Shown here in pieces: positions 1 to 64,000 of a stretch of DNA of 64,000 nucleotides. The stretch comes from Methylococcus capsulatus. Lineage in GTDB: Bacteria > Pseudomonadota > Gammaproteobacteria > Methylococcales > Methylococcaceae. The DNA is taken from positions 2,731,513 through 2,795,512 of the forward strand of contig NZ_CP104311.1 in NCBI RefSeq assembly GCF_036864975.1, read 5' to 3'. Both the position numbers and the translations under genes were made by a program. Within the stretch, counting starts at the first letter, position 1. Each line of letters opens with the position of its first letter. The notes beneath the pieces are model-generated. The model ran no database searches, was not told where the DNA came from, and worked only from the letters and a program-made list of their open reading frames with translations.

Positions 1-29
1 TGCGTGGCGTTGATCAACATTCTTTTCAT
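1..29 (-). CDS. rne: Ribonuclease E, N-terminal 9 codons only (partial)
   Basis: The minus strand from 29 reads MKRMLINAT, the near-invariant beginning of RNase E, the endonuclease that initiates mRNA decay and rRNA processing and scaffolds the degradosome. The rest lies beyond the left edge. AAGGA sits about nine bases before the ATG. The divergent neighbour is rluC, the usual gammaproteobacterial rne/rluC arrangement, which supports the call despite the very short fragment. Because only the start is visible, nothing can be said about the catalytic or scaffold domains. Confidence 0.85.
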
Positions 30-621
30 CAATGGATTCCTTGGGCGTTCTTGCTGGAGAACCGCCTGAACCGGTTGTGCCGCAGGATTTCGCCCACATC
101 CCTTCCTGTTCTGTTTCTTCTGTCATGCGAATGCTCTTCTTCAGGTTCGCGATATCGAAGCGATCGATCGGATGATGGGTATCCCGATGCTGTGTGTTAA
201 AGATGGGCTGCGGGGGAACCCGAGGGTTCCTGCACCGTTCCCATTCGGCGAACGGTAGGCAGCGCGATGCCAGCCTCGAACCTGCGTTCGGCAGGGTCTT
301 TCGTCGTGGCCCGTCCACTTCCATACCGTGCGAAAACACGGCCAGTCCGCTCGGCCCGAAGGCCGGTCCGACGGATAATGATAGTGTTGGAAAACTTAAC
401 TCTCGAGCTCGTCAATGGTCGAGCATCCAGACCTTGGGTTTTTGATTTGTATATTGGAATTCCGGCGGGCACCACTGTTTTGCGACGCTTCCGCCCGCAG
501 GTAGCCGCATGGGGTGCGTCTGTGTATTTCAGGCGATGCGCCGGGTCATTCGTTCAACAATTCTTTGGGGCTCTCACCGAAGACGACTCGCGCCATCAGG
601 CACGCGGTCGGTGAAATGCCA
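30..621 (-). promoter_or_regulatory. Long 5' leader of rne (about 590 nt)
   Basis: No convincing gene is found between the rne start and rluC; the reading frames here have no recognisable products. On the minus strand this would be the untranslated leader of the transcript starting near 621. It contains two adjacent perfect stem-loops: a 7-bp inverted repeat at 215-230 (GGAACCC/GGGTTCC) and a 7-bp stem with a 9-nt loop at 234-256 (ACCGTTC/GAACGGT). E. coli rne has a 361-nt leader through which RNase E cleaves its own mRNA; an equivalent role here is inferred from position and structure, not from sequence identity. The leader length depends on the predicted promoter. Confidence 0.5.
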
Positions 622-627
622 ATATGA

Positions 628-656
628 ACTATAGCAACCTTCAGCAAAAGCATCAA
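628..656 (-). promoter_or_regulatory. Predicted sigma-70 promoter for rne
   Basis: On the minus strand TTGATG (656-651) is followed after exactly 17 bases by TATAGT (633-628). Both hexamers are close to consensus, so a start near 621 is predicted. It lies back-to-back with the rluC promoter. Confidence 0.6.
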
Positions 657-671
657 TTTAAGGTGTAAAGC

Positions 672-680
672 TGATATGAT
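672..680 (+). promoter_or_regulatory. Extended -10 promoter of rluC
   Basis: TGATATGAT is a TGn-extended -10 element, with no good -35 box upstream. A start 6-8 bases downstream would fall at about 686-688, only a few bases before the rluC ATG at 690. Confidence 0.45.
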
Positions 681-689
681 TTTTCCGTA

Positions 690-1643
690 ATGAAACCTCT
701 CCTGCAAGACCCGAACCGACCTCGCCTGATCGAAGTCGATGCCGAGGCTGTCGGCCAGCGCATCGACAATTTTCTGTTTGCGCGCCTTAAGGGTGTCCCC
801 AAGAGCCATGTGTACCGCATCCTGCGTACCGGCCAGGTGCGGATCAACGGCAGCCGCAGCAAGGCACGGCAGCGGCTGAACGAGGGTGACGTCATCAGGG
901 TCCCGCCCTTGCGCCTCGCCGAGGCGCCGGCGGCAGAGGTCCCGGGACCATGGCTGCGGGACCGGCTGGAAAACCGGATCCTGTATGAAGACGAAGACCT
1001 GCTGGTCGTCAACAAACCCGCGGGCATGGCGGTACATGGCGGCAGCGGCCTCCGTTTCGGGGTGATCGAAGGTCTGCGGGCGGCGCGGGAGGAAGCGCGG
1101 TTCCTCGAGCTGGTACACCGGCTGGACCGTGATACCTCGGGCTGTCTGCTGATTGCCAAGCGCCGTTCCGCACTGCGGCAGTTGCACGAGCAATTTCGGG
1201 GGGAGGGGGTGGACAAGACTTATCTGGCGCTGTTCAGCGGCGTGTGGGCGCGCCGGCGACAAGTGGTGGACGCCCCCTTGCTCAAGAATGTCTTGCAGAG
1301 CGGTGAGCGGATGGTGAAGATATCGTCCGAGGGGAAAGCGGCAATCACCGAATTCCGCCGCCTGGAACCGCTTTCCGGGGCGACGCTGGTGGAAGCCAAG
1401 CCGGTGACCGGCCGTACCCATCAAATCCGGGTGCATGCCAGGTCGCTGGGTCATCCGCTGGCGGGTGACGAACGTTATGGAGACCCCTCGCTCAACCAGG
1501 CTTTCCGCCAGCGCGGCTTGAAGCGCCTGTTTCTGCATGCCGCGACCCTCGTGTTCATCCATCCTCGAAGCGGACGCGAGGTTCGCGTCGAAGCGCCCCT
1601 GGAACAGGACCTTCATGACTTTCTCTCGGCTGTCAGGCGCTGA
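690..1643 (+). CDS. rluC: 23S rRNA pseudouridine synthase RluC
   Basis: This 317-residue protein is the usual length for RluC, which makes pseudouridines in the peptidyl transferase region of 23S rRNA. An N-terminal S4 RNA-binding domain covers roughly residues 18-85, and the RluA-family catalytic motif HRLDRDTSG, with the nucleophilic Asp, lies near residue 150. It is divergent from rne as in many gammaproteobacteria, which favours RluC over RluD. The ATG has no visible Shine-Dalgarno sequence and lies almost at the predicted transcription start, so the message may be leaderless. The gap to the next gene is about 70 bases, so the two may be cotranscribed. Confidence 0.92.
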   Translation: MKPLLQDPNRPRLIEVDAEAVGQRIDNFLFARLKGVPKSHVYRILRTGQVRINGSRSKARQRLNEGDVIRVPPLRLAEAPAAEVPGPWLRDRLENRILYEDEDLLVVNKPAGMAVHGGSGLRFGVIEGLRAAREEARFLELVHRLDRDTSGCLLIAKRRSALRQLHEQFRGEGVDKTYLALFSGVWARRRQVVDAPLLKNVLQSGERMVKISSEGKAAITEFRRLEPLSGATLVEAKPVTGRTHQIRVHARSLGHPLAGDERYGDPSLNQAFRQRGLKRLFLHAATLVFIHPRSGREVRVEAPLEQDLHDFLSAVRR

Positions 1644-1712
1644 GGCCGGCGCAGGTGCTCATTCGCGAGTACTCTCGTTTTCCGTCTCAAAATTCCACAG
1701 GGTTCAAGAACT

Positions 1713-2693
1713 ATGAATGAGGATTCGACACCCCAGTCATCGACCGAACCGGCCCGCCCCTCGTCCGGCTGGGACCGGGAACTGCTGGAAAAGCTTCTGC
1801 TCGAAGCGTTGGTGGAGCAGCGGAAGGCACGGCGGTGGAGTCTGGCGTTCAGGGTATTCCTGGTTGCCGCGATCGGGCTCGGCTTCATACTGGCCTTCAA
1901 GCCGCTGGCTCAAGGCGGTCTGACGGCACCCAGCAAGGCACACACGGCGGTCGTGGATGTAATCGGCACCATCGCCGAAGGCGGTGAGATCGATGCCGAC
2001 ACCATCATTGAGGGGTTGCGCGAGGCGGCCGAGGCCAAGGGAGTGAAAGGCATCGTCCTCAGAATGAACACGCCGGGCGGGAGTCCGGTGCAATCGGCCT
2101 ATGTCTACGATGAAATCCGTCGGATCAAGAAGGAACATCCGGCGCTGCCGATCTATGCCGTCGTGTCCGATCTTTGTGCCTCGGGCGGCTATTACATCGC
2201 CTCGGCCACCGACAGGATCTTTGTGAACCCGGCCAGCATCGTCGGTTCGATCGGGGTGATCATGAATGGTTTCGGCTTTGTCGGAACGTTGGAGAAACTG
2301 GGGGTGGAACGCCGGGTGATGACGGCGGGCGATCACAAGGCGATCCTCGATCCGTTCGGTCCGGTAGATCCGGCCGAGAAACAGCACGTACAGCAGTTGC
2401 TGAACGCGGTTCACCAACAGTTCATCGCAGCGGTGAAGGCCGGCCGTGGCGATCGTCTCAAGGACCGGCCCGAAATCTTCTCGGGCCTGGTATGGACCGG
2501 GGCCGAAGGAATCGAGCTGGGGCTCGTGGACGCCGTCGGCGAGTTGCATCAGGTGGCCGAGACGGTCATCGGCGCCAAGGAAATCGTGAATTACTCGCAC
2601 CGGGAGACCTTACTGGACCGCGTCATCCGGCAACTGGGCACCAGCGTGGAAACGGCTTTGACAAAACTCGCCACCTCGTCGCCACGCTTGTAA
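1713..2693 (+). CDS. sppA: S49-family signal peptide peptidase SppA-like
   Basis: This 326-residue protein matches the short SppA type, an inner-membrane serine protease that degrades leftover signal peptides. A charged N-terminal segment is followed by one transmembrane helix at about residues 46-65 and a periplasmic S49 domain. DLCASGGYYIA carries the expected nucleophilic Ser, and the NTPGGSP and GSIGVI motifs are typical of the family. The catalytic Lys was not assigned with certainty. Its stop overlaps the next start (TAATG), so translational coupling with the Nudix gene is likely. The alternative, a SohB-type protease, is less likely given the length and domain order. Confidence 0.85.
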   Translation: MNEDSTPQSSTEPARPSSGWDRELLEKLLLEALVEQRKARRWSLAFRVFLVAAIGLGFILAFKPLAQGGLTAPSKAHTAVVDVIGTIAEGGEIDADTIIEGLREAAEAKGVKGIVLRMNTPGGSPVQSAYVYDEIRRIKKEHPALPIYAVVSDLCASGGYYIASATDRIFVNPASIVGSIGVIMNGFGFVGTLEKLGVERRVMTAGDHKAILDPFGPVDPAEKQHVQQLLNAVHQQFIAAVKAGRGDRLKDRPEIFSGLVWTGAEGIELGLVDAVGELHQVAETVIGAKEIVNYSHRETLLDRVIRQLGTSVETALTKLATSSPRL

Positions 2694-3298
2694 TGATGAC
2701 CCGCGAGTTCAAAGTTCTGCGGGAGGAGCAGCTTCACGGCGGATTCTTCACGCTGCTACGGCTGCGCCTGCGCCATACCCTTCATGGCGGCGGCTGGAGC
2801 GAAGTCCTCACGCGCGAGCTGTACCACAGGAGCAGTTGCGTGGCGGTCATCCCTTACGATCCGGTGGCCGACCGAGTGGTGTTGATCGAACAGTTCCGGG
2901 TCGGACCGCTCAAATCGGGGGAAAATCCGTGGTTGCTGGAAATCGTTGCCGGCGCCGTGGAACCGGGCGAACAGCCGGACGAAGTGGCCCATCGCGAAAC
3001 GATGGAGGAGGCCGGCAGCCGGATTCTTGAACTCATACCGGTGTCGGAGTTCTTTACTACGCCAGGCGGCTGCTCCGAAAGCATCGTCCTTTATTGCGGC
3101 ATCGTGGATTCCTCCGGCCTCGGCGGAATCCACGGCCTGGCCGACGAACATGAGGACATCCTGGTCAGCGTGGTCGACTTTGCCGAAGCGATGGTCCTGC
3201 TCGGCGAAGGGCGGATCCGGTCGGCCATTCCCATCATTGGCTTGCAATGGCTGGCACTGAACCGGGAGCGTCTTAGGATGCGGTACGGCCCGGCCTGA
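2693..3298 (+). CDS. nudF: Nudix hydrolase, ADP-ribose/ADP-sugar pyrophosphatase type
   Basis: The protein has about 201 residues and a complete Nudix box (GAVEPGEQPDEVAHRETMEE, then AG), which binds divalent metal and cleaves a nucleoside diphosphate linked to another group. Length and the surrounding sequence fit the ADP-ribose pyrophosphatase NudF/YffH group. Two consecutive ATGs (2693 and 2696) are possible starts; the first overlaps the sppA stop. It converges with glgA, whose substrate is ADP-glucose; hydrolysis of ADP-sugars by this group is known, but a role in glycogen control here is only inferred from proximity. Confidence 0.85.
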   Translation: MMTREFKVLREEQLHGGFFTLLRLRLRHTLHGGGWSEVLTRELYHRSSCVAVIPYDPVADRVVLIEQFRVGPLKSGENPWLLEIVAGAVEPGEQPDEVAHRETMEEAGSRILELIPVSEFFTTPGGCSESIVLYCGIVDSSGLGGIHGLADEHEDILVSVVDFAEAMVLLGEGRIRSAIPIIGLQWLALNRERLRMRYGPA

Positions 3299-3316
3299 CG
3301 GACTTTGACGGTTTTT

Positions 3317-4794
3317 TTAGGCCGCGTACCGGGGGTCGGCGATGGAACGGCCGGCATTCAGCCCGGCCAGCGCCTCCCGGTAGAGTTCGACATACTGGGA
3401 GGCGCTTTTGCGCCAAGAAAAATCCTTGGTCATGCCGCACTTGCAGATCGCCCGCCACACCTCGGGCTCCCGGTACAGTGCCAGGGCGCGGTAGATGGCT
3501 TCCAGCAGAAAGGCGGGCTTGGCTGTCTCGAACACGATGCCGCTGGCCTGTCCGGCTGCAATGCGCTCGGGCGTGGCATCTTCCACGGTGTCTGCCAGTC
3601 CGCCCACCTTGCGTACGATCGGCACAGTGCCGTAGCGTTGGCTATAGAGTTGGTTCAATCCGCACGGTTCGAAGCGGGAGGGCATCAGAAAGATATCGGC
3701 GCCAGCTTCGATGAGATGGGCCAGCGGTTCGTCATAGCCGATGGTGACGGCGATACGTTCCGGACAGGCTGCGGCGGCCCGTTCGAAGCTGCGTTCGAAT
3801 TCTTTGTCGCCGCTGCCCAGGATGACGAGCTGAACCGGCAACTGCAGCAGATCATCCAGAATGTCGATCAACAGATCGACTCCCTTCTGCTCGACCATCC
3901 TTCCCACCATTCCGAGCACGGCGACCTCCTGGTCGTCCGGCAGCCCGAACCGCTGTCTAAGCGCCGCGCGGTTGATCTTTTTTCGCTCAAGGGTGTCCGG
4001 ACCGTAGGTCGCGGGAAGGTGCGGATCGGTGGCCGGATTCCAGGCTACATCGTCGATACCGTTGAGAATTCCGCTCAGGCATGATCTGCGGCTTCTAAGC
4101 AGACCGTCCAGGCCGCAGCCGAACTCAGGGGTCTGGATCTCTTCCGCATAGCTCGGGCTCACCGTATTGATGCGGTCAGCGAATACCAGACCGCCTTTGA
4201 TGAAGGAAAGCTGGCCGTAGAATTCCAGCGCTTCCATTTTCCAAAGACGTGGAGGCAGTGCCAGACGCTGGAATGTCTCGTAGGGAAACAGCCCCTGGTA
4301 GGCGAGATTGTGGACGGTGAACAGCACGGCCGGACGACTCGGCTCGTCGCTCAAGAGCGGCGGGATCAAGCCGGTCTGCCAGTCGTTGCAATGGACGACA
4401 TCGGGTTTCCAGCCGAGGCCGAGGCGGTCCTGGGTCAGATCGACGGCGACGCGCGCGAGCAGGGCGAAGCGTTCGGCATTGTCGGGCCAGGGGGCGCCGT
4501 TGGGCGCCAGATAAGGGTTCCCGAAGCGGCCGAACGAGGCCGGGGCATCCAGCAGCCAGAGCGGCACGGCGGTGCCAGGCAAGCGCGTCGACAACAGGGT
4601 CAGCTGGCTGCCAGCCTGCCGCAGACTCAGCTGTTTGGGGGTTTCGGCAGCGGCGATGGCCTCGGGGTAGGCGGGCATCAGGATGCGCACGTCATGGCCC
4701 AGGGCGGACAAGGCCGCCGGCAGGCTACCGGAGACGTCTGCAAGCCCGCCGGTCTTCATCAGGGGGAAGACCTCGCTGGAGATGAACAGGACTT

Positions 4795-4798
<4 letters not shown>
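3317..4798 (-). CDS. glgA: Glycogen synthase (ADP-glucose dependent)
   Basis: This 493-residue GT5 enzyme transfers glucose from ADP-glucose to the growing alpha-1,4-glucan. The N-terminal ADP-glucose-binding signature KTGGLADV is at residues 16-23, and the C-terminal Rossmann half has the [13 protein letters not shown] motif expected of bacterial GlgA. The length is close to the usual 475-490. Its ATG overlaps the glgB stop (ATGA at 4798-4795), so glgB and glgA form one translationally coupled minus-strand unit, transcribed divergently from glgC-malQ. A T-run lies between its 3' end and the convergent Nudix gene, but I see no convincing terminator stem. Confidence 0.95.
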
Positions 4799-7017
<2,219 letters not shown>

Positions 7018-7165
7018 ACCGCATCCCTCCCGTTCGGATTCACTTTGCTGGAATTCTGATAGTACAATGCCGGCAGGTCGGTGCCGGAATATGCGATGTC
7101 TGTGGCAGGATGTTACCAGATTTCCTGCCGCGTTTGCCCCTCGCCAGGAATCAGGAGTCCCTTAT

Positions 7166-8440
7166 ATGCCCGAGTCGATGCACGCTTCATCCCGTTTTGT
7201 AAGTCGGCTGACCCGGCGAACCCTGGCCCTCATCCTGGCGGGCGGTCGCGGAAGCAGACTGCAGAAACTGACGGAATGGCGTGCCAAGCCTGCCGTACCG
7301 TTTGGCGGCAAATTCCGCATCATCGACTTTCCTCTGTCCAATTGCGTCAATTCCGGAATACGCCAGATCGGCGTACTGACCCAGTACAAGGCGGATTCGC
7401 TGATCCGCCACATCCAGCAGGGTTGGGGCTTTCTGCGCGGCGAGCTGGGCGAATTCGTGGACATCATGCCTGCCCAGCAGAGGCTGCAGGAAAGCTGGTA
7501 CGCGGGGACGGCAGATGCGGTGTACCAGAACCTGGACATCATCCGGCAGCGTCATCCCGAGTTCATCCTGATCCTGGCCGGCGACCACGTGTACAAGATG
7601 GACTACGGCCTCATGCTGGCCTATCACGTGGAGAAGAACGCCGATCTTACCATCGGTTGCCTGGAGGTGCCGCTCGCCGATGCGCGGGCATTCGGTGTCA
7701 TGCAGATGGATGCCGAACAACGTATCCAGAAATTCGTCGAAAAGCCGTCCGATCCTCCGGCCATCCCGCACCGGCCCGATTACGCAGCGGCTTCGATGGG
7801 GATCTATATCTTCAACACCGGCTTCCTGTTCGAGCAGCTCATCAAGGATGCCGACACCCCCGGCTCGAACCATGACTTCGGGATGGACATCATTCCTCAG
7901 GTCATCCAGAAATACCGCGTGTTTGCCTACCGCTTCCGCAATGCCCAGAGCGGCGTGCAGTCCTACTGGCGTGACGTGGGAACGGTAGACTCGTACTGGG
8001 CCGCCAATATGGAGCTGATCGGCGTCGATCCGGAGCTCAATCTGTATGACCAGGAATGGCCGATCTGGACCTATCAGGCCCAGACGCCACCGGCCAAGTT
8101 CGTGTTCGACGACGACGACCGGCGCGGCATGGCCGTGGATTCCATGGTCTCGGGCGGTTGTATTATCTCCGGCGCCGAGGTCCGCCACTCGCTATTGTTT
8201 TCGAATGTGCGGGTGAATTCATTCTCGCACGTGCTGGATTCGGTGATCCTCCCGGAAGTGAACATCGGGCGCCATTGCAGGATCAGGCGGACGGTGATCG
8301 ACAAGGGCTGCAATATCCCGCCCAACACCGTCATCGGTGAGGATCTGGAGGAGGATCGCAAGCGTTATTATGTCAGCCCCGACGGCATCGTCCTGGTGAC
8401 GCCCGATTGCCTCGGCCAGCAGCTGCACTTCCATCGCTGA
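7166..8440 (+). CDS. glgC: Glucose-1-phosphate adenylyltransferase
   Basis: This enzyme makes ADP-glucose, the committed step of bacterial glycogen synthesis. The nucleotidyltransferase signature [20 protein letters not shown] is near residue 25, followed by [11 protein letters not shown], and a left-handed beta-helix domain forms the C-terminus. The frame stays open upstream, but ATG 7166 is preceded by CAGGAG at 7152-7157 and gives 424 residues, close to E. coli GlgC (431), so the upstream extension is rejected. The 148-base divergent gap to glgB holds TACAAT at 7063-7068 as a candidate -10 without a clear -35. malQ follows in the same direction. Confidence 0.95.
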
Positions 8441-8511
8441 TCGCGATTTGAAAGTGCCGGCCGGAGGGTCGGGACTGCTGCTCCACCCGTTGTTTTCGGT
8501 GTCATAGCCAC

Positions 8512-9996
8512 ATGGATGCTCACGGAATTTTCGATCGGCGCCGAGCGGGTATTCTGCTCCATATCAGCTCCCTGCCCGGCGGTCCGGGAAACGGGGATCT
8601 GGGGGCCGATGCCTTCCGATTCGTGGATTTTCTCGCCGCGGCAGGCGTCTCGGTATGGCAGACGCTGCCCATCAATCCGACTCACGAGGACGGTTCACCC
8701 TATCAATGCACGTCCGTGCACGCCGGCAATCCGCTCCTGATCGGGCTGGGCTGGCTGATCGAGCGTGGACTGCTGGAAGCCGATGCCATTCCTGCCGCCG
8801 AAGATGCAAAAACCGTCCGGCAACAGGCGTTGGAGCGGGCCTTCGAAGCTTTTCGCCGGCGCGGAACTGCCGACACCTTGTGTTCGGCGTTCGGCGATTT
8901 CGTCAGCGCGAACGACTGGTGGCTGGCCGATTACGCCCTGTATGCAGCGCTCAAAGAGGTCAACGGTGGTCTGCCCTGGCAGGCCTGGCCCAAGGCATTG
9001 AGGGACCGCAAACCCGATGCCCTGGCGTCGGCGGGCACTTTGTATGCCGACATCATCGCCCGGGTCCGCTTCGAACAATTCGTGTTCTTCGAGCAGTGGC
9101 AGGGTTTGCATGAATACGCCAGGAGGCTTGGCGTGCTGCTGTTCGGTGACATGCCGATCTTCGTCGCTTCGGACAGCGCTGAAGTCTGGGCCGGACGGGA
9201 GTATTTCGAACTTGACGATGACGGCGAGCCGCGTGTCGTCGCCGGCGTGCCTCCCGATTATTTCTCCACCACCGGCCAGCGCTGGGGAAACCCTCACTAC
9301 AACTGGGAAAACATGGAGCGCTCGGGTTTCTCCTGGTGGCTGAATCGCCTGCGTACCCAGCTCAACCTCTATGACCTGATCCGCATCGACCATTTCCGGG
9401 GGTTCGAAGCCTACTGGGAAATCCCCGCCTCTTCCCCGACGGCGATGGAGGGACGCTGGGTCAAGGCTCCCGGCGAGGCGCTCTTGTCGCGCTGTATCGA
9501 GACCTTCGGCGAAACACTGCCCTTGGTCGCCGAAGATCTGGGCATTATCACCGCCGAGGTGGATGCGCTGCGGCGACGTTTCCGGATCCCCGGCATGCGG
9601 ATACTCCAGTTTGCATTCGAAGGCGGTCCCCGGAATCCGTATCTACCCCACAACCATGCTCTCGACAGCGTCGTTTACACCGGTACACACGACAACGATA
9701 CGACGTTGTCCTGGTTCGAAGGGCTTTCGCCGGATCAGCAAAGGTATGTTTACGACTATCTCGGCCGGTCCGGCCTCCCCATGCCGGCGGCGTTGGTTCA
9801 GGCGGCCATGGCCTCGGTCGCGCGGCTGGCGATCGTTCCTATGCAGGATGTGCTGGAGCTGGGGCGGGGACACCGCATGAACACGCCGGGCACGGTGGGC
9901 GACAACTGGAGCTGGCGCTTCGACTGGGCTCAACTGCACGAGGAGCACGCCGACCGTCTGGCCCACCAGGTCCGGATGTATGGCCGGGCGGCCTGA
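8512..9996 (+). CDS. malQ: 4-alpha-glucanotransferase (amylomaltase)
   Basis: This 494-residue GH77 enzyme transfers maltodextrin chains between alpha-1,4-glucans and would process chains released during glycogen turnover. The expected catalytic motifs are present in order: RIDHFRGFEAYW (nucleophile Asp), LVAEDLG (acid/base Glu) and GTHDNDTT (third Asp). The length is typical of short bacterial MalQ. It follows glgC after about 70 bases and is probably cotranscribed. No maltose regulon partner is nearby, so its context is glycogen rather than maltose uptake. Confidence 0.95.
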   Translation: MDAHGIFDRRRAGILLHISSLPGGPGNGDLGADAFRFVDFLAAAGVSVWQTLPINPTHEDGSPYQCTSVHAGNPLLIGLGWLIERGLLEADAIPAAEDAKTVRQQALERAFEAFRRRGTADTLCSAFGDFVSANDWWLADYALYAALKEVNGGLPWQAWPKALRDRKPDALASAGTLYADIIARVRFEQFVFFEQWQGLHEYARRLGVLLFGDMPIFVASDSAEVWAGREYFELDDDGEPRVVAGVPPDYFSTTGQRWGNPHYNWENMERSGFSWWLNRLRTQLNLYDLIRIDHFRGFEAYWEIPASSPTAMEGRWVKAPGEALLSRCIETFGETLPLVAEDLGIITAEVDALRRRFRIPGMRILQFAFEGGPRNPYLPHNHALDSVVYTGTHDNDTTLSWFEGLSPDQQRYVYDYLGRSGLPMPAALVQAAMASVARLAIVPMQDVLELGRGHRMNTPGTVGDNWSWRFDWAQLHEEHADRLAHQVRMYGRAA

Positions 9997-10007
9997 GCCC
10001 AGCGTGC

Positions 10008-11609
10008 TCAGGGCTGGAGGACGGTGTTCCGCGGCGGGTGGGTCTCGTCCCGTTCCGGATAGTCCAAGGTAAAGTGCAATCCGCGGCTCTCTTTCCGCTG
10101 GAGGGCCGACCGGATGATGAGTTCAGCGACAATGATCAGGTTGCGAAGTTCCAGTAGATCGCTGGTGACCCGGAAGTTGCCGTAGTACTCCGCGATTTCC
10201 TGCTTGAGCAGCTCCGCCCGGTGTAAGGCGCGCTGCAGTCGTTTGTCGGTCCGCACGATGCCCACGTAATCCCACATGAAGCGCCGGATCTCGTCCCAGT
10301 TATGGGATACGACGACCTCCTCGTCGGAATCGGTGACCTGCGACTCGTCCCAGTCCGGCAGCAGCGGGGGAGGAGGAATGTCGCCCAGGCGCTTAAGGAT
10401 ATCCTCACTGGCCTGCTTGGCAAAGACCAGGCATTCCAGCAGGGAGTTGCTGGCCATGCGGTTGGCGCCGTGGAGGCCGGTGCAGGCCACCTCGCCGACT
10501 GCATAAAGGCCAGCGATATCCGTCCGCGCCAGGCGATCGGTCACGACGCCCCCACAGGTGTAATGTGCTGCCGGCACCACCGGGATGGGCTCACGGGTCA
10601 TGTCGATCCCCAATTCCAGGCAGCGTGCATGAATCGTCGGGAAATGGCTCTTGATGAAGTCGGCCGGCCGGTGGCTGATGTCGAGGTAAACACAGTCGGC
10701 GCCGAGGCGTTTCATTTCGTGGTCGATGGCGCGCGCCACAATGTCACGGGGCGCCAGTTCGCCGCGCGGATCAAACCGCTGCATGAACGCACTGCCGTCG
10801 GGCAGCAGCAAGCGGCCACCTTCTCCGCGCACGGCCTCGGAGATCAGAAAAGACCGGGCGTGAGGATGGTAGAGGCAGGTGGGGTGAAATTGAATGAATT
10901 CCATGTTCGCCACCCGCGCACCGGCCCGCCAGGCCAAGGCGATGCCATCGCCGGTGGAAACGTCGGGATTGCTGGTGTAAAGATATACCTTACTGGCACC
11001 ACCGGTAGCCAATGCAATGACGCGCGCGCGGAACGTCCGGGTACGGTGGGTTTTCGTATCCAGCGCGTAGGCGCCCAACACGCGTTGCGGGCCGGCGAGG
11101 CTGAGCTTGCCGGACGTGATCAGGTCGATGACGTTGTGGTACTCGAACAGATCGATGTTGGGATGGGCGCGGGCGTGTTGTTCCAGCGATGACTCCACGG
11201 CGCGGCCGGTGGCGTCGGCGGCATGCACGACCCGCCGGTGGGTATGACCGCCCTCTCGGGTCAGGTGCAGATGATGGGCGCCGTCGGTGCTCTCGACTTC
11301 GGTGAAGGCGACTCCATGTTGGAGCAGCCAGTCGATGCACTGCTTGCCTTGGGAGACCACCAGGCGCACGATGTCTGGATCACACAGACCGGCGCCGGCC
11401 GCCAGCGTGTCTTCGATATGCGATTCGAGCGAGTCTTGGGCATCCAGCACAGCGGAAATGCCGCCTTGGGCGTAGCGGGTATTGCCTTCGCTCAATGCGA
11501 CCTTCGACAAGACGGCGACCCGGGCCTGGCCGGCGAGCCGCAGGGCCAGGCTGAGGCCCGAAGCACCGCTGCCGATGATGAGCGCGTCGTAGATGATGTC
11601 CTTGTCCAT
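10008..11609 (-). CDS. nadB: L-aspartate oxidase
   Basis: NadB is the FAD flavoenzyme that oxidises L-aspartate to iminoaspartate, the first step of de novo NAD synthesis. At 533 residues it has the usual length. The N-terminal dinucleotide-binding motif is [12 protein letters not shown]; downstream are [21 protein letters not shown] and AAHYTCGGV, characteristic of the succinate dehydrogenase/NadB flavoprotein family. The absence of an adjacent iron-sulfur subunit and the QGGISA motif favour NadB over SdhA/FrdA. It is convergent with malQ and divergent from the rpoE operon. Confidence 0.95.
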
Positions 11610-11654
11610 GGGTATCGTTGTGTTAACGGCATGTTACAGTAAATCGGCATTGCG

Positions 11655-11683
11655 TTGAAGCGCACTTCCGAACATAAGATAAT
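11655..11683 (+). promoter_or_regulatory. Predicted sigma-70 promoter of the rpoE operon
   Basis: TTGAAG (11655-11660) and GATAAT (11678-11683) are separated by exactly 17 bases, predicting a start near 11690, about 78 bases before the rpoE ATG. I did not find a convincing sigma-E-type promoter in the same gap. Confidence 0.55.
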
Positions 11684-11767
11684 CAGCATCTTGTTTCCGC
11701 CTATCCGTTCCAGCAGCGGATCGTGATTGTCCGCGATTCCGAGGATTTCCCGGAAGGAAATGGTGTG

Positions 11768-12367
11768 ATGTCCAAGGCGATGCGTGGAATGGGGATGAGT
11801 GAAGAACTGGACGACGAACTCGTCAGACGGGTACAGCGCGGCGACAAGAGAGCTTTCGACTTACTCGTCAGAAAGTACCAGTTCAAAATCACCCAGCTCA
11901 TTTCCCGCTACATCAAGGACCCCTACGAATCACTGGATGTGGCGCAAGAGGCCTTTATCAAGGCTTATCGGGCGCTGCCGGGGTTTCGCGGGGACAGCCA
12001 GTTCTATACCTGGCTTTACCGCATTGCGATCAATACGGCAAAAAACTACCTCGTCACCCGTTCACGCCGGCCCAGCGAGGACGAGTTCGACGTCGAATCT
12101 GCGGAACAATTCGAGAACGGCCACCGTCTAAAAGATGTCGATACGCCCGAAGCGGCGGTTTTGAGCGACGAGCTGGCGGCAACGATTCAATCGGCGCTGA
12201 ACGAGTTGCCGGAGGAACTCAAGCTGGCTATAACTCTGAGGGAGCTGGACGGACTGAGTTACGACGAAATCGCCGAAGTCATGAACTGCCCGGTCGGCAC
12301 GGTCCGCAGCCGCATCTTCAGGGCGAGAGAAGCCATAGACAAACGGCTCCGGCCGTTACTCGACTGA
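11768..12367 (+). CDS. rpoE: RNA polymerase sigma-E factor (RpoE/AlgU)
   Basis: This ECF sigma factor directs the envelope-stress regulon. Region 2 is seen around YESLDVAQEAFIKAYRAL and FYTWLYRIAINTAKNYL, and region 4 around LDGLSYDEIAEVMNCPVGTV. The frame opens further upstream, but ATG 11768 has AAGGAAA just upstream and gives 199 residues; ATG 11795 (starting MSEELDD) would match the usual RpoE N-terminus and give 190. It is first of an rpoE-rseA-rseB-rseC-mucD cluster, the canonical order for the sigma-E/AlgU system. Confidence 0.93.
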   Translation: MSKAMRGMGMSEELDDELVRRVQRGDKRAFDLLVRKYQFKITQLISRYIKDPYESLDVAQEAFIKAYRALPGFRGDSQFYTWLYRIAINTAKNYLVTRSRRPSEDEFDVESAEQFENGHRLKDVDTPEAAVLSDELAATIQSALNELPEELKLAITLRELDGLSYDEIAEVMNCPVGTVRSRIFRAREAIDKRLRPLLD

Positions 12368-12388
12368 TTGAGAATTAGGAATCGAACG

Positions 12389-12904
12389 ATGTTGGAAGAG
12401 CATATGGCACAAAAGGCCTCGGTTTTCGTGGATAACGAGATGGACCTGGCCGAAGCCGAGGGCTATTTGCGGTTGATCGGAAAGCGGGAGGAGTTCCGTT
12501 CCACCTTGAGCCGGTATTACCTGATCGGCGAAGTGCTTCGCACGGGACGGACTCCCGTCGGCAACAGGCTGGCGGAGGCAGTGGCGCACCGGATCGCGTT
12601 CGAACCGGCGATTCTCGCGCCTGCAAAGGCGAGGGCTTCCTACAGCTTGCGCCGGCACATCGTCACCGGAGCACTCGCTGCTTCCATGGCGGCGGTGGCG
12701 GTTCTCGTCTGGCGCGGCGTGAGCGGCGTGAGCGGTTTCGCTGCCATGGACGGCGGCCTGTCCGCCGGTGCTGATATGGCTTCGGCCGAGACGCGCATAG
12801 ATCCGGAAATGCAGGCCTATCTTCTCGCGCACAGTGGCACCTCCCATGTGGCGGGTTCGGGAACCCTGATGCCCTACATGAGGCTGGTCAGCTATGAACA
12901 CTAA
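12389..12904 (+). CDS. rseA: Anti-sigma-E factor RseA/MucA-like
   Basis: The roughly 171-residue protein has the RseA layout: a cytoplasmic N-terminal anti-sigma domain (FVDNEMDLAEAEGYLRLI, about residues 12-30), one transmembrane helix near residues 92-110 (IVTGALAASMAAVAVLVW) and a short periplasmic tail. It would hold RpoE inactive until cleaved during envelope stress. A TTG further upstream is in frame, but ATG 12389 is preceded by AGGA and is preferred. Identification rests on architecture and position directly after rpoE, since RseA sequences diverge strongly. Confidence 0.82.
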   Translation: MLEEHMAQKASVFVDNEMDLAEAEGYLRLIGKREEFRSTLSRYYLIGEVLRTGRTPVGNRLAEAVAHRIAFEPAILAPAKARASYSLRRHIVTGALAASMAAVAVLVWRGVSGVSGFAAMDGGLSAGADMASAETRIDPEMQAYLLAHSGTSHVAGSGTLMPYMRLVSYEH

Positions 12905-12922
12905 TCCGCTGCGAACCCGGCC

Positions 12923-13921
12923 ATGTTCAGAGTTCGAGTAATTGCGGCGGCCCTCGGGGCCGCCGTCGCATTCGAGCATCCGCAGCCGTCCCTCGCCGAT
13001 GATGCACCGCAGACGCTCGGTGGCCGTGCCGGCGTGGAATGGCTGACGGGCATGCGCGATGCCATGAGCCGCCTCAATTATCGGGGCCTGGTGGCCTATC
13101 TGAAGGACGAGAAAGTCAACAGCATGGAGTTCGTGCACGGCATGTCGAACGGCATCGAACACGAGCGGCTGACCTCGTTGAACAGCCCGATGCGGGAGAT
13201 CGTCCGGGATGGCGATCGGGTCCGGTTCTTTTTTCCCGAAACGAAGTCAGTGATGACCGAGCGCGTGCCTTTGAATCGTTCTTTCCTGGTCGACCTTCCC
13301 GAGTCGTTCGTCGGTTTATGCGATTATTACGCATTCCTGGTCGGTGATCAGGAGTACGTGGCGCAGCGGCACGCTCAGGCCATCGAGATCGTGCCGGTCG
13401 ATGATTACCGCTACGGGCGCAAGGTTTGGATCGACACAGAGTCCCATCTGCCACTCCGTTTCGAACTGCTCGACGAAAACGGCAAGCCGATCGAGCAGAT
13501 GGTGTTCACTTCCCTGGAAGTATCCAGTGATGCGCCGGGTCTGGAGGTGGCGCCGGCAGCGGCTTCCGACAGCTACTCGGAACAATCGTCGAAGCGGGAA
13601 ATCATACCCATCGAGGCGATGGACTGGAGTCTGGACACTGTTCCTGTGGGGTTCAGGATCAGCGGTTACAGCCGCGTCCAACATCCTCCGCTGAAGCATC
13701 CCATCGAACATATATTGTTGAGCGACGGGCTTTCATCTGTTTCAATCTATGTCGACGAACCGAAGGATGAGCCCTTCCTGGAAAAACCGAATAAAATTGG
13801 CGCCGTGAATGCCTATGCCCGGAAGATCGACGGCTTCGTCGTGACTGTGATGGGTGAGGTTCCGCCCAAGACGGTTCATATGATCGCCAATGGAATCCGG
13901 CACCAGAAATCCAAAGAATGA
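12923..13921 (+). CDS. rseB: Periplasmic sigma-E regulatory protein RseB/MucB
   Basis: The 332-residue protein starts with a short signal peptide ending near residue 20 (AFEHPQPSLADD) and contains the MucB/RseB N-terminal domain and C-terminal domain typical of the family, which binds the periplasmic part of RseA and protects it from proteolysis, sensing lipoproteins or LPS. Motifs such as NYRGLVAYLKDEKVNSMEF and FSYDRKVWID-type segments fit. It follows rseA by 18 bases and precedes rseC by 11, so they form one transcription unit. Confidence 0.88.
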   Translation: MFRVRVIAAALGAAVAFEHPQPSLADDAPQTLGGRAGVEWLTGMRDAMSRLNYRGLVAYLKDEKVNSMEFVHGMSNGIEHERLTSLNSPMREIVRDGDRVRFFFPETKSVMTERVPLNRSFLVDLPESFVGLCDYYAFLVGDQEYVAQRHAQAIEIVPVDDYRYGRKVWIDTESHLPLRFELLDENGKPIEQMVFTSLEVSSDAPGLEVAPAAASDSYSEQSSKREIIPIEAMDWSLDTVPVGFRISGYSRVQHPPLKHPIEHILLSDGLSSVSIYVDEPKDEPFLEKPNKIGAVNAYARKIDGFVVTVMGEVPPKTVHMIANGIRHQKSKE

Positions 13922-13932
13922 ATGTGACGTGA

Positions 13933-14373
13933 ATGATTGAGGAAGAGGCTATGGTCACCGAGGTCGAAGAACACTCGATCTGGGTGGAAAAGGTTCAGAA
14001 ATCGGCGTGCGGAAGCTGCGCCCAGGGTTGCAGCACTTCCCTGGTGGCGAGGCTGTTTGACAGCAAGCCCCTGCGCCTACGGGTCGCCACGGAGGCTCCA
14101 GTGTCGCCGGGGGACCGCGTCATCATCGGGGTGGAAGAAGGCGCTCTGCTCGCGGGCTCTTTCCGGATGTATCTGTTGCCTCTGTTTTCGCTGCTCGGCG
14201 GTGCCTTGCTGGGTAAGCAGCTGGCCGAGCACGGGTTGTTCGTTTCGGCCGATGTCGGGTCGATCGTCGGAGGACTGCTCGGTCTGGGACTGACGTTCGT
14301 ATTGCTCAAATATCGTCCCGGCCTCCAAAGGCAGGGTCTTCATCCGGTATACATTCGCCGCATTTCCCGTTGA
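13933..14373 (+). CDS. rseC: Sigma-E positive regulator RseC/MucC-like membrane protein
   Basis: This 146-residue protein has the RseC signature: an N-terminal cytoplasmic domain with four clustered cysteines (ACGSCAQGC), then two transmembrane helices (about residues 77-95 and 100-122) and a short tail. RseC family members modulate sigma-E and the SoxR reduction system in other bacteria. A second in-frame ATG (residue 7) is a possible start. It lies in the conserved position between rseB and mucD. Confidence 0.85.
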   Translation: MIEEEAMVTEVEEHSIWVEKVQKSACGSCAQGCSTSLVARLFDSKPLRLRVATEAPVSPGDRVIIGVEEGALLAGSFRMYLLPLFSLLGGALLGKQLAEHGLFVSADVGSIVGGLLGLGLTFVLLKYRPGLQRQGLHPVYIRRISR

Positions 14374-14431
14374 GATGCCCGGAGTCTTCCGGCTGCGCCG
14401 GCGGCTGCCGCCCTTGCATTCAGGAGTCACC

Positions 14432-15846
14432 ATGTTTGATAGATACCGTTTTGTCGGCGCGATTTGTGCGGCGCTGGTTCTGGCTGTTTCGCCGGCGGTC
14501 CGAGCCCAGCTTCCCGATTTCACCCAGCTGGTCGAGCAGAACAACGCTGCCGTCGTGAACATCAGCACCACCCAGAAAGTGGCGGCCAACGAACAACAGA
14601 TGCCAGAGGGTCTGGAGATTCCAGAGGGCACGCCGTTCGACGATTTTTTCCGGCATTACTTCGGCGAAGGCGGCAGCGACGGCCAGCCGAGCGAGGCGAA
14701 GTCCCTGGGTTCGGGTTTCATCATGTCGACCGACGGTTACATCATTACCAATCACCACGTCGTGAAAGGGGCCGATGAGATCGTAGTGCGCCTGCAGGAC
14801 CGGCGGGAATTGGTGGCCAAGATCGTCGGCTCCGACAAGCGCAGCGACGTGGCCCTGCTCAAGATCGAGGCGACTCAGCTGCCCACGGTGAAGCTGGGGT
14901 CGTCCGAAAAGCTCAAGGTCGGCGAATGGGTACTCGCCATTGGGTCGCCGTTCGGGTTCGACCATTCCGCCACCGCCGGTATCGTCAGCGCCAAGGGACG
15001 CAGCCTTCCGAGCGACAACTACGTGCCATTCATTCAGACCGACGTGGCCATCAACCCTGGCAATTCCGGAGGACCACTGTTCAACCTCAACGGCGAAGTG
15101 GTCGGAGTCAACTCGCAGATTTACAGCCGCACCGGCGGTTTCATGGGCCTATCCTTCGCCATTCCCATCGAAGTCGCCATGCAGGTGGTGGACCAGCTCA
15201 AAGCCAGCGGGCGGGTTTCCCGCGGCTGGCTCGGCGTCCAAATCCAGGACGTGACGCGGGAACTGGCCGAGTCCTTCGGCATGAAGAAACCGCAAGGCGC
15301 CCTGGTATCCAAGGTTCTGCCGAAGAGCCCGGCCGAGGCGGCAGGCATCCAGATCGGCGACATCGTGCTGGAATTCAACGGCCAGGCGGTGGACACGTCG
15401 GCTGCGCTGCCACCCATGGTAGGCATGACCAAGGTCGGCGAAGTCGCCAAGATCAAGTTGTTGCGTAACGGTACGATCAAGGAGTTGACCATCAAGATCG
15501 GATCGCTTCCCGATGAGGAAGAACCGGCCATGGGCACTGGCGAGCCCAATGCGGTACCGCTGAAACGTATGGGCGCCAGCGTAGCAGATCTGACCCCGGA
15601 ACTGCGTGAGCAGTTCGAGGTGCCACGGGGCGGCGTGCTCGTCTACGGCGTCAATCCCGGTCCCGCCTACGATGCGGGACTGCGGCGCGGCGATGTGATC
15701 CTTCGAATTCAGGACAAGGAAATCAATAGCGTGAAACAATTGCTGGAGTTGGAGAAGACCTTGCCGGCAGGGAAATCCCTGGCGGTGCTGGTGCAGCGGC
15801 GCGATGGCTCCATCTTCCTAGCGATGAAATTGAAAGACGAAAAGCA

Positions 15847-15850
<4 letters not shown>
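14432..15850 (+). CDS. mucD: Periplasmic serine protease MucD/DegP-like
   Basis: This Do-family protease degrades misfolded periplasmic proteins. The reading frame opens at 14375, but ATG 14432 has CAGGAG just upstream and gives 472 residues with a clean signal peptide ending at about VRAQ. The catalytic triad is His109 (TNHHVV), Asp139 (RSDVALL) and Ser212 (GNSGGPLF), followed by two PDZ domains (about 255-345 and 370-460). Position after rseC, as in Pseudomonas algU-mucABCD, supports MucD over DegP. Its stop overlaps the GTG start of lepA. Confidence 0.94.
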
Positions 15851-17652
<1,802 letters not shown>

Positions 17653-17666
17653 TAACGGTCATCCCG

Positions 17667-18455
17667 ATGGACTACGATTTCTCGTTTTTTCTCGTCGCTG
17701 CCACGTTCGTCACCGGTGCGGTATGGGGCGGCTACGCGCTCTGGCTCAAACGGCACCCCCTGCCGGAAGGCGCAGCGCACAAGGAGCCGATCTTGGTGGA
17801 ATATGCCCGGTCGTTCTTTCCGATCGTGCTCATCGTCATGCTGCTGCGTTCGTTCCTGGTGGAGCCGTTCCGTATTCCGTCGGGCTCCATGATGCCAACG
17901 CTTTTGATCGGCGATTTCATCCTGGTCAACAAATTCACCTATGGCATCCGCCTGCCAGTGCTGAATACCAAGATCATCGAGCTCGGCGAGCCCCAACGGG
18001 GCGACATCGTAGTGTTCCGGTTTCCAAAGGATCCGACCGTCGATTACATCAAACGCGTGATCGGTCTGCCGGGCGACAAGATCGGCTATTACAACAAGCA
18101 GCTCTATGTGAACGGCAATCCCATTCCCCAGACCCCGCTGGGCATTTACCAAGGGGTAGGGCAGGGTGCCAGTATGAGCGGGGCCGAGTTGCTGTCGGAG
18201 GATCTGGAAGGCGTCAAGCACGACATTTTGATCCGCCGTGGCCAGCCGACGGTGCAGGGTGAGTTCACTGTACCCGAAGGCAGCTATTTCGTGATGGGTG
18301 ACAACCGGGACAACAGCAACGACAGCCGCTATTGGGGGGTGGTACCCGAAGCCAACCTGGTGGGCAAGGCCTTTTTCATCTGGATGAGCTGGGACTTCGA
18401 GAACGGCGGCATCGGCTTCTCGCGCCTCGGCACGGTACTGAATTCCGGACGGTGA
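17667..18455 (+). CDS. lepB: Signal peptidase I
   Basis: The 262-residue inner-membrane serine protease cleaves signal peptides from exported preproteins. Two N-terminal transmembrane segments are followed by the S26 catalytic domain: the nucleophilic Ser is in RIPSGSMMPT (about residue 74) and the general-base Lys in VDYIKRVIGLPGD (about residue 130). The later box GDNRDNSNDSRYWG is also present. It sits 14 bases after lepA, the conserved arrangement. Confidence 0.96.
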   Translation: MDYDFSFFLVAATFVTGAVWGGYALWLKRHPLPEGAAHKEPILVEYARSFFPIVLIVMLLRSFLVEPFRIPSGSMMPTLLIGDFILVNKFTYGIRLPVLNTKIIELGEPQRGDIVVFRFPKDPTVDYIKRVIGLPGDKIGYYNKQLYVNGNPIPQTPLGIYQGVGQGASMSGAELLSEDLEGVKHDILIRRGQPTVQGEFTVPEGSYFVMGDNRDNSNDSRYWGVVPEANLVGKAFFIWMSWDFENGGIGFSRLGTVLNSGR

Positions 18456-18458
18456 ACC

Positions 18459-18836
18459 ATGGGCGGCATGCTCCGTCATCAGCATGGCCTGACTTTCATC
18501 GGCTTCGTCCTGCTGATGGCAGTGGCCGGTTTTTTCCTGCTGCTCCTGTTCCGCCTGGGGCCCGTTTATCTCAATCATTACAAGGTCAGCAGCTCACTGG
18601 AATCGCTGAAATCGGACCAGCAGTTGCCGGAGAAAACTCGCGAAGACATTCTCAAGACGCTGGAGAAGCGCTGGGACATCAATATGGTAGATTCCGTAAC
18701 GACGAAAGACGTAAAGATCACCCGCAGCGACGGCTCCTTGCGCGTCCAGGTCGCCTACGATGTGGTGCGGCCCATCGTGGGCAACGTCGCTGCGCTGATC
18801 CACTTCGACGACCAAATCGAGGTCGAACACCGTTGA
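18459..18836 (+). CDS. DUF4845 family membrane protein
   Basis: This 125-residue protein has one N-terminal transmembrane helix (about residues 9-30, GLTFIGFVLLMAVAGFFLLL) preceded by a short hydrophilic stretch resembling a pilin-like N-terminus, and a periplasmic or extracytoplasmic domain. Proteins of this type lie between lepB and rnc in many proteobacteria and are annotated DUF4845; their function is unknown. It starts three bases after lepB, and its stop overlaps the TTG start of rnc, so it is part of the same translationally coupled unit. Confidence 0.85.
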   Translation: MGGMLRHQHGLTFIGFVLLMAVAGFFLLLLFRLGPVYLNHYKVSSSLESLKSDQQLPEKTREDILKTLEKRWDINMVDSVTTKDVKITRSDGSLRVQVAYDVVRPIVGNVAALIHFDDQIEVEHR

Positions 18837-19525
18837 TCCGCAGCCACGAGCACTTGGCGCGCAAACTCGGCATTCCGTTCCGCGATCCGGGCCTACTCAA
18901 GAACGCTCTCACTCACCGCAGCGCCGAAGGGGTAAACAACGAGCGCCTGGAATTCCTGGGCGATTCGGTGCTGGGGTTCGTGATCGCAGAGTATCTTTAT
19001 CAGCGCTTCCCTTCGGCGGATGAAGGGGTGCTGAGCCGGCTCCGGGCGACCCTGGTGAATGAAGCCGCCCTGGCTAAGATTGCCCGGGAGCTGGAGCTGG
19101 GCGAATACCTCATCCTGGGTTCGGGCGAACTCAAGAGCGGCGGCTATCGGCGTGACTCGATCCTGTCCGACGCTCTGGAGGCCATCCTCGGCGCCGTACT
19201 GCGGGACCAGGGCATTGACGCCTGTCGGGCACTGATCCTTAAGCTCTTCGATCGCCCCCTGTCCGCATTGTCGCTGGATGACTGGAAAAAAGATCCGAAG
19301 ACACGTTTGCAGGAACTGATGCAAGGACGAGGACTGCCTCTTCCGGTTTATACCCTTATCGACCAGTCGGGGCTGCCGCATGACCAGCATTTCCGTGTGC
19401 GCTGCGAGATACCGCTGGCCGTCGAACCCTGTGTGGGCGAGGGCAGTTCACGCAAGAAAGCCGAACAACAGGCGGCGGAAAACATGCTCAACCGCCTTTC
19501 GGAACAATCGAGGTTCAGAGTTTGA
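18833..19525 (+). CDS. rnc: Ribonuclease III
   Basis: RNase III cleaves double-stranded RNA during rRNA maturation and mRNA decay. The signature NNERLEFLGDSVL lies near residue 40, followed by the RNase III domain and a C-terminal double-stranded RNA-binding domain (from about residue 155, ending with SSRKKAEQQAAENML). The frame is open far upstream through lepB, but TTG 18833, overlapping the previous stop as TTGA, gives 230 residues, the normal size. Its own stop overlaps the era start in the same TTGA manner. Confidence 0.96.
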   Translation: MIRSHEHLARKLGIPFRDPGLLKNALTHRSAEGVNNERLEFLGDSVLGFVIAEYLYQRFPSADEGVLSRLRATLVNEAALAKIARELELGEYLILGSGELKSGGYRRDSILSDALEAILGAVLRDQGIDACRALILKLFDRPLSALSLDDWKKDPKTRLQELMQGRGLPLPVYTLIDQSGLPHDQHFRVRCEIPLAVEPCVGEGSSRKKAEQQAAENMLNRLSEQSRFRV

Positions 19526-20403
19526 AATCGGGTTACGTGGCTCTGGTGGGCCGTCCCAACGTCGGCAAATCGACACTGCTCAACCGTCTCTTGGGGCAGA
19601 AGCTCAGCATCGTCTCGCGCCGGCCACAGACCACCCGCCATCGCATCCTCGGGATCAAGACCGACGGGCGCGGCCAGGCCATCTATGTCGATACCCCTGG
19701 CATCCACGGTTGCGCGCAGCGGGCGATGAACCGCTATCTCAATCGCACCGCGATTTCCGCCCTGCTCGGGGTCGATGTCATCATCTGGCTGGTGGATCGG
19801 GCGGGCTGGCTGCCGGATGATGAACTGGTCATGGCACGGATCAAGGAGGCGAAGCTTCCTGTCATTCTCGTGATCAACAAAGTTGACCGTCTCGAGGACA
19901 AGGATGTCTTGCTGCCATTTCTCGCCGAAGCGAATGCTACCGGGCTGTTCTCCGAGATCGTGCCGATTTCGGCGCTCAAGGGCGTCAACCTGGCGGTGCT
20001 GGAAGAACGGGTTCTGGCCCTCCTGCCCGAGGGTGAGCCGATCTATCCGGAGGATCAGATTTCCGACCGGCCGGAGCGCTTCTTCGTGGCGGAGATCATC
20101 CGCGAGAAGCTGTTCAACCGTCTGGCGCAGGAAGTGCCGCATGCACTCACCGTCCAGATCGAACAGTACAGGGAATCGCCGACCCTGGTCCGCATCCACG
20201 CCGTCATCTGGGTGGAGCGGGAAGGCCAGAAAGCCATCGTCATCGGCAAGGGAGGCGAGGTTTTGAAACGGGTGGGTGAGGCGGCGCGCAAGGATCTGGA
20301 ACGCATGCTTGAGCGGCGCGTCTACCTGGAACTCTGGACTAAGGTCAAGCGCGGCTGGTCGGACAACGAACGGGCGCTGCAAGGTCTGGGCTATGCCGAA
20401 TGA
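19522..20403 (+). CDS. era: GTPase Era
   Basis: Era is a 30S ribosome assembly GTPase that binds 16S rRNA. GRPNVGKSTLLN (P-loop), DTPGIH (G3) and NKVDRLED (G4) define the G domain in the first 170 residues, and a KH domain with GKGGEVLKRVGEAARKDLER forms the C-terminus. The 293-residue length is typical. The TTG start overlaps the rnc stop (TTGA), indicating coupling of rnc and era translation, a partnership conserved in E. coli. Confidence 0.97.
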   Translation: MKSGYVALVGRPNVGKSTLLNRLLGQKLSIVSRRPQTTRHRILGIKTDGRGQAIYVDTPGIHGCAQRAMNRYLNRTAISALLGVDVIIWLVDRAGWLPDDELVMARIKEAKLPVILVINKVDRLEDKDVLLPFLAEANATGLFSEIVPISALKGVNLAVLEERVLALLPEGEPIYPEDQISDRPERFFVAEIIREKLFNRLAQEVPHALTVQIEQYRESPTLVRIHAVIWVEREGQKAIVIGKGGEVLKRVGEAARKDLERMLERRVYLELWTKVKRGWSDNERALQGLGYAE

Positions 20404-20418
20404 ACCTGGCCGGAGCCC

Positions 20419-21147
20419 ATGCCGTCTGAAGCCCCGCGCCATGGTGATCAGCGCCGGGTCCTGCTCGACCGCGCCTACATGCTGCATCGGCGTGATTACC
20501 GCGAAACCAGTCTCCTCCTCGAACTGTTCACGCTCAGGCATGGCCGCATCGGCGTGATTGCCAAAGGCGCGCGTCGCGGCCGGCAGGGATTCGCCACGAT
20601 ATTGCAGCCGTTCGTCCCCCTGTTGGCGTCCTGGTCCGGCCGCGGCGAGCTTGCCAACCTGAGCCATGCCGAGGCCGCTGGCACTGGCGTTCGGCTGCAG
20701 CACACCGCCTTGTTCTGTGGCTTCTACCTGAACGAGCTTCTGGTGAAGCTGCTGCCACCGCACGATCCCTATCCGGAACTCTTCAGCGCTTACCGAGACG
20801 GGTTGAAAACACTCGCGGCGGGCGAAGACTTGGAATCCGCGCTGCGCATTTTCGAACTATCGCTGCTTGAATCCATTGGCTATGGTCTGCAACTGCGGGT
20901 CGAGGCCGAGAGTGGGGAGGCCATCCGGCCGGAGCGCCTTTACAGCTATCGGATCGACGCCGGCCCAGTTCCCGCCGGAGACGAGGCCGGTGCGGTGCAC
21001 GGAACGACCCTGCTGGCGCTGCACGACCGCCGTTTCCCCTCGTCACAAACCCGCACCGAAGCCAAACACCTGATGCGGCGGATCATCGCTCACTATTTGG
21101 ACGGCCGCACTCTCAAGAGCCGCGAGCTGTTCCGCAGCTCATTCTGA
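20419..21147 (+). CDS. recO: DNA repair protein RecO
   Basis: RecO works with RecR to load RecA onto single-stranded DNA. The 242-residue protein has the N-terminal OB-fold beginning (RVLLDRAYMLHRRDYRETS and HGRIGVIAKGARR) and the RecO C-terminal helical domain with no visible zinc cysteines, as in many gammaproteobacteria. It follows era by 15 bases and ends the lepA block. The following 150 bases hold an independent promoter, suggesting the operon ends here or reads through weakly. Confidence 0.93.
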   Translation: MPSEAPRHGDQRRVLLDRAYMLHRRDYRETSLLLELFTLRHGRIGVIAKGARRGRQGFATILQPFVPLLASWSGRGELANLSHAEAAGTGVRLQHTALFCGFYLNELLVKLLPPHDPYPELFSAYRDGLKTLAAGEDLESALRIFELSLLESIGYGLQLRVEAESGEAIRPERLYSYRIDAGPVPAGDEAGAVHGTTLLALHDRRFPSSQTRTEAKHLMRRIIAHYLDGRTLKSRELFRSSF

Positions 21148-21208
21148 TTTCGCGGACCGAAAACCTCCAGCCCCGTATAGCCGGCCTTTCCCGTACCCGA
21201 CCAGTCCA

Positions 21209-21237
21209 TTGACAGCGGCCGGCAAAAGTAATATGAG
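21209..21237 (+). promoter_or_regulatory. Strong predicted sigma-70 promoter with leader hairpin
   Basis: TTGACA (21209-21214), a 17-base spacer and TATGAG (21232-21237) predict a start near 21244. The leader then contains CCCGGC/GCCGGG (21248-21253 and 21261-21266), a 6-bp stem, before a strong Shine-Dalgarno AAGGAGG ahead of the gene at 21301. Confidence 0.65.
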
Positions 21238-21300
21238 TTTCCTTGACCCCGGCGGGTCATGCCGGGACATTGGTACCGTAACATGGTAAGGAGGTGCGTC

Positions 21301-21837
21301 ATGAAACGACTGTATTACCTGGCGGACAATCTCGACAGCGTGGAGCGGATATCCGACGCCTTGCATAAGGAAGGCATCACCGACTGGAATTTCCATGTCA
21401 TCAGTAAGGATCAGGCAGGTCTTTACCGCCGTCACATCCATTCGGCGAATTTCATTCAGAAGTCCGACGCCGTGCGCTATGCGGAGCGCGGAGCCATGGC
21501 GGGACTCCTCTTTTCCGTCCTCGGCAGCATCTATGTGGCCAGCGAGCAGCCATTCGGTCCGGACATGAGCGGGATGGTTTATCTTGCGATTTTCGGCTTC
21601 ATTACACTCTTTGGCGTCTGGGTGGGTGGCCTGATGGGGATGGCCACCGAGAACCAGGCGATCTCTACCTATCATGACGACATCGATGCCGGAAAACATC
21701 TGATCCTCATCGATATCCGGGCGGAGGAGGAGGAAAGGGTTCGTGCACTCATGGCGCGTACCCATCCGGAGGCGCAGTTGCTGCGGGTAGGCTCGACGCT
21801 GATCAATCCTTTCAGATTTGCGCATCCTGCCGTCTGA
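21301..21837 (+). CDS. Uncharacterised membrane protein (two-helix)
   Basis: The 178-residue protein has a soluble N-terminal domain (about 1-60), two transmembrane helices (about 64-84 and 95-118, the second Gly-rich), and a soluble C-terminal domain (about 120-178). ATG 21301 is chosen over an upstream start because AAGGAGG lies directly before it. The sequence resembles conserved proteobacterial proteins of unknown function; the two-domain, glycine-rich membrane layout recalls general stress protein families, but I cannot name the family with confidence. Its good promoter suggests substantial expression. Nothing in the neighbourhood (recO, miaB) explains its job. Confidence 0.8.
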   Translation: MKRLYYLADNLDSVERISDALHKEGITDWNFHVISKDQAGLYRRHIHSANFIQKSDAVRYAERGAMAGLLFSVLGSIYVASEQPFGPDMSGMVYLAIFGFITLFGVWVGGLMGMATENQAISTYHDDIDAGKHLILIDIRAEEEERVRALMARTHPEAQLLRVGSTLINPFRFAHPAV

Positions 21838-21857
21838 GCTTTCGGCCACAGCCGGTT

Positions 21858-21897
21858 CCGGCTTTCCCCCGAGGCGCCAGGAGCCGGCTTTCTTAAT
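21858..21897 (+). terminator. Possible rho-independent terminator
   Basis: CCGGCT (21858-21863) can pair with AGCCGG near 21882-21888, followed by CTTTCTT. An overlapping alternative hairpin AGCCGG-TT-CCGGCT (21850-21863) is also possible. The U tract is interrupted, so this is tentative. Confidence 0.35.
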
Positions 21898-21958
21898 CGG
21901 GGCGGGTAAGTCTGCTAGAATATGGCCATCCGCTGACAACGGTTCCCCGCCCTAACAC

Positions 21959-23332
21959 ATGCCGCAAAAGCTCTACATCGAGACCTTCGGTTGTCAGATG
22001 AATGAATACGATTCCGCTAAGGTACGGGATCTGCTCGAGGTTTCCGACGGTTTCGAACTCGCCCGATCGCCCGAAGAGGCGGACGTTCTACTGCTCAACA
22101 CCTGCTCGATCCGGGAAAAGGCTCAGGAGAAAGTCTTTTCGCAGCTCGGGCGCTGGCGTCCCCTCAAACTCATGCGTCCGGAAGTCGTCATCGGCGTCGG
22201 CGGCTGTGTGGCGAGCCAGGAAGGCGAAGCGCTGCAGAAACGGGCACCCTATGTCGACATCGTGTTTGGTCCCCAGACCCTGCACCGTCTGCCCGCCATG
22301 CTCGAGCAAGTCAGACGCGAGCGGCGGCCGGTGGTGGACGTATCATTCCCCGCGATCGAGAAATTCGATGCGTTGCCGGAGCCTCGCGCCGAAGGACCGA
22401 AGGCTTTCGTTTCGGTGATGGAAGGCTGTGGCAAGTACTGCACCTTCTGTGTCGTACCCTACACCCGTGGTGAGGAAATCAGCCGTCCGGTCGACGATGT
22501 GATCGCAGAGATCGTGGCACTGGCGGAACAGGGCGTCCGCGAGGTCAATCTGCTGGGCCAGAACGTGAACGCCTACCGCGGCGCGCTGGCCGGCGGCGGT
22601 ATGGCCGATCTGGCCTTGTTGCTGCATTACGTGGCGGCGGTGGATGGCATCGATCGCATCCGTTTCACGACCTCGCATCCGGTGGAATTTTCCGATGCCC
22701 TGATCGAGGCGTTTCGAGACATCCCTCAGTTGGTCAATCATTTGCACCTGCCGGTCCAAAGTGGCAGCGACCGGATTCTCGGACTGATGAAACGGGGTCA
22801 TACTCGCGCCGAATACATAGCCAAAATCGCCAAATTACGCGAGATCCGCCCTGATCTGAGCCTCTCGTCGGATTTCATCGTCGGGTTTCCTGGCGAAACC
22901 GAGGAGGACTTCGAGGACACGATGGCGTTGATCGAACAGCTCGGGTTCGACCAGTCCTTCAGCTTCATCTTCAGCGCCCGCCCGGGTACGCCGGCGGCGG
23001 AGATGGCCGACGACGTGCCGCTGGAGATCAAGCGTGCCCGGCTGGCCCGATTACAGGCAAAAGTCGCTGACAATGCCGCCAAAATCGCATCGAGTATGGT
23101 AGGCAGCGTGCAATCGGTATTGGTCGAAGGCACATCGCGCAAGAATTTCAACGAGCTCAGCGGCCGCACCGAAAACAACCGCGTAGTGAATTTCGAAGGC
23201 CATCCCCGTCTCATCGGCCAGTTCGTCGACGTCATCATCACCGAGTCCCTGCCCAATTCTCTGCGAGGCCGGTTCATCGGACTGGCTCGTAAGTCCCGTT
23301 CCTTCTCAAACGCTGCCGTTCAAGTTGCCTAA
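21959..23332 (+). CDS. miaB: tRNA-2-methylthio-N6-dimethylallyladenosine synthase
   Basis: MiaB is a radical-SAM methylthiotransferase that modifies A37 of tRNAs. The N-terminal domain carries the three auxiliary cluster cysteines ([21 protein letters not shown]); the radical-SAM motif CGKYCTFC (CX3CX2C) is near residue 155, and a TRAM domain ends the 457-residue protein. The length is standard. It starts the miaB-phoH-ybeY-corC-lnt cluster that is conserved in many proteobacteria. Confidence 0.97.
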
Positions 23333-24311
23333 TCACCCCAGTTCAATGCAGTTGCTCCTGGAGCCATCGGACAATGCCAGGCTCGCGAACCTCTGCGGCC
23401 AGTTCGACGAACACTTGCGCCAAATCGAGCGGCGGCTCGGGGTCGAGATCCAGAACCGCGGAAATCAGTTCCAGATCATCGGCGCCGGGAAGGCGGCGCG
23501 GGCCGCCTATGAGGTAATCCGCAGTCTGTTCGATGCAGCTCAGCACGAGATCATCACGCCTGAGCGGGTGCATCTGTCGCTGCAGACCGCGAATGTCGAC
23601 ACGCTGGTCAGCGAAACCGGCGCACCAGAAGATGAGGCGCTGATCCGCACCAAGCGCTCAGTGATCCGGGCACGGGGGGCGAATCAGCGAAAATACCTGC
23701 AGAACATCGAACAGCACGACATCAATTTCGGCATCGGCCCCGCCGGTACGGGCAAAACCTATCTGGCAGTGGCCTGTGCGGTAGCAGCTTTAGAGCAGGA
23801 ACAGGTCCGACGTCTGGTGTTGGCCCGCCCGGCGGTCGAAGCAGGCGAGAAACTGGGCTTTCTACCAGGCGACATGGCGCAGAAGATCGATCCCTACCTC
23901 CGCCCGCTTTACGACGCCCTGTACGAAATGCTGGGCTTCGAGCGTGTCGCCAAACTGATCGAGCGCAACGTGATCGAGGTGGCACCCCTGGCTTTCATGC
24001 GCGGCCGTACCTTGAACGATTCCTTCATCATCCTCGACGAGGCCCAGAACACGACAATCGAGCAGATCAAGATGTTCCTGACCCGCGTCGGCTTCGGCTC
24101 CCGGGCCGTCATCACCGGTGACATCACTCAGACCGATCTGCCGCGCAACAAGGAATCCGGGCTGCGTCACGTCCTGCAGGTGCTACGCGATGTGGAGGGC
24201 ATCAGCTTCACCTTCTTCAGTACCCGCGACGTCGTGCGGCACCCCCTGGTGCAGCGCATCGTCGCCGCCTACGAAGCGCATGAAAAAGCGCAACAGGAGA
24301 GCAGCGAGTGA
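23325..24311 (+). CDS. ybeZ: PhoH family ATPase (YbeZ)
   Basis: The roughly 320-residue protein has an N-terminal KH-like segment and a PhoH ATPase domain with Walker [14 protein letters not shown] near residue 145 and Walker [13 protein letters not shown]. YbeZ partners the neighbouring RNase YbeY in ribosome quality control in other bacteria. Two starts are possible: TTG 23325, overlapping the miaB stop, and ATG 23346; neither has a clear Shine-Dalgarno sequence. It overlaps ybeY by four bases, supporting functional and translational coupling. Confidence 0.92.
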
Positions 24312-24760
24312 TCGATCTGACCCTGCAGCAGGCGAGCAGCTCTGAAGTGCCGGACGCGTCGGCGTTCCGGGTCTGGGCTGAGGCGGCGCTGGAAAAACCG
24401 CATGCGGAGGTCGTTCTCCGCATCGTCGATGCGGAGGAAAGCGCCGCCTTGAATTCGGCCTACCGGGGTAAGACCGGCCCGACCAACGTGCTCAGTTTTC
24501 CCTTTGTCGTGCCGGCGGGTATTCCCAACGATCTTTTGGGTGATCTGGTGATCTGCGCGGCGGTAGTCGAACGCGAAGCGGCGGAGCAGGGCAAACCTGT
24601 CGAAGCCCACTGGGCCCACATGGTCGTGCATGGAATGCTGCATCTGCAGGGCTACGACCACATCGAAGAAGCGGACGCTCAAGTCATGGAAAACCGCGAG
24701 ATCGCGATCCTGCAAAGCTTGGGCATCGAAAATCCTTATCTGGAGATTCAACCGGAATGA
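24308..24760 (+). CDS. ybeY: Endoribonuclease YbeY
   Basis: YbeY is a zinc metalloendoribonuclease needed for 16S rRNA 3'-end maturation and ribosome quality control. The metal-binding motif is HMVVHGMLHLQGYDH (H-x3-H-x5-H) near residue 110. Length 150 is standard. The GTG start overlaps the ybeZ stop, and its own stop overlaps the corC start (ATGA), so it is in the middle of a tightly coupled run. Confidence 0.96.
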   Translation: MIDLTLQQASSSEVPDASAFRVWAEAALEKPHAEVVLRIVDAEESAALNSAYRGKTGPTNVLSFPFVVPAGIPNDLLGDLVICAAVVEREAAEQGKPVEAHWAHMVVHGMLHLQGYDHIEEADAQVMENREIAILQSLGIENPYLEIQPE

Positions 24761-25611
24761 GCGAGGGGAACTCGGGCGAACATCGAAGTTGGCTGGAGCG
24801 GCTCGTGCACTTCCTATCCGGGGAACCGGAGAGCAGGGAGGAGTTGCTCGAGGCGCTCCGGCATGCCCAAAAGCGTCAACTGATCGAAACCGAAGCCCTC
24901 AACATGATCGAGGGTGTACTGCAGGTATCCGAGCTGCGCGTCCGGGACATCATGATCCCCCGAGCACAGATGGCCGTGGTGCCTCAGGATGCCGAACTGG
25001 AGCGGGTTTTCCCGCTGGTCGTCGAATCCGGCCATTCCCGCTATCCGGTTATCGCCGATGACCGCGCCGAAGTGGTGGGCATCCTGTTGGTGAAGGATCT
25101 GCTCGCGCAAAGCCTGCGCAACCGCCACCTCAAAGTCTCCGAAATCATGCGCCCGGCCCTGTTCGTGCCGGAGAGCAAGCGCCTCAACGTATTGCTGAAA
25201 GAATTCAAGACTTCCCGTAGCCACATGGCCATCGTCGTCGATGAATACGGTGCCGCCGCAGGACTGGTGACTATCGAGGATGTACTGGAGCAGATCGTCG
25301 GCGAAATCGAGGACGAGCACGATCTGAGCGAGGAGGAATACATCTTCCGGAAAAACGACCAGGAATACACCCTGAAAGCCATTACCCCCATCGAGGAGTT
25401 CAACGAATATTTCGGTACCGATTTCGAAGACGACGAGTACGACACCGTCGGCGGAATGATTGTGCACCGCCTGGGACATGTGCCGGAGAGGGGAGAGCGG
25501 ATCGAGATCGGTCCATTCCGCTTTATCGTGATTCGTGCCGACAGCCGGCGCGTGCATCTCTTGAGGCTGCTGCGCCTGTCTGCGGATACGCTCCGTCCGG
25601 CGGCGGGCTGA
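24757..25611 (+). CDS. corC: CBS-domain HlyC/CorC family protein
   Basis: The 284-residue soluble protein has two CBS domains (about residues 60-120 and 125-185; first beginning VRDIMIPRAQM) and a C-terminal CorC/HlyC transporter-associated domain (about 200-280). E. coli CorC is linked to Mg2+ efflux through CorA and to envelope or copper stress. No transmembrane helix or CNNM domain is visible, so this is the short CorC form. It sits four bases before lnt, the usual order. Confidence 0.92.
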   Translation: MSEGNSGEHRSWLERLVHFLSGEPESREELLEALRHAQKRQLIETEALNMIEGVLQVSELRVRDIMIPRAQMAVVPQDAELERVFPLVVESGHSRYPVIADDRAEVVGILLVKDLLAQSLRNRHLKVSEIMRPALFVPESKRLNVLLKEFKTSRSHMAIVVDEYGAAAGLVTIEDVLEQIVGEIEDEHDLSEEEYIFRKNDQEYTLKAITPIEEFNEYFGTDFEDDEYDTVGGMIVHRLGHVPERGERIEIGPFRFIVIRADSRRVHLLRLLRLSADTLRPAAG

Positions 25612-25614
25612 CGA

Positions 25615-27108
25615 ATGAAGGCCATGCTGCTCGCGCTGACCGGCGGGGTTTTGCTGCCGTTCGCTTTCGCGCCGTTCGGCTACGCGCTGGTGGCGCTGCT
25701 GTCACTGGCTCTCTTGTTCCGGGTCTGGCTGAATGCGCGCCCCCTGCAAGCCGCTCTGTACGGCTATTTATTCGGGCTGGGTCAGTTCGGAGTCGGTGTG
25801 TCCTGGGTGTTCGTGAGCATGCATGAATACGGCGGCAGCGACGTGTTGTCGGCCGCCGGCCTGACTGCGCTGTTCGTGGCTTATCTGGCTTTGTTTCCGG
25901 CACTGGCAGGCTGGCTGGGCGTCAAGGCCAGTGGCGGTTCGGTACTGGTTCGGACGTTGCTGGTGTTCCCGGCTGCCTGGGTGGTCACCGAATGGCTCCG
26001 TGGTTGGCTGTTCAGCGGTTTCCCCTGGCTGCAGATTGGCTACAGCCAGACCGATACGGGTTTGCGCAGTATCGCGCCGCTATTCGGCGTGTTCGGGGTG
26101 GGCTGGCTGCTCGCGATCCTGGCCGGCCTCGTATTGAGCGCATGGCTGCTGGATCGACGCGGACGCCGCCTCGCGCTGCTCGGCGCCGCGGTCGTGCTCG
26201 TCGGCAGCACCCAGTTGACCAAGGTACGATGGACCCATCCTGCCGGCGATCCGATCCAGGTGACGCTCTTGCAGGGCAATGTACCGCAGGACCAGAAATG
26301 GCGTCCGGAAGCCAAAAGCGCCACCGTCCAGATGTACATCGAGATGACCCGGGAGCATTGGGACTCCCGTCTGATCGTCTGGCCCGAAACGGCGGTGCCG
26401 GCGTTCTATCAGCAAGTGGCCGACAGCTTCATGGCGCCGCTGGAAGCCGAGGCCCGCCAGCACGGCGTCGATATTCTGGTCGGCGTGCCTTACTACGAGG
26501 CTCAGGGCGATCGTTACTACAATGCGTTGGTGACGCTCGGCGCCAAGCCAGGCCGCTATTTCAAGCGCCATCTGGTGCCGTTCGGCGAGTTTCTGCCGCT
26601 GCGGCCCGTGCTGGGCTTCGTGCTGGATATCCTGCAGATCCCGCTGGCGGATTTCACCGCAGGAGCATCCCAACAGACGCTGCTCCAGGCAGCGGGCTAT
26701 CCGCTGATCGCCTCGATCTGCTATGAGGACATCTTCGGCCAGGAATCGTTGACCGGGCTGCCGGAGGGCGCCTACCTCGTCAACGTCACCAATGACGCAT
26801 GGTTCGGGGATTCGTTCGCTCCCCACCAGCACTGGCAAAAGGCGAGGATGCGGGCTCTGGAGGCGGGGCGCTACATGCTGCGCGCCACTAACACCGGCGT
26901 CACCGGCATCATCGACGCCAGCGGCAAACCGGTCGCGGTGGCGCCCATGTTCGAACGTCACGCACTGACCGGCATGCTGCAGCCCATGGCAGGTACGACA
27001 CCTTACACTGTATGGGGCGACTGGCCGGCGGTCGGACTATGTGGCGGAATCGTCGGCATCTGTTTCGCAAGGCGCCGGCTGGAAAAATCCGGGGGAAGAG
27101 GGCGTTGA
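25615..27108 (+). CDS. lnt: Apolipoprotein N-acyltransferase
   Basis: Lnt adds the third acyl chain to lipoproteins in the inner membrane. The first roughly 215 residues hold several transmembrane helices, followed by a periplasmic carbon-nitrogen hydrolase domain whose catalytic triad is Glu258 (WPETAVP), Lys317 (FKRHLVPFGE) and Cys369 (SICYEDIFG). A final helix ends the 497-residue protein. The window also encodes two outer-membrane lipoproteins it would mature, LptE and the Wza-like exporter. Confidence 0.95.
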   Translation: MKAMLLALTGGVLLPFAFAPFGYALVALLSLALLFRVWLNARPLQAALYGYLFGLGQFGVGVSWVFVSMHEYGGSDVLSAAGLTALFVAYLALFPALAGWLGVKASGGSVLVRTLLVFPAAWVVTEWLRGWLFSGFPWLQIGYSQTDTGLRSIAPLFGVFGVGWLLAILAGLVLSAWLLDRRGRRLALLGAAVVLVGSTQLTKVRWTHPAGDPIQVTLLQGNVPQDQKWRPEAKSATVQMYIEMTREHWDSRLIVWPETAVPAFYQQVADSFMAPLEAEARQHGVDILVGVPYYEAQGDRYYNALVTLGAKPGRYFKRHLVPFGEFLPLRPVLGFVLDILQIPLADFTAGASQQTLLQAAGYPLIASICYEDIFGQESLTGLPEGAYLVNVTNDAWFGDSFAPHQHWQKARMRALEAGRYMLRATNTGVTGIIDASGKPVAVAPMFERHALTGMLQPMAGTTPYTVWGDWPAVGLCGGIVGICFARRRLEKSGGRGR

Positions 27109-27300
27109 AGCAGTTCCAGGCGAGTTTCGGCCGGGGCTACGCATGCTGCCAGTTTATCGATACTTGCTTGACCGCGCTTCCTGATCGCCAGTCCTTCCTC
27201 GATGGCCGAGAGGCGCAGTTTCACGGGGGGCAATCGTCAGCGATCTGAGCCATCGTCCACGTGAGCCGCTCTAATCCGTGGCGTCGGCCACACTGGCTTG
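27109..27300. other. Intergenic region between lnt and parA-like gene
   Basis: This 192-base gap between convergent genes contains no recognised gene, promoter or clear terminator. A 76-codon minus-strand frame (27003-27233) overlaps the lnt 3' end; it has no Shine-Dalgarno support or family resemblance and I do not call it. Confidence 0.5.
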
Positions 27301-28077
27301 CTAGGTCTCCAACTCGTCGAACAGTGCCTGGAACTCGTTGGACAGCTTGTGATCCGGCGCGTAGTAGAGGAGAGGTTTGGATTCGCTGTGTGATTCCCTG
27401 ACCTTCACTGAGGGTGAAATCCGGGTATCCAACACCGGATGGCCTTCGGCCAGCAATTCCTCGACCAGTTTTTGCGGAAGACTGGCGCGGCTTTGGTACT
27501 GATTGACGATGATGCCTTCCAGCATCAAGCCTTCGTTGTGATCCGCCTTGATTTCGGCGATCACGGCCAGCAGGTTATACAATGCCTCGCGCGAGAAAGC
27601 GTCGCAATCGAACGGGATCAGACAGCGGCGGGCTGCAATCAGGGCCGAGCGGCTGTAGAAATTCAACACGGGCGGCGTGTCGATGAATACCCGGTCGAAA
27701 CCGGACAGGGCTTCCAGCGCTTCGCGCAGCTTGTAGATCTTGTAGCGGGATTCGAGCCGTCCCTGCAACGGTTCCAACTCCGGATGAGAGGGTGCGATGT
27801 ACAGGTCGGGGTAGGGCGTCTCGTGGATGACTGCATTCAGTCCCTCATCCTGGCCCTTGCCGAACAGGCTCAGACCCAGCGTGTCCTTAAAGAAGCGGGC
27901 GAGGGTCCGGTCCTGGTCCGCCACCTTCTGCCCCAGCAGGTAGTGCGTGGAATTACCCTGGACATCCAAGTCGATGACCAGCGTCTTCAAGCCCCGAGCC
28001 GCACTGATGGCGGCCAGGTTGCAACTGATGGTGGATTTACCGACCCCGCCTTTTTGATTGAATACGACCCTATGCAT
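27301..28077 (-). CDS. Orphan ParA/MinD-type ATPase
   Basis: The 258-residue protein has the deviant Walker A motif NQKGGVGKSTISCNLA at its N-terminus (residues 7-22), Walker A' VIDLDVQGNST and Walker B-like VFIDTPPVL, the pattern of ParA-family partition or positioning ATPases. ATG 28077 follows GGGAG and begins exactly at the conserved domain; a longer upstream start is less likely. There is no parB, no centromere-like repeat and no replication gene nearby, so it is an orphan. Orphan ParAs often position protein complexes rather than DNA, but the cargo here is unknown. It is divergent from leuS. Confidence 0.85.
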   Translation of the reverse strand: MHRVVFNQKGGVGKSTISCNLAAISAARGLKTLVIDLDVQGNSTHYLLGQKVADQDRTLARFFKDTLGLSLFGKGQDEGLNAVIHETPYPDLYIAPSHPELEPLQGRLESRYKIYKLREALEALSGFDRVFIDTPPVLNFYSRSALIAARRCLIPFDCDAFSREALYNLLAVIAEIKADHNEGLMLEGIIVNQYQSRASLPQKLVEELLAEGHPVLDTRISPSVKVRESHSESKPLLYYAPDHKLSNEFQALFDELET

Positions 28078-28128
28078 GTTTGTCTCCCAGAACGCTGCCG
28101 CTCTCAAGCGTTCATCGCCGTTTCCGGC

Positions 28129-28157
28129 TTTAGATTAGACGCGGCGTCCGGTATTCT
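28129..28157 (+). promoter_or_regulatory. Predicted promoter of leuS
   Basis: TTTAGA (28129-28134) and TATTCT (28152-28157) are separated by 17 bases, giving a short leader of roughly 28 bases before the ATG at 28192. No T-box or leader-peptide structure is visible. Confidence 0.45.
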
Positions 28158-28173
28158 AGCCACTTTTGCTTGA

Positions 28174-31366
<3,193 letters not shown>

Positions 31367-31370
<4 letters not shown>

Positions 31371-32371
31371 GGCTGAAGCCTGATCAACTGGCCGGGGCGC
31401 TGGAGCGCGGCCTGGCTCCGGTCTACGTCCTGTCCGGCGACGAGCCGCTGCAACTGGGTGAGACGGGGGATACCATCCGGGCGGCGGCGCGCGAGCGGGG
31501 CTATGGACTTCGCGAACTGTTTCACGTCGAGCCCGGTTTCAGTTGGAGCACTTTTCTGGAAGCCAGCGATTCCGTTCCGCTGTTCGGCGATCTGCGCATC
31601 CTGGACCTACGCCTCAATGCCAAGCCCGACAAGGAAGGCACAGCAGCGCTGCTGCGCTATCTCGACCAGCCGCCGTCAGACGCGATCCTCATTCTCACCT
31701 TGCCGCGCTTGACCCGGGAGGATCTGAATGCGGCCTGGGCACGGGTCGCCGACACGGCCGGAGTGATCGTGCAGGTCTGGCCACTGCAAGGACGCGAACT
31801 GGTCGCCTGGCTGGACCGGCGCATGAACCGCTTGGGTCTGCTGGCAGACCAGTCCGGTTTGCGGCTTCTGGCGGCCCGGGTGGAAGGCAATCTGCTAGCC
31901 GCTGCCCAGGAAATCGAAAAGCTGCACATCTTGTACGGCACCGGTCGCATCGAGGACGAGCAGATCGTATCGGCGGTCTGCGACTGCGCGCGCTATGACG
32001 TGTTCGACGTCGCGGCGGCCATGCTCGAAGGCCACACCAGCCGGACCTTGCGGATCCTTCGTGGCCTGGAAGGTGAAGGTGTGGCCCCCTTGGTGGTGTT
32101 GTGGGCCATCAGCCGCGAACTGCGCTCCCTGGCTGCGGTCCAGCGGGAGATCGCACAGGGGCAGTCGATGGACGGCGCGCTGGCCCGCCTGCGGATATTC
32201 GACAAGCGCAAGGAGGCGTTCGCCAGAGCCGCCAAACGGCTCGGCCGAGACGGCGTGCTGGAGGCCATCCGGTTATGTACTCGGGTAGACCGGATAGCGA
32301 AAGGGCTGGAGCCGGGCGATCCCTGGCTAGGTCTCTCCGACGTATGTCTCCGCGTAGCCGCTTCCAGTTGA
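31367..32371 (+). CDS. holA: DNA polymerase III delta subunit
   Basis: HolA is the wrench subunit of the clamp loader that opens the beta clamp. The 334-residue protein begins MRLKPDQLAGAL and contains VYVLSGDEPLQL near residue 20, the typical HolA beginning, and the three-domain helical C-terminal organisation. The TTG start overlaps the lptE stop. The length and gene order leuS-lptE-holA make the assignment secure. Confidence 0.93.
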
Positions 32372-32395
32372 TTTCGGAAATTCCAAGGTAAAAAA

Positions 32396-32611
32396 ATGAG
32401 AATTGACAAACATGGCAATATGGAACTGACCGAAGAGGAAGACGCGGACCTGCTCGAACGGCTCGAGATTCCAGAGAGCGAGCACGACGATCCCCCGGTG
32501 GAAATCGAGTGCGTCGGTATGGAGAACGACGTCGCGACATTCAAGGCTACCAACACCAAAACCGGCAAGCACGTCCTGATGGTGTTCGATCTGATGAGCC
32601 CGGAGGACTGA
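32396..32611 (+). CDS. Small acidic protein of unknown function
   Basis: This 71-residue protein is strongly acidic, with a Glu/Asp-rich N-terminal half (ELTEEEDADLLERLEI) and a more hydrophobic C-terminal half that could form beta strands. AAGGT lies about eight bases before the ATG, and the gene follows holA after 24 bases, so it is probably the last gene of the leuS unit. It ends 12 bases before the convergent pqqE. I do not recognise the family. The composition suggests a cytoplasmic protein. Confidence 0.65.
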   Translation: MRIDKHGNMELTEEEDADLLERLEIPESEHDDPPVEIECVGMENDVATFKATNTKTGKHVLMVFDLMSPED

Positions 32612-32623
32612 GCAGACCGCGGT

Positions 32624-33745
32624 TCAGCCACTCAAAGCCTTGGAGTTCCTGGAGTTACGGAATACAAGCGGCTTCTCCCCCCCCGCTTCTTGGGCCGAGG
32701 CGATGGCTTCCGCCACACGATGGTGGTGCGGGGATTTGCTGCAAACGGGGTCGGCGGCGGTCATGTCGCCGGTCATAAGATAGGCCTGGCAGCGGCAGCC
32801 GCCGAAGTCTTTTTCCTTTTCCGGACAGGAGCGGCAGGGTTCCTTCATCCAACCGTCGCCGCGGAAGCGGTTGAAGGCTTCCGAGTCGTACCAGATATCG
32901 CGCAGGCTGAAGTCGCGCACGTTGGGGCAGTCGAGACCAGGCAGTTCGCGGGCGGCGTGGCAGGGTAAGGCCAGGCCGTCCGGTGCGATGGTGAGGAAGG
33001 TCGTACCCCAGCCGTTCATGCAGGCCTTGGGCCGGTCTTCGTAATAGTCCGGAACGACGTAGTAAATCTTCATCCGACCCTTTACTTTCTCTTTATAGCT
33101 TTGGGCGATTGCCTCGGCTTCGGCGAACTGTTCGCGGGTCGGCAGCAAATGATCCCGATTGAGCAGCGCCCATCCGTAATATTGGGTGTTGGCCAGTTCC
33201 AGATAATCCGCTCCGAGTTCCTCGGCCATCTCCAGAATCTGCCGCATCTGGTGAATGTTATGGCGATGGATCACCACGCACAGCACCATCGGATAGCCAT
33301 GCTTCTTGACCCAGCGGGCGACCTTGAGCTTGCGCTCGAAGGACTCGGTGCCGGCGAGCTGATCGTTCAGCAGCTTTTCCGGCGACTGGATGCTGACCTG
33401 GATGTGGTCGAGGCCGGCCGCTTTCAGCTCGGCGATACGGGCTTCGTCCAGGCCGTAGCCGGAAGTGATGAGGTTGGTGTAATAGCCGAGCTGGCGGGCG
33501 TGGGTGACGATCTCGGCCAAGTCGCGGCGGGTCAGCGGCTCTCCGCCGGAAAGCCCGAGCTGGACAGCACCGAGCGTGCGGGCCTCGCTCAGCACCCGCT
33601 TCCATTCCGCGGTGCTCAGCTCGTCGCCCAGACGGGCGTAATCCAGCGGGTTGGAGCAGTAGGGACATTGCAGCGGACAGGCGTAGGTCAGTTCCGCCAG
33701 CAGCCAGCGCGGTTTAGTGAGCGATGATTTCTCTGATCCAGCCAT
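32624..33745 (-). CDS. pqqE: PQQ biosynthesis radical-SAM enzyme PqqE
   Basis: PqqE forms the Glu-Tyr carbon-carbon crosslink in PqqA, the first step of pyrroloquinoline quinone synthesis. The radical-SAM motif CPLQCPYC (CX3CX2C) is at about residues 19-26, followed by the Gly-rich GLSGGEP segment; the C-terminal SPASM-type domain has multiple cysteines, including [16 protein letters not shown]. The 373-residue length is usual. It overlaps pqqD by 32 bases and ends the pqqABCDE unit. Confidence 0.97.
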
Positions 33746-33995
33746 TGTTCAAGGCGCTTTCGAGCATTTCGCGCACATCGGGTTCGATTCCGCAAGCTTC
33801 GTATCTACGTTCCAGCTTTTCCACGATGCTGTTGAGATTGTGCTGTCCGTCGCAAAGTTCCAGGATCGCCGCAGCGGTCTCATTCAGTTCGATCATGCCT
33901 TCGGGATAGAGTATGACGTGGCACTGTTGCGCTTCTTCCCATTGCAGGCGCAGCAGAGGCGAAAGTTCCAGCAGAGTATCGGGTTGCAGGCTCAT
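33714..33995 (-). CDS. pqqD: PQQ biosynthesis peptide chaperone PqqD
   Basis: This 93-residue protein is the RiPP recognition element that binds PqqA and presents it to PqqE. The sequence [18 protein letters not shown] is the expected PqqD core. The separate pqqD gene contrasts with organisms carrying a PqqCD fusion. It lies five bases after pqqC and its 3' end overlaps pqqE, consistent with the two proteins acting together. Confidence 0.95.
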
Positions 33996-34000
33996 GCAAA

Positions 34001-34726
34001 TCAGGTGATGTTGAAATAGGGCGGCTTTTTGTCGACGTAGGCCAGATACATGGCGTCAAGCATCGACCACAGGACGTCGAGCTTGAACTGGAGTATTTCC
34101 AGGGCCCGTTCCTGCTGTTCGCGGGTCTTGAAATGATCCAGCGTGATTTCGATGCCGTGCTCGACGTCGCGGCTGGCCTGGGTCACCCGCTTGCGGAAAT
34201 AGGCCAGGCCATCGGCCGCGATCCAGGGATACAGATCGGGCCAGCCGGCCAGCCTTTGCTTGTGGATGGTCGGCGCGAACAGCTCGGTGAGCGAAGAACA
34301 GGCGGCTTCCTGCCAGCTTGCGGTGCGGGCGAAGTTGACGTAGGCATCGACGGCGAAACGCACGCCGGGCAGCACGCGTTTGAGCGAGGTCAGTTCCTCC
34401 CGACTCAGGCCGCAGGCGATGCCGAGCTGGATCCAGGCTTCGATCCCGCCGGGATCTTCGCCAAAGCCGTCGTGATCCATCACCCGCTGCATCCATTTGC
34501 GGCGGGTGTCGCGGTCCGGACAGTTGGCCATGATGGCCGAATCCTTGCGTGGAATGGCGATCTGGTAATAGAAGCGGTTCGCCACCCAGCCCTGGATCTG
34601 CTCGCGGTTCAGTTCGCCATTCGCCATCATCACGTGGTAAGGGTGATGAATGTGGTAGTACTTTTCCTTCGCCCGCAGCCGGGCTTCGAATTCTTCGCGG
34701 CTCCAGGGGGTCGTGTCTTGGCTCAT
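34001..34726 (-). CDS. pqqC: Pyrroloquinoline-quinone synthase PqqC
   Basis: PqqC catalyses the final ring closure and oxidation that yields PQQ, using oxygen without a metal. The 241-residue protein has the characteristic motifs [28 protein letters not shown] and [16 protein letters not shown]. The frame continues far upstream inside pqqB, but ATG 34726 gives the usual size and start, so the extension is rejected. It follows pqqB by eight bases. Confidence 0.96.
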
Positions 34727-34734
34727 GGGATTCC

Positions 34735-35649
34735 TCACAAAACGATTTCCAAACCATCGTAGGCGACTTCGACCCCGGCTTCGGTCAGGGTCTGACGCTG
34801 CGGCGAATCTTCGTCCAGAATCGGATTGGTGTTGTTGATGTGGATCAACACCTTGCGCGCAGCAGGCAAGCCGTTCAAGACTTCCAGCATGCCCCCCGGA
34901 CCGGACTGCGGGAGGTGGCCCATCGCACGCGCCTGTTTGTCGCAGATGCCGGCATGGCACATCTCGTCTTCGCGCCAGAAGGTTCCATCGACCAGCATGC
35001 AGTCGGCGCCTTCCATGGCGGCGCGAACGTGGGGTTCGATCTCGCCCAAGCCCGGCGCGTAGTAGAGCTTGCGGCCATTTTCCAGGTTTTCGACGATCAC
35101 GCCGATGTTGTCGCCCTCGTGTGGATCGTGGCGATGGGGCGAATAGGGAGGGGCCTTGCTTTTCAACGAGTGAGTCGAGAACTTCAGGCCTTCGATGCCG
35201 GGGATCATGAAGCCGCTCCCATCCAACGGTACGGCATGGTGCTCCACCCCGCAATAATGTTCCAGCATACGAAAGATCGGGAAGCCGGTGGACAGATCCT
35301 GCTTCACCATCTCGCTGCAGTATACTTGCAAGGGGCGGGGGGATTCACGCAGCATCAAAAGGCCAGTGGTATGGTCGATCTGGCTGTCGATCAGCACGAT
35401 GGCGTGGATGCCGGTGTCACGGACACCTTCACGCGGATGGCTGGCTGGAAAGGCCTCGAGCTGGCTGCGGATATCCGGTGAGGCATTGAACAGCACCCAG
35501 CGCCGGCCATCGGCGCTGACTGCGATCGAGGACTGGGTGCGGCCTCGGGCGTTGATATTGTTTTCCCGGAAGCGCCGACAATTGTCGCATCGGCAGTTCC
35601 ACTGCGGGAATCCGCCGCCGGCGCCGGCGCCGAGCACACGAATGATCAT
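34735..35649 (-). CDS. pqqB: PQQ biosynthesis protein PqqB
   Basis: PqqB is a metallo-beta-lactamase-fold protein acting as an iron-dependent hydroxylase of the tyrosine moiety in PQQ synthesis. The 304-residue sequence starts [19 protein letters not shown], with CRCDNCRR supplying structural zinc cysteines, and contains [11 protein letters not shown], the PqqB variant of the lactamase metal motif. It is separated from pqqA by an 86-base gap with a stable hairpin. Confidence 0.96.
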
Positions 35650-35687
35650 AAGGATACTTTGAAAGGTTTATGCCGCCGCGCAAACGA

Positions 35688-35717
35688 AAACGGGGCTCGA
35701 ATGATCGAACCCCGTTT
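35688..35717 (-). promoter_or_regulatory. Stable hairpin between pqqA and pqqB
   Basis: On the minus strand a 13-bp stem (one G-U pair, loop TCAT) forms between AAACGGGGTTCGA and TCGAGCCCCGTTT, followed by TTTTCGTTT. An outer GCGCAAACG/CGTTTGCGC pairing (35678-35721) could extend it. It resembles an attenuating terminator or an mRNA-stabilising hairpin, fitting the need for far more PqqA peptide than enzymes. Confidence 0.6.
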
Positions 35718-35735
35718 GCGCACAACCGTTTGGGA

Positions 35736-35810
35736 TTAGCGGTTGTAGATATACATGGTGACTTCGAAGCCGAAGCGCATGTCGTTGTAGCTCGGTTTTT
35801 CCCAACGCAT
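35736..35810 (-). CDS. pqqA: PQQ precursor peptide PqqA
   Basis: This 24-residue peptide is the substrate for PQQ. The crosslinked Glu16 and Tyr20 are present in FEVTMYIYNR, and the N-terminal MRWEKPSYND is the leader that binds PqqD. GGAGG lies nine bases before the ATG. It is too short for ordinary gene callers. It opens the pqqABCDE unit and is followed by a hairpin that probably sets its higher expression. Confidence 0.97.
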   Translation of the reverse strand: MRWEKPSYNDMRFGFEVTMYIYNR

Positions 35811-35880
35811 CTTATATGTCCTCCAGATAATGTTGTACGTCTGGTCTTCGAGAGAAAGAGCAGGTTACAGCTCGGCAGCC

Positions 35881-35909
35881 AGTATACGTACCGCCCAGCT
35901 CCTGTGCAA
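35881..35909 (-). promoter_or_regulatory. Predicted promoter of the pqq operon
   Basis: On the minus strand TTGCAC (35909-35904) is followed after exactly 17 bases by TATACT (35886-35881), predicting a start near 35874 and a leader of about 64 bases before pqqA. It lies within the gap after the Cys-rich secreted gene. Confidence 0.65.
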
Positions 35910-35976
35910 CAGAGTTTTTCCCGAAATGGCCGTCCGCCGGCTGCAACCCACACGCCATGAACGTCAGGACGGTTCC

Positions 35977-36357
35977 TCAGCCCTGGCCAGGGATCAGGCC
36001 GACAGAGCCGGGTTTGATCCGCTTGCATTGTACGACGAGGTCTTCCATATGGCAGTGGAAGCGGCCATTGTCGCCGCCTTCGCTGCATTCCTCGCAGACC
36101 AGCTTGCCCGCACTTTTGCGTTGTTCGACGTGCCAGCCATAGCCCTGGGATTCGCAGAATATCCGGGCATGCTTTTTGAGATTATATTCATCGGTTGCAG
36201 CGCGCTCGGCTTCCGTTCTCGCTGAGCACTTCTGCGGCGGGAGTGTATTGCCGATCAGGTCGCGATAGATGTATTCCGTGGCGAAGACGCTTCCCGGCAG
36301 TACCGCGACCAGGGCCAGGAGAAGAAGGGAATAGAGTTTCAAGCTTGTGTCGATCAT
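35977..36357 (-). CDS. Small secreted cysteine-containing protein, unknown
   Basis: This 126-residue protein starts with a signal peptide (hydrophobic LLLLALVAVLPG, cleavage probably after VFA near residue 26). The mature part has six cysteines (KCSA, FCES, VCEEC, FHCHM, VQCKR), which could form three disulfides or bind metal, and no known domain that I recognise. AAGGA precedes the ATG. It lies downstream of a 58-residue membrane protein and upstream of pqqA on the same strand. A role in PQQ-dependent periplasmic metabolism is possible only by proximity. Confidence 0.75.
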   Translation of the reverse strand: MIDTSLKLYSLLLLALVAVLPGSVFATEYIYRDLIGNTLPPQKCSARTEAERAATDEYNLKKHARIFCESQGYGWHVEQRKSAGKLVCEECSEGGDNGRFHCHMEDLVVQCKRIKPGSVGLIPGQG

Positions 36358-36398
36358 GGGGATGTCCTTCTGGCAGGGCCGGTGATGCAGTTCCGGAT

Positions 36399-36575
36399 TC
36401 AGTTGAGAACGCGTATGTTCATGCGCGCGACTTCTTCGTTCTGCTGCGCCCGAATGGGATCGTACTTTTCGTTCTCACTCAGCTTCGCCATGACGACCAC
36501 GCCCACCAGAGCGGCCGTTGCCAGCGCGACGTAAATCCAGAAGTAATCTTTGCCCGTCTGGGTTTCTTCGTTCAT
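36399..36575 (-). CDS. 58-residue single-pass membrane protein, unknown
   Basis: The protein starts MNEETQTGKDYFWIY, has one transmembrane helix (about residues 12-31, rich in Ala, Val and Gly), and a charged C-terminal tail ending NIRVLN. ATG 36575 is chosen over a longer upstream frame because AGGAGA lies seven bases before it and the upstream residues look random. It is the first gene after a good minus-strand promoter (36710-36738) and precedes the Cys-rich secreted gene by 41 bases, so the two are likely cotranscribed. Confidence 0.65.
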   Translation of the reverse strand: MNEETQTGKDYFWIYVALATAALVGVVVMAKLSENEKYDPIRAQQNEEVARMNIRVLN

Positions 36576-36978
36576 CTCGTTGTTCTCCTCTTTATTTGTG
36601 CTCTCGTGTGCCCGTATTGCATGAAAGTGGAGCCGTGTTCCGCCGTAGCCGGCAGCGGGGTCTTCGCTTTCATGCAGGCTTTTATAGTTTCGTAACGAAA
36701 CCACGAGGAAGGGTAGGCGCTGAAAGATTTATTGTCAATATATGATTGACTCGATACTTTATAAGCGCCTGTCACATGGAACCGCCAAGGGCGTAGCTTG
36801 GTTTATATCAACCATATTGTTGAAATGAACCTCTTTGATGTGGTGTAATCCCGCGGCGAGCAAGCAGCAAGGGCGGAAGACCGGCAGGGGCATCCGCCTG
36901 GACGAACGAACGGGACCAGGCCCAACGATGAACCCGCGTAGGGGGCTGGTTGTACTACACGAGTGGAAAGCATTGGAC
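36576..36978. promoter_or_regulatory. Divergent regulatory region with palindrome
   Basis: This gene-free stretch separates the pqq-side genes from sulP. Minus strand: TTGACA (36738-36733), 17 bases, TACCCT (36715-36710). Plus strand: TTGTCA (36732-36737), 17 bases, TACTTT (36755-36760), and a second candidate TTGAAA (36820-36825), 18 bases, TGTAAT (36844-36849). The two upstream -35 boxes overlap an exact inverted repeat GTCAAT-N5-ATTGAC at 36734-36750, positioned like an operator serving both directions. The regulator is unknown. Confidence 0.5.
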
Positions 36979-38607
36979 ATGGTCAGAAAACATCTCGCGT
37001 ACTATCTTGCACATCTCCGGTACGACATCCCGGCCGGCATCGTGGTGTTCCTCGTGGCGCTCCCTCTCTGTCTGGGTATTGCGCTGGCTTCCGGAGCACC
37101 GCTGCTTTCAGGAGTGGTTGCCGGCATCATCGGGGGGCTGGTCGTCGCCTGGACCAGCGGGTCACAGTTGAGCGTGTCGGGTCCAGCGGCGGGGCTGACG
37201 GTCATCGTCATGCAGGGTATCGAAAAGCTCGGTGGCTTCGAGCATTTTCTACTCGCGGTGATCCTGGCGGGCCTGATGCAGCTCGCCCTCGGTTTCCTCA
37301 AGGCCGGAACCCTTGGCGCCTATTTCCCTTCGTCCGTCATCAAAGGCATGCTGTCGGCGATCGGGCTGATCCTGATCACCAAGCAGCTCCCCCACGCCGT
37401 CGGTTACGGTCACGACATCATGGGCGAGGAAACCTACCTGCCTCAGGACGTACAGGGCACTTTCTCGGAACTGCTGCATGCCATGGGTTCGATTTCGCCG
37501 GGAGCGACCGTAGTGAGTGCGGTCGCCATCGCCATCATGGTGCTGTGGGAGTCCCGCATCATACGCTCCGTGCCGCTGCTGGCGCAGATTCCGGGGCCAC
37601 TGGTGGCGATAGCCTGGGCGGTGGCGTTCAATGTCTCGATGGCGGGATCATCTTGGGAGATTGCACCGGAGCACATGGTTCAGCTTCCGGACATTCGAGG
37701 TTTCGAGGATCTGGCAGGCCGCCTCGTGTTTCCGGATTTCAGCCGGATCATGGACCCGACGGTGCATACGCTGGCATTCACGATTGCGGTCGTTGCCAGT
37801 ATCGAAACCCTGCTCAGCCTGGAGGCGGTCGACAAGCTCGATCCACTGAAACGGGTCGCGCCGACCAATCGGGAGCTGAAGGCCCAGGGCATCGGCAACC
37901 TGTTGGCCGGACTGCTGGGCGGATTACCGATCACGGCGGTGATCGTTCGCTCGTCGGCCAACATCAATGCCGGCGGTCGTACCAAGGTGGCTTGTTTCGT
38001 CCACGGCCTCCTGCTGTTGGTGAGCGTGAGCTTCCTTGCCCGCTACTTCAACCACGTCCCGCTGGCCGTGCTGGCGGCGATTCTGCTGATGACGGGTTAT
38101 AAGCTGGCCAAGCCGGCTATGGTGGCGGAGATGTACCGCAAGGGAGGGGGACAGTTCATCCCGTTTGCCGTTACGGTCATGGCGATATTGGCCACCGATT
38201 TGCTCAAAGGGATCGCTATCGGTGTCGCCTGCGGTCTGTACTACGTCATCCGGACGAACTTCCACGCCGCCATCTCCCTCACCCGCCATGGCAACCATTA
38301 CCTGCTGCGGCTGCGCAAGGACGTCTCGTTCCTGAACAAGGCCTTGCTGCGCGAGCAATTGGACCAGGTCGAACCCGACAGCGAGCTGATCATCGACGGC
38401 GCCTATGCAGAATTCGTGGATCATGACATCCTGGAAACCATCGAGAACTTCGTCGAAGCCGCGCGCGATGACCGTATCGTGGTTCATCTAAAGAACCTCA
38501 AAGCGGCGCATGGGCAGGTCGGCAGAGACTCGAAGAGCAGCGGAGCTGACTCGAAGAGCAGGCAAGGGGACGCCGGCCAAGTCCCCTTGTACAAGATTTC
38601 CGGCTGA
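36979..38607 (+). CDS. SulP family anion transporter, probable bicarbonate transporter
   Basis: The roughly 542-residue protein has about 10-12 transmembrane helices with the SulP core (RYDIPAGIVVFLVALPLCLG; SGPAAGL; GLPITAVIVRSSANINAG) and a shortened STAS-like C-terminus (about 430-510, VSFLNKALLREQL, IDGAYAEFVDHDILE). ATG 36979 begins at the conserved domain; earlier in-frame starts lack support. It is directly upstream of a beta-carbonic anhydrase, a pairing that points to bicarbonate rather than sulfate as substrate. The extreme C-terminus has a 14-bp direct repeat (38527-38540 and 38548-38561) encoding SKSS/SKSR-like segments. Confidence 0.88.
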   Translation: MVRKHLAYYLAHLRYDIPAGIVVFLVALPLCLGIALASGAPLLSGVVAGIIGGLVVAWTSGSQLSVSGPAAGLTVIVMQGIEKLGGFEHFLLAVILAGLMQLALGFLKAGTLGAYFPSSVIKGMLSAIGLILITKQLPHAVGYGHDIMGEETYLPQDVQGTFSELLHAMGSISPGATVVSAVAIAIMVLWESRIIRSVPLLAQIPGPLVAIAWAVAFNVSMAGSSWEIAPEHMVQLPDIRGFEDLAGRLVFPDFSRIMDPTVHTLAFTIAVVASIETLLSLEAVDKLDPLKRVAPTNRELKAQGIGNLLAGLLGGLPITAVIVRSSANINAGGRTKVACFVHGLLLLVSVSFLARYFNHVPLAVLAAILLMTGYKLAKPAMVAEMYRKGGGQFIPFAVTVMAILATDLLKGIAIGVACGLYYVIRTNFHAAISLTRHGNHYLLRLRKDVSFLNKALLREQLDQVEPDSELIIDGAYAEFVDHDILETIENFVEAARDDRIVVHLKNLKAAHGQVGRDSKSSGADSKSRQGDAGQVPLYKISG

Positions 38608-38664
38608 GTCTCGGGCCGGCATTAACGTTCACCATTCCCTTTCAATATCTCAAAGAGCGAACTC

Positions 38665-39309
38665 ATGGAAGCTTTCGAGCGGATGCTGTTGGAAAACAAA
38701 GCCTGGGCCAAGGACCAGGTATTGAAGGACCCGGGTTATTTCGAGCGACTGGCCGGCGGTCAGAGTCCTGCCGTACTCTGGATCGGTTGTTCGGACAGTC
38801 GGGTGCCGGCGGAAATCATCGTTCATGCCCAGCCCGGCGAAATCTTTGTCCACCGCAACATCGCCAATCAGTTGGTCACGACCGACTTCAACGGCTTGAG
38901 CGTTTTGCAATACGCGGTCGATGTACTCAAGGTCCGCGACGTCGTCGTGTGTGGACACTACGGCTGCGGCGGCATCAGAGCTGCGCTGCAGAGGCAGAGC
39001 GCGAAGCTCCTGCTCGTGAACAAATGGCTGAAGCACATCAAAGACGTCTATCGGCTGCATGCCGGCGAGATCGAGGCTCTGGGCAATGAGGACGAGCGCG
39101 TCGACCGCCTGGTCGAGCTCAACGTGATCGAACAGGTCTACAATTTGGCCCACACCTCGATCATTCAGCAGAGCTGGAAGCGGGAGCACTGCCCGACCTT
39201 GCATGGCTGGGTGTACGGACTGCAGGACGGACTCCTCAAACAGTTGATCACCCTGCCTCCAGGCAGCGAGGTTCGCCCCGTTTATCAGTATGACGATTTT
39301 TCCGAATAG
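38665..39309 (+). CDS. can: Beta-class carbonic anhydrase
   Basis: The 214-residue enzyme interconverts CO2 and bicarbonate. The zinc-site motifs are CSDSRVPAE (Cys-Asp-Arg, about residue 42) and HYGCGGIRAAL (His and Cys, about residues 98-101), as in type II beta-carbonic anhydrases, and HRNIAN supports the family. It follows the SulP gene by 57 bases. Together they could import and equilibrate inorganic carbon for carboxylation reactions in a methanotroph. Confidence 0.95.
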   Translation: MEAFERMLLENKAWAKDQVLKDPGYFERLAGGQSPAVLWIGCSDSRVPAEIIVHAQPGEIFVHRNIANQLVTTDFNGLSVLQYAVDVLKVRDVVVCGHYGCGGIRAALQRQSAKLLLVNKWLKHIKDVYRLHAGEIEALGNEDERVDRLVELNVIEQVYNLAHTSIIQQSWKREHCPTLHGWVYGLQDGLLKQLITLPPGSEVRPVYQYDDFSE

Positions 39310-39363
39310 CGCGGATATCTGAAACCTCCGGTTTGCCAAAATGGCTGAATCCAGGAGCTGGAA

Positions 39364-40011
39364 ATGAGCGGGTCCCCCGAGGCTACCGAAGTCGTCCGCC
39401 ATCGTTATGATCGCATCGCACCTTTGTTCGATGTGGTCGAAGGCATGATGGAGGCTCTGTGGTTCAAGCACTGGCGGCGTTGCGTCTGGCGCCTGGTCGA
39501 GGGCGAACGCGTGCTCGAGGTGGGTGTCGGGACGGGCAAGAACCTCGCATTCCACCCGGCAGGACGGGTCGTCATCGCGGTGGATTTCAGCGAACGGATG
39601 CTGCGCCGGGCCAGTCAGCGTGCGGCCCGGCTGGGAGTCCAAACCGACTTGAAACTCATGGATGTCCAGTCCTTGGCATTTGCCGACGGCGAGTTCGACA
39701 CGGTGGTCGGTACCTTCGTGTTTTGCTCGGTACCCGATCCACGACGCGGCCTGGAAGAAGTGCGCCGGGTTCTGAAACCGGGAGGCAAACTCGTTTTGCT
39801 GGAACACGTACGTTCGGAAGGGGAAGCGGCTGGCCGGCTGATGGACCTGCTCGATCCCTGGGTGTCCCGCTTGGTCGGCGCTCACATCAATCGCCGCACG
39901 GTGGAGAACGTGGAAACTGCCGGATTCCGGTTGGAACATGTCGAGCGGCTGAACGCGCTGGTGCGGCTGATAGAAGCACGCAGTCCATTCCCGGCTTCAG
40001 GGGGACGATAG
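39364..40011 (+). CDS. Class I SAM-dependent methyltransferase
   Basis: The 215-residue protein has the Rossmann methyltransferase motif I VLEVGVGTGKNL (about residue 50), an acidic motif II near VIAVDFSERML and motif III FDTVVGTFVFCSVPDP. The overall sequence resembles UbiE/COQ5 and phosphatidylethanolamine N-methyltransferase-like proteins. The substrate cannot be named from sequence; a lipid or quinone substrate is the family-based guess. It follows the carbonic anhydrase by 54 bases and converges with the RsbW-like gene. Confidence 0.85.
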   Translation: MSGSPEATEVVRHRYDRIAPLFDVVEGMMEALWFKHWRRCVWRLVEGERVLEVGVGTGKNLAFHPAGRVVIAVDFSERMLRRASQRAARLGVQTDLKLMDVQSLAFADGEFDTVVGTFVFCSVPDPRRGLEEVRRVLKPGGKLVLLEHVRSEGEAAGRLMDLLDPWVSRLVGAHINRRTVENVETAGFRLEHVERLNALVRLIEARSPFPASGGR

Positions 40012-40012
40012 G

Positions 40013-40420
40013 TCAGATACTTTCGATTCCTCGTGTCTTCACCAGGACCAGGGTATTCCTGGAGGCTCCCACCCGGTAGTCGATGCTGTCGAAGCAGGCG
40101 GCGATCAGAGGCCAGCCACGCCCGGATTCTTCGAAGGGCTCCGGAAATTCGCTGCGCGGCGGCCAGTGGGGGAGGGGCTGGCCGCTGTCTTCGATTTCGA
40201 TCGAAATGCTTTGCGGGGAGCGGTTCCACGACACCGTGACCGGTTCGCTGGCGCCGCCGTGCCGGATGATGTTGTTCAGGGCTTCGACGGTACCGAGTTC
40301 GATGCGGGCGGCGTCCACCGGCGAAATCCCGGCGGCGAAGCACAAGGCGCGAATCGTCACGCCGACGAGGTTGATGTTGTTGGCTTCGCTGCTGATCGTG
40401 AGGCGTATGGCCTGCTGCAC
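40013..40420 (-). CDS. RsbW-like serine kinase / anti-sigma ATPase
   Basis: This 135-residue GHKL-fold protein has the N-box VEALNNIIRHGG (about residues 46-57) and a G-box-like ESGRGWPLIAACFD (about 97-110), the signature of RsbW/SpoIIAB anti-sigma kinases that phosphorylate a STAS antagonist. It lies four bases after the PP2C phosphatase gene and is the last gene of the minus-strand polysaccharide arm. The STAS partner is likely the gene at 51063. No cognate sigma factor is adjacent, so the final target is not known. Confidence 0.87.
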   Translation of the reverse strand: MQQAIRLTISSEANNINLVGVTIRALCFAAGISPVDAARIELGTVEALNNIIRHGGASEPVTVSWNRSPQSISIEIEDSGQPLPHWPPRSEFPEPFEESGRGWPLIAACFDSIDYRVGASRNTLVLVKTRGIESI

Positions 40421-40424
40421 CTGA

Positions 40425-41630
40425 TCACTTCCTCTCGACGACGACCAGCGAAATGTCGTCGGTGTAGCCGCCCCAGCCGCTCCATTCCGACAGCGACGAC
40501 TCGATACGGCCGATCGCTTCGGCCAATGGCAGATGGATGGTTTCTTCGAGCAGGCGGCGGAAGCGTGTATTACCGAAAGCCTCCCTTGCCGGGCTCATGC
40601 ATTCGGTGATGCCGTCCGAATAGGCAAAAAACCGGTCCCCCGCCACCATGTGGTGAGATTCGCAAGCATACCGACGGTCGGCGACGACCCCGAGCGGGAG
40701 TCCGCGAACTTCGCTTTCCACGATTTCACCATTCCCCCTTTTCCATATCAACGGCGGAGGATGTCCGGCCGTGCTGAAGTCGAGCCGCCCCGTCTGCCGG
40801 TCCAGTACGGCATAGATCATCGTGGCGAAATAGCTGTTCGATTCGGGCTGGCCGGCAAAGAAACGGTTCAGTTCCTCCAGCATCCGATTGGGGGGCAAGT
40901 CGCCGCAACCCGGGGATCGGCGGCCGTCTGTGGTCACGTCGAGCGGCCGGCTCTGTAGCAGACATTTGCTCAACGCCACGGAAATCAGAGCCGAGGATAC
41001 GCCATGGCCGGAGACGTCGAGCTGGAACAGGCCGACATGGCGATCGTCCAGCGGAAAGTAACCGAACATGTCGCCGGCGAGAAAATCGCTGGCGATGAAT
41101 AGCGACCGGACTTCCAAATCGGGCAGCGTCCATGGCTCGGGCAGGAGGGATTTCTGAATGGCGGCAGCAGTGGCGAGATCATTGCGGATGGTCTGGTAAG
41201 CCTGTTTGAGTTCGCGATTCATGTCCTCCAGCAGGCGGCCGCGCTCGTCGAGCTGCTGCTCAAGCCTGACGATGCGTTCTCCGGCCCGGATCCGGGCACG
41301 AAGCTCCTCGCGGTCGACCGGTTTGACCAGAAAATCGTCCGCCCCGGCCTCCATGCCCCGCAGCAGCGAATCCTTGTCGTCGCGACCGGTCAGCAGAATG
41401 AAATAAACGTAATGGGGCAGCTTCAGCGAGCGTATCCGCCGGCACAGCTCCTCGCCGTTCAGGTGAGGCATGTTCCAGTCGCTGATGACGAACTCGAAAC
41501 ACTGGGACTGGAACCGCTCGAGGGCTTCGCGACCGTCCCTGGCCGATGTGACCTCATAGCCGAGCTTGCGAAGGTAAACCGCGACCGCGAGTACCGCGAT
41601 GGGGTCGTCGTCGACGAGGAGTATCCGCAC
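40425..41630 (-). CDS. Receiver-PP2C (SpoIIE/RsbU-type) serine phosphatase
   Basis: The 401-residue protein begins with a response-regulator receiver domain (residues 1-120; acidic pocket DDD at 7-9, phospho-acceptor Asp51 in ISDWNMPH, Lys in LVKPVD), then a coiled-coil linker (about 120-155) and a SpoIIE-type PP2C domain (about 175-400) with AIQKSLLPEP, DVSGHGVSSAL and GGYTDDIS. This domain order is known for response regulators that dephosphorylate STAS proteins. It is adjacent to the preceding polysaccharide gene and four bases before the RsbW-like kinase. A cognate histidine kinase is not in the window. Confidence 0.93.
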   Translation of the reverse strand: MRILLVDDDPIAVLAVAVYLRKLGYEVTSARDGREALERFQSQCFEFVISDWNMPHLNGEELCRRIRSLKLPHYVYFILLTGRDDKDSLLRGMEAGADDFLVKPVDREELRARIRAGERIVRLEQQLDERGRLLEDMNRELKQAYQTIRNDLATAAAIQKSLLPEPWTLPDLEVRSLFIASDFLAGDMFGYFPLDDRHVGLFQLDVSGHGVSSALISVALSKCLLQSRPLDVTTDGRRSPGCGDLPPNRMLEELNRFFAGQPESNSYFATMIYAVLDRQTGRLDFSTAGHPPPLIWKRGNGEIVESEVRGLPLGVVADRRYACESHHMVAGDRFFAYSDGITECMSPAREAFGNTRFRRLLEETIHLPLAEAIGRIESSLSEWSGWGGYTDDISLVVVERK

Positions 41631-43094
41631 TCAGTTCTCCGGATGCCAGGCGCGCCGGCTGAACAGGGCACGCAGACCGCGCAGGATGACGCGAAACTCC
41701 TTGCCCCAGCCGGGCTGGGCGGCGAACCAGGCATCGCTCATGAGGCGTTCCTCGGCCGGGACGGAAGCCGGCAGTTCCAACTGAGTCGGCCCGAGCAGGC
41801 CGGCCGGAGCCCGGTCCGCCATTTTTTCCCATTCGGCGGTACGGCAGGCGGCCTGTTCGGAGGTAACGGCTTCCGCGCCGACCAGCCTAAGGTCACCCTT
41901 AGCCACATTCAAGAGCCAGGGCAGCTTCGCCAGTACCGGAACACCGGTCGCCCATTCGGCAGCCGTGAACTCTGCCCGCACCGGCAGGCCGGCGCCGTCC
42001 CGGACCAAGCGGTTACCGCGCAGACGCCGGAACCGCAGCGGCCGGGCCGGGTGCCTTATCATGGCGGCCACGGCCGCTATAGGCCAGAGAGGGAGCGATA
42101 GCACCAGCAGCAGAATGCCCGCCAATTGATTCAACAGCCCGGCAAAATCACGCCTGATCGAGATCTGAGCCAGATCCGCCAGCAGGAACGCATCGACGAT
42201 CCTGAGCCGGGCACCGGTGTCGACGCGGAGCAGATCGTTGCCACGCACGATGCCGTTCTCGACCGTGACAAGCTCCCCGACGTAGGAATGGGGCAGTATG
42301 ACGGCATTGGACAACCGGGCGCTACGGTCGACGATTACATTGTCGGAGATCACGACCTCACCCCGCAACTGGGCACTCGGATGGATTCGGCAATGGCTGC
42401 CGACCAGGACGGTGCTGCCCGCGAGACGGCTGGCCGCGACGGAAGAGTTGCGGCCCACTGTGAATCCCGGCTGGAGCTGTCGTCCGGGAATGGCGAGTCC
42501 CTGGATCCGTCCGCTCGCGGCGTCGAGGTTGGCCTGATGATAGGCTCGCAGGGATTCCAGCAAGTATGCGCTGCCATCCTTCAGCAGGAGCTTGCCGGCC
42601 GCAGGAACGGGTGCGTCGGAAAGGATGTCCTGCCAACCCATGCCCAGGGTGTCGTCCAAGCTGCCGCGCACCAGCCACAGTCCAGCCGGTTTGTCTTCGC
42701 ACCAGCCATGGAGGACGGGGCCGGCAGTGGAGCCGGCCGCCTGGAGAAATTCCACCAGCAGCGGCGAGCGCAACATGTCGCCGCGCACGATCAGGGTCGA
42801 TTCGTCCGAGGACTTTGGCAACTGGCTCAGCAGCAAAGCAATGTCCATTTCGCCAGGGGAGGGCCAGTAATCCAGACTCAAGCCGAAATTCCGTCCATCG
42901 CTGAGATGCATCCGGAGCTGCTCACCGAAAGGGCCGATGGTGACCATCGCTTCTCCGATATCGGCGGCCACCAGCATTTCCAGGGTATAGTTGATTACAG
43001 GCTTCGCCGCCACCGGCAACAGAGCGACGCAGATACGATCGGTCAAAGGCAGGAGTTCACGGCCGATGCGGTCGGCCAGAATGATCACGCGCAT
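41631..43094 (-). CDS. Nucleotidyltransferase-like / sugar-transferase-like fusion
   Basis: The 487-residue protein combines an N-terminal NDP-sugar synthase-like domain (about 1-240), a left-handed beta-helix segment (about 240-320) and a C-terminal bacterial sugar transferase-like domain with one hydrophobic segment (about 330-487). ATG 43094 follows GAGGGAAG and is preferred to a longer upstream frame. Key residues are degenerate: the GGxGTR nucleotide loop reads DRIGRE, the catalytic Asp-Glu of the phosphoglycosyltransferase domain reads Ala-Lys (LAKLPWLLNV), and the usual GPRP reads GAEA. It may therefore be a scaffold or regulator rather than a double enzyme. It overlaps the GT-C-like gene by 10 bases. 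Confidence 0.75.
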   Translation of the reverse strand: MRVIILADRIGRELLPLTDRICVALLPVAAKPVINYTLEMLVAADIGEAMVTIGPFGEQLRMHLSDGRNFGLSLDYWPSPGEMDIALLLSQLPKSSDESTLIVRGDMLRSPLLVEFLQAAGSTAGPVLHGWCEDKPAGLWLVRGSLDDTLGMGWQDILSDAPVPAAGKLLLKDGSAYLLESLRAYHQANLDAASGRIQGLAIPGRQLQPGFTVGRNSSVAASRLAGSTVLVGSHCRIHPSAQLRGEVVISDNVIVDRSARLSNAVILPHSYVGELVTVENGIVRGNDLLRVDTGARLRIVDAFLLADLAQISIRRDFAGLLNQLAGILLLVLSLPLWPIAAVAAMIRHPARPLRFRRLRGNRLVRDGAGLPVRAEFTAAEWATGVPVLAKLPWLLNVAKGDLRLVGAEAVTSEQAACRTAEWEKMADRAPAGLLGPTQLELPASVPAEERLMSDAWFAAQPGWGKEFRVILRGLRALFSRRAWHPEN

Positions 43095-44338
43095 GCTTCC
43101 CTCCTGTGCCCGTCGGCCACTCGATACTGGCGCCGCCTTCGCCCCCCGGCCCTTGCCAGCAGCGACCATAGCAACAGATTGGCCACTGAGACGGCCAGCA
43201 GGGTGGGGTCGAGACGGGAGATGTACCAGATTTCGTGCATGCTCAGATGCAGTACCTGCGCCATGGTGATGAACAAAGTTGCGCTGAAGCCCAGGAACAA
43301 CCCTAACGTCAGTCGATCCCGACTAAGGATGTGATAGGCGAGCAGCATGACGAGAGCGGGGAAAAGATAGCGCTCGTGCATCTTGATCGACCAGAGATAG
43401 ACGGAAACCGCCAGAAAGGCTGCCAGGTAAACACAATCCGAAGGGGCCAGTGTCCGCCAGGCGAGCCTGGTCACCCAGGCGAGGATGAGAAAAAGAAAGA
43501 CCGTTCCCCAGGTCTTGTAACTCAGAAACAGTATCGCTTGCGCCGCATCGGCGCCGTTGCCACCGACCAGGGCAAACACGTTGGCGGCATTCAGACTGGC
43601 GTAAGGATAGGAGGCCAGGGTCGAGGCATATTTCTCCACGACCCAAGCTGGCCCGTGTATGGCGGCGAACGGCAGGACTCCCAGGGTGAACACCACGATC
43701 GCGGCGGGCAGGAAAAGGCTCACTCCTACGGCCGTGTGCTGCCGCAACAGCCGGTTCCCGAACCACAACAAAGGGACGGGAGCGAAGATCAGCGCCTGCG
43801 GCTTGACCAGCAGCGCCGCCGCAAAAGCCGCCCCTGATGCTGCGGGGCGCGGTTCCAGCCACAACACGCCGAGTAGAAGGAACAGCGTCAGTACGGAATC
43901 GACCTGCCCCCAAACCGCCGAGTCGACGACTACGGCGGGGTTGAAGGCATAAAGCGCGGTGAGAGTGAGGGCGCCGGCGCGAGCTTGGTTTCGGTCGGTG
44001 GCAAGTCGATGGATCACCCCGATCGTCGCAAGATCCGCGGCGATTGCCGGAAATTTGAGCATCACCAGAAATCCTGGGGTATCGAAGCCCGTCTGCAACA
44101 GCATTCGTAATTTGCCGATCAGCCACAATACATAGATATATCCTGGCGGGTAATCCGCGAAATAGCCCGGACTGTAGAATGAAAGCAACCCCTCCGCCGC
44201 ATGCCCGGCCCAGGCACTAAAGGTGCCGACGTCGATGGGGTGGCCTTTGCAGGAGGCCGCCAGCGCGAGGCGCAGCAGCAAGGCCCCTGCCAGAATCGCC
44301 GCTAGCCCGGATTTACTTTCAGATGACAAGTTTTCCAA
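43085..44338 (-). CDS. Multi-spanning membrane glycosyltransferase, GT-C type
   Basis: The 417-residue protein has about 10 transmembrane segments. The first periplasmic loop contains PIDVGTFSAWAGHA, with a GT-C-like acidic residue, and FADYPPGYIYVLWL. This resembles polyprenyl-phosphate-sugar-dependent mannosyl- or glucosyltransferases (GT39/GT87-like). It would add a sugar to lipid-linked polysaccharide on the periplasmic side. The start is uncertain: TTG 44338 overlaps the upstream gene by 20 bases, and TTG 44329 is also possible. No ATG lies near the N-terminus. Confidence 0.75.
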   Translation of the reverse strand: MENLSSESKSGLAAILAGALLLRLALAASCKGHPIDVGTFSAWAGHAAEGLLSFYSPGYFADYPPGYIYVLWLIGKLRMLLQTGFDTPGFLVMLKFPAIAADLATIGVIHRLATDRNQARAGALTLTALYAFNPAVVVDSAVWGQVDSVLTLFLLLGVLWLEPRPAASGAAFAAALLVKPQALIFAPVPLLWFGNRLLRQHTAVGVSLFLPAAIVVFTLGVLPFAAIHGPAWVVEKYASTLASYPYASLNAANVFALVGGNGADAAQAILFLSYKTWGTVFLFLILAWVTRLAWRTLAPSDCVYLAAFLAVSVYLWSIKMHERYLFPALVMLLAYHILSRDRLTLGLFLGFSATLFITMAQVLHLSMHEIWYISRLDPTLLAVSVANLLLWSLLARAGGRRRRQYRVADGHRREACA

Positions 44339-45707
44339 TTTTCTGTCGCCACACGCGATAGAGGAAAAGGGGGTTGCCGATGATGTAGCGCCGCCACATC
44401 CGTCCCGGCTCCTGCAAGAGCCGCCAGCTCCATTCCAACCCGATTTCGAATTGCGCCATCTGCGAGTCTGCCGGCCTCAATCCCTGCAAGAGCCGCCAGC
44501 TCCATTCCAACCCGATTTCCCTCAGCCAAAGCGGAGCCCGGGGGATCCGGCCCGAGTAAAAGTCGAACAGTCCGCCCACCCCCATGGCGACGCGCGGCTT
44601 GAGCCGGGCACGGTGTTTCCACAGCCAGAGCTCCTGTTTGGGGACGCCGAAGGCGACCAGCAGGATGTCTGCCCCGGACCGGTTGATGGACTCGATGACC
44701 TCCGCCTCGGCTGCCGGCGCGAAGTAACCGTCGCAGGTACCGGCAATCTTCAAGCCTGGATAGCGCTGTAGCATGTTTTCGGCGGCCAGCCGGGCTACGC
44801 CGGGCCGGGCACCAAGCAGGAACAGCGACAGTTGTTCGTCCACGCAGCGTTCACACAGCCGGGGAAACATATCGGTGCCGTTGACATTGGCGCGCAGGCT
44901 GATACCCAGAATACGGCAGCCGAAGCGGATGCCGATACCATCCGGCAGAACGAGGTCGACCTTGCCCAGAACCGCGCGGTATTCCGGATTGCCATAGGCG
45001 ATGTTGAGACAGTCCGGGTTGACGAAGGCAATAGTTGCAGGATGATCTTCACGGACGCGGCGGACGATCCAGTCGATGGCCTCGCTCATGGTGGTATTGG
45101 CGATGGCGACACCGAAGAACTCGAGCAGGTCCGGCGCCGGCCGCACGGCATCGCCGGCGAGCAATCCGCCGACGCCGGTGCGCAACATCAGGCCGAGATT
45201 GCCCGCCGCCGTTTCGGTGTAGTAGAACTCACGGTCCAGTTCCGCTTCGCCCTCATAGGCGATCCCGATCCTGGAGCGCAACATGTAGGGCGAGAAAATC
45301 CCCGGTCGCAGACGGAAACGGATGCTCTGGTCCGCAGGCACCGCCGCGGCCTCCTCGGGACTCAACGGGCGCGGTCCGGCGAAAGCCATGTCTCCCCAAA
45401 ATACGTTCAGCAGGACAGCCAAGTTGCGGAGAGGAGCATCATCGGCAAAGGCGAGCTGCCGGAACGGCACCTGGAAACGGCCGACTCTCTCCGTGGCGGC
45501 GAAGATCCGTCCTGCCCGCAGTTTGGCGACGAGGGCGCGAAGCAATAGCAGTGGTCCGAGCAAAATCAGCGCAGCCCCAGCAACACAGAAATCGACGATC
45601 CGTGGCAACAGGCTGGTGGCCAGAGTCAGCAGCGGCAGCAGCCACAAACGCCAGTGCCAACGGGGTCGTTTTCCCAGGGGGCCGGGAATCGCCGTGTGAC
45701 GGCCCAT
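44319..45707 (-). CDS. Sugar-transferase-like / WecG-TagA (GT26) fusion
   Basis: The 462-residue protein has an N-terminal phosphoglycosyltransferase-like domain (about 1-215; hydrophobic helix near 30-50, GDMAFAGPRPLSPEEA, RFRLRPGIFSPYM) and a C-terminal WecG/TagA/CpsF GT26 domain (about 220-430; FVNPDCLNIAYGNPEY, LVLPDGIGIRFG, NGTDMFPRLCE). ATG 45707 is used; an upstream extension reads through the neighbouring gene in another frame. The DE pair before the NV-x-GDM motif is replaced by Arg-Asn (RNLAVLLNVF), so the first domain is probably not catalytic. Near the C-terminus EIGLEWSWRLLQ occurs twice, 24 residues apart. Confidence 0.82.
   Translation of the reverse strand: MGRHTAIPGPLGKRPRWHWRLWLLPLLTLATSLLPRIVDFCVAGAALILLGPLLLLRALVAKLRAGRIFAATERVGRFQVPFRQLAFADDAPLRNLAVLLNVFWGDMAFAGPRPLSPEEAAAVPADQSIRFRLRPGIFSPYMLRSRIGIAYEGEAELDREFYYTETAAGNLGLMLRTGVGGLLAGDAVRPAPDLLEFFGVAIANTTMSEAIDWIVRRVREDHPATIAFVNPDCLNIAYGNPEYRAVLGKVDLVLPDGIGIRFGCRILGISLRANVNGTDMFPRLCERCVDEQLSLFLLGARPGVARLAAENMLQRYPGLKIAGTCDGYFAPAAEAEVIESINRSGADILLVAFGVPKQELWLWKHRARLKPRVAMGVGGLFDFYSGRIPRAPLWLREIGLEWSWRLLQGLRPADSQMAQFEIGLEWSWRLLQEPGRMWRRYIIGNPLFLYRVWRQKIGKLVI
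44411..44519 (-). repeat. 37-bp direct repeat, 72-bp period, inside the WecG domain
   Basis: Positions 44411-44447 and 44483-44519 are identical over 37 bases, with flanking bases differing. The offset of 72 bases keeps the reading frame and inserts 24 residues between two copies of the helix EIGLEWSWRLLQ. The 35 bases between the copies are not repeated, so this is not a simple tandem duplication. Confidence 0.9.
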
Positions 45708-45708
45708 G

Positions 45709-46221
45709 TCAGCGCCCAACGGCCGTCCGCGGTTTGATGCGCGCGGGAACGCCCACCGCCAGACTGTTCGACGGCACATCGGTGATGACCACCGCATTGG
45801 CACCAATGACCACGTCATCGCCGATCCGGATCGGCCCCAACACCTTGGCCCCTGCACCGATGTCGACCCGATTGCCAATCACCGGGGAACCGGGCTCGTT
45901 GGTGCGCTTCAGCCCGATGGTGACGCCGTTGCGGATCGTCACGTCATCCCCGATTACGGCATCGCCGCTGATAATGATGTCGCCGAAGTGCTCGATGGTG
46001 AAGCGCCGTCCGACCTGCGTTTCGCAGGGAAGGTCGATGCCGGTGAGTATCTGCGATAGCAGCTTCAGTACCTTGTACAGGAACGACAGCGGCAGCCTCA
46101 GCCAGCGCGGTCCGATCCGGTAGCGCCAGCGTCCGAATCGGTAGACCAGCATGACCCACAAGCCCTGCCGGGTCAGGTCGCCGTCATAGTTTTTCCAGTC
46201 TTCCCGAACATACTCGAACAT
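45709..46221 (-). CDS. Hexapeptide-repeat acetyltransferase, serine acetyltransferase-like
   Basis: The 170-residue protein has an N-terminal helical part (MFEYVREDWKNYDGDLTRQG) and a left-handed beta-helix C-terminus with hexapeptide repeats (GDDVTIRNGVTIGL, IGNRVDIGAGAKVLGPIRIG, VVIGANAVVITDVP) and a CysE-type VGVPARI ending. Such proteins in polysaccharide loci acetylate sugars rather than serine. ATG 46221 is chosen because the long upstream frame overlaps the GT2 gene. It ends one base before the next start. Confidence 0.85.
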   Translation of the reverse strand: MFEYVREDWKNYDGDLTRQGLWVMLVYRFGRWRYRIGPRWLRLPLSFLYKVLKLLSQILTGIDLPCETQVGRRFTIEHFGDIIISGDAVIGDDVTIRNGVTIGLKRTNEPGSPVIGNRVDIGAGAKVLGPIRIGDDVVIGANAVVITDVPSNSLAVGVPARIKPRTAVGR

Positions 46222-46226
46222 GCCGA

Positions 46227-47201
46227 TCACCACGGTTGCGGCGGCGACACCGTGCCGCCTTCGGTTTCTTTCCAGGCCCGGTTCCACAGACGGATCAGCC
46301 CCTGGGATTCGCGGGCCTTGACGGGAGCCGCTCCCCGATTGCGCAAGGCCCGCAGCCAATGCCAAACCTGCTCCAGGGACTTGACGGCCCAGGCGCCAGC
46401 CAGGCCGTGCCATTTGCGGTAATACAGCGCCTGGCTGCGCATACGCCAAAGCGTAAGCTGGGATGCGTGAGATGAGAACTCCATGTCGTTCAATGTTTTG
46501 GCCGACTCGCCACCGAGATGGGTGATGACCAGTTCCGGCCAGTACATGATCCTGCAACCGGCAGCCCTGATCCGTCGGCATAAGTCGACTTCTTCGTAGT
46601 AAAGGAAGAAACGTGGATCGAAAAAGCCGATGCGGTCGATCAGATCGCGCCGCAGAATCGCGAAGGCCCCCGGCACCCAGTCCACTTCGGCTTCCTCGGC
46701 CGGGTCCGCCCAAGTCCGGTCGAAACGGCCGAACAGCCGGGATTTTGGGTATCGATGCGCCAGACCGCTCAACACGAGGAACTCGTTCAGCAGTGAAGGG
46801 AACATACGGGCAGAGGGTTGCCAGCCGCCTTCCACACCGACCAGTCGCCCTCCTGCCATGCCGACGTCCGGGGAGGCATCCATGCGCTTTAAGGCGGCGT
46901 CGAGCAGGCCGGGAGCGAGGCGGGCATCCGAGTTCAGCAGAACCAGATAGCGTCCCCGGGCCTGCGCGAAGGCGAGGTTGTTGGCGTTGCCGAAGCCGAG
47001 GTTCACGGGACTTCGGATCAGCCGAACAGGCGGAAATTCGGTGGCAACCATATCGGCCGACCCGTCCCACGAGGCATTGTCCACCACGATGGTTTCTATG
47101 TCTGCCTGTCCTCCCTGGTCCTGCAGGCTGGCCAGACACTGGCGCAACAGGTCGCGGGTGTTGAACGATACGATCAGAACCGAAATATCAGGGGGATTCA
47201 T
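46227..47201 (-). CDS. Glycosyltransferase family 2 (rhamnosyltransferase-like)
   Basis: The 324-residue protein is a soluble GT-A glycosyltransferase: VLIVSFNTRDLLRQCL at the start, VVDNASWDGS near residue 40 and the DxD-equivalent LLNSDARL near residue 93, with VNLGFGNANNLAF between. It resembles dTDP-rhamnosyltransferases and related enzymes of O-antigen and exopolysaccharide assembly. AAGGA lies about nine bases before the ATG. It overlaps the preceding GT2 gene by 14 bases. Confidence 0.88.
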   Translation of the reverse strand: MNPPDISVLIVSFNTRDLLRQCLASLQDQGGQADIETIVVDNASWDGSADMVATEFPPVRLIRSPVNLGFGNANNLAFAQARGRYLVLLNSDARLAPGLLDAALKRMDASPDVGMAGGRLVGVEGGWQPSARMFPSLLNEFLVLSGLAHRYPKSRLFGRFDRTWADPAEEAEVDWVPGAFAILRRDLIDRIGFFDPRFFLYYEEVDLCRRIRAAGCRIMYWPELVITHLGGESAKTLNDMEFSSHASQLTLWRMRSQALYYRKWHGLAGAWAVKSLEQVWHWLRALRNRGAAPVKARESQGLIRLWNRAWKETEGGTVSPPQPW

Positions 47202-48378
47202 CGGATTTTATCCTTTCGGTCCGTACCCAGGCGGCGTCCCGGCTCGCGGACGAGAGCAGGCGTTTGCCTAGAGTGAGTTTCCATACGACATAGAAAGGCG
47301 CCGCAGCCAATGCCCCCCAGTCGCGCCAGCCGGCGCGTCCTATGACCAGAGCGGCGGCGATGTGCAAACCGACGATGACCATACCGGTGGCGGCCAATAT
47401 CCTCCCCGGTGCCCAGGGCCAGGCCAGCAGCAGGATCAGGAGGATCACATGATAGGCCAAAGGCAGCAGCAGCAGGTCCAGCAACGGCTCCAGCAGCGGC
47501 CAGTAGCCTCTAGCGACCTGCCGGACGAGAGAGGGGATCTGTTCGCGCATCATCCGGAACCTGCCTCCCTCCCAGCGGGCACGCTGGCTGGAAGCTGCAG
47601 CACCCGTGGCCGGCATGGGTGACCACACCGTCGTACTGTCGCAGAAGCGCACGCGCCTGCCTGCCTGCACCAGCCGGATGTGGTACTCCAGGTCTTCGGC
47701 GATGGAACCGGCGTCGAAGGGAACGCTCTCCAGCGTCCTGCGATGCAGCCCGAAGCCGCTGCCGAGGATGCCGGCGGACCAACCCCAATAGTCCCGCCCG
47801 CGCGGACGCAGCACATTGAATGCCAGCCAGGCGACGTGCATGAGGCGGGCGCGGACCGACTGTTCCGGGTTGGAGACGCGGTAACGCGTTTGCGCCGCGT
47901 CGGCACCGGCCTGGAACAGCGCCGCAAGCTCGGTGAGAAAATTCGGCTCCACCCGGGTGTCGGCATCGACGACCACGAACACCTCGTGGTCCTCCTTAAG
48001 CAGAATCGAGAAAGCATGGTCCAGCGCATACCCCTTCCCGCTCCGTTCGGGCTCGTCACGGACCAGCACCCGTGCGCCGCCGGCTTCGGCACGGGCGGCC
48101 GTATCGTCGCTGCAATTGTCGGCGACGACTACGGTCGTTACGCTGTGAGGGCCCGTTGCGGCGCCCTGGACGCTACGCAGGCAGGCCGCAATGCCCTCGG
48201 CCTCGTCGTGCGCCGGAATCACGATGCAGAAGCGTAGCGGAGCAGCGCCCTGGATGGCGGCGGTTTTTCGGGGGGGCAAAGCGCCTCCGAGCGTCAGCAT
48301 GGCCAGCTCGAAAATGCCGGGCAGGACGGCGGCGCTCAGCAAGACACCGGGTAACAGGATGAGAGTATCGGTCGGCAT
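47188..48378 (-). CDS. Membrane glycosyltransferase family 2
   Basis: The 396-residue protein has an N-terminal membrane helix (about 8-30), a GT-A domain with FCIVIPAHDEAEG, VVADNCSDDT and VVVDADTRVEP, the QRARWEGGR (QxxRW) motif near residue 275 and three C-terminal helices. The QxxRW motif and helices are typical of processive or membrane-bound GT2 enzymes similar to cellulose synthase and hyaluronan synthase relatives. Donor and acceptor are unknown. Confidence 0.88.
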   Translation of the reverse strand: MPTDTLILLPGVLLSAAVLPGIFELAMLTLGGALPPRKTAAIQGAAPLRFCIVIPAHDEAEGIAACLRSVQGAATGPHSVTTVVVADNCSDDTAARAEAGGARVLVRDEPERSGKGYALDHAFSILLKEDHEVFVVVDADTRVEPNFLTELAALFQAGADAAQTRYRVSNPEQSVRARLMHVAWLAFNVLRPRGRDYWGWSAGILGSGFGLHRRTLESVPFDAGSIAEDLEYHIRLVQAGRRVRFCDSTTVWSPMPATGAAASSQRARWEGGRFRMMREQIPSLVRQVARGYWPLLEPLLDLLLLPLAYHVILLILLLAWPWAPGRILAATGMVIVGLHIAAALVIGRAGWRDWGALAAAPFYVVWKLTLGKRLLSSASRDAAWVRTERIKSDESP

Positions 48379-48396
48379 GCCGGAATCTCGATGTGG

Positions 48397-49626
48397 TCAG
48401 GAAGGGGAAAGCCAGCGTTCGAAGGCGGCCGCCAGCCGCGCGATGCTGGCATTGAGATCGTACTCGGCCAGTACCTTGGTCCGTCCGGCTTCCGTCAGCC
48501 GCATGCCGAGCGCCGGATCATCCATCAGCCGCTCGATGGCAGTGGCCAGCCCTTCGACGTCGGACGGCGCAACCAATAGCCCTTCGATGCCGTCCCTGAT
48601 CAGTTCAGGCACGCCGGTGATGTGGGTGGTGATACAGGGAACCCCGAGCGCCATGGCCTCCATCAGCACCACTGGCAACCCTTCTGCGAAACTGGGCAGG
48701 ACGAAGGCATCGGCGGCGCTGTAGTAGCCGGTGATCTCGTCTTGATTGACGGCCCCCGTGAAATCGACGGCATCCCCCAGCTCCAGCCGGCGGGCATGGG
48801 TTTCGAGTGAAGGGCGGTCCGGACCCTGGCCGACCAGCGTGAGATGGACCCGGCGGCCCCGGGCGAACAGCCGGGCCAGTGCTTCAAGCAGGATGTGCTG
48901 CCCCTTGGCGGGCACCAGGCGTCCCACGCACAGCAGCTCGAACACGGCGCCGGCGACTTTGGCCTCACGGGGAGCGAAGCGGGCTGGATCCACGCCGAGC
49001 CGGCAGACCTCGAATTTGTTCCAGTGTGTCACCGGCGAGAGCTTCATCAGCTGGCTGCGGGCGTAATGGCTGATACAAACGACGAAGTCCGCGCCCGCAA
49101 TCTTGTCCGCCAGGCGGTAACCGGGGGCGTCGTAGAACTCGTCGGGGCCATGTACGGTGAATGAAAAGCCGATGGGAAAAATTTTGCTAGCGATCAGACC
49201 GACCATGGAGGCAGGCGTCGCGAAATGGACGTGCAGATGGGAAAGTCCGTCGCGGTGCATCCAGTCGCCGATCATGATCGCCTCCGCCCAATAGGCGAGC
49301 TGATAGCCCAGTTTCTTGCCATCGGTGCCGCCGAGGCGCAGTGCGAACCACAGCCCCCGGACGAGGGCCGTTGGCCGGCGCAGGAGCGTACGGCCCAAAG
49401 CTTTCAGCGCGCCCGCCGCGCCTTGGGGTTTGAGATACCAAGTGGCCTTGGCCTCCCGTCGTTCCTCCGCCGTCAGTTTTTCGGGCAAACGGTCCGGCGG
49501 GTTCACCGAAGCGACGGAGATCGCAAAACCGCGCGCTCTGAGGCCGAGCACCTCCCGCAAAATGAAGGTATGGGAAATTGCCGGATATTGGCTGACCAGA
49601 TAAGCCAGTCTACAAGGGGGATTCAT
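48397..49626 (-). CDS. Glycosyltransferase family 4
   Basis: The roughly 409-residue GT-B enzyme has the N-terminal pattern AYLVSQYPAISHTFILREV, which is typical of exopolysaccharide GT4 proteins, and the C-terminal donor site ADAFVLPSFAEGLPVVLMEA (E-x7-E). ATG 49626 overlaps the stop of the upstream GT4 gene (ATGA), supporting this start over one five codons earlier. It is part of the minus-strand polysaccharide arm. Confidence 0.9.
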   Translation of the reverse strand: MNPPCRLAYLVSQYPAISHTFILREVLGLRARGFAISVASVNPPDRLPEKLTAEERREAKATWYLKPQGAAGALKALGRTLLRRPTALVRGLWFALRLGGTDGKKLGYQLAYWAEAIMIGDWMHRDGLSHLHVHFATPASMVGLIASKIFPIGFSFTVHGPDEFYDAPGYRLADKIAGADFVVCISHYARSQLMKLSPVTHWNKFEVCRLGVDPARFAPREAKVAGAVFELLCVGRLVPAKGQHILLEALARLFARGRRVHLTLVGQGPDRPSLETHARRLELGDAVDFTGAVNQDEITGYYSAADAFVLPSFAEGLPVVLMEAMALGVPCITTHITGVPELIRDGIEGLLVAPSDVEGLATAIERLMDDPALGMRLTEAGRTKVLAEYDLNASIARLAAAFERWLSPS

Positions 49627-50885
49627 CGGCGATCCAGGCACTCACGGTAGAGGGACAAGGCTGCGTCGATCTTCGCGGGCCAGGAGTACCGCCGTTCGAC
49701 CCGCTGGCGGCCGGCCTGGCCCCGGCCCCGCCAGTTTTCCGGATCACGGAAAATGTCTTCGAAGACACCGGCGAGTCCGGCCACGACGGCTTTCCAGCCG
49801 CTGGCAGGCACCAGCGCGCCCACCTCGCTGTCGACGATTTCCGCAGGCCCGCCGTAATCGAGGGCGACGACCGGCCTTGCCACTGCCATCGCCTCCAGCA
49901 ACACCGCACCGCCCGATTCGCGGATGGAAGGCAGACAAAACACATGGGACTCGGCCAGCCGGCGGGCTACTTCGGCGTGGGGCAGGTGCCCCAGAAATGC
50001 CACGCGGCTGGCGATCCCTAGCTCGTCGGCCCTTTGCCGCAGTGCATTTTCCTCGGGACCGGCGCCTGCGATGGCGAGATGAACCGGGCAACCGGCACCG
50101 ATCCGCGCCACCGCTTCGAGGAGCATGGCCACGCCCTTGAAGGGGAGCAGACGACCGACGAAAAGAATGCGCAAAGGCCGCCTATCACCGGGTGGTTCGG
50201 GCCAGGGCGCGGCCCGAAAGACCTCGAGGTCTACGCCGTTCTCCAGCATACCCCGGCACTTCGGGCGGTAGCGTGAGGGCAGGTCGGCGCGGGTGGCGGC
50301 GGTAGCGGTCAAAATCATACGGGCGTTCCGGCTGGAGCCGAGCAGGCCATCCACCAGCCGACCCAACCGCCGCACCGGATAAATCCAGCCGGATTCGGCG
50401 GCCATGATTTCGGGAAAATTCGCCGGGGACTTCAACCCGCCATTCCAAGGACCCAGGACGACAGGCACTCCCAGCCGATGCAAGGTGGTCGCCGCCAGGG
50501 GGGAAACCGGGGTCGGCTGATGGATGAGATCCCAGCTTCGACCTTCCTTGCGCAGTTTCCGAAGCGTTTGCAGCGCAATCCGGTCGTAAACGAAGAAATC
50601 CAGGGATGAAATCAGAAACACCGGGTGCTCGCTGCGGGGAAAGAGGCGGGAAGCCAAGCGGTAGAGAGGGCCGGCGAACCACTCGGTATCGATGTAGGTG
50701 ACGTCGGTACCAGGCAATGGAGCTCCGGCTTCCTCCAGAGCGTTCCGGTTCCGAACATGGGTGACCAGCGTGAGCGGCATGCGCCCGGCCAGCCGGGAAT
50801 ACCATTCCCAGCCGATCTGGGAGACCGAGCCCATGCCTGGTGCGCACTGATAGGCCGAAAGGAGCAATCTGCCGATATTTTCCAT
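49623..50885 (-). CDS. Glycosyltransferase family 4
   Basis: The roughly 420-residue GT-B protein is the first gene of the minus-strand arm. The N-terminal half carries AYQCAPGMGSVSQIGWEW, and the C-terminal half has ILFVGRLLPFKGV and SHVFCLPSIRESGGAVLLEA with the E-x7-E donor motif. ATG 50885 with GGGGA upstream is preferred to ATGs at 50954 and 50990, which would add a non-conserved N-terminus encoded across a G8 tract. It overlaps the next GT4 gene in an ATGA. Confidence 0.88.
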   Translation of the reverse strand: MENIGRLLLSAYQCAPGMGSVSQIGWEWYSRLAGRMPLTLVTHVRNRNALEEAGAPLPGTDVTYIDTEWFAGPLYRLASRLFPRSEHPVFLISSLDFFVYDRIALQTLRKLRKEGRSWDLIHQPTPVSPLAATTLHRLGVPVVLGPWNGGLKSPANFPEIMAAESGWIYPVRRLGRLVDGLLGSSRNARMILTATAATRADLPSRYRPKCRGMLENGVDLEVFRAAPWPEPPGDRRPLRILFVGRLLPFKGVAMLLEAVARIGAGCPVHLAIAGAGPEENALRQRADELGIASRVAFLGHLPHAEVARRLAESHVFCLPSIRESGGAVLLEAMAVARPVVALDYGGPAEIVDSEVGALVPASGWKAVVAGLAGVFEDIFRDPENWRGRGQAGRQRVERRYSWPAKIDAALSLYRECLDRR

Positions 50886-51062
50886 GCTTTCCCCAGTCGA
50901 TAGCGATCGAGCCGATGCCTGCCGCCCAGTGGGCGCTGGAATTGTAGCATTCATTTGCTTGCAGGCGGATAGCCCCCCCCGCAATCTCATCGACTTTGTG
51001 AAACCGTTCTAACTACAATAATAAAGATAGCCATTTTTCGATGACTGCTAGGAGTAAAGGGG
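50886..51062. promoter_or_regulatory. Divergent promoter region between the two polysaccharide arms
   Basis: Minus strand: TACAAT (50946-50941) is a good -10 without a clear -35. Plus strand: TTGTGA (50996-51001) followed after 17 bases by TAATAA (51019-51024) is a moderate promoter for the STAS gene. A run of eight C residues (50973-50980; G8 on the minus strand) lies between the two, close upstream of the minus-strand -35 region. I see no long inverted repeat. Confidence 0.4.
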
Positions 51063-51407
51063 ATGCTGCTTAAGCACAGGACGCAGGACAATGTGGACAT
51101 CGTCGAACTCGGCGGACGCCTGGTGATGGCAGACGCCGCCAAGGCCAGGAGCGAGCTCCTGGCTGTCGTGGAACGAGGCACGGGGCGGCTGGTGGTGGAT
51201 TTGAGCGATGTCGATTTCATCGACTCCAGCGGTCTGTCGGTGCTGATCGCCGCCTTCAAGGCCATCGAGGAGCGGTTGGGAAAAATGGTCCTGGCCGGGT
51301 TGTCACCGGAAATCCAGGCGTTGATCGAACTGACTCGCCTCAACGAGATCTTCCTGGTTTTCGCCGACGCCGACCGGGCTGTCGAATATCTCGCATCGGC
51401 CGAATGA
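51063..51407 (+). CDS. STAS-domain anti-sigma factor antagonist
   Basis: The 114-residue single-domain STAS protein contains VDFIDSSGLSVLIAAF (about residues 51-66); the second Ser of DSSG is the conserved phosphorylation site of SpoIIAA/RsbV-type antagonists. In a partner switch it is phosphorylated by an RsbW-type kinase and dephosphorylated by a PP2C phosphatase, both encoded at the far end of the divergent arm (40013-41630). A Shine-Dalgarno-like AGGAG precedes ATG 51063. It heads the plus-strand polysaccharide operon, ahead of the Wza-like gene. Confidence 0.9.
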   Translation: MLLKHRTQDNVDIVELGGRLVMADAAKARSELLAVVERGTGRLVVDLSDVDFIDSSGLSVLIAAFKAIEERLGKMVLAGLSPEIQALIELTRLNEIFLVFADADRAVEYLASAE

Positions 51408-51468
51408 CTTCCGGCCTCGGGGATCTGACGCGGCGATCGACAGCCACCGCCGGCCGGTACGCGTGGGT

Positions 51469-52470
51469 ATGAAAGCGTTCCATAGGGTCGCCCGCATCGC
51501 TATCCTTGCTCTGACCGTAGCACTATCCGGCTGCGGTTCCTGGGAATCGGTGCCGGATGCCACCCCCGGCGCCCGCGAGGCCTTCAGCGCCCCACAGAAG
51601 GCCGAGACCATGTCGCCGGCTGAGGTGATCAAGGCTTTCCAGGAGGAAACCGTGACCGATTACCGGGTGGGCGACGGTGATCAGATCCAGATTGATGTGG
51701 TCGGCCGGCCCGAGCTTTCCGGGCCGCAGGTGGTTGGACCGGACGGTTATGTCACCCTGCCCGTGGTCGGCAATATTGCGGTCCGGAATCTGACCCGGGA
51801 GGAGGCGGCCAATGCCATCAGTAAGGCATTGCGGCAATATTATCGCGATCCCTTCACCACGGTACGGGTGCTGCAGTACGCGTCCAACCGCGTCACCGTT
51901 CTCGGCCGGGTCGAACATCCCGGCCCAGTGCCTTTCGATACCCCCCCGACTCTGCTGGAGATCCTGTCGAAAGCCGGTGTGTTTCCGCTGATCCGGCCAG
52001 AACAGGTGCTTACGAGCTGTGCAGTGATCCGGCGCGACCGCATTCTCTGGGTGGATATCGGGCGGCTGTTGGCGGGTGATCTGCAGCTCAATGTGCAATT
52101 GCACCGAAACGACGTGGTGTATATCCCCGACGCGTCGGACCGCCAAGTCTTCGTACTCGGCGCCGTCAACAAACCGGGAGCCATCCGTCTCACGTCGCGA
52201 ATGTCCTTCGTCGACGCGCTCGGCCAGGCCGGGGGCCCCACTCCGGATGCCCACCAGGGAGAAATCCACCTGATCCGGCCGCAAAAGGGTGTCAACCTGC
52301 AGATTGCCTTGAGTGACATCATGAGGCCGGACCCCAGCCTGTCGCTCGCGCTGGAACATGGCGACATCATTTACGTACCCATGAACACCGCTTCGAAGAT
52401 CGGTTTCATCCTGCAGCGGGCGAATCCTTTCATGCAGGCCTGGATGCTGCGCCAGATCGGCACCATGTAG
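51469..52470 (+). CDS. Polysaccharide export outer-membrane lipoprotein, Wza-like
   Basis: The roughly 333-residue protein has a lipoprotein signal with lipobox LSGC near residue 21, a polysaccharide biosynthesis/export (PES) domain (about 60-145, TDYRVGDGDQIQIDV) and two or more SLBB domains (about 145-300). It would form the outer-membrane exit channel. ATG 51469 is preferred to the GTG two codons upstream. It lacks an obvious outer C-terminal amphipathic helix of E. coli Wza length, but the end (NPFMQAWMLRQIGTM) is hydrophobic enough to be similar. Confidence 0.9.
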   Translation: MKAFHRVARIAILALTVALSGCGSWESVPDATPGAREAFSAPQKAETMSPAEVIKAFQEETVTDYRVGDGDQIQIDVVGRPELSGPQVVGPDGYVTLPVVGNIAVRNLTREEAANAISKALRQYYRDPFTTVRVLQYASNRVTVLGRVEHPGPVPFDTPPTLLEILSKAGVFPLIRPEQVLTSCAVIRRDRILWVDIGRLLAGDLQLNVQLHRNDVVYIPDASDRQVFVLGAVNKPGAIRLTSRMSFVDALGQAGGPTPDAHQGEIHLIRPQKGVNLQIALSDIMRPDPSLSLALEHGDIIYVPMNTASKIGFILQRANPFMQAWMLRQIGTM

Positions 52471-52480
52471 CGCTGGCACG

Positions 52481-54601
52481 ATGAACGCTTCCGCCTCCGA
52501 AATTCCGCAGAACTCGCCGCAATCCGCCGGCACGCTGATGCCGCTGGTGAGTTTTCAGCGGCACCGCCGGATCGCGCTGATCGTCATGGCCGTGGTCGTC
52601 GTCCTCGGAGCCGGATTCGCCTGGGTCAAAGGCAAGGCCGTCTATTCGGCCACCGCGGTGCTGTACGTAGCGCCGCGCTTCGTGAACATCCTCAAAGATT
52701 CCAAGGAGCTGGACATCCCTGCCTATGATCAATTCATCGAACATCAGGCCCGGACGGTACCGCGTTACGACATCCTGCTGGAGTCGCTGGCCAAGCTCGG
52801 CGACAAACGCTACGTCTGGCAGAGGGAAAAGGAGTCGGACCGGCGGGCTGCGGAGCGCCTGCAAGCGGCGCTCGAGGTCAAGCCGGTCAAGGACAGCTAC
52901 CTCATCACGGTCACGCTAGAATCGACCACACCGGACCATCTCGACGAACTGGTCAACACTATCGTCGATACCTATCTCGAAAAATCCCGCGAATCGGACT
53001 CCTTTTTCGCCCGCAACGTACGCCTGGCCAGCCTGCGGGAGCGGCGGGGGCAGATCCAAGATGAAATCAACACAAAGCTTGCCCGCCGTACAGAGATCGC
53101 CCAGGAGCTGAGCGTCACGACGTTCAGCGAACAGCTGGCAAGCCCCTATGACAAACTGCTGATCGAAAGCCAAAACGCGCTGGCCGCGGCCCAGCGCAAC
53201 CGGCTGGCGAGCGAGGCCGCTCTGGCGCTGTTCGAAGACAGGAACAGCGGCCAGGACGCCATCGCCGCGGCAGCCTTCGACGCCATCCAGAAAGATCCCG
53301 GCCTGATCAGCCTGAAAGGCAGCCTCTACAAGCGCCGCAGCGAATTGCTGCAGCAGGCCAGCGGCCTCGATCCCAGGCACCCTCTGAAAATCCAGATCGA
53401 CCGTGAATTCAAGGAAATCGACGAGGAGCTCAACCGAACCGTCGACAAGCTCAATGAGCAGGTCGCGAAGAGCTTCATCGATCAGCGCAGATCCGATGTG
53501 AAACGGGACCGCCAGATCGAACAGGAACTCTCCCGCCAGCTCGAATCCTTCCGCCAGAAAGCCTCCTGGTTCGCAAGACTTTACAATGAAGCCCTGAGCC
53601 TCAACGACGAAATCGAACGCAGCCGTAAGCAGCTCGACATGATCGACGAGCGTATCGAATTCTTCGAGCTCGAGTCGCGGGCTCCCGGTTTCGTTCGTGT
53701 CGAAACCTATGCCCGTCCGCCGGAGCTTCCGGTCAAGGGCGGCCGGAAGAAACTGTTCGCCGTAGTCCTCGTCGTGGCATTGATGTTGGGGGGCGCCACG
53801 CCAATCGGGCTCGACATGTTGGATCAGCGCATTCGGACCACAGGCCAGGTCGCCAAGATCATCGGCCACCGGCCAGTCGCCTGGTTCGTCGAACATCACG
53901 GTAGCCCCGATCTCAAACGGATGAGCACAGATCAGCTGCGCCGGCTGGCCATTGCTGTAAACCGGGAGCGGGAGGTACACGGCAATCGGCTGGTATTGCT
54001 GACCTCTGTCAAACCGGATGCCGGGGTGACCAGTCTCGCCCTGGACCTAGCCTCCGAATTGGCCGTGCTCGGTGTACGCACCGTGGTCGTAGAAGCCGAT
54101 GCCATCAAACCCGACCCCCGCTACCGGGCCGAGCCGGCCCAACCGGGGCTGGCCGACCTGTTGGCCGGTTCCGGCGAAGTTCCAACGGCGGTCGTGGCAG
54201 CGGCAGACGGATTGCCGGATCGGCTGGGAATGGGGACCGCCCCGGGGCGGCAGTTGTTCGCCTATCCCACATTGCGCCGGTGTTTCGACGAGTTGAAAGC
54301 GGCCTATGATCTGGTGCTGGTCGATGCGCCGCCCCTGCTGTTGTCCGCCGATACTGAGTACCTGGTGGAGGTCGCGGACGTCACCCTGCTGCTGGTAGGC
54401 GCCGGCCAGGTCAAGCCGGGCGAACTGCGGCGGGCGGCCGGCATCCTGCAGAAGATCGACCCTAGCGCGGTGGGTTTCGTGGTCACCCGACTGGAGGTCT
54501 ATCGGGGCGGCGGTTATTACGCCAAACTGGCCGAGGAGTTCGCCCTGGCCATCGGCAACGAAAACAGGAAGAAACACGCATCGAGGAGGCTGGAGGAATG
54601 A
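52481..54601 (+). CDS. Polysaccharide copolymerase with tyrosine-kinase-like domain, P-loop degenerate
   Basis: The 706-residue protein has the Wzc/GumC layout: TM1 at about 31-50, a Wzz-type periplasmic domain with long coiled coils (about 180-400), TM2 at about 425-445, and a cytoplasmic bacterial tyrosine-kinase-like domain (about 480-690). Walker B is intact (LVLVDAPPLL), but Walker A reads PDAGVTSLAL, with Val516 replacing the invariant Lys, and Walker A' is VVVEADAIKPD. The C-terminus has only a small tyrosine group (YRGGGYY) rather than a long Tyr cluster. It probably controls chain length and links to the Wza-like channel, but kinase activity is doubtful. Confidence 0.85.
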   Translation: MNASASEIPQNSPQSAGTLMPLVSFQRHRRIALIVMAVVVVLGAGFAWVKGKAVYSATAVLYVAPRFVNILKDSKELDIPAYDQFIEHQARTVPRYDILLESLAKLGDKRYVWQREKESDRRAAERLQAALEVKPVKDSYLITVTLESTTPDHLDELVNTIVDTYLEKSRESDSFFARNVRLASLRERRGQIQDEINTKLARRTEIAQELSVTTFSEQLASPYDKLLIESQNALAAAQRNRLASEAALALFEDRNSGQDAIAAAAFDAIQKDPGLISLKGSLYKRRSELLQQASGLDPRHPLKIQIDREFKEIDEELNRTVDKLNEQVAKSFIDQRRSDVKRDRQIEQELSRQLESFRQKASWFARLYNEALSLNDEIERSRKQLDMIDERIEFFELESRAPGFVRVETYARPPELPVKGGRKKLFAVVLVVALMLGGATPIGLDMLDQRIRTTGQVAKIIGHRPVAWFVEHHGSPDLKRMSTDQLRRLAIAVNREREVHGNRLVLLTSVKPDAGVTSLALDLASELAVLGVRTVVVEADAIKPDPRYRAEPAQPGLADLLAGSGEVPTAVVAAADGLPDRLGMGTAPGRQLFAYPTLRRCFDELKAAYDLVLVDAPPLLLSADTEYLVEVADVTLLLVGAGQVKPGELRRAAGILQKIDPSAVGFVVTRLEVYRGGGYYAKLAEEFALAIGNENRKKHASRRLEE

Positions 54602-55656
54602 AACCGGTGTTTCTTTACGTGCTGCACAGCGGCAATCTCTATGGGACCGAACGCATGGCGCTGGCAACTCTGGACGGCTTGCGCGGTCGCATGGAACCCG
54701 TCCTGTTCGCTCCACACGGCCCAGCCCTGGGCGAGGCCGAGCAGCTGGGCATTCAGGTGGTGGCGTTCCGCGGCGCGCGTGACTTGGCCATCAAGCTTAG
54801 GCCTTGGATCGCCCGTCACCGCCAGATCGCTTTCGCCGCCACCGGCGTGAGTCATTCCCTGATATTCCTGGCCTGGAACCGGCTGTACCGGCGCCGCAAC
54901 GCGCATCTCCATCTCGTGCACGGCGGTACGGACGAGCGCGAAAGCTATGGGCGCAAACGGCTACTCAACGGAACGGGCGTTCGCTTCGTCGCGGTGTCCG
55001 AATTCGTCCGGGAACGCCTGCTCGCTCATGGCGTCGCCGAAGACGACATCGAAGTCTGCGAGAATTTCCTGCCGGACCGGCAGATCGCCGAAGCCCCTCG
55101 ACGGCCGGCATTCCGCGAGGGGATCCACAACGTCGTCGTGGTTTCGCGCGTTGATCCGATCAAGCGGGTCGATCTGCTGCTCGACTGTCTGGACCAGCAC
55201 CCGGCACTCGAGCGCCTGAATTTCCGCATCTGCGGCACAGGGTGGGACTTTGAAATGCTGCGGGCACGTGCGGAAAAGGATCATCCGAATGTGGTGTTCG
55301 AAGGCTTCAGCGACAAAATTCCGCAAATCCTGGCAGAGAGCGATCTATTGCTGCACCTGTGCCCGTGCGAGCCGTTCGGCCTCGCCATCCTGGAGGCCAT
55401 GGCCGCTGGCGTTCCCGTGCTGGTGCCGGACGCCGGCGGCGCGGGCTCGCTGATCGAACCCGGTGTTTCGGGATTTCAGTTCCATGCCGGTGACGCCGAT
55501 GATCTGGGAAGCGTGCTGGCCGAAGTCGCCGGCCTTGCGCCGACGAGCCTGGATCGCATCGTCGCGGCGGCCGACGCCAGGCTGCGCGAACGTTATTCGA
55601 GCAAGGCCGGGCTGGAACGCTATGCCAGACTGTTCAAGGAGCTTGCCGATGACTGA
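54598..55656 (+). CDS. Glycosyltransferase family 4
   Basis: The 352-residue GT-B enzyme starts at an ATGA overlap with the Wzc-like gene. The N-terminal half has YVLHSGNLYGTERMAL, and the C-terminal donor site contains CEPFGLAILEAMAAGVPVLV (E-x7-E). It would transfer an NDP-activated sugar to the lipid-linked intermediate. It overlaps the next GT2 gene by eight bases, so the two are translationally coupled. Confidence 0.9.
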   Translation: MKPVFLYVLHSGNLYGTERMALATLDGLRGRMEPVLFAPHGPALGEAEQLGIQVVAFRGARDLAIKLRPWIARHRQIAFAATGVSHSLIFLAWNRLYRRRNAHLHLVHGGTDERESYGRKRLLNGTGVRFVAVSEFVRERLLAHGVAEDDIEVCENFLPDRQIAEAPRRPAFREGIHNVVVVSRVDPIKRVDLLLDCLDQHPALERLNFRICGTGWDFEMLRARAEKDHPNVVFEGFSDKIPQILAESDLLLHLCPCEPFGLAILEAMAAGVPVLVPDAGGAGSLIEPGVSGFQFHAGDADDLGSVLAEVAGLAPTSLDRIVAAADARLRERYSSKAGLERYARLFKELADD

Positions 55657-56665
55657 GTCGACACTTTCCAGCCAGCCTTTGCTATCGGTCATCGTCATCG
55701 GACGGAACGAAGGCGAGCGGCTGAGCCGCTGTCTCGCCTCGGTGCGTGGCATGCGCGATCCCGGCGGTCCGGTGGAGATCATCTATGTCGATTCGGCTTC
55801 GCGGGACGACAGCGTGGCCCGCGCACGCGCATTCGGCGCGAAAGTCATCGAGGTGAAGCCGGAACGTCCGTCCGCCGCCCTGGGACGCAACGCCGGCTGG
55901 CGGGAAGCCAAAGCGCCGTATCTCCTCTTTCTCGATGGCGATACCGTCCTGCACCCCGATTTCGTCGCCGATTCGCTACCCGAGTTCGATGATCCGAAGG
56001 TTGCCGTGGTATGGGGGCACCGGCGTGAACTCTATCCCGGGCACTCGCTGTTCAACCGCGTACTGGACCTCGACTGGGTCTATCCGCCGGGCCCTTCTGA
56101 TTTCTGCGGTGGCGATGCACTGATGCGCGCCGATGTCGTCCGCTCCGTGGGGGGCTTTGATGCCAGCTTGATCGCGGGGGAAGAACCGGAAATGTGCCAG
56201 CGCATCCGAGCGTTGGGATTCACCATCGTGCACGTCGACCGCCCCATGACCGGGCATGACCTGGCGATGAAAACCTGGGCAAGTTACTGGAAGCGGGCAT
56301 TCCGGGCGGGCTATGCCTATGCCGAAGTATCCGAGCGGCTGCGGCACACGGCCTTTCCGCTGTGGCTGACGGATGCGCGGCGGAACCGGGTGCGGGGCGG
56401 TTTCCTGAGCGTTCTGTTCGCTGGCGGAGTCCTGGCTTCGGTGATCGCCAAGAGCCTGTTACCGCTGGTGCTGGCGCTGGCGTTCTTCTTGGCGCTGGCC
56501 CTGCGCTCGGCCTGGAAGGCCCGGTGGAAAGGAGGCGGGTTGGGGACGCTGCTGCTCTACGGGGTCCATTCGCATCTCCAGCAGATCCCCATCCTGGTCG
56601 GTCAGATCGCCTGCCGGATCGACCGCCTGCGCCGACACAACCGTTACCTGATCGAGTACAAGTGA
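55649..56665 (+). CDS. Glycosyltransferase family 2 with C-terminal membrane helices
   Basis: The roughly 338-residue protein has a GT-A domain (SVIVIGRNEGERLSRCL, YVDSASRDDS, LFLDGDTVLHP) followed by one or two transmembrane segments (about 245-280). ATG 55649 overlaps the preceding gene; the longer frame upstream is a shadow of that gene. GEEPEMCQRIRALG is typical of GT2 enzymes in exopolysaccharide loci. Sugar specificity cannot be told. Confidence 0.9.
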   Translation: MTESTLSSQPLLSVIVIGRNEGERLSRCLASVRGMRDPGGPVEIIYVDSASRDDSVARARAFGAKVIEVKPERPSAALGRNAGWREAKAPYLLFLDGDTVLHPDFVADSLPEFDDPKVAVVWGHRRELYPGHSLFNRVLDLDWVYPPGPSDFCGGDALMRADVVRSVGGFDASLIAGEEPEMCQRIRALGFTIVHVDRPMTGHDLAMKTWASYWKRAFRAGYAYAEVSERLRHTAFPLWLTDARRNRVRGGFLSVLFAGGVLASVIAKSLLPLVLALAFFLALALRSAWKARWKGGGLGTLLLYGVHSHLQQIPILVGQIACRIDRLRRHNRYLIEYK

Positions 56666-56669
56666 GGCC

Positions 56670-57260
56670 ATGTCCAGAATCACCAAACGTCTCCTGTTGA
56701 GTTTATTGACGCCGGCCGCGGCCATCGCCAACCGCTTGGATTCCTGGCATCGCCTGTGGGCGCATGCACGGCTCAAGGCGGCCCTCGATTCGGACCTGGA
56801 CCCTTCCGTGGTGGTACTGGAGACACCCGAACTGCACGGCAGCAGAAACATCCATCTGGGGCGGGACTTGTTCCTTTATCCAGGTCTGTACCTGGAAACC
56901 CAGGAACTAGGCCGCATCGAAATCGGCGACGGCGTGGTGCTGTCGCGCGGGGTGCATATCGTGTCCTATGCCTCGGTTGTCCTGGAAGACGGTGTGATGG
57001 TGGGTGAATACACCAGCATCCGGGATGCCCATCACCGTGTCGCCGAAGGCCGCTCCGTACGGGATACCGGTCATGATGCCAGGCCGGTGCGGATCGGGCG
57101 CAATGCATGGATCGGGCGGGGCGCCGCCATCCTGCGGGGAGTCACAGTCGGAGACGGCGCCGTGGTCGGCGCCAACGCGGTCGTGACGCACGACGTCCCC
57201 GCCGGCGCGGTCGTGGCCGGGGTGCCCGCCCGGCCCATCGAGCGCCCACGCCCCGCCTGA
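56670..57260 (+). CDS. Hexapeptide-repeat acyltransferase
   Basis: The 196-residue protein has an N-terminal helical stretch and a left-handed beta-helix region with repeats such as IGDGVVLSRGVHIVSYA, VMVGEYTSIRDAHH and IGRNAWIGRGAAILRGVTVG, ending in VAGVPARPIE, the usual LbH acetyltransferase signature (compare WcaF/NodL-type). It probably O-acetylates a sugar of the repeat unit. The His in DAHH is a plausible catalytic residue. It is followed immediately by the Wzy-like gene (TGATG overlap). Confidence 0.87.
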   Translation: MSRITKRLLLSLLTPAAAIANRLDSWHRLWAHARLKAALDSDLDPSVVVLETPELHGSRNIHLGRDLFLYPGLYLETQELGRIEIGDGVVLSRGVHIVSYASVVLEDGVMVGEYTSIRDAHHRVAEGRSVRDTGHDARPVRIGRNAWIGRGAAILRGVTVGDGAVVGANAVVTHDVPAGAVVAGVPARPIERPRPA

Positions 57261-58639
57261 TGCTCTCCTACATCGCGCTGCTGCCCGGCATCGCGGCCTT
57301 TCTGATCGCTACCCGGCACGACACCCAATACGCCTTTCTCCGTGTCTATTTGCCGGTGTTACTGCTTCTGCCGGATTATTACCGCTGCATTTTCCCGGGT
57401 CTGCCGGACCCGACCTTCAATCAGGCGGCCTGCGTGGCGGTCGCGGCAAGCTTCGCCATGAAGGGCTTCCCCGGTTACCGGTTCAGCCTCAACGACGTGT
57501 GGGTGTTCGGCTATGCGCTGTGCGTATCGATTTCCGAGTACCGCGCTTCCGGGTATTCCGACGCCCAGAATTTGATGTTCGCGATGCTGTTCAGCGGCGT
57601 CGTTCCCTACCTGCTGGCGAAAAGTCTGATCGAGCCGTTCGGCAACCGTTTCCTGTTTGCCAAGATTTGTGTGCTTGCCATAGCAGTGGTATCGATCTTC
57701 AATCTGGTCGAGACGCGCCTGGGGTTGAATCCGTGGCGCTTCGTGTTCGACCGGTTCTTTCCGGGTCAGGGGATGGAATGGGTCACGACTTTCCGCTTTG
57801 GGCTGGCGCGGGCTGCCGGTCCTTACGCCCACGCCCTGCTGGCCGGGATCATGATGATCGTCGCCTTCCGTTTGCAGCGTTGGCTGCAATGGTCCGGCGC
57901 CTGGCCGGACAAGTTCAGGCAGCTGCCCTGGCTGCCCTACAAACCGGCGTTCTGGCTGACACTGATCACAGCGGGCGGCCTGTTCATCACTCTGGCAAAG
58001 GGTTCCTGGCTGGCCAGTTTCATCGGCGCCAGTCTTACCGCCGTGGGGCGTAGCAAACACCGCAATCTGGCGATGGCGGTGATTCTGGGCGGGATGGTCG
58101 TGATCGGCGTTCCGGCAATCATCGCCTTCCTGAACTACGCTTCGGTCGGCCGCGAAAACGCCAAAGATGAAAATCAGGAAACGGCGGCTTATCGCTATGA
58201 ACTGATCGAAAACTACCTGGACATTGCCAATCAAGAGCCGCTTTGGGGCTGGGGCCTGACCAAATGGCCGAAAGTGCCGGGGGCGGAGTCCATCGACAAT
58301 CATTTCCTGCTGCTGTTGCTGATGCATGGCTACTTGGCCTCGGTGTTTTTTCTACTGTTGCTGCCCGGCACCATGATCCGGCTTTTGATCTATGGGCTGC
58401 GCCAGCCGCCCACCGGCCCACCCGGCAGTTCGCTGGCCTTCACGCTCGCCGGCATCTATCTCGCTTATTTCGTCGCCATTGCCACAGTGTTCATGGGGCA
58501 ACAGACGATGCCCATGTTTTTCATGCTCACCGGCTGGGCGGAGAGCTACATGCAGCGGCGGAGCCCAGAATGGGGTTGGATGGGCGCAGGCCGGCGGTTC
58601 GAGGCGGCAGTGCCGTTCCGGTTCAGGAGGGTCTTATGA
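57260..58639 (+). CDS. O-antigen ligase/polymerase-like membrane protein (Wzy/WaaL-like)
   Basis: The roughly 459-residue protein has about 10-12 transmembrane helices and a periplasmic loop with YRYELIENYLDIANQEPLWGWG, the region where Wzy/WaaL (O-antigen ligase domain) proteins have their functional motif. ATG 57260 overlaps the preceding stop. In this locus it is the best candidate for the polymerase that joins repeat units after flipping. WaaL and Wzy cannot be separated by sequence alone; context favours Wzy. Confidence 0.82.
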   Translation: MLSYIALLPGIAAFLIATRHDTQYAFLRVYLPVLLLLPDYYRCIFPGLPDPTFNQAACVAVAASFAMKGFPGYRFSLNDVWVFGYALCVSISEYRASGYSDAQNLMFAMLFSGVVPYLLAKSLIEPFGNRFLFAKICVLAIAVVSIFNLVETRLGLNPWRFVFDRFFPGQGMEWVTTFRFGLARAAGPYAHALLAGIMMIVAFRLQRWLQWSGAWPDKFRQLPWLPYKPAFWLTLITAGGLFITLAKGSWLASFIGASLTAVGRSKHRNLAMAVILGGMVVIGVPAIIAFLNYASVGRENAKDENQETAAYRYELIENYLDIANQEPLWGWGLTKWPKVPGAESIDNHFLLLLLMHGYLASVFFLLLLPGTMIRLLIYGLRQPPTGPPGSSLAFTLAGIYLAYFVAIATVFMGQQTMPMFFMLTGWAESYMQRRSPEWGWMGAGRRFEAAVPFRFRRVL

Positions 58640-58758
58640 CGCGCCGGCCCGTTTTGGGTCTGGCTAAGGATCATGGCGACAGGCCGCCCTTGGACAATGC
58701 CTCCTCGGCAATAACGCAGTGAGCGCAATAGCGGGAGGTATCGCGTGAGCGCAACTGC

Positions 58759-61620
58759 TCACCATGATCGTTCCCCCTCCTCCTCGGCTCTTCGCCCGGA
58801 AGGAGAAGGAGGCCAAGATGCTGCGACTTTCACGTTAATCAGCAGATTGCAGAGAAAGCCGATCAGCAGCAGGCCTGACGCCATCCACAGCAGGGCGAAC
58901 CGGGCATGGGCCTCGGCGAGGCCGAGTCCGATCAGCCAGGTTTCCAGCGAGGAGATCAGCGGCGGCACGGCTGCCGCCGCAACCGCCCAAGCCATCAGTA
59001 GTCTGCCATGGACCCTCCCGAGCCGGAGGGTTCCGAATACATCCGCCGCATAGGCAGGCAAGGCGGCGATCCCGCCACCGAAAAGGCTCGCCGCGGCGGC
59101 GCAGCAGGCCATGAAAGCAGGCACGTTGCCGCTCAGGCCTATGAAAGGCAGCGCCATACAGAGCGCCGCACCGCCCAGGAACACCAGCGTATAGACGGAC
59201 TTGCGGCCGACCCGGTCGGACACCCAGCCCCACAGCAGGCGACCACCGAAGTCGGCCAGAGCCAGCATTCCGACAAACACCGCCGTGCCGGCGGCGCTGG
59301 GCATGCCGCGCAGTATTGGCACTGCCAGGCTCGAAAGGCCGATACCGGCGGCGGCACTCAGAAAGAGCATGAGCCAAAGCAGATAAAACCGCGGCGACCG
59401 CCATTCCCGCACCGGGGCCAGTTTGCCATCCGACGGCGACAGCCGTAGGGCAAAGCCGGCGAGCAGCAAAACCAAACCCAGCGATCCGAGCGCAAACGCC
59501 GTTTCCACCATGCCCAAGGGTTCGGGATTTCCGCTGAGTTTCGAGAGCGCCTCCGCCAGCGGACCGACCAACAGAATGCCACCGCCGAAGCCTGCGAGCG
59601 TCAGTCCGGCCATCGTTCCACGACGGGCAGGAATGACTTGCATCAAGGCGGGCATCGTGGCCGCATAACCGAAACCCAAGCCAAGGCCGCCTACCATGCC
59701 GTAACCGGACAAAACCAGGTTCTTCACCTGGAGATGCGCGCCAAACAGAACTGAGAGCAGACCGGCCAACAAGAGCAGGGAGGCGGCGAAAAGCGCTGGA
59801 CGAGGTCCGACCCGGTCCGCCCAGCGGCCACCGAAGTCCGCCGCCAATCCCACGCCAAGCACGGCCAAACCGAACATCCACGCCTGAGTCGGCATGAGAT
59901 CGGGTGCAAAGAGACTGGCCAGGAGTCCGCCGGGCAGGGCAAGTGAATATAATAGGCCAAGGCCGATGAATACACCGAATGCGGCGACCGAGACCGGCCA
60001 GCGGCTGAAACCACTCCGGGTCGCGGGACGGGGAGAATCGCTTTCGCGCCGCTCGGTCCGCAGCTTCAGGCCTAGTCTGGCCAGAACGGCGTACACAACC
60101 TGCCGTTCGTCGGGCCGGAACAGAAGGACGAATACGAGACCGGCGGTGACGGCGACATAGGCCAGGCCGAACAAGATCAGTATGCCGAGCGCATCCCACC
60201 GCGTGAGCTCGGCGAGCCCGGTCCAGCCGGACACGGCCCGGCTGGCCAGATAGCCGACCAGATAGGGCAGGGCTCCGATGGGGGCGACCTCCCGAAAAAA
60301 CCGTAACTGACCAATGCCCAATTGCGCATTGGCATAAACGATGACGCCCAGGCTGCTGCCGATCCGGGTCAGCATGATCATCGCTGCCAGGGTGAGCAAA
60401 CTGGTTTCACCCCGCAACTTCATCCAGACCAACCCCACCGCCAACAGGACGATCTGCGGCACGATGAAAGCCCAGAAAGTGCGGGCGGGCGAGTTGATCG
60501 CCTGGAAATAACTGGTGACCGGGGCCGTCAGTGCATGGATATGAAAGCCGACCGCGGCATAGAGCAGCAGGGTTCCGGCATCGGCGACCGGGACGCTCTG
60601 TCCCATCCAGGCCGTGATCAGCACCGTCGCGAACGGCGCCATGAATCCCAGCGCCAACCCGTTGAGCGCATTCAGGTAGCGCGAGGAGCGCAGATACAGC
60701 CGTACCAGTTCCTCACGCTCCCCGAGCGTGTGCAAGTGGGTGATCGCGGACAGCAGGCTATTAGTCGCCGAATTGAAAAGCTGGCTGGCCATCGTCGGGA
60801 ATTTTTGACTGATGTCCAGCAGGCCGAGGGCGCCGGGATTGTGGGTGATGTAGCCGGCCAGTGCCCGTTCGCTGGTATTCAAGAATACACTGAGCAGGCC
60901 GTTCACCTGCATGACGCCGCCGTACTCCAGGAACGGCCGCCACTGGGCCTTTCCCAGCCCCCACAGATGGATGCGGAATCCGGGCAACAGCCGGTGAAAC
61001 CAGGCTAGGGTGAACGTCAGCGCGAACACCGCGCGCAACACATAGGCCGCCATCATCCCGACCAGTCCCCAGCCCTGGAGCAGGAAGACGACTATCAGCA
61101 CGGCCTCCAGGGTCGAGCAGACCAGCGAGATCACCGCGTTTTCCGCATTGCGGTGGATGCCACCCATGACGTAACCGTATGGAACCAGCAGTTCCAGCAG
61201 CATCGCTCCCACCACGCCCAGCACCAGAAGCCGCATCGTTTCCTGCATCGCCGGTTCGACATGGAACCAGGCGTAGAGCCAGGGCATCGAGACCCACAAT
61301 GTACCCAGGATGAAGCTCCCGAGCGCCAGGGTGAGCCAGATGCCGGCTCCCATCATGCGGCCTATGTCGTCGAGCCGGCCGTGGGCGTAGTATTCCGCCG
61401 AATAACGTATGTACACCCCGGCGATGCCGAAGGTGCTCATGCCGATGTAGCCCAACACCAGGAAGCAGGTGGCCCAGATGCTGTAGTCCTGCAGCGATAC
61501 GTGCAGCAGGATGAACGGCGGCAGGCCGACGCGGATAATGAGGTAGATCATTTGCCCGACGACGCTGGCGATGGCATTCCTGGACAGGCGGGTATGGGCA
61601 TTGCGGTGGTCGTCGGCCAT
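58759..61620 (-). CDS. Wzx-type flippase fused to an MFS (oxalate/formate antiporter-like) transporter
   Basis: This 953-residue protein is a single uninterrupted frame. Residues about 10-510 form a polysaccharide flippase of the MOP superfamily (about 14 helices, beginning RNAIASVVGQMIYLIIRVG). A polar linker of about 20 residues (RTERRESDSPRPATRS) follows near residue 525. Residues about 540-930 form a 12-helix MFS transporter of oxalate/formate antiporter type, with two loop motifs GGRWADRVGPRP and GWVSDRVGRKSVY. A GGAG sequence lies ten bases before the ATG. It is convergent with the Wzy-like gene and would be the flippase of this locus. Fusion of these two transporter families is not one I know. 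Confidence 0.85.
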   Translation of the reverse strand: MADDHRNAHTRLSRNAIASVVGQMIYLIIRVGLPPFILLHVSLQDYSIWATCFLVLGYIGMSTFGIAGVYIRYSAEYYAHGRLDDIGRMMGAGIWLTLALGSFILGTLWVSMPWLYAWFHVEPAMQETMRLLVLGVVGAMLLELLVPYGYVMGGIHRNAENAVISLVCSTLEAVLIVVFLLQGWGLVGMMAAYVLRAVFALTFTLAWFHRLLPGFRIHLWGLGKAQWRPFLEYGGVMQVNGLLSVFLNTSERALAGYITHNPGALGLLDISQKFPTMASQLFNSATNSLLSAITHLHTLGEREELVRLYLRSSRYLNALNGLALGFMAPFATVLITAWMGQSVPVADAGTLLLYAAVGFHIHALTAPVTSYFQAINSPARTFWAFIVPQIVLLAVGLVWMKLRGETSLLTLAAMIMLTRIGSSLGVIVYANAQLGIGQLRFFREVAPIGALPYLVGYLASRAVSGWTGLAELTRWDALGILILFGLAYVAVTAGLVFVLLFRPDERQVVYAVLARLGLKLRTERRESDSPRPATRSGFSRWPVSVAAFGVFIGLGLLYSLALPGGLLASLFAPDLMPTQAWMFGLAVLGVGLAADFGGRWADRVGPRPALFAASLLLLAGLLSVLFGAHLQVKNLVLSGYGMVGGLGLGFGYAATMPALMQVIPARRGTMAGLTLAGFGGGILLVGPLAEALSKLSGNPEPLGMVETAFALGSLGLVLLLAGFALRLSPSDGKLAPVREWRSPRFYLLWLMLFLSAAAGIGLSSLAVPILRGMPSAAGTAVFVGMLALADFGGRLLWGWVSDRVGRKSVYTLVFLGGAALCMALPFIGLSGNVPAFMACCAAAASLFGGGIAALPAYAADVFGTLRLGRVHGRLLMAWAVAAAAVPPLISSLETWLIGLGLAEAHARFALLWMASGLLLIGFLCNLLINVKVAASWPPSPSGRRAEEEGERSW

Positions 61621-61749
61621 GGACTGCTGCTCCGGTGAGGCGAAGGGGGCGTTATTTTGCCATGCGCACAGCTATCCGGCTGCAGCAACCTGCGAATCGA
61701 CGAGGGCTGCGGTATGATGGGTGGCATCGAGCGCAAAGGAGGGGGAATC

Positions 61750-62478
61750 GTGCGTCTGATGGATTATTTCGATCGCTGCTATATCATCAATCTGCCCGAA
61801 CGCAGGGATCGCCGGCGTGAGATGGAAAAGGAACTGGAACGGGTTGGCCTGTCGCCGATGCCCGGCCGGGTGGAGTTCTTCCCGGCCATCCGGCCCGAAT
61901 CCGCCGGGCCGTTCCCCAGTATCGGCGCACACGGCTGCTTCATGAGCCATTTGAGCATCTTGCGCGCAGCCAAGGCTCAGGGCCTCCGCAATGTCCTGAT
62001 ACTCGAGGATGACCTCACCCTCTCCGCGCAGTTTCCCGAAGTCGAAGAGAGGCTGCTCGGCGAATTGCGGGAAATCCCCTGGGATCTCACGTTCTTCGGC
62101 CATGTATTGGAGTTTTCCGAAGTCCCGTCAGACAAGGTGCACCTGGAGCCCTACGCAGGCCCCATCGTCACGGCGCACTTCTATGCGGTCAACGGTCCCG
62201 TGATCGACCGCCTGCTGGCGTTTCTCGATACTCTGTTGCAGCGTCCGCCGGGCCATCCGGAAGGGGGCCCCATGCACGTGGATGGAGCGTACTCGACATT
62301 CCGGCAGCAGAATCCCGATGTCGTCACCCTGGTGGCGGTGCCCAGCCTGGGATGGCAGCGCAGCTCGCGCAGCGATATCGCTCCCAATCGGTGGTACGAT
62401 CGCTGGCCTCTGATGCGGAATCTGGTCGCCCTGGCACGCCGTGGCAAGGTATGGTTACGTGGCAACCGCCGGCTTTGA
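61750..62478 (+). CDS. Glycosyltransferase family 25 (LPS-type)
   Basis: The 242-residue protein begins DYFDRCYIINLPERRDRR, typical of GT25, and has the donor-site motif VLILEDDLTL near residue 86. GT25 enzymes add galactose or glucose to lipooligosaccharide; here it may modify the exopolysaccharide or LPS. GTG 61750 is seven bases after AAGGAGG and is chosen over ATG 61759. TATGAT (61713-61718) is a candidate -10. The gene overlaps the following frame by 20 bases. Confidence 0.85.
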   Translation: MRLMDYFDRCYIINLPERRDRRREMEKELERVGLSPMPGRVEFFPAIRPESAGPFPSIGAHGCFMSHLSILRAAKAQGLRNVLILEDDLTLSAQFPEVEERLLGELREIPWDLTFFGHVLEFSEVPSDKVHLEPYAGPIVTAHFYAVNGPVIDRLLAFLDTLLQRPPGHPEGGPMHVDGAYSTFRQQNPDVVTLVAVPSLGWQRSSRSDIAPNRWYDRWPLMRNLVALARRGKVWLRGNRRL

Positions 62479-64000
62479 AACTTCGGCGGGCGGGAGACGG
62501 GATGGGCGGCCGCCGGAATGCTGGCTTATCGTCGCAGTGCTTTGCCTTGGCTTTACAGCCTGCGGTGAAACGGACGCTCCAGCTGCTCCGTCAGCCTCCA
62601 GCTCCGGTATCGGTGTGAACATCGCCGGTCTAGCCTATTACGGCACTGAAATTCCTTTTGTCGATCTGTTCAAACTCTCAGGACCCTGGCTCACCCAATG
62701 TCGGCCCGGGCGCGATCCAGGCTGCGACGAACAACGCTGGCCTCCCGGCGCGAGCGCTTGGAACACTTTCGAACAGGATGCGCTGGTACTGGACGCAGCG
62801 GGGTATCCGAATTCGCTGCCGGATCCGCCCCGAAACGGCGCGTCCGGCAGTCGTTTCACCTCCGTCGCCACTCTGGTACCGACTGGCCTGAGTCCTTCCC
62901 GACCGGCCGGACGCTTCATCGTTCGCTACCAAGGCCAGGGCACGCTCGGCTATGCGCGGGGCGCCGTTCGCAATGCCGCTTTATCTGGACCCGGGCGGGA
63001 TGTCGTCGACGTGAATGGTGTCGGTGGCGAATTCTGGTTCGAGCTCGCCATCCTGGCCACGGATCCCGGCGGCAACGGCGATCACATCCGCAATATCAGA
63101 GTCGTGCCCGAAGGGGGCACCTGCGAAGGACAGCCCACGGCCTTCTGCACCGATTCCATGGGCTGCGGGGAGCAGCGTGACTGCCGGCCGTTCGAGGAGT
63201 CGGACTCCATCTTCGATCCTCGATTCCTGCGCAATCTGGCGCAGTTCCGCGCCATCCGTTTCATGGCTTATCAAAACACCAACGATTCCACCGCTGTCGG
63301 CTGGACCGATCGCACCGCTCCGGAAAGCCGGACCTGGGCGTCCGAGACCGGCGACGGCGGTCCGGCCGAGATGATCCCGGCATTGGGCAACCGCCTGCAG
63401 GCGGACGTCTGGGTGAACATGCCTGCCCGCGCCGACGATGGTTACGTCCGCCAGTTCGCCATGCTGATGCGGCGGAAGCTCGACAAAGACCGTAAGGTCT
63501 ACGTCGAATACAGCAACGAAGCCTGGAACGATGCGTTCTCCGCCGGTCGCTGGATGGAAGCGCAGGCGCTGGCGAGATGGCCGGACGCGGACGAGAGCGC
63601 CTACGGCAAAAGGCTGCAATGGTACGGAATGCGTACGGCACAGATGTGCGACATTTGGAAAGAAGTCTGGGCGGAGGAAGGGGACCGGGTCGTCTGTGTC
63701 ATGGGAAGCCAGGCGGCCAATCCCTGGACTGCACGCCAGGCCCTGGACTGTCCTTTGTGGCAGGGCGGGCGCGGCGGTTCGCCGTGCTACCGGCATCATA
63801 TCCAGGCTTTGGCCATCGCCCCCTATTTCGGCCACTACCTGGGTTTGCCCGAACATGCGGCGACGGTGAAAGGCTGGTGTTCCGATCCCGACGGCGGACT
63901 GCGCCGCCTTTTCACCGAAATCTTCTACGGCGGCGAGCTTCCCGGCGGCCCGCCCGGCGGAGCCTTGGAGGAAGCCAAGCGACAGATGCAGGAAAACAAA
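62459..64000 (+). CDS. Secreted or lipid-anchored polysaccharide-active protein, partial
   Basis: The frame runs open to the right edge (514 codons seen). A GTG at 62459 with AAGG upstream would give a signal peptide (CWLIVAVLCLGFTAC) ending in a possible lipobox Cys. The mature part has an N-terminal region with cysteines (QCRPGRDPGCDE, TCEGQPTAFC, MGCGEQRDC), then a domain with VYVEYSNEAWND, a motif I associate with proteins annotated as cellulose-binding or glycoside-hydrolase-like. The start is uncertain because no ATG is available. Its position in the locus suggests it acts on the exported polymer, as a hydrolase or binding protein. Function is not established. Confidence 0.6.
   Translation, partial: MATAGFETSAGGRRDGRPPECWLIVAVLCLGFTACGETDAPAAPSASSSGIGVNIAGLAYYGTEIPFVDLFKLSGPWLTQCRPGRDPGCDEQRWPPGASAWNTFEQDALVLDAAGYPNSLPDPPRNGASGSRFTSVATLVPTGLSPSRPAGRFIVRYQGQGTLGYARGAVRNAALSGPGRDVVDVNGVGGEFWFELAILATDPGGNGDHIRNIRVVPEGGTCEGQPTAFCTDSMGCGEQRDCRPFEESDSIFDPRFLRNLAQFRAIRFMAYQNTNDSTAVGWTDRTAPESRTWASETGDGGPAEMIPALGNRLQADVWVNMPARADDGYVRQFAMLMRRKLDKDRKVYVEYSNEAWNDAFSAGRWMEAQALARWPDADESAYGKRLQWYGMRTAQMCDIWKEVWAEEGDRVVCVMGSQAANPWTARQALDCPLWQGGRGGSPCYRHHIQALAIAPYFGHYLGLPEHAATVKGWCSDPDGGLRRLFTEIFYGGELPGGPPGGALEEAKRQMQENK

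What the first reader, a model, noticed from the sequence alone, without database searches (positions are those of the whole stretch)
58759..61620. Apparent natural fusion of a Wzx-type polysaccharide flippase and an OxlT-type MFS transporter
One uninterrupted 953-codon frame joins a 14-helix MOP flippase to a 12-helix MFS domain with intact loop motifs (GRWADRVGPRP and GWVSDRVGRKSVY), linked by a short charged segment. Both halves look complete, so this is not a fragment. A single polypeptide with about 26 helices from two unrelated transporter families is unusual. It may couple lipid-linked oligosaccharide flipping to import or export of a small anion such as formate or oxalate, which would be notable in a one-carbon metabolising organism.
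Basis: partly seen in the sequence, partly recalled or inferred. Interest (0 to 1): 0.75.

Follow-up and report, generated by a model that had tools for sequence, protein, structure and literature searches.

The report
Polysaccharide flippase fused to second transporter
In a small group of methane-eating bacteria, the gene for a membrane protein that probably flips sugar building blocks has swallowed a second transporter gene, and that second half then changed so fast in most of the species examined that it may well have lost its original job.

Summary
One intact frame, 58759-61620 (-), 953 codons, joins a MOP/Wzx-like flippase to an MFS domain. The same in-frame fusion is in all 6 Methylococcus genomes held, and in no other genus among the matches listed for family, order, class and phylum samples. 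In two outside relatives a similar exopolysaccharide cluster has the flippase alone, its stop overlapping the wzy stop by 6 nt. In 5 of 6 Methylococcus the fusion ends with that same overlap, so an MFS gene was apparently inserted at the flippase's 3' end.

The MFS half is not OxlT-type. All 16 solo relatives tested and the earliest-branching fusion (MAG STC_26) pass NCBI's SfMCT (L-lactate/H+ transporter) cut-off; the window's half does not. It keeps 116 of 246 family-invariant residues (STC_26: 242). Both proton-site acids are gone and a key Asn is Asp, while substrate Arg and Tyr remain. dN/dS is 0.29-0.42 in the MFS half, 0.09-0.16 in the flippase half, 0.05-0.11 in solos. The frame stays open, so it is not dead.

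Best reading: a flippase that captured a monocarboxylate transporter, whose half later became a repurposed, probably non-transporting domain. Function is untested.

The parts
58759..61620 (-). Fusion gene, 953 aa, ATG start, TGA stop
   Evidence: orthologues
60067..61620 (-). Flippase half (residues 1-518), divergent MOP / Polysacc_synt_3-like flippase
   Evidence: 54% identical solo flippases over 1-518 in G157 and G220; three 41-43% identical relatives pass the PF13440 cut-off; no Pfam match of its own
60001..60105 (-). Junction and linker (residues 506-540), charged (residues 496-545 hold 10 K/R and 5 D/E), poorly conserved
58831..60000 (-). MFS half (residues 541-930), SfMCT-like but strongly diverged
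   Evidence: Pfam MFS_1 83 bits; NCBIfam SfMCT 168-176 bits, below the 320 cut-off
59239..59241 (-). Arg794, equivalent of SfMCT R280 / OxlT R272, kept in all 6 fusions
59665..59667 (-). Tyr652, equivalent of SfMCT Y119 / OxlT Y124, kept in all 6 fusions
59251..59253 (-). Asp790, equivalent of SfMCT N276 / OxlT N268; Asn in 16 of 16 solos and in STC_26, Asp in 5 of 5 other fusions
58759..58830 (-). C-terminal end (residues 931-953 and stop); about 15 residues longer than in relatives, read from extra DNA between the fusion and wzy that is inferred to be an insertion
57107..58639 (+). Convergent Wzy-like polymerase / O-antigen ligase (Wzy_C, 52 bits); real start probably near 57260 by comparison with relatives
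52481..54601 (+). Wzc-like chain-length protein of the same exopolysaccharide cluster (name inferred; only an AAA_31 match below cut-off)
61657..62478 (+). Glycosyltransferase family 25, divergently oriented neighbour of the fusion

Best explanation
The gene encodes the probable flippase of a Wzx/Wzy-type exopolysaccharide cluster that has gained an MFS transporter as a C-terminal half. Borne out by sequence: all six Methylococcus genomes held carry the fusion at one site, between the flippase end and the convergent wzy gene, and show no other copy of that transporter. The most distant of the six (STC_26) has a nearly unchanged SfMCT-type half. In the other five, the window included, the half sits on a branch more than ten times as long as those of its nearest relatives, yet stays open and under weaker, real purifying selection. 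The simplest history is one insertion of a solo gene, in frame, into the last codons of the flippase gene before the genus radiated. INFERRED: the first half flips the lipid-linked repeat unit. In the STC_26 lineage the second half may still move a small monocarboxylate with a proton. In the window's lineage it no longer does, and has become a membrane domain that serves the flippase, by stabilising it, organising it with Wzy/Wzc or gating it.
For: Fusion uninterrupted in 6 of 6 Methylococcus. The fused copy is the only match to the solo transporter in each of the 6, and the STC_26 half is 83% identical to the solo of genus g2 (STC_26's genome is 87% complete). Before/after site: solo flippase and wzy stops overlap by 6 nt in G157 and G220; fusion and wzy stops overlap by 6 nt in 5 of 6 Methylococcus; four of these fusions end in the same ...AS-stop as those two solo flippases. 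NCBIfam SfMCT, cut-off 320: 16 of 16 solos 334-356, STC_26 half 348; four of the five crown halves tested 160-186, window 176. Of 246 positions invariant in the 16 solos, STC_26 keeps 242, the five others 109-122. SfMCT D257 and D378 equivalents are Glu in 16 of 16 solos and STC_26; in the five they are Gly (4) or Asp (1), and Thr (4) or Ile (1); N276 is Asp in 5 of 5. In SfMCT, D257A, D378A and N276A do not transport (PMC6573034, passages). dN/dS among the five: MFS 0.285-0.424, flippase 0.094-0.162, 10 pairs each; solo MFS 0.046-0.114 over 36 pairs in two genera, wzy 0.096-0.101 over 3 pairs. Crown stem 2.16 substitutions per site, against 0.11 and 0.13 for STC_26's half and the g2 solo. In-frame gaps only; an open frame is unlikely without constraint.
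Against: No functional data. Arg794, Tyr652 and Trp878 are kept in all 6, which would suit a transporter with changed substrate. 48 of 246 invariant positions changed to one shared new residue in all five, compatible with a new transport function. The losses are not confined to transport chemistry: Val and Ile are kept by all five at only 2 of 27 positions, while Arg is kept at 5 of 8. One clade of the six fused halves has weak support (67/19; 47/0 before a long row was dropped). The flippase half itself matches no Pfam model, its profile found no solved structure, and hhalign against three PF13440 proteins of the genome gave nothing (a poor 3-row alignment). Start-like codons at residues 582 and 587 recur in all five crown genes; they have no clear ribosome site at usual spacing and lie inside the MFS domain, but a separate product is not strictly excluded.
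Confidence: 0.5

Rival explanations
1. Passenger: the MFS half has no function in the crown species and is carried along because its loss has not happened, or because truncation harms the flippase or the overlapping wzy end.
For: About half of the family-invariant residues lost, of many residue kinds; dN/dS about 2.5 to 9 times that of solo relatives.
Against: Open in 6 of 6 genomes, with gaps among the five only in multiples of three; substitutions alone close the frame in 1991 of 2000 simulations at 0.3 hits per site; dN/dS still well below 1; 85 of 246 invariant positions kept in all five.
Confidence: 0.2
2. Bifunctional transporter: flippase and a working small-anion carrier on one chain, tethered for co-localisation as in NarK1-NarK2.
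For: STC_26's half passes the SfMCT cut-off and keeps 242 of 246 invariant residues; substrate Arg and Tyr kept in all 6; NarK1-NarK2 shows that two fused MFS carriers can both work (PMC5217062, abstract and section 10).
Against: In the window both proton-site acids are lost and the Arg-positioning Asn is Asp; OxlT Lys355 and Gln34 are absent; SfMCT score half of the cut-off.
Confidence: 0.18
3. Neofunctionalised carrier: the MFS half now moves a different substrate, for example a lipid or sugar-like compound needed by the polysaccharide pathway.
For: 48 of 246 invariant positions changed to one shared new residue in all five crown species, as after a change of function. Lipid-flipping carriers exist: LplT flips lysophospholipid (PMC11416262, abstract seen in the listing; that LplT is an MFS member is recalled).
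Against: Continuing high dN/dS inside the crown rather than renewed strong constraint; no substrate indicated.
Confidence: 0.1
4. Sequencing or assembly artefact joining two genes.
For: None found.
Against: Same junction in 6 of 6 genomes, four of them held as a single contig, with the neighbouring cluster also seen in L031 and L047.
Confidence: 0.01

Closest known systems
SfMCT-type L-lactate MFS transporter (NCBIfam NF049980; PDB 6g9x)
   Same: Best-scoring NCBIfam model for the MFS half, matched almost end to end; Arg of TM8 and Tyr of TM4 kept.
   Different: Window half scores 176 against a 320 cut-off; equivalents of both proton-site acids, Asn276, Tyr331 and Phe335 changed; fused behind a flippase.
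OxlT oxalate/formate antiporter (OFA; TIGR04259, TIGR00890; PDB 8hpj)
   Same: Related MFS protein with a solved structure, matched by sequence; Arg272 equivalent kept.
   Different: Lys355 is Trp and Gln34 is not Gln, in solos and fusions; far below both cut-offs.
MOP-superfamily polysaccharide flippases (Wzx; Pfam PF13440 Polysacc_synt_3, MatE)
   Same: Three solo relatives, 41-43% identical, pass the PF13440 cut-off (3 of 12 aligned members match it); sits in an exopolysaccharide cluster beside a Wzy-like gene.
   Different: The window half is too diverged for any Pfam match; carries a second transporter.
NarK1-NarK2 fused MFS nitrate/nitrite transporter of Paracoccus (PMC5217062, abstract and section 10)
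   Same: Two transporters on one polypeptide, joined by a linker thought to act only as a tether; [quoted passage not shown]
   Different: There both halves are MFS, both active and in one pathway; here the halves are of unrelated superfamilies and one has diverged strongly.

Membership tests
Major facilitator superfamily (Pfam PF07690) | Profile score over the curated cut-off | tested here: met
   83 bits against 33.4
SfMCT L-lactate transporter (NF049980) | Score over the curated cut-off of 320 bits | tested here: not met
   Window half 176; three other crown halves 160, 173, 186. STC_26's half (348) and 16 of 16 solos (334-356) do meet it
SfMCT L-lactate transporter (NF049980) | Substrate-binding Arg280 and Tyr119 | tested here: met
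   Arg794 and Tyr652, in 6 of 6 fusions
SfMCT L-lactate transporter (NF049980) | Asn276 and proton-site acids D257/D378 (each needed for transport, PMC6573034, passages) | tested here: not met
   Asp790, Gly772, Thr894 in the window; 16 of 16 solos and STC_26 have Asn, Glu, Glu
OxlT / OFA oxalate:formate antiporter | Lys355 and Gln34, stated as conserved in OFA (PMC10070484, passages) | tested here: not met
   Trp878 and Leu557; also absent from 16 of 16 solos
OxlT / OFA oxalate:formate antiporter | TIGR04259 or TIGR00890 cut-off | tested here: not met
   70 against 335; 110 against 375
MOP-superfamily polysaccharide flippase | Match to Polysacc_synt / MatE profiles | tested here: inconclusive
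   No match for the window half; relatives L009, L011 and L013 score 43.5, 33.8 and 31.3 against the PF13440 cut-off of 23; MatE matches stay below its cut-off
MOP-superfamily polysaccharide flippase | 14 transmembrane helices in the MOP fold (number recalled) | tested here: inconclusive
   Models had mean pLDDT 35 and 41 and were not searched; hydropathy unclear
Wzx of a Wzx/Wzy pathway | Encoded with wzy, wza/wzc and glycosyltransferases | tested here: met
   Wzy_C and glycosyltransferase neighbours by Pfam; Wza-like and Wzc-like names by similarity only
Wzx of a Wzx/Wzy pathway | Flips undecaprenyl-linked repeat units | not testable with these tools
   Needs experiment

The most novel reading that the evidence does not exclude
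In crown Methylococcus the captured MFS half has stopped being a carrier and become an integral working part of the flippase, a 'pseudo-transporter' domain that gates, energises or scaffolds lipid-linked sugar flipping. STC_26 would preserve something close to the starting state, so the change from transporter to accessory domain could be followed step by step.
Probability: 0.3. Interest if true: 0.75.

Novelty: new variant of a known kind. Interest (0 to 1): 0.45.

Why it matters
It is a well-bracketed case of one membrane transporter being absorbed into another of unrelated fold: the empty site, a nearly unchanged captured copy and diverged copies are all available. If the MFS half is a non-transporting domain, it would show that a whole carrier fold can be reused as an accessory part, and it would offer a new handle on how flippases work with polymerases. 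It also warns against naming such proteins 'OFA transporter' or reading anion transport from the fold alone.

Tried and rejected
Artefact, frameshift or stop between the halves: rejected. OxlT identity and formate/oxalate coupling: not supported, on residues and cut-offs. A second fusion in G021/G022, whose open frame is 951 codons: rejected; the extra length is open frame upstream of a solo flippase, not MFS. Fusions outside the genus: none among the matches listed (6 of 38 genomes carry it, all Methylococcus; 6 of 301, the same six; 2 of 369, both Methylococcus; 1 of 398, the window's own). A few outside matches run past the boundary without holding both halves, e.g. G177 (454-928, across two stops) and G368 (5-560, across three stops). 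None of the 8 matching plasmid records covers 80% of the query. One search's tables were cut, searches used strict limits (1e-25, 1e-40) and searches scored at most two candidates a genome, so a weak fusion could be missed. Separate start for the MFS half: start-like codons exist, none with a clear ribosome site at usual spacing by eye; not excluded.

Led nowhere: AlphaFold models (mean pLDDT 35 and 41; no fold search was made); hydropathy helix count; hhalign against three genome proteins; PDB profile search of the flippase (0 matches); PHROGs (one unnamed family); the first tree, which held one very long row (L024); that row was dropped and the tree rebuilt. Literature: searches listed no title describing a MOP-MFS fusion (0 papers held all three terms); these were looked at as listings, so this is weak evidence that it is unpublished. 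A search on lactate excretion by methanotrophs gave nothing that I used. TCDB and UniProt could not be consulted.

Full report
THE OBSERVATION. The minus-strand frame 58759-61620 runs from ATG to TGA over 953 codons without a stop. Pfam places MFS_1 at residues 563-886 (83 bits, cut-off 33.4); the first half matches no Pfam model. The window lies in a complete 3.43 Mb chromosome, and a search of it with the fusion gives only this place.

CONSERVATION. The family search covered 38 genomes. The six genomes of the window's genus (G000, G010-G014) each hold one match across both halves; none of the other 32 does. Two of these loci also came from named records: M. capsulatus Texas and MAG Methylococcus sp. 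STC_26 (taken as G010 and G014 because contig lengths agree), hence the genus name. Translations show 938-979 aa proteins with no stop between the halves; the TAA flagged by the search is the protein's own C-terminal stop. In order, class and phylum samples (301, 369 and 398 genomes) the listed matches hit the flippase half or the MFS half, not both, outside Methylococcus (lists cut or limited as told in Tried and rejected).

HOW IT AROSE. In G157 and G220, of another family of the order, a similar cluster (Wza-like, Wzc-like, acyltransferase, Wzy-like, convergent flippase, GT25-like; names by similarity to the window's genes; one extra gene and without the two glycosyltransferases between wzc and the acyltransferase) carries a solo flippase of 523 aa, 54% identical to the window over residues 1-518. 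Its stop codon overlaps the convergent wzy stop by 6 nt and it ends ...AS-stop. In G022, of the window's family, a solo flippase lies beside wzy without such overlap. In Methylococcus the MFS half sits between the flippase end and wzy, and in 5 of 6 genomes the fusion again overlaps the wzy stop by 6 nt; four of these end ...AS-stop. The MFS half starts with a remnant of the solo N-terminus: 'RPGFFSIEAIT' in STC_26 and in the g2 solo, 'RPSFFSAQAAT' in G011. So a nearly full-length solo gene was apparently inserted in frame into the flippase's last codons. A search with the g2 solo finds only the fused copy in each of the 6 genomes. In the window 119 nt separate the fusion and wzy, the protein is about 15 residues longer than in Texas, and a 43-base piece of this stretch recurs once elsewhere in the chromosome (86%); an insertion that displaced the stop is inferred.

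WHICH MFS. The best named model is SfMCT (L-lactate MFS transporter, cut-off 320). 16 of 16 solos score 334-356 and STC_26's half 348; of the five other fusions four were tested and score 160-186, the window 176. The oxalate/formate models are far below cut-off wherever shown. Residues were mapped through the alignment. OxlT's Lys355 and Gln34, described as conserved in OFA (PMC10070484, passages), are absent from 16 of 16 solos and 6 of 6 fusions. The shared Arg (R272/R280) and Tyr (Y124/Y119) are present in all 22.

WHAT HAPPENED TO IT. The 16 solos were picked by me from the best matches (five genera, unevenly: 6 and 7 from two of them). Of 246 columns invariant in them, STC_26 keeps 242 and the other five fusions 109-122 (window 116). 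Leaving one solo out, each solo keeps 246 of 246-267 columns invariant in the rest. In the five, 85 columns are kept by all, 53 by some, 48 changed to one shared new residue, 54 lost with differing residues, 6 deleted. Kept-by-all is best for Gly (34 of 45), Arg (5 of 8) and Pro (7 of 12), and is 0 of 36 for His, Lys, Gln, Ser and Met together but also only 2 of 27 for Val and Ile, so the loss is broad. SfMCT's N276, D257 and D378, whose Ala mutants do not transport (PMC6573034, passages), are Asn, Glu, Glu in all solos and STC_26; in the five they are Asp (5 of 5), Gly (4) or Asp (1), and Thr (4) or Ile (1).

SELECTION. Nei-Gojobori dN/dS among the five: flippase 0.094-0.162, MFS 0.285-0.424 (10 pairs each). 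Against STC_26 the MFS half gives 0.494-0.556. Controls: solo MFS 0.060-0.114 (15 pairs, genus g22) and 0.046-0.081 (21 pairs, g23); solo flippase 0.064-0.108 (10 pairs, g13); wzy 0.096-0.101 (3 pairs); one neighbouring glycosyltransferase 0.141 (1 pair). In 50-codon steps the ratio is 0.02-0.20 up to residue 450, 0.28 at 451-500 and 0.26-0.54 beyond, so the rise begins just before the junction. On the tree the stem of the five is 2.16 substitutions per site, against 0.11 for STC_26's half and 0.13 for the g2 solo; these and the five form a 100/100 group, but the six fused halves as one clade have only 67/19 support and the five have odd composition. The frame is nevertheless kept: gaps among the five are multiples of three, and random substitution at 0.3 hits per site leaves 9 of 2000 copies open.

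INTERPRETATION. Borne out: fusion, one conserved site, no solo form found in the genus, near-unchanged state in STC_26, fast divergence in the rest with remaining constraint. Inferred: one insertion event, flippase activity (from cluster and relatives), monocarboxylate transport in the STC_26 state, loss of that transport in the window, and a new accessory role. Against it: conserved Arg, Tyr and Trp, and the 48 shared replacements, would also suit a changed substrate; no model of usable quality was obtained. A precedent for two carriers on one chain is NarK1-NarK2, whose linker most likely serves only as a tether (PMC5217062, abstract and section 10). I recall no MOP-MFS fusion in print, and the listings show none; that is weak evidence.

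VERDICT. A real fusion of unusual architecture, conserved in every Methylococcus genome held; the OxlT and anion-coupling reading is not supported for this protein; new variant of a known kind (fused transporters), with an evolutionary twist that makes it more interesting than a plain fusion.

Noticed in passing
window 58640-58830: Stretch between and into the fusion's end and wzy that seems to be extra in the window; a 43-base part recurs once in the chromosome at 86% identity, suggesting a small dispersed repeat that extended the protein.
   Followed up: partly
window 58831-60000 and orthologues: Third-position GC is lower in the MFS half than in the flippase half in five species (0.74-0.78 against 0.83-0.87) but not in STC_26 (0.83 against 0.78).
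   Followed up: no
window 62441-64000 (+): Long frame next to the GT25 gene, with similar frames beside the cluster in L031, L043 and L047 and no Pfam match; by eye it starts like a lipoprotein.
   Followed up: no
L048 4026-5618 (-): A solo MFS relative (genus g19) has a C-terminal extension with one extra hydrophobic segment by eye, perhaps another small fusion in this transporter family.
   Followed up: no
L005 against L003 and L004: In G011 the N-terminal MFS part is much more diverged from its sisters (70% identical) than the C-terminal part (87-88%), and keeps more of the ancestral start; possible recombination.
   Followed up: no
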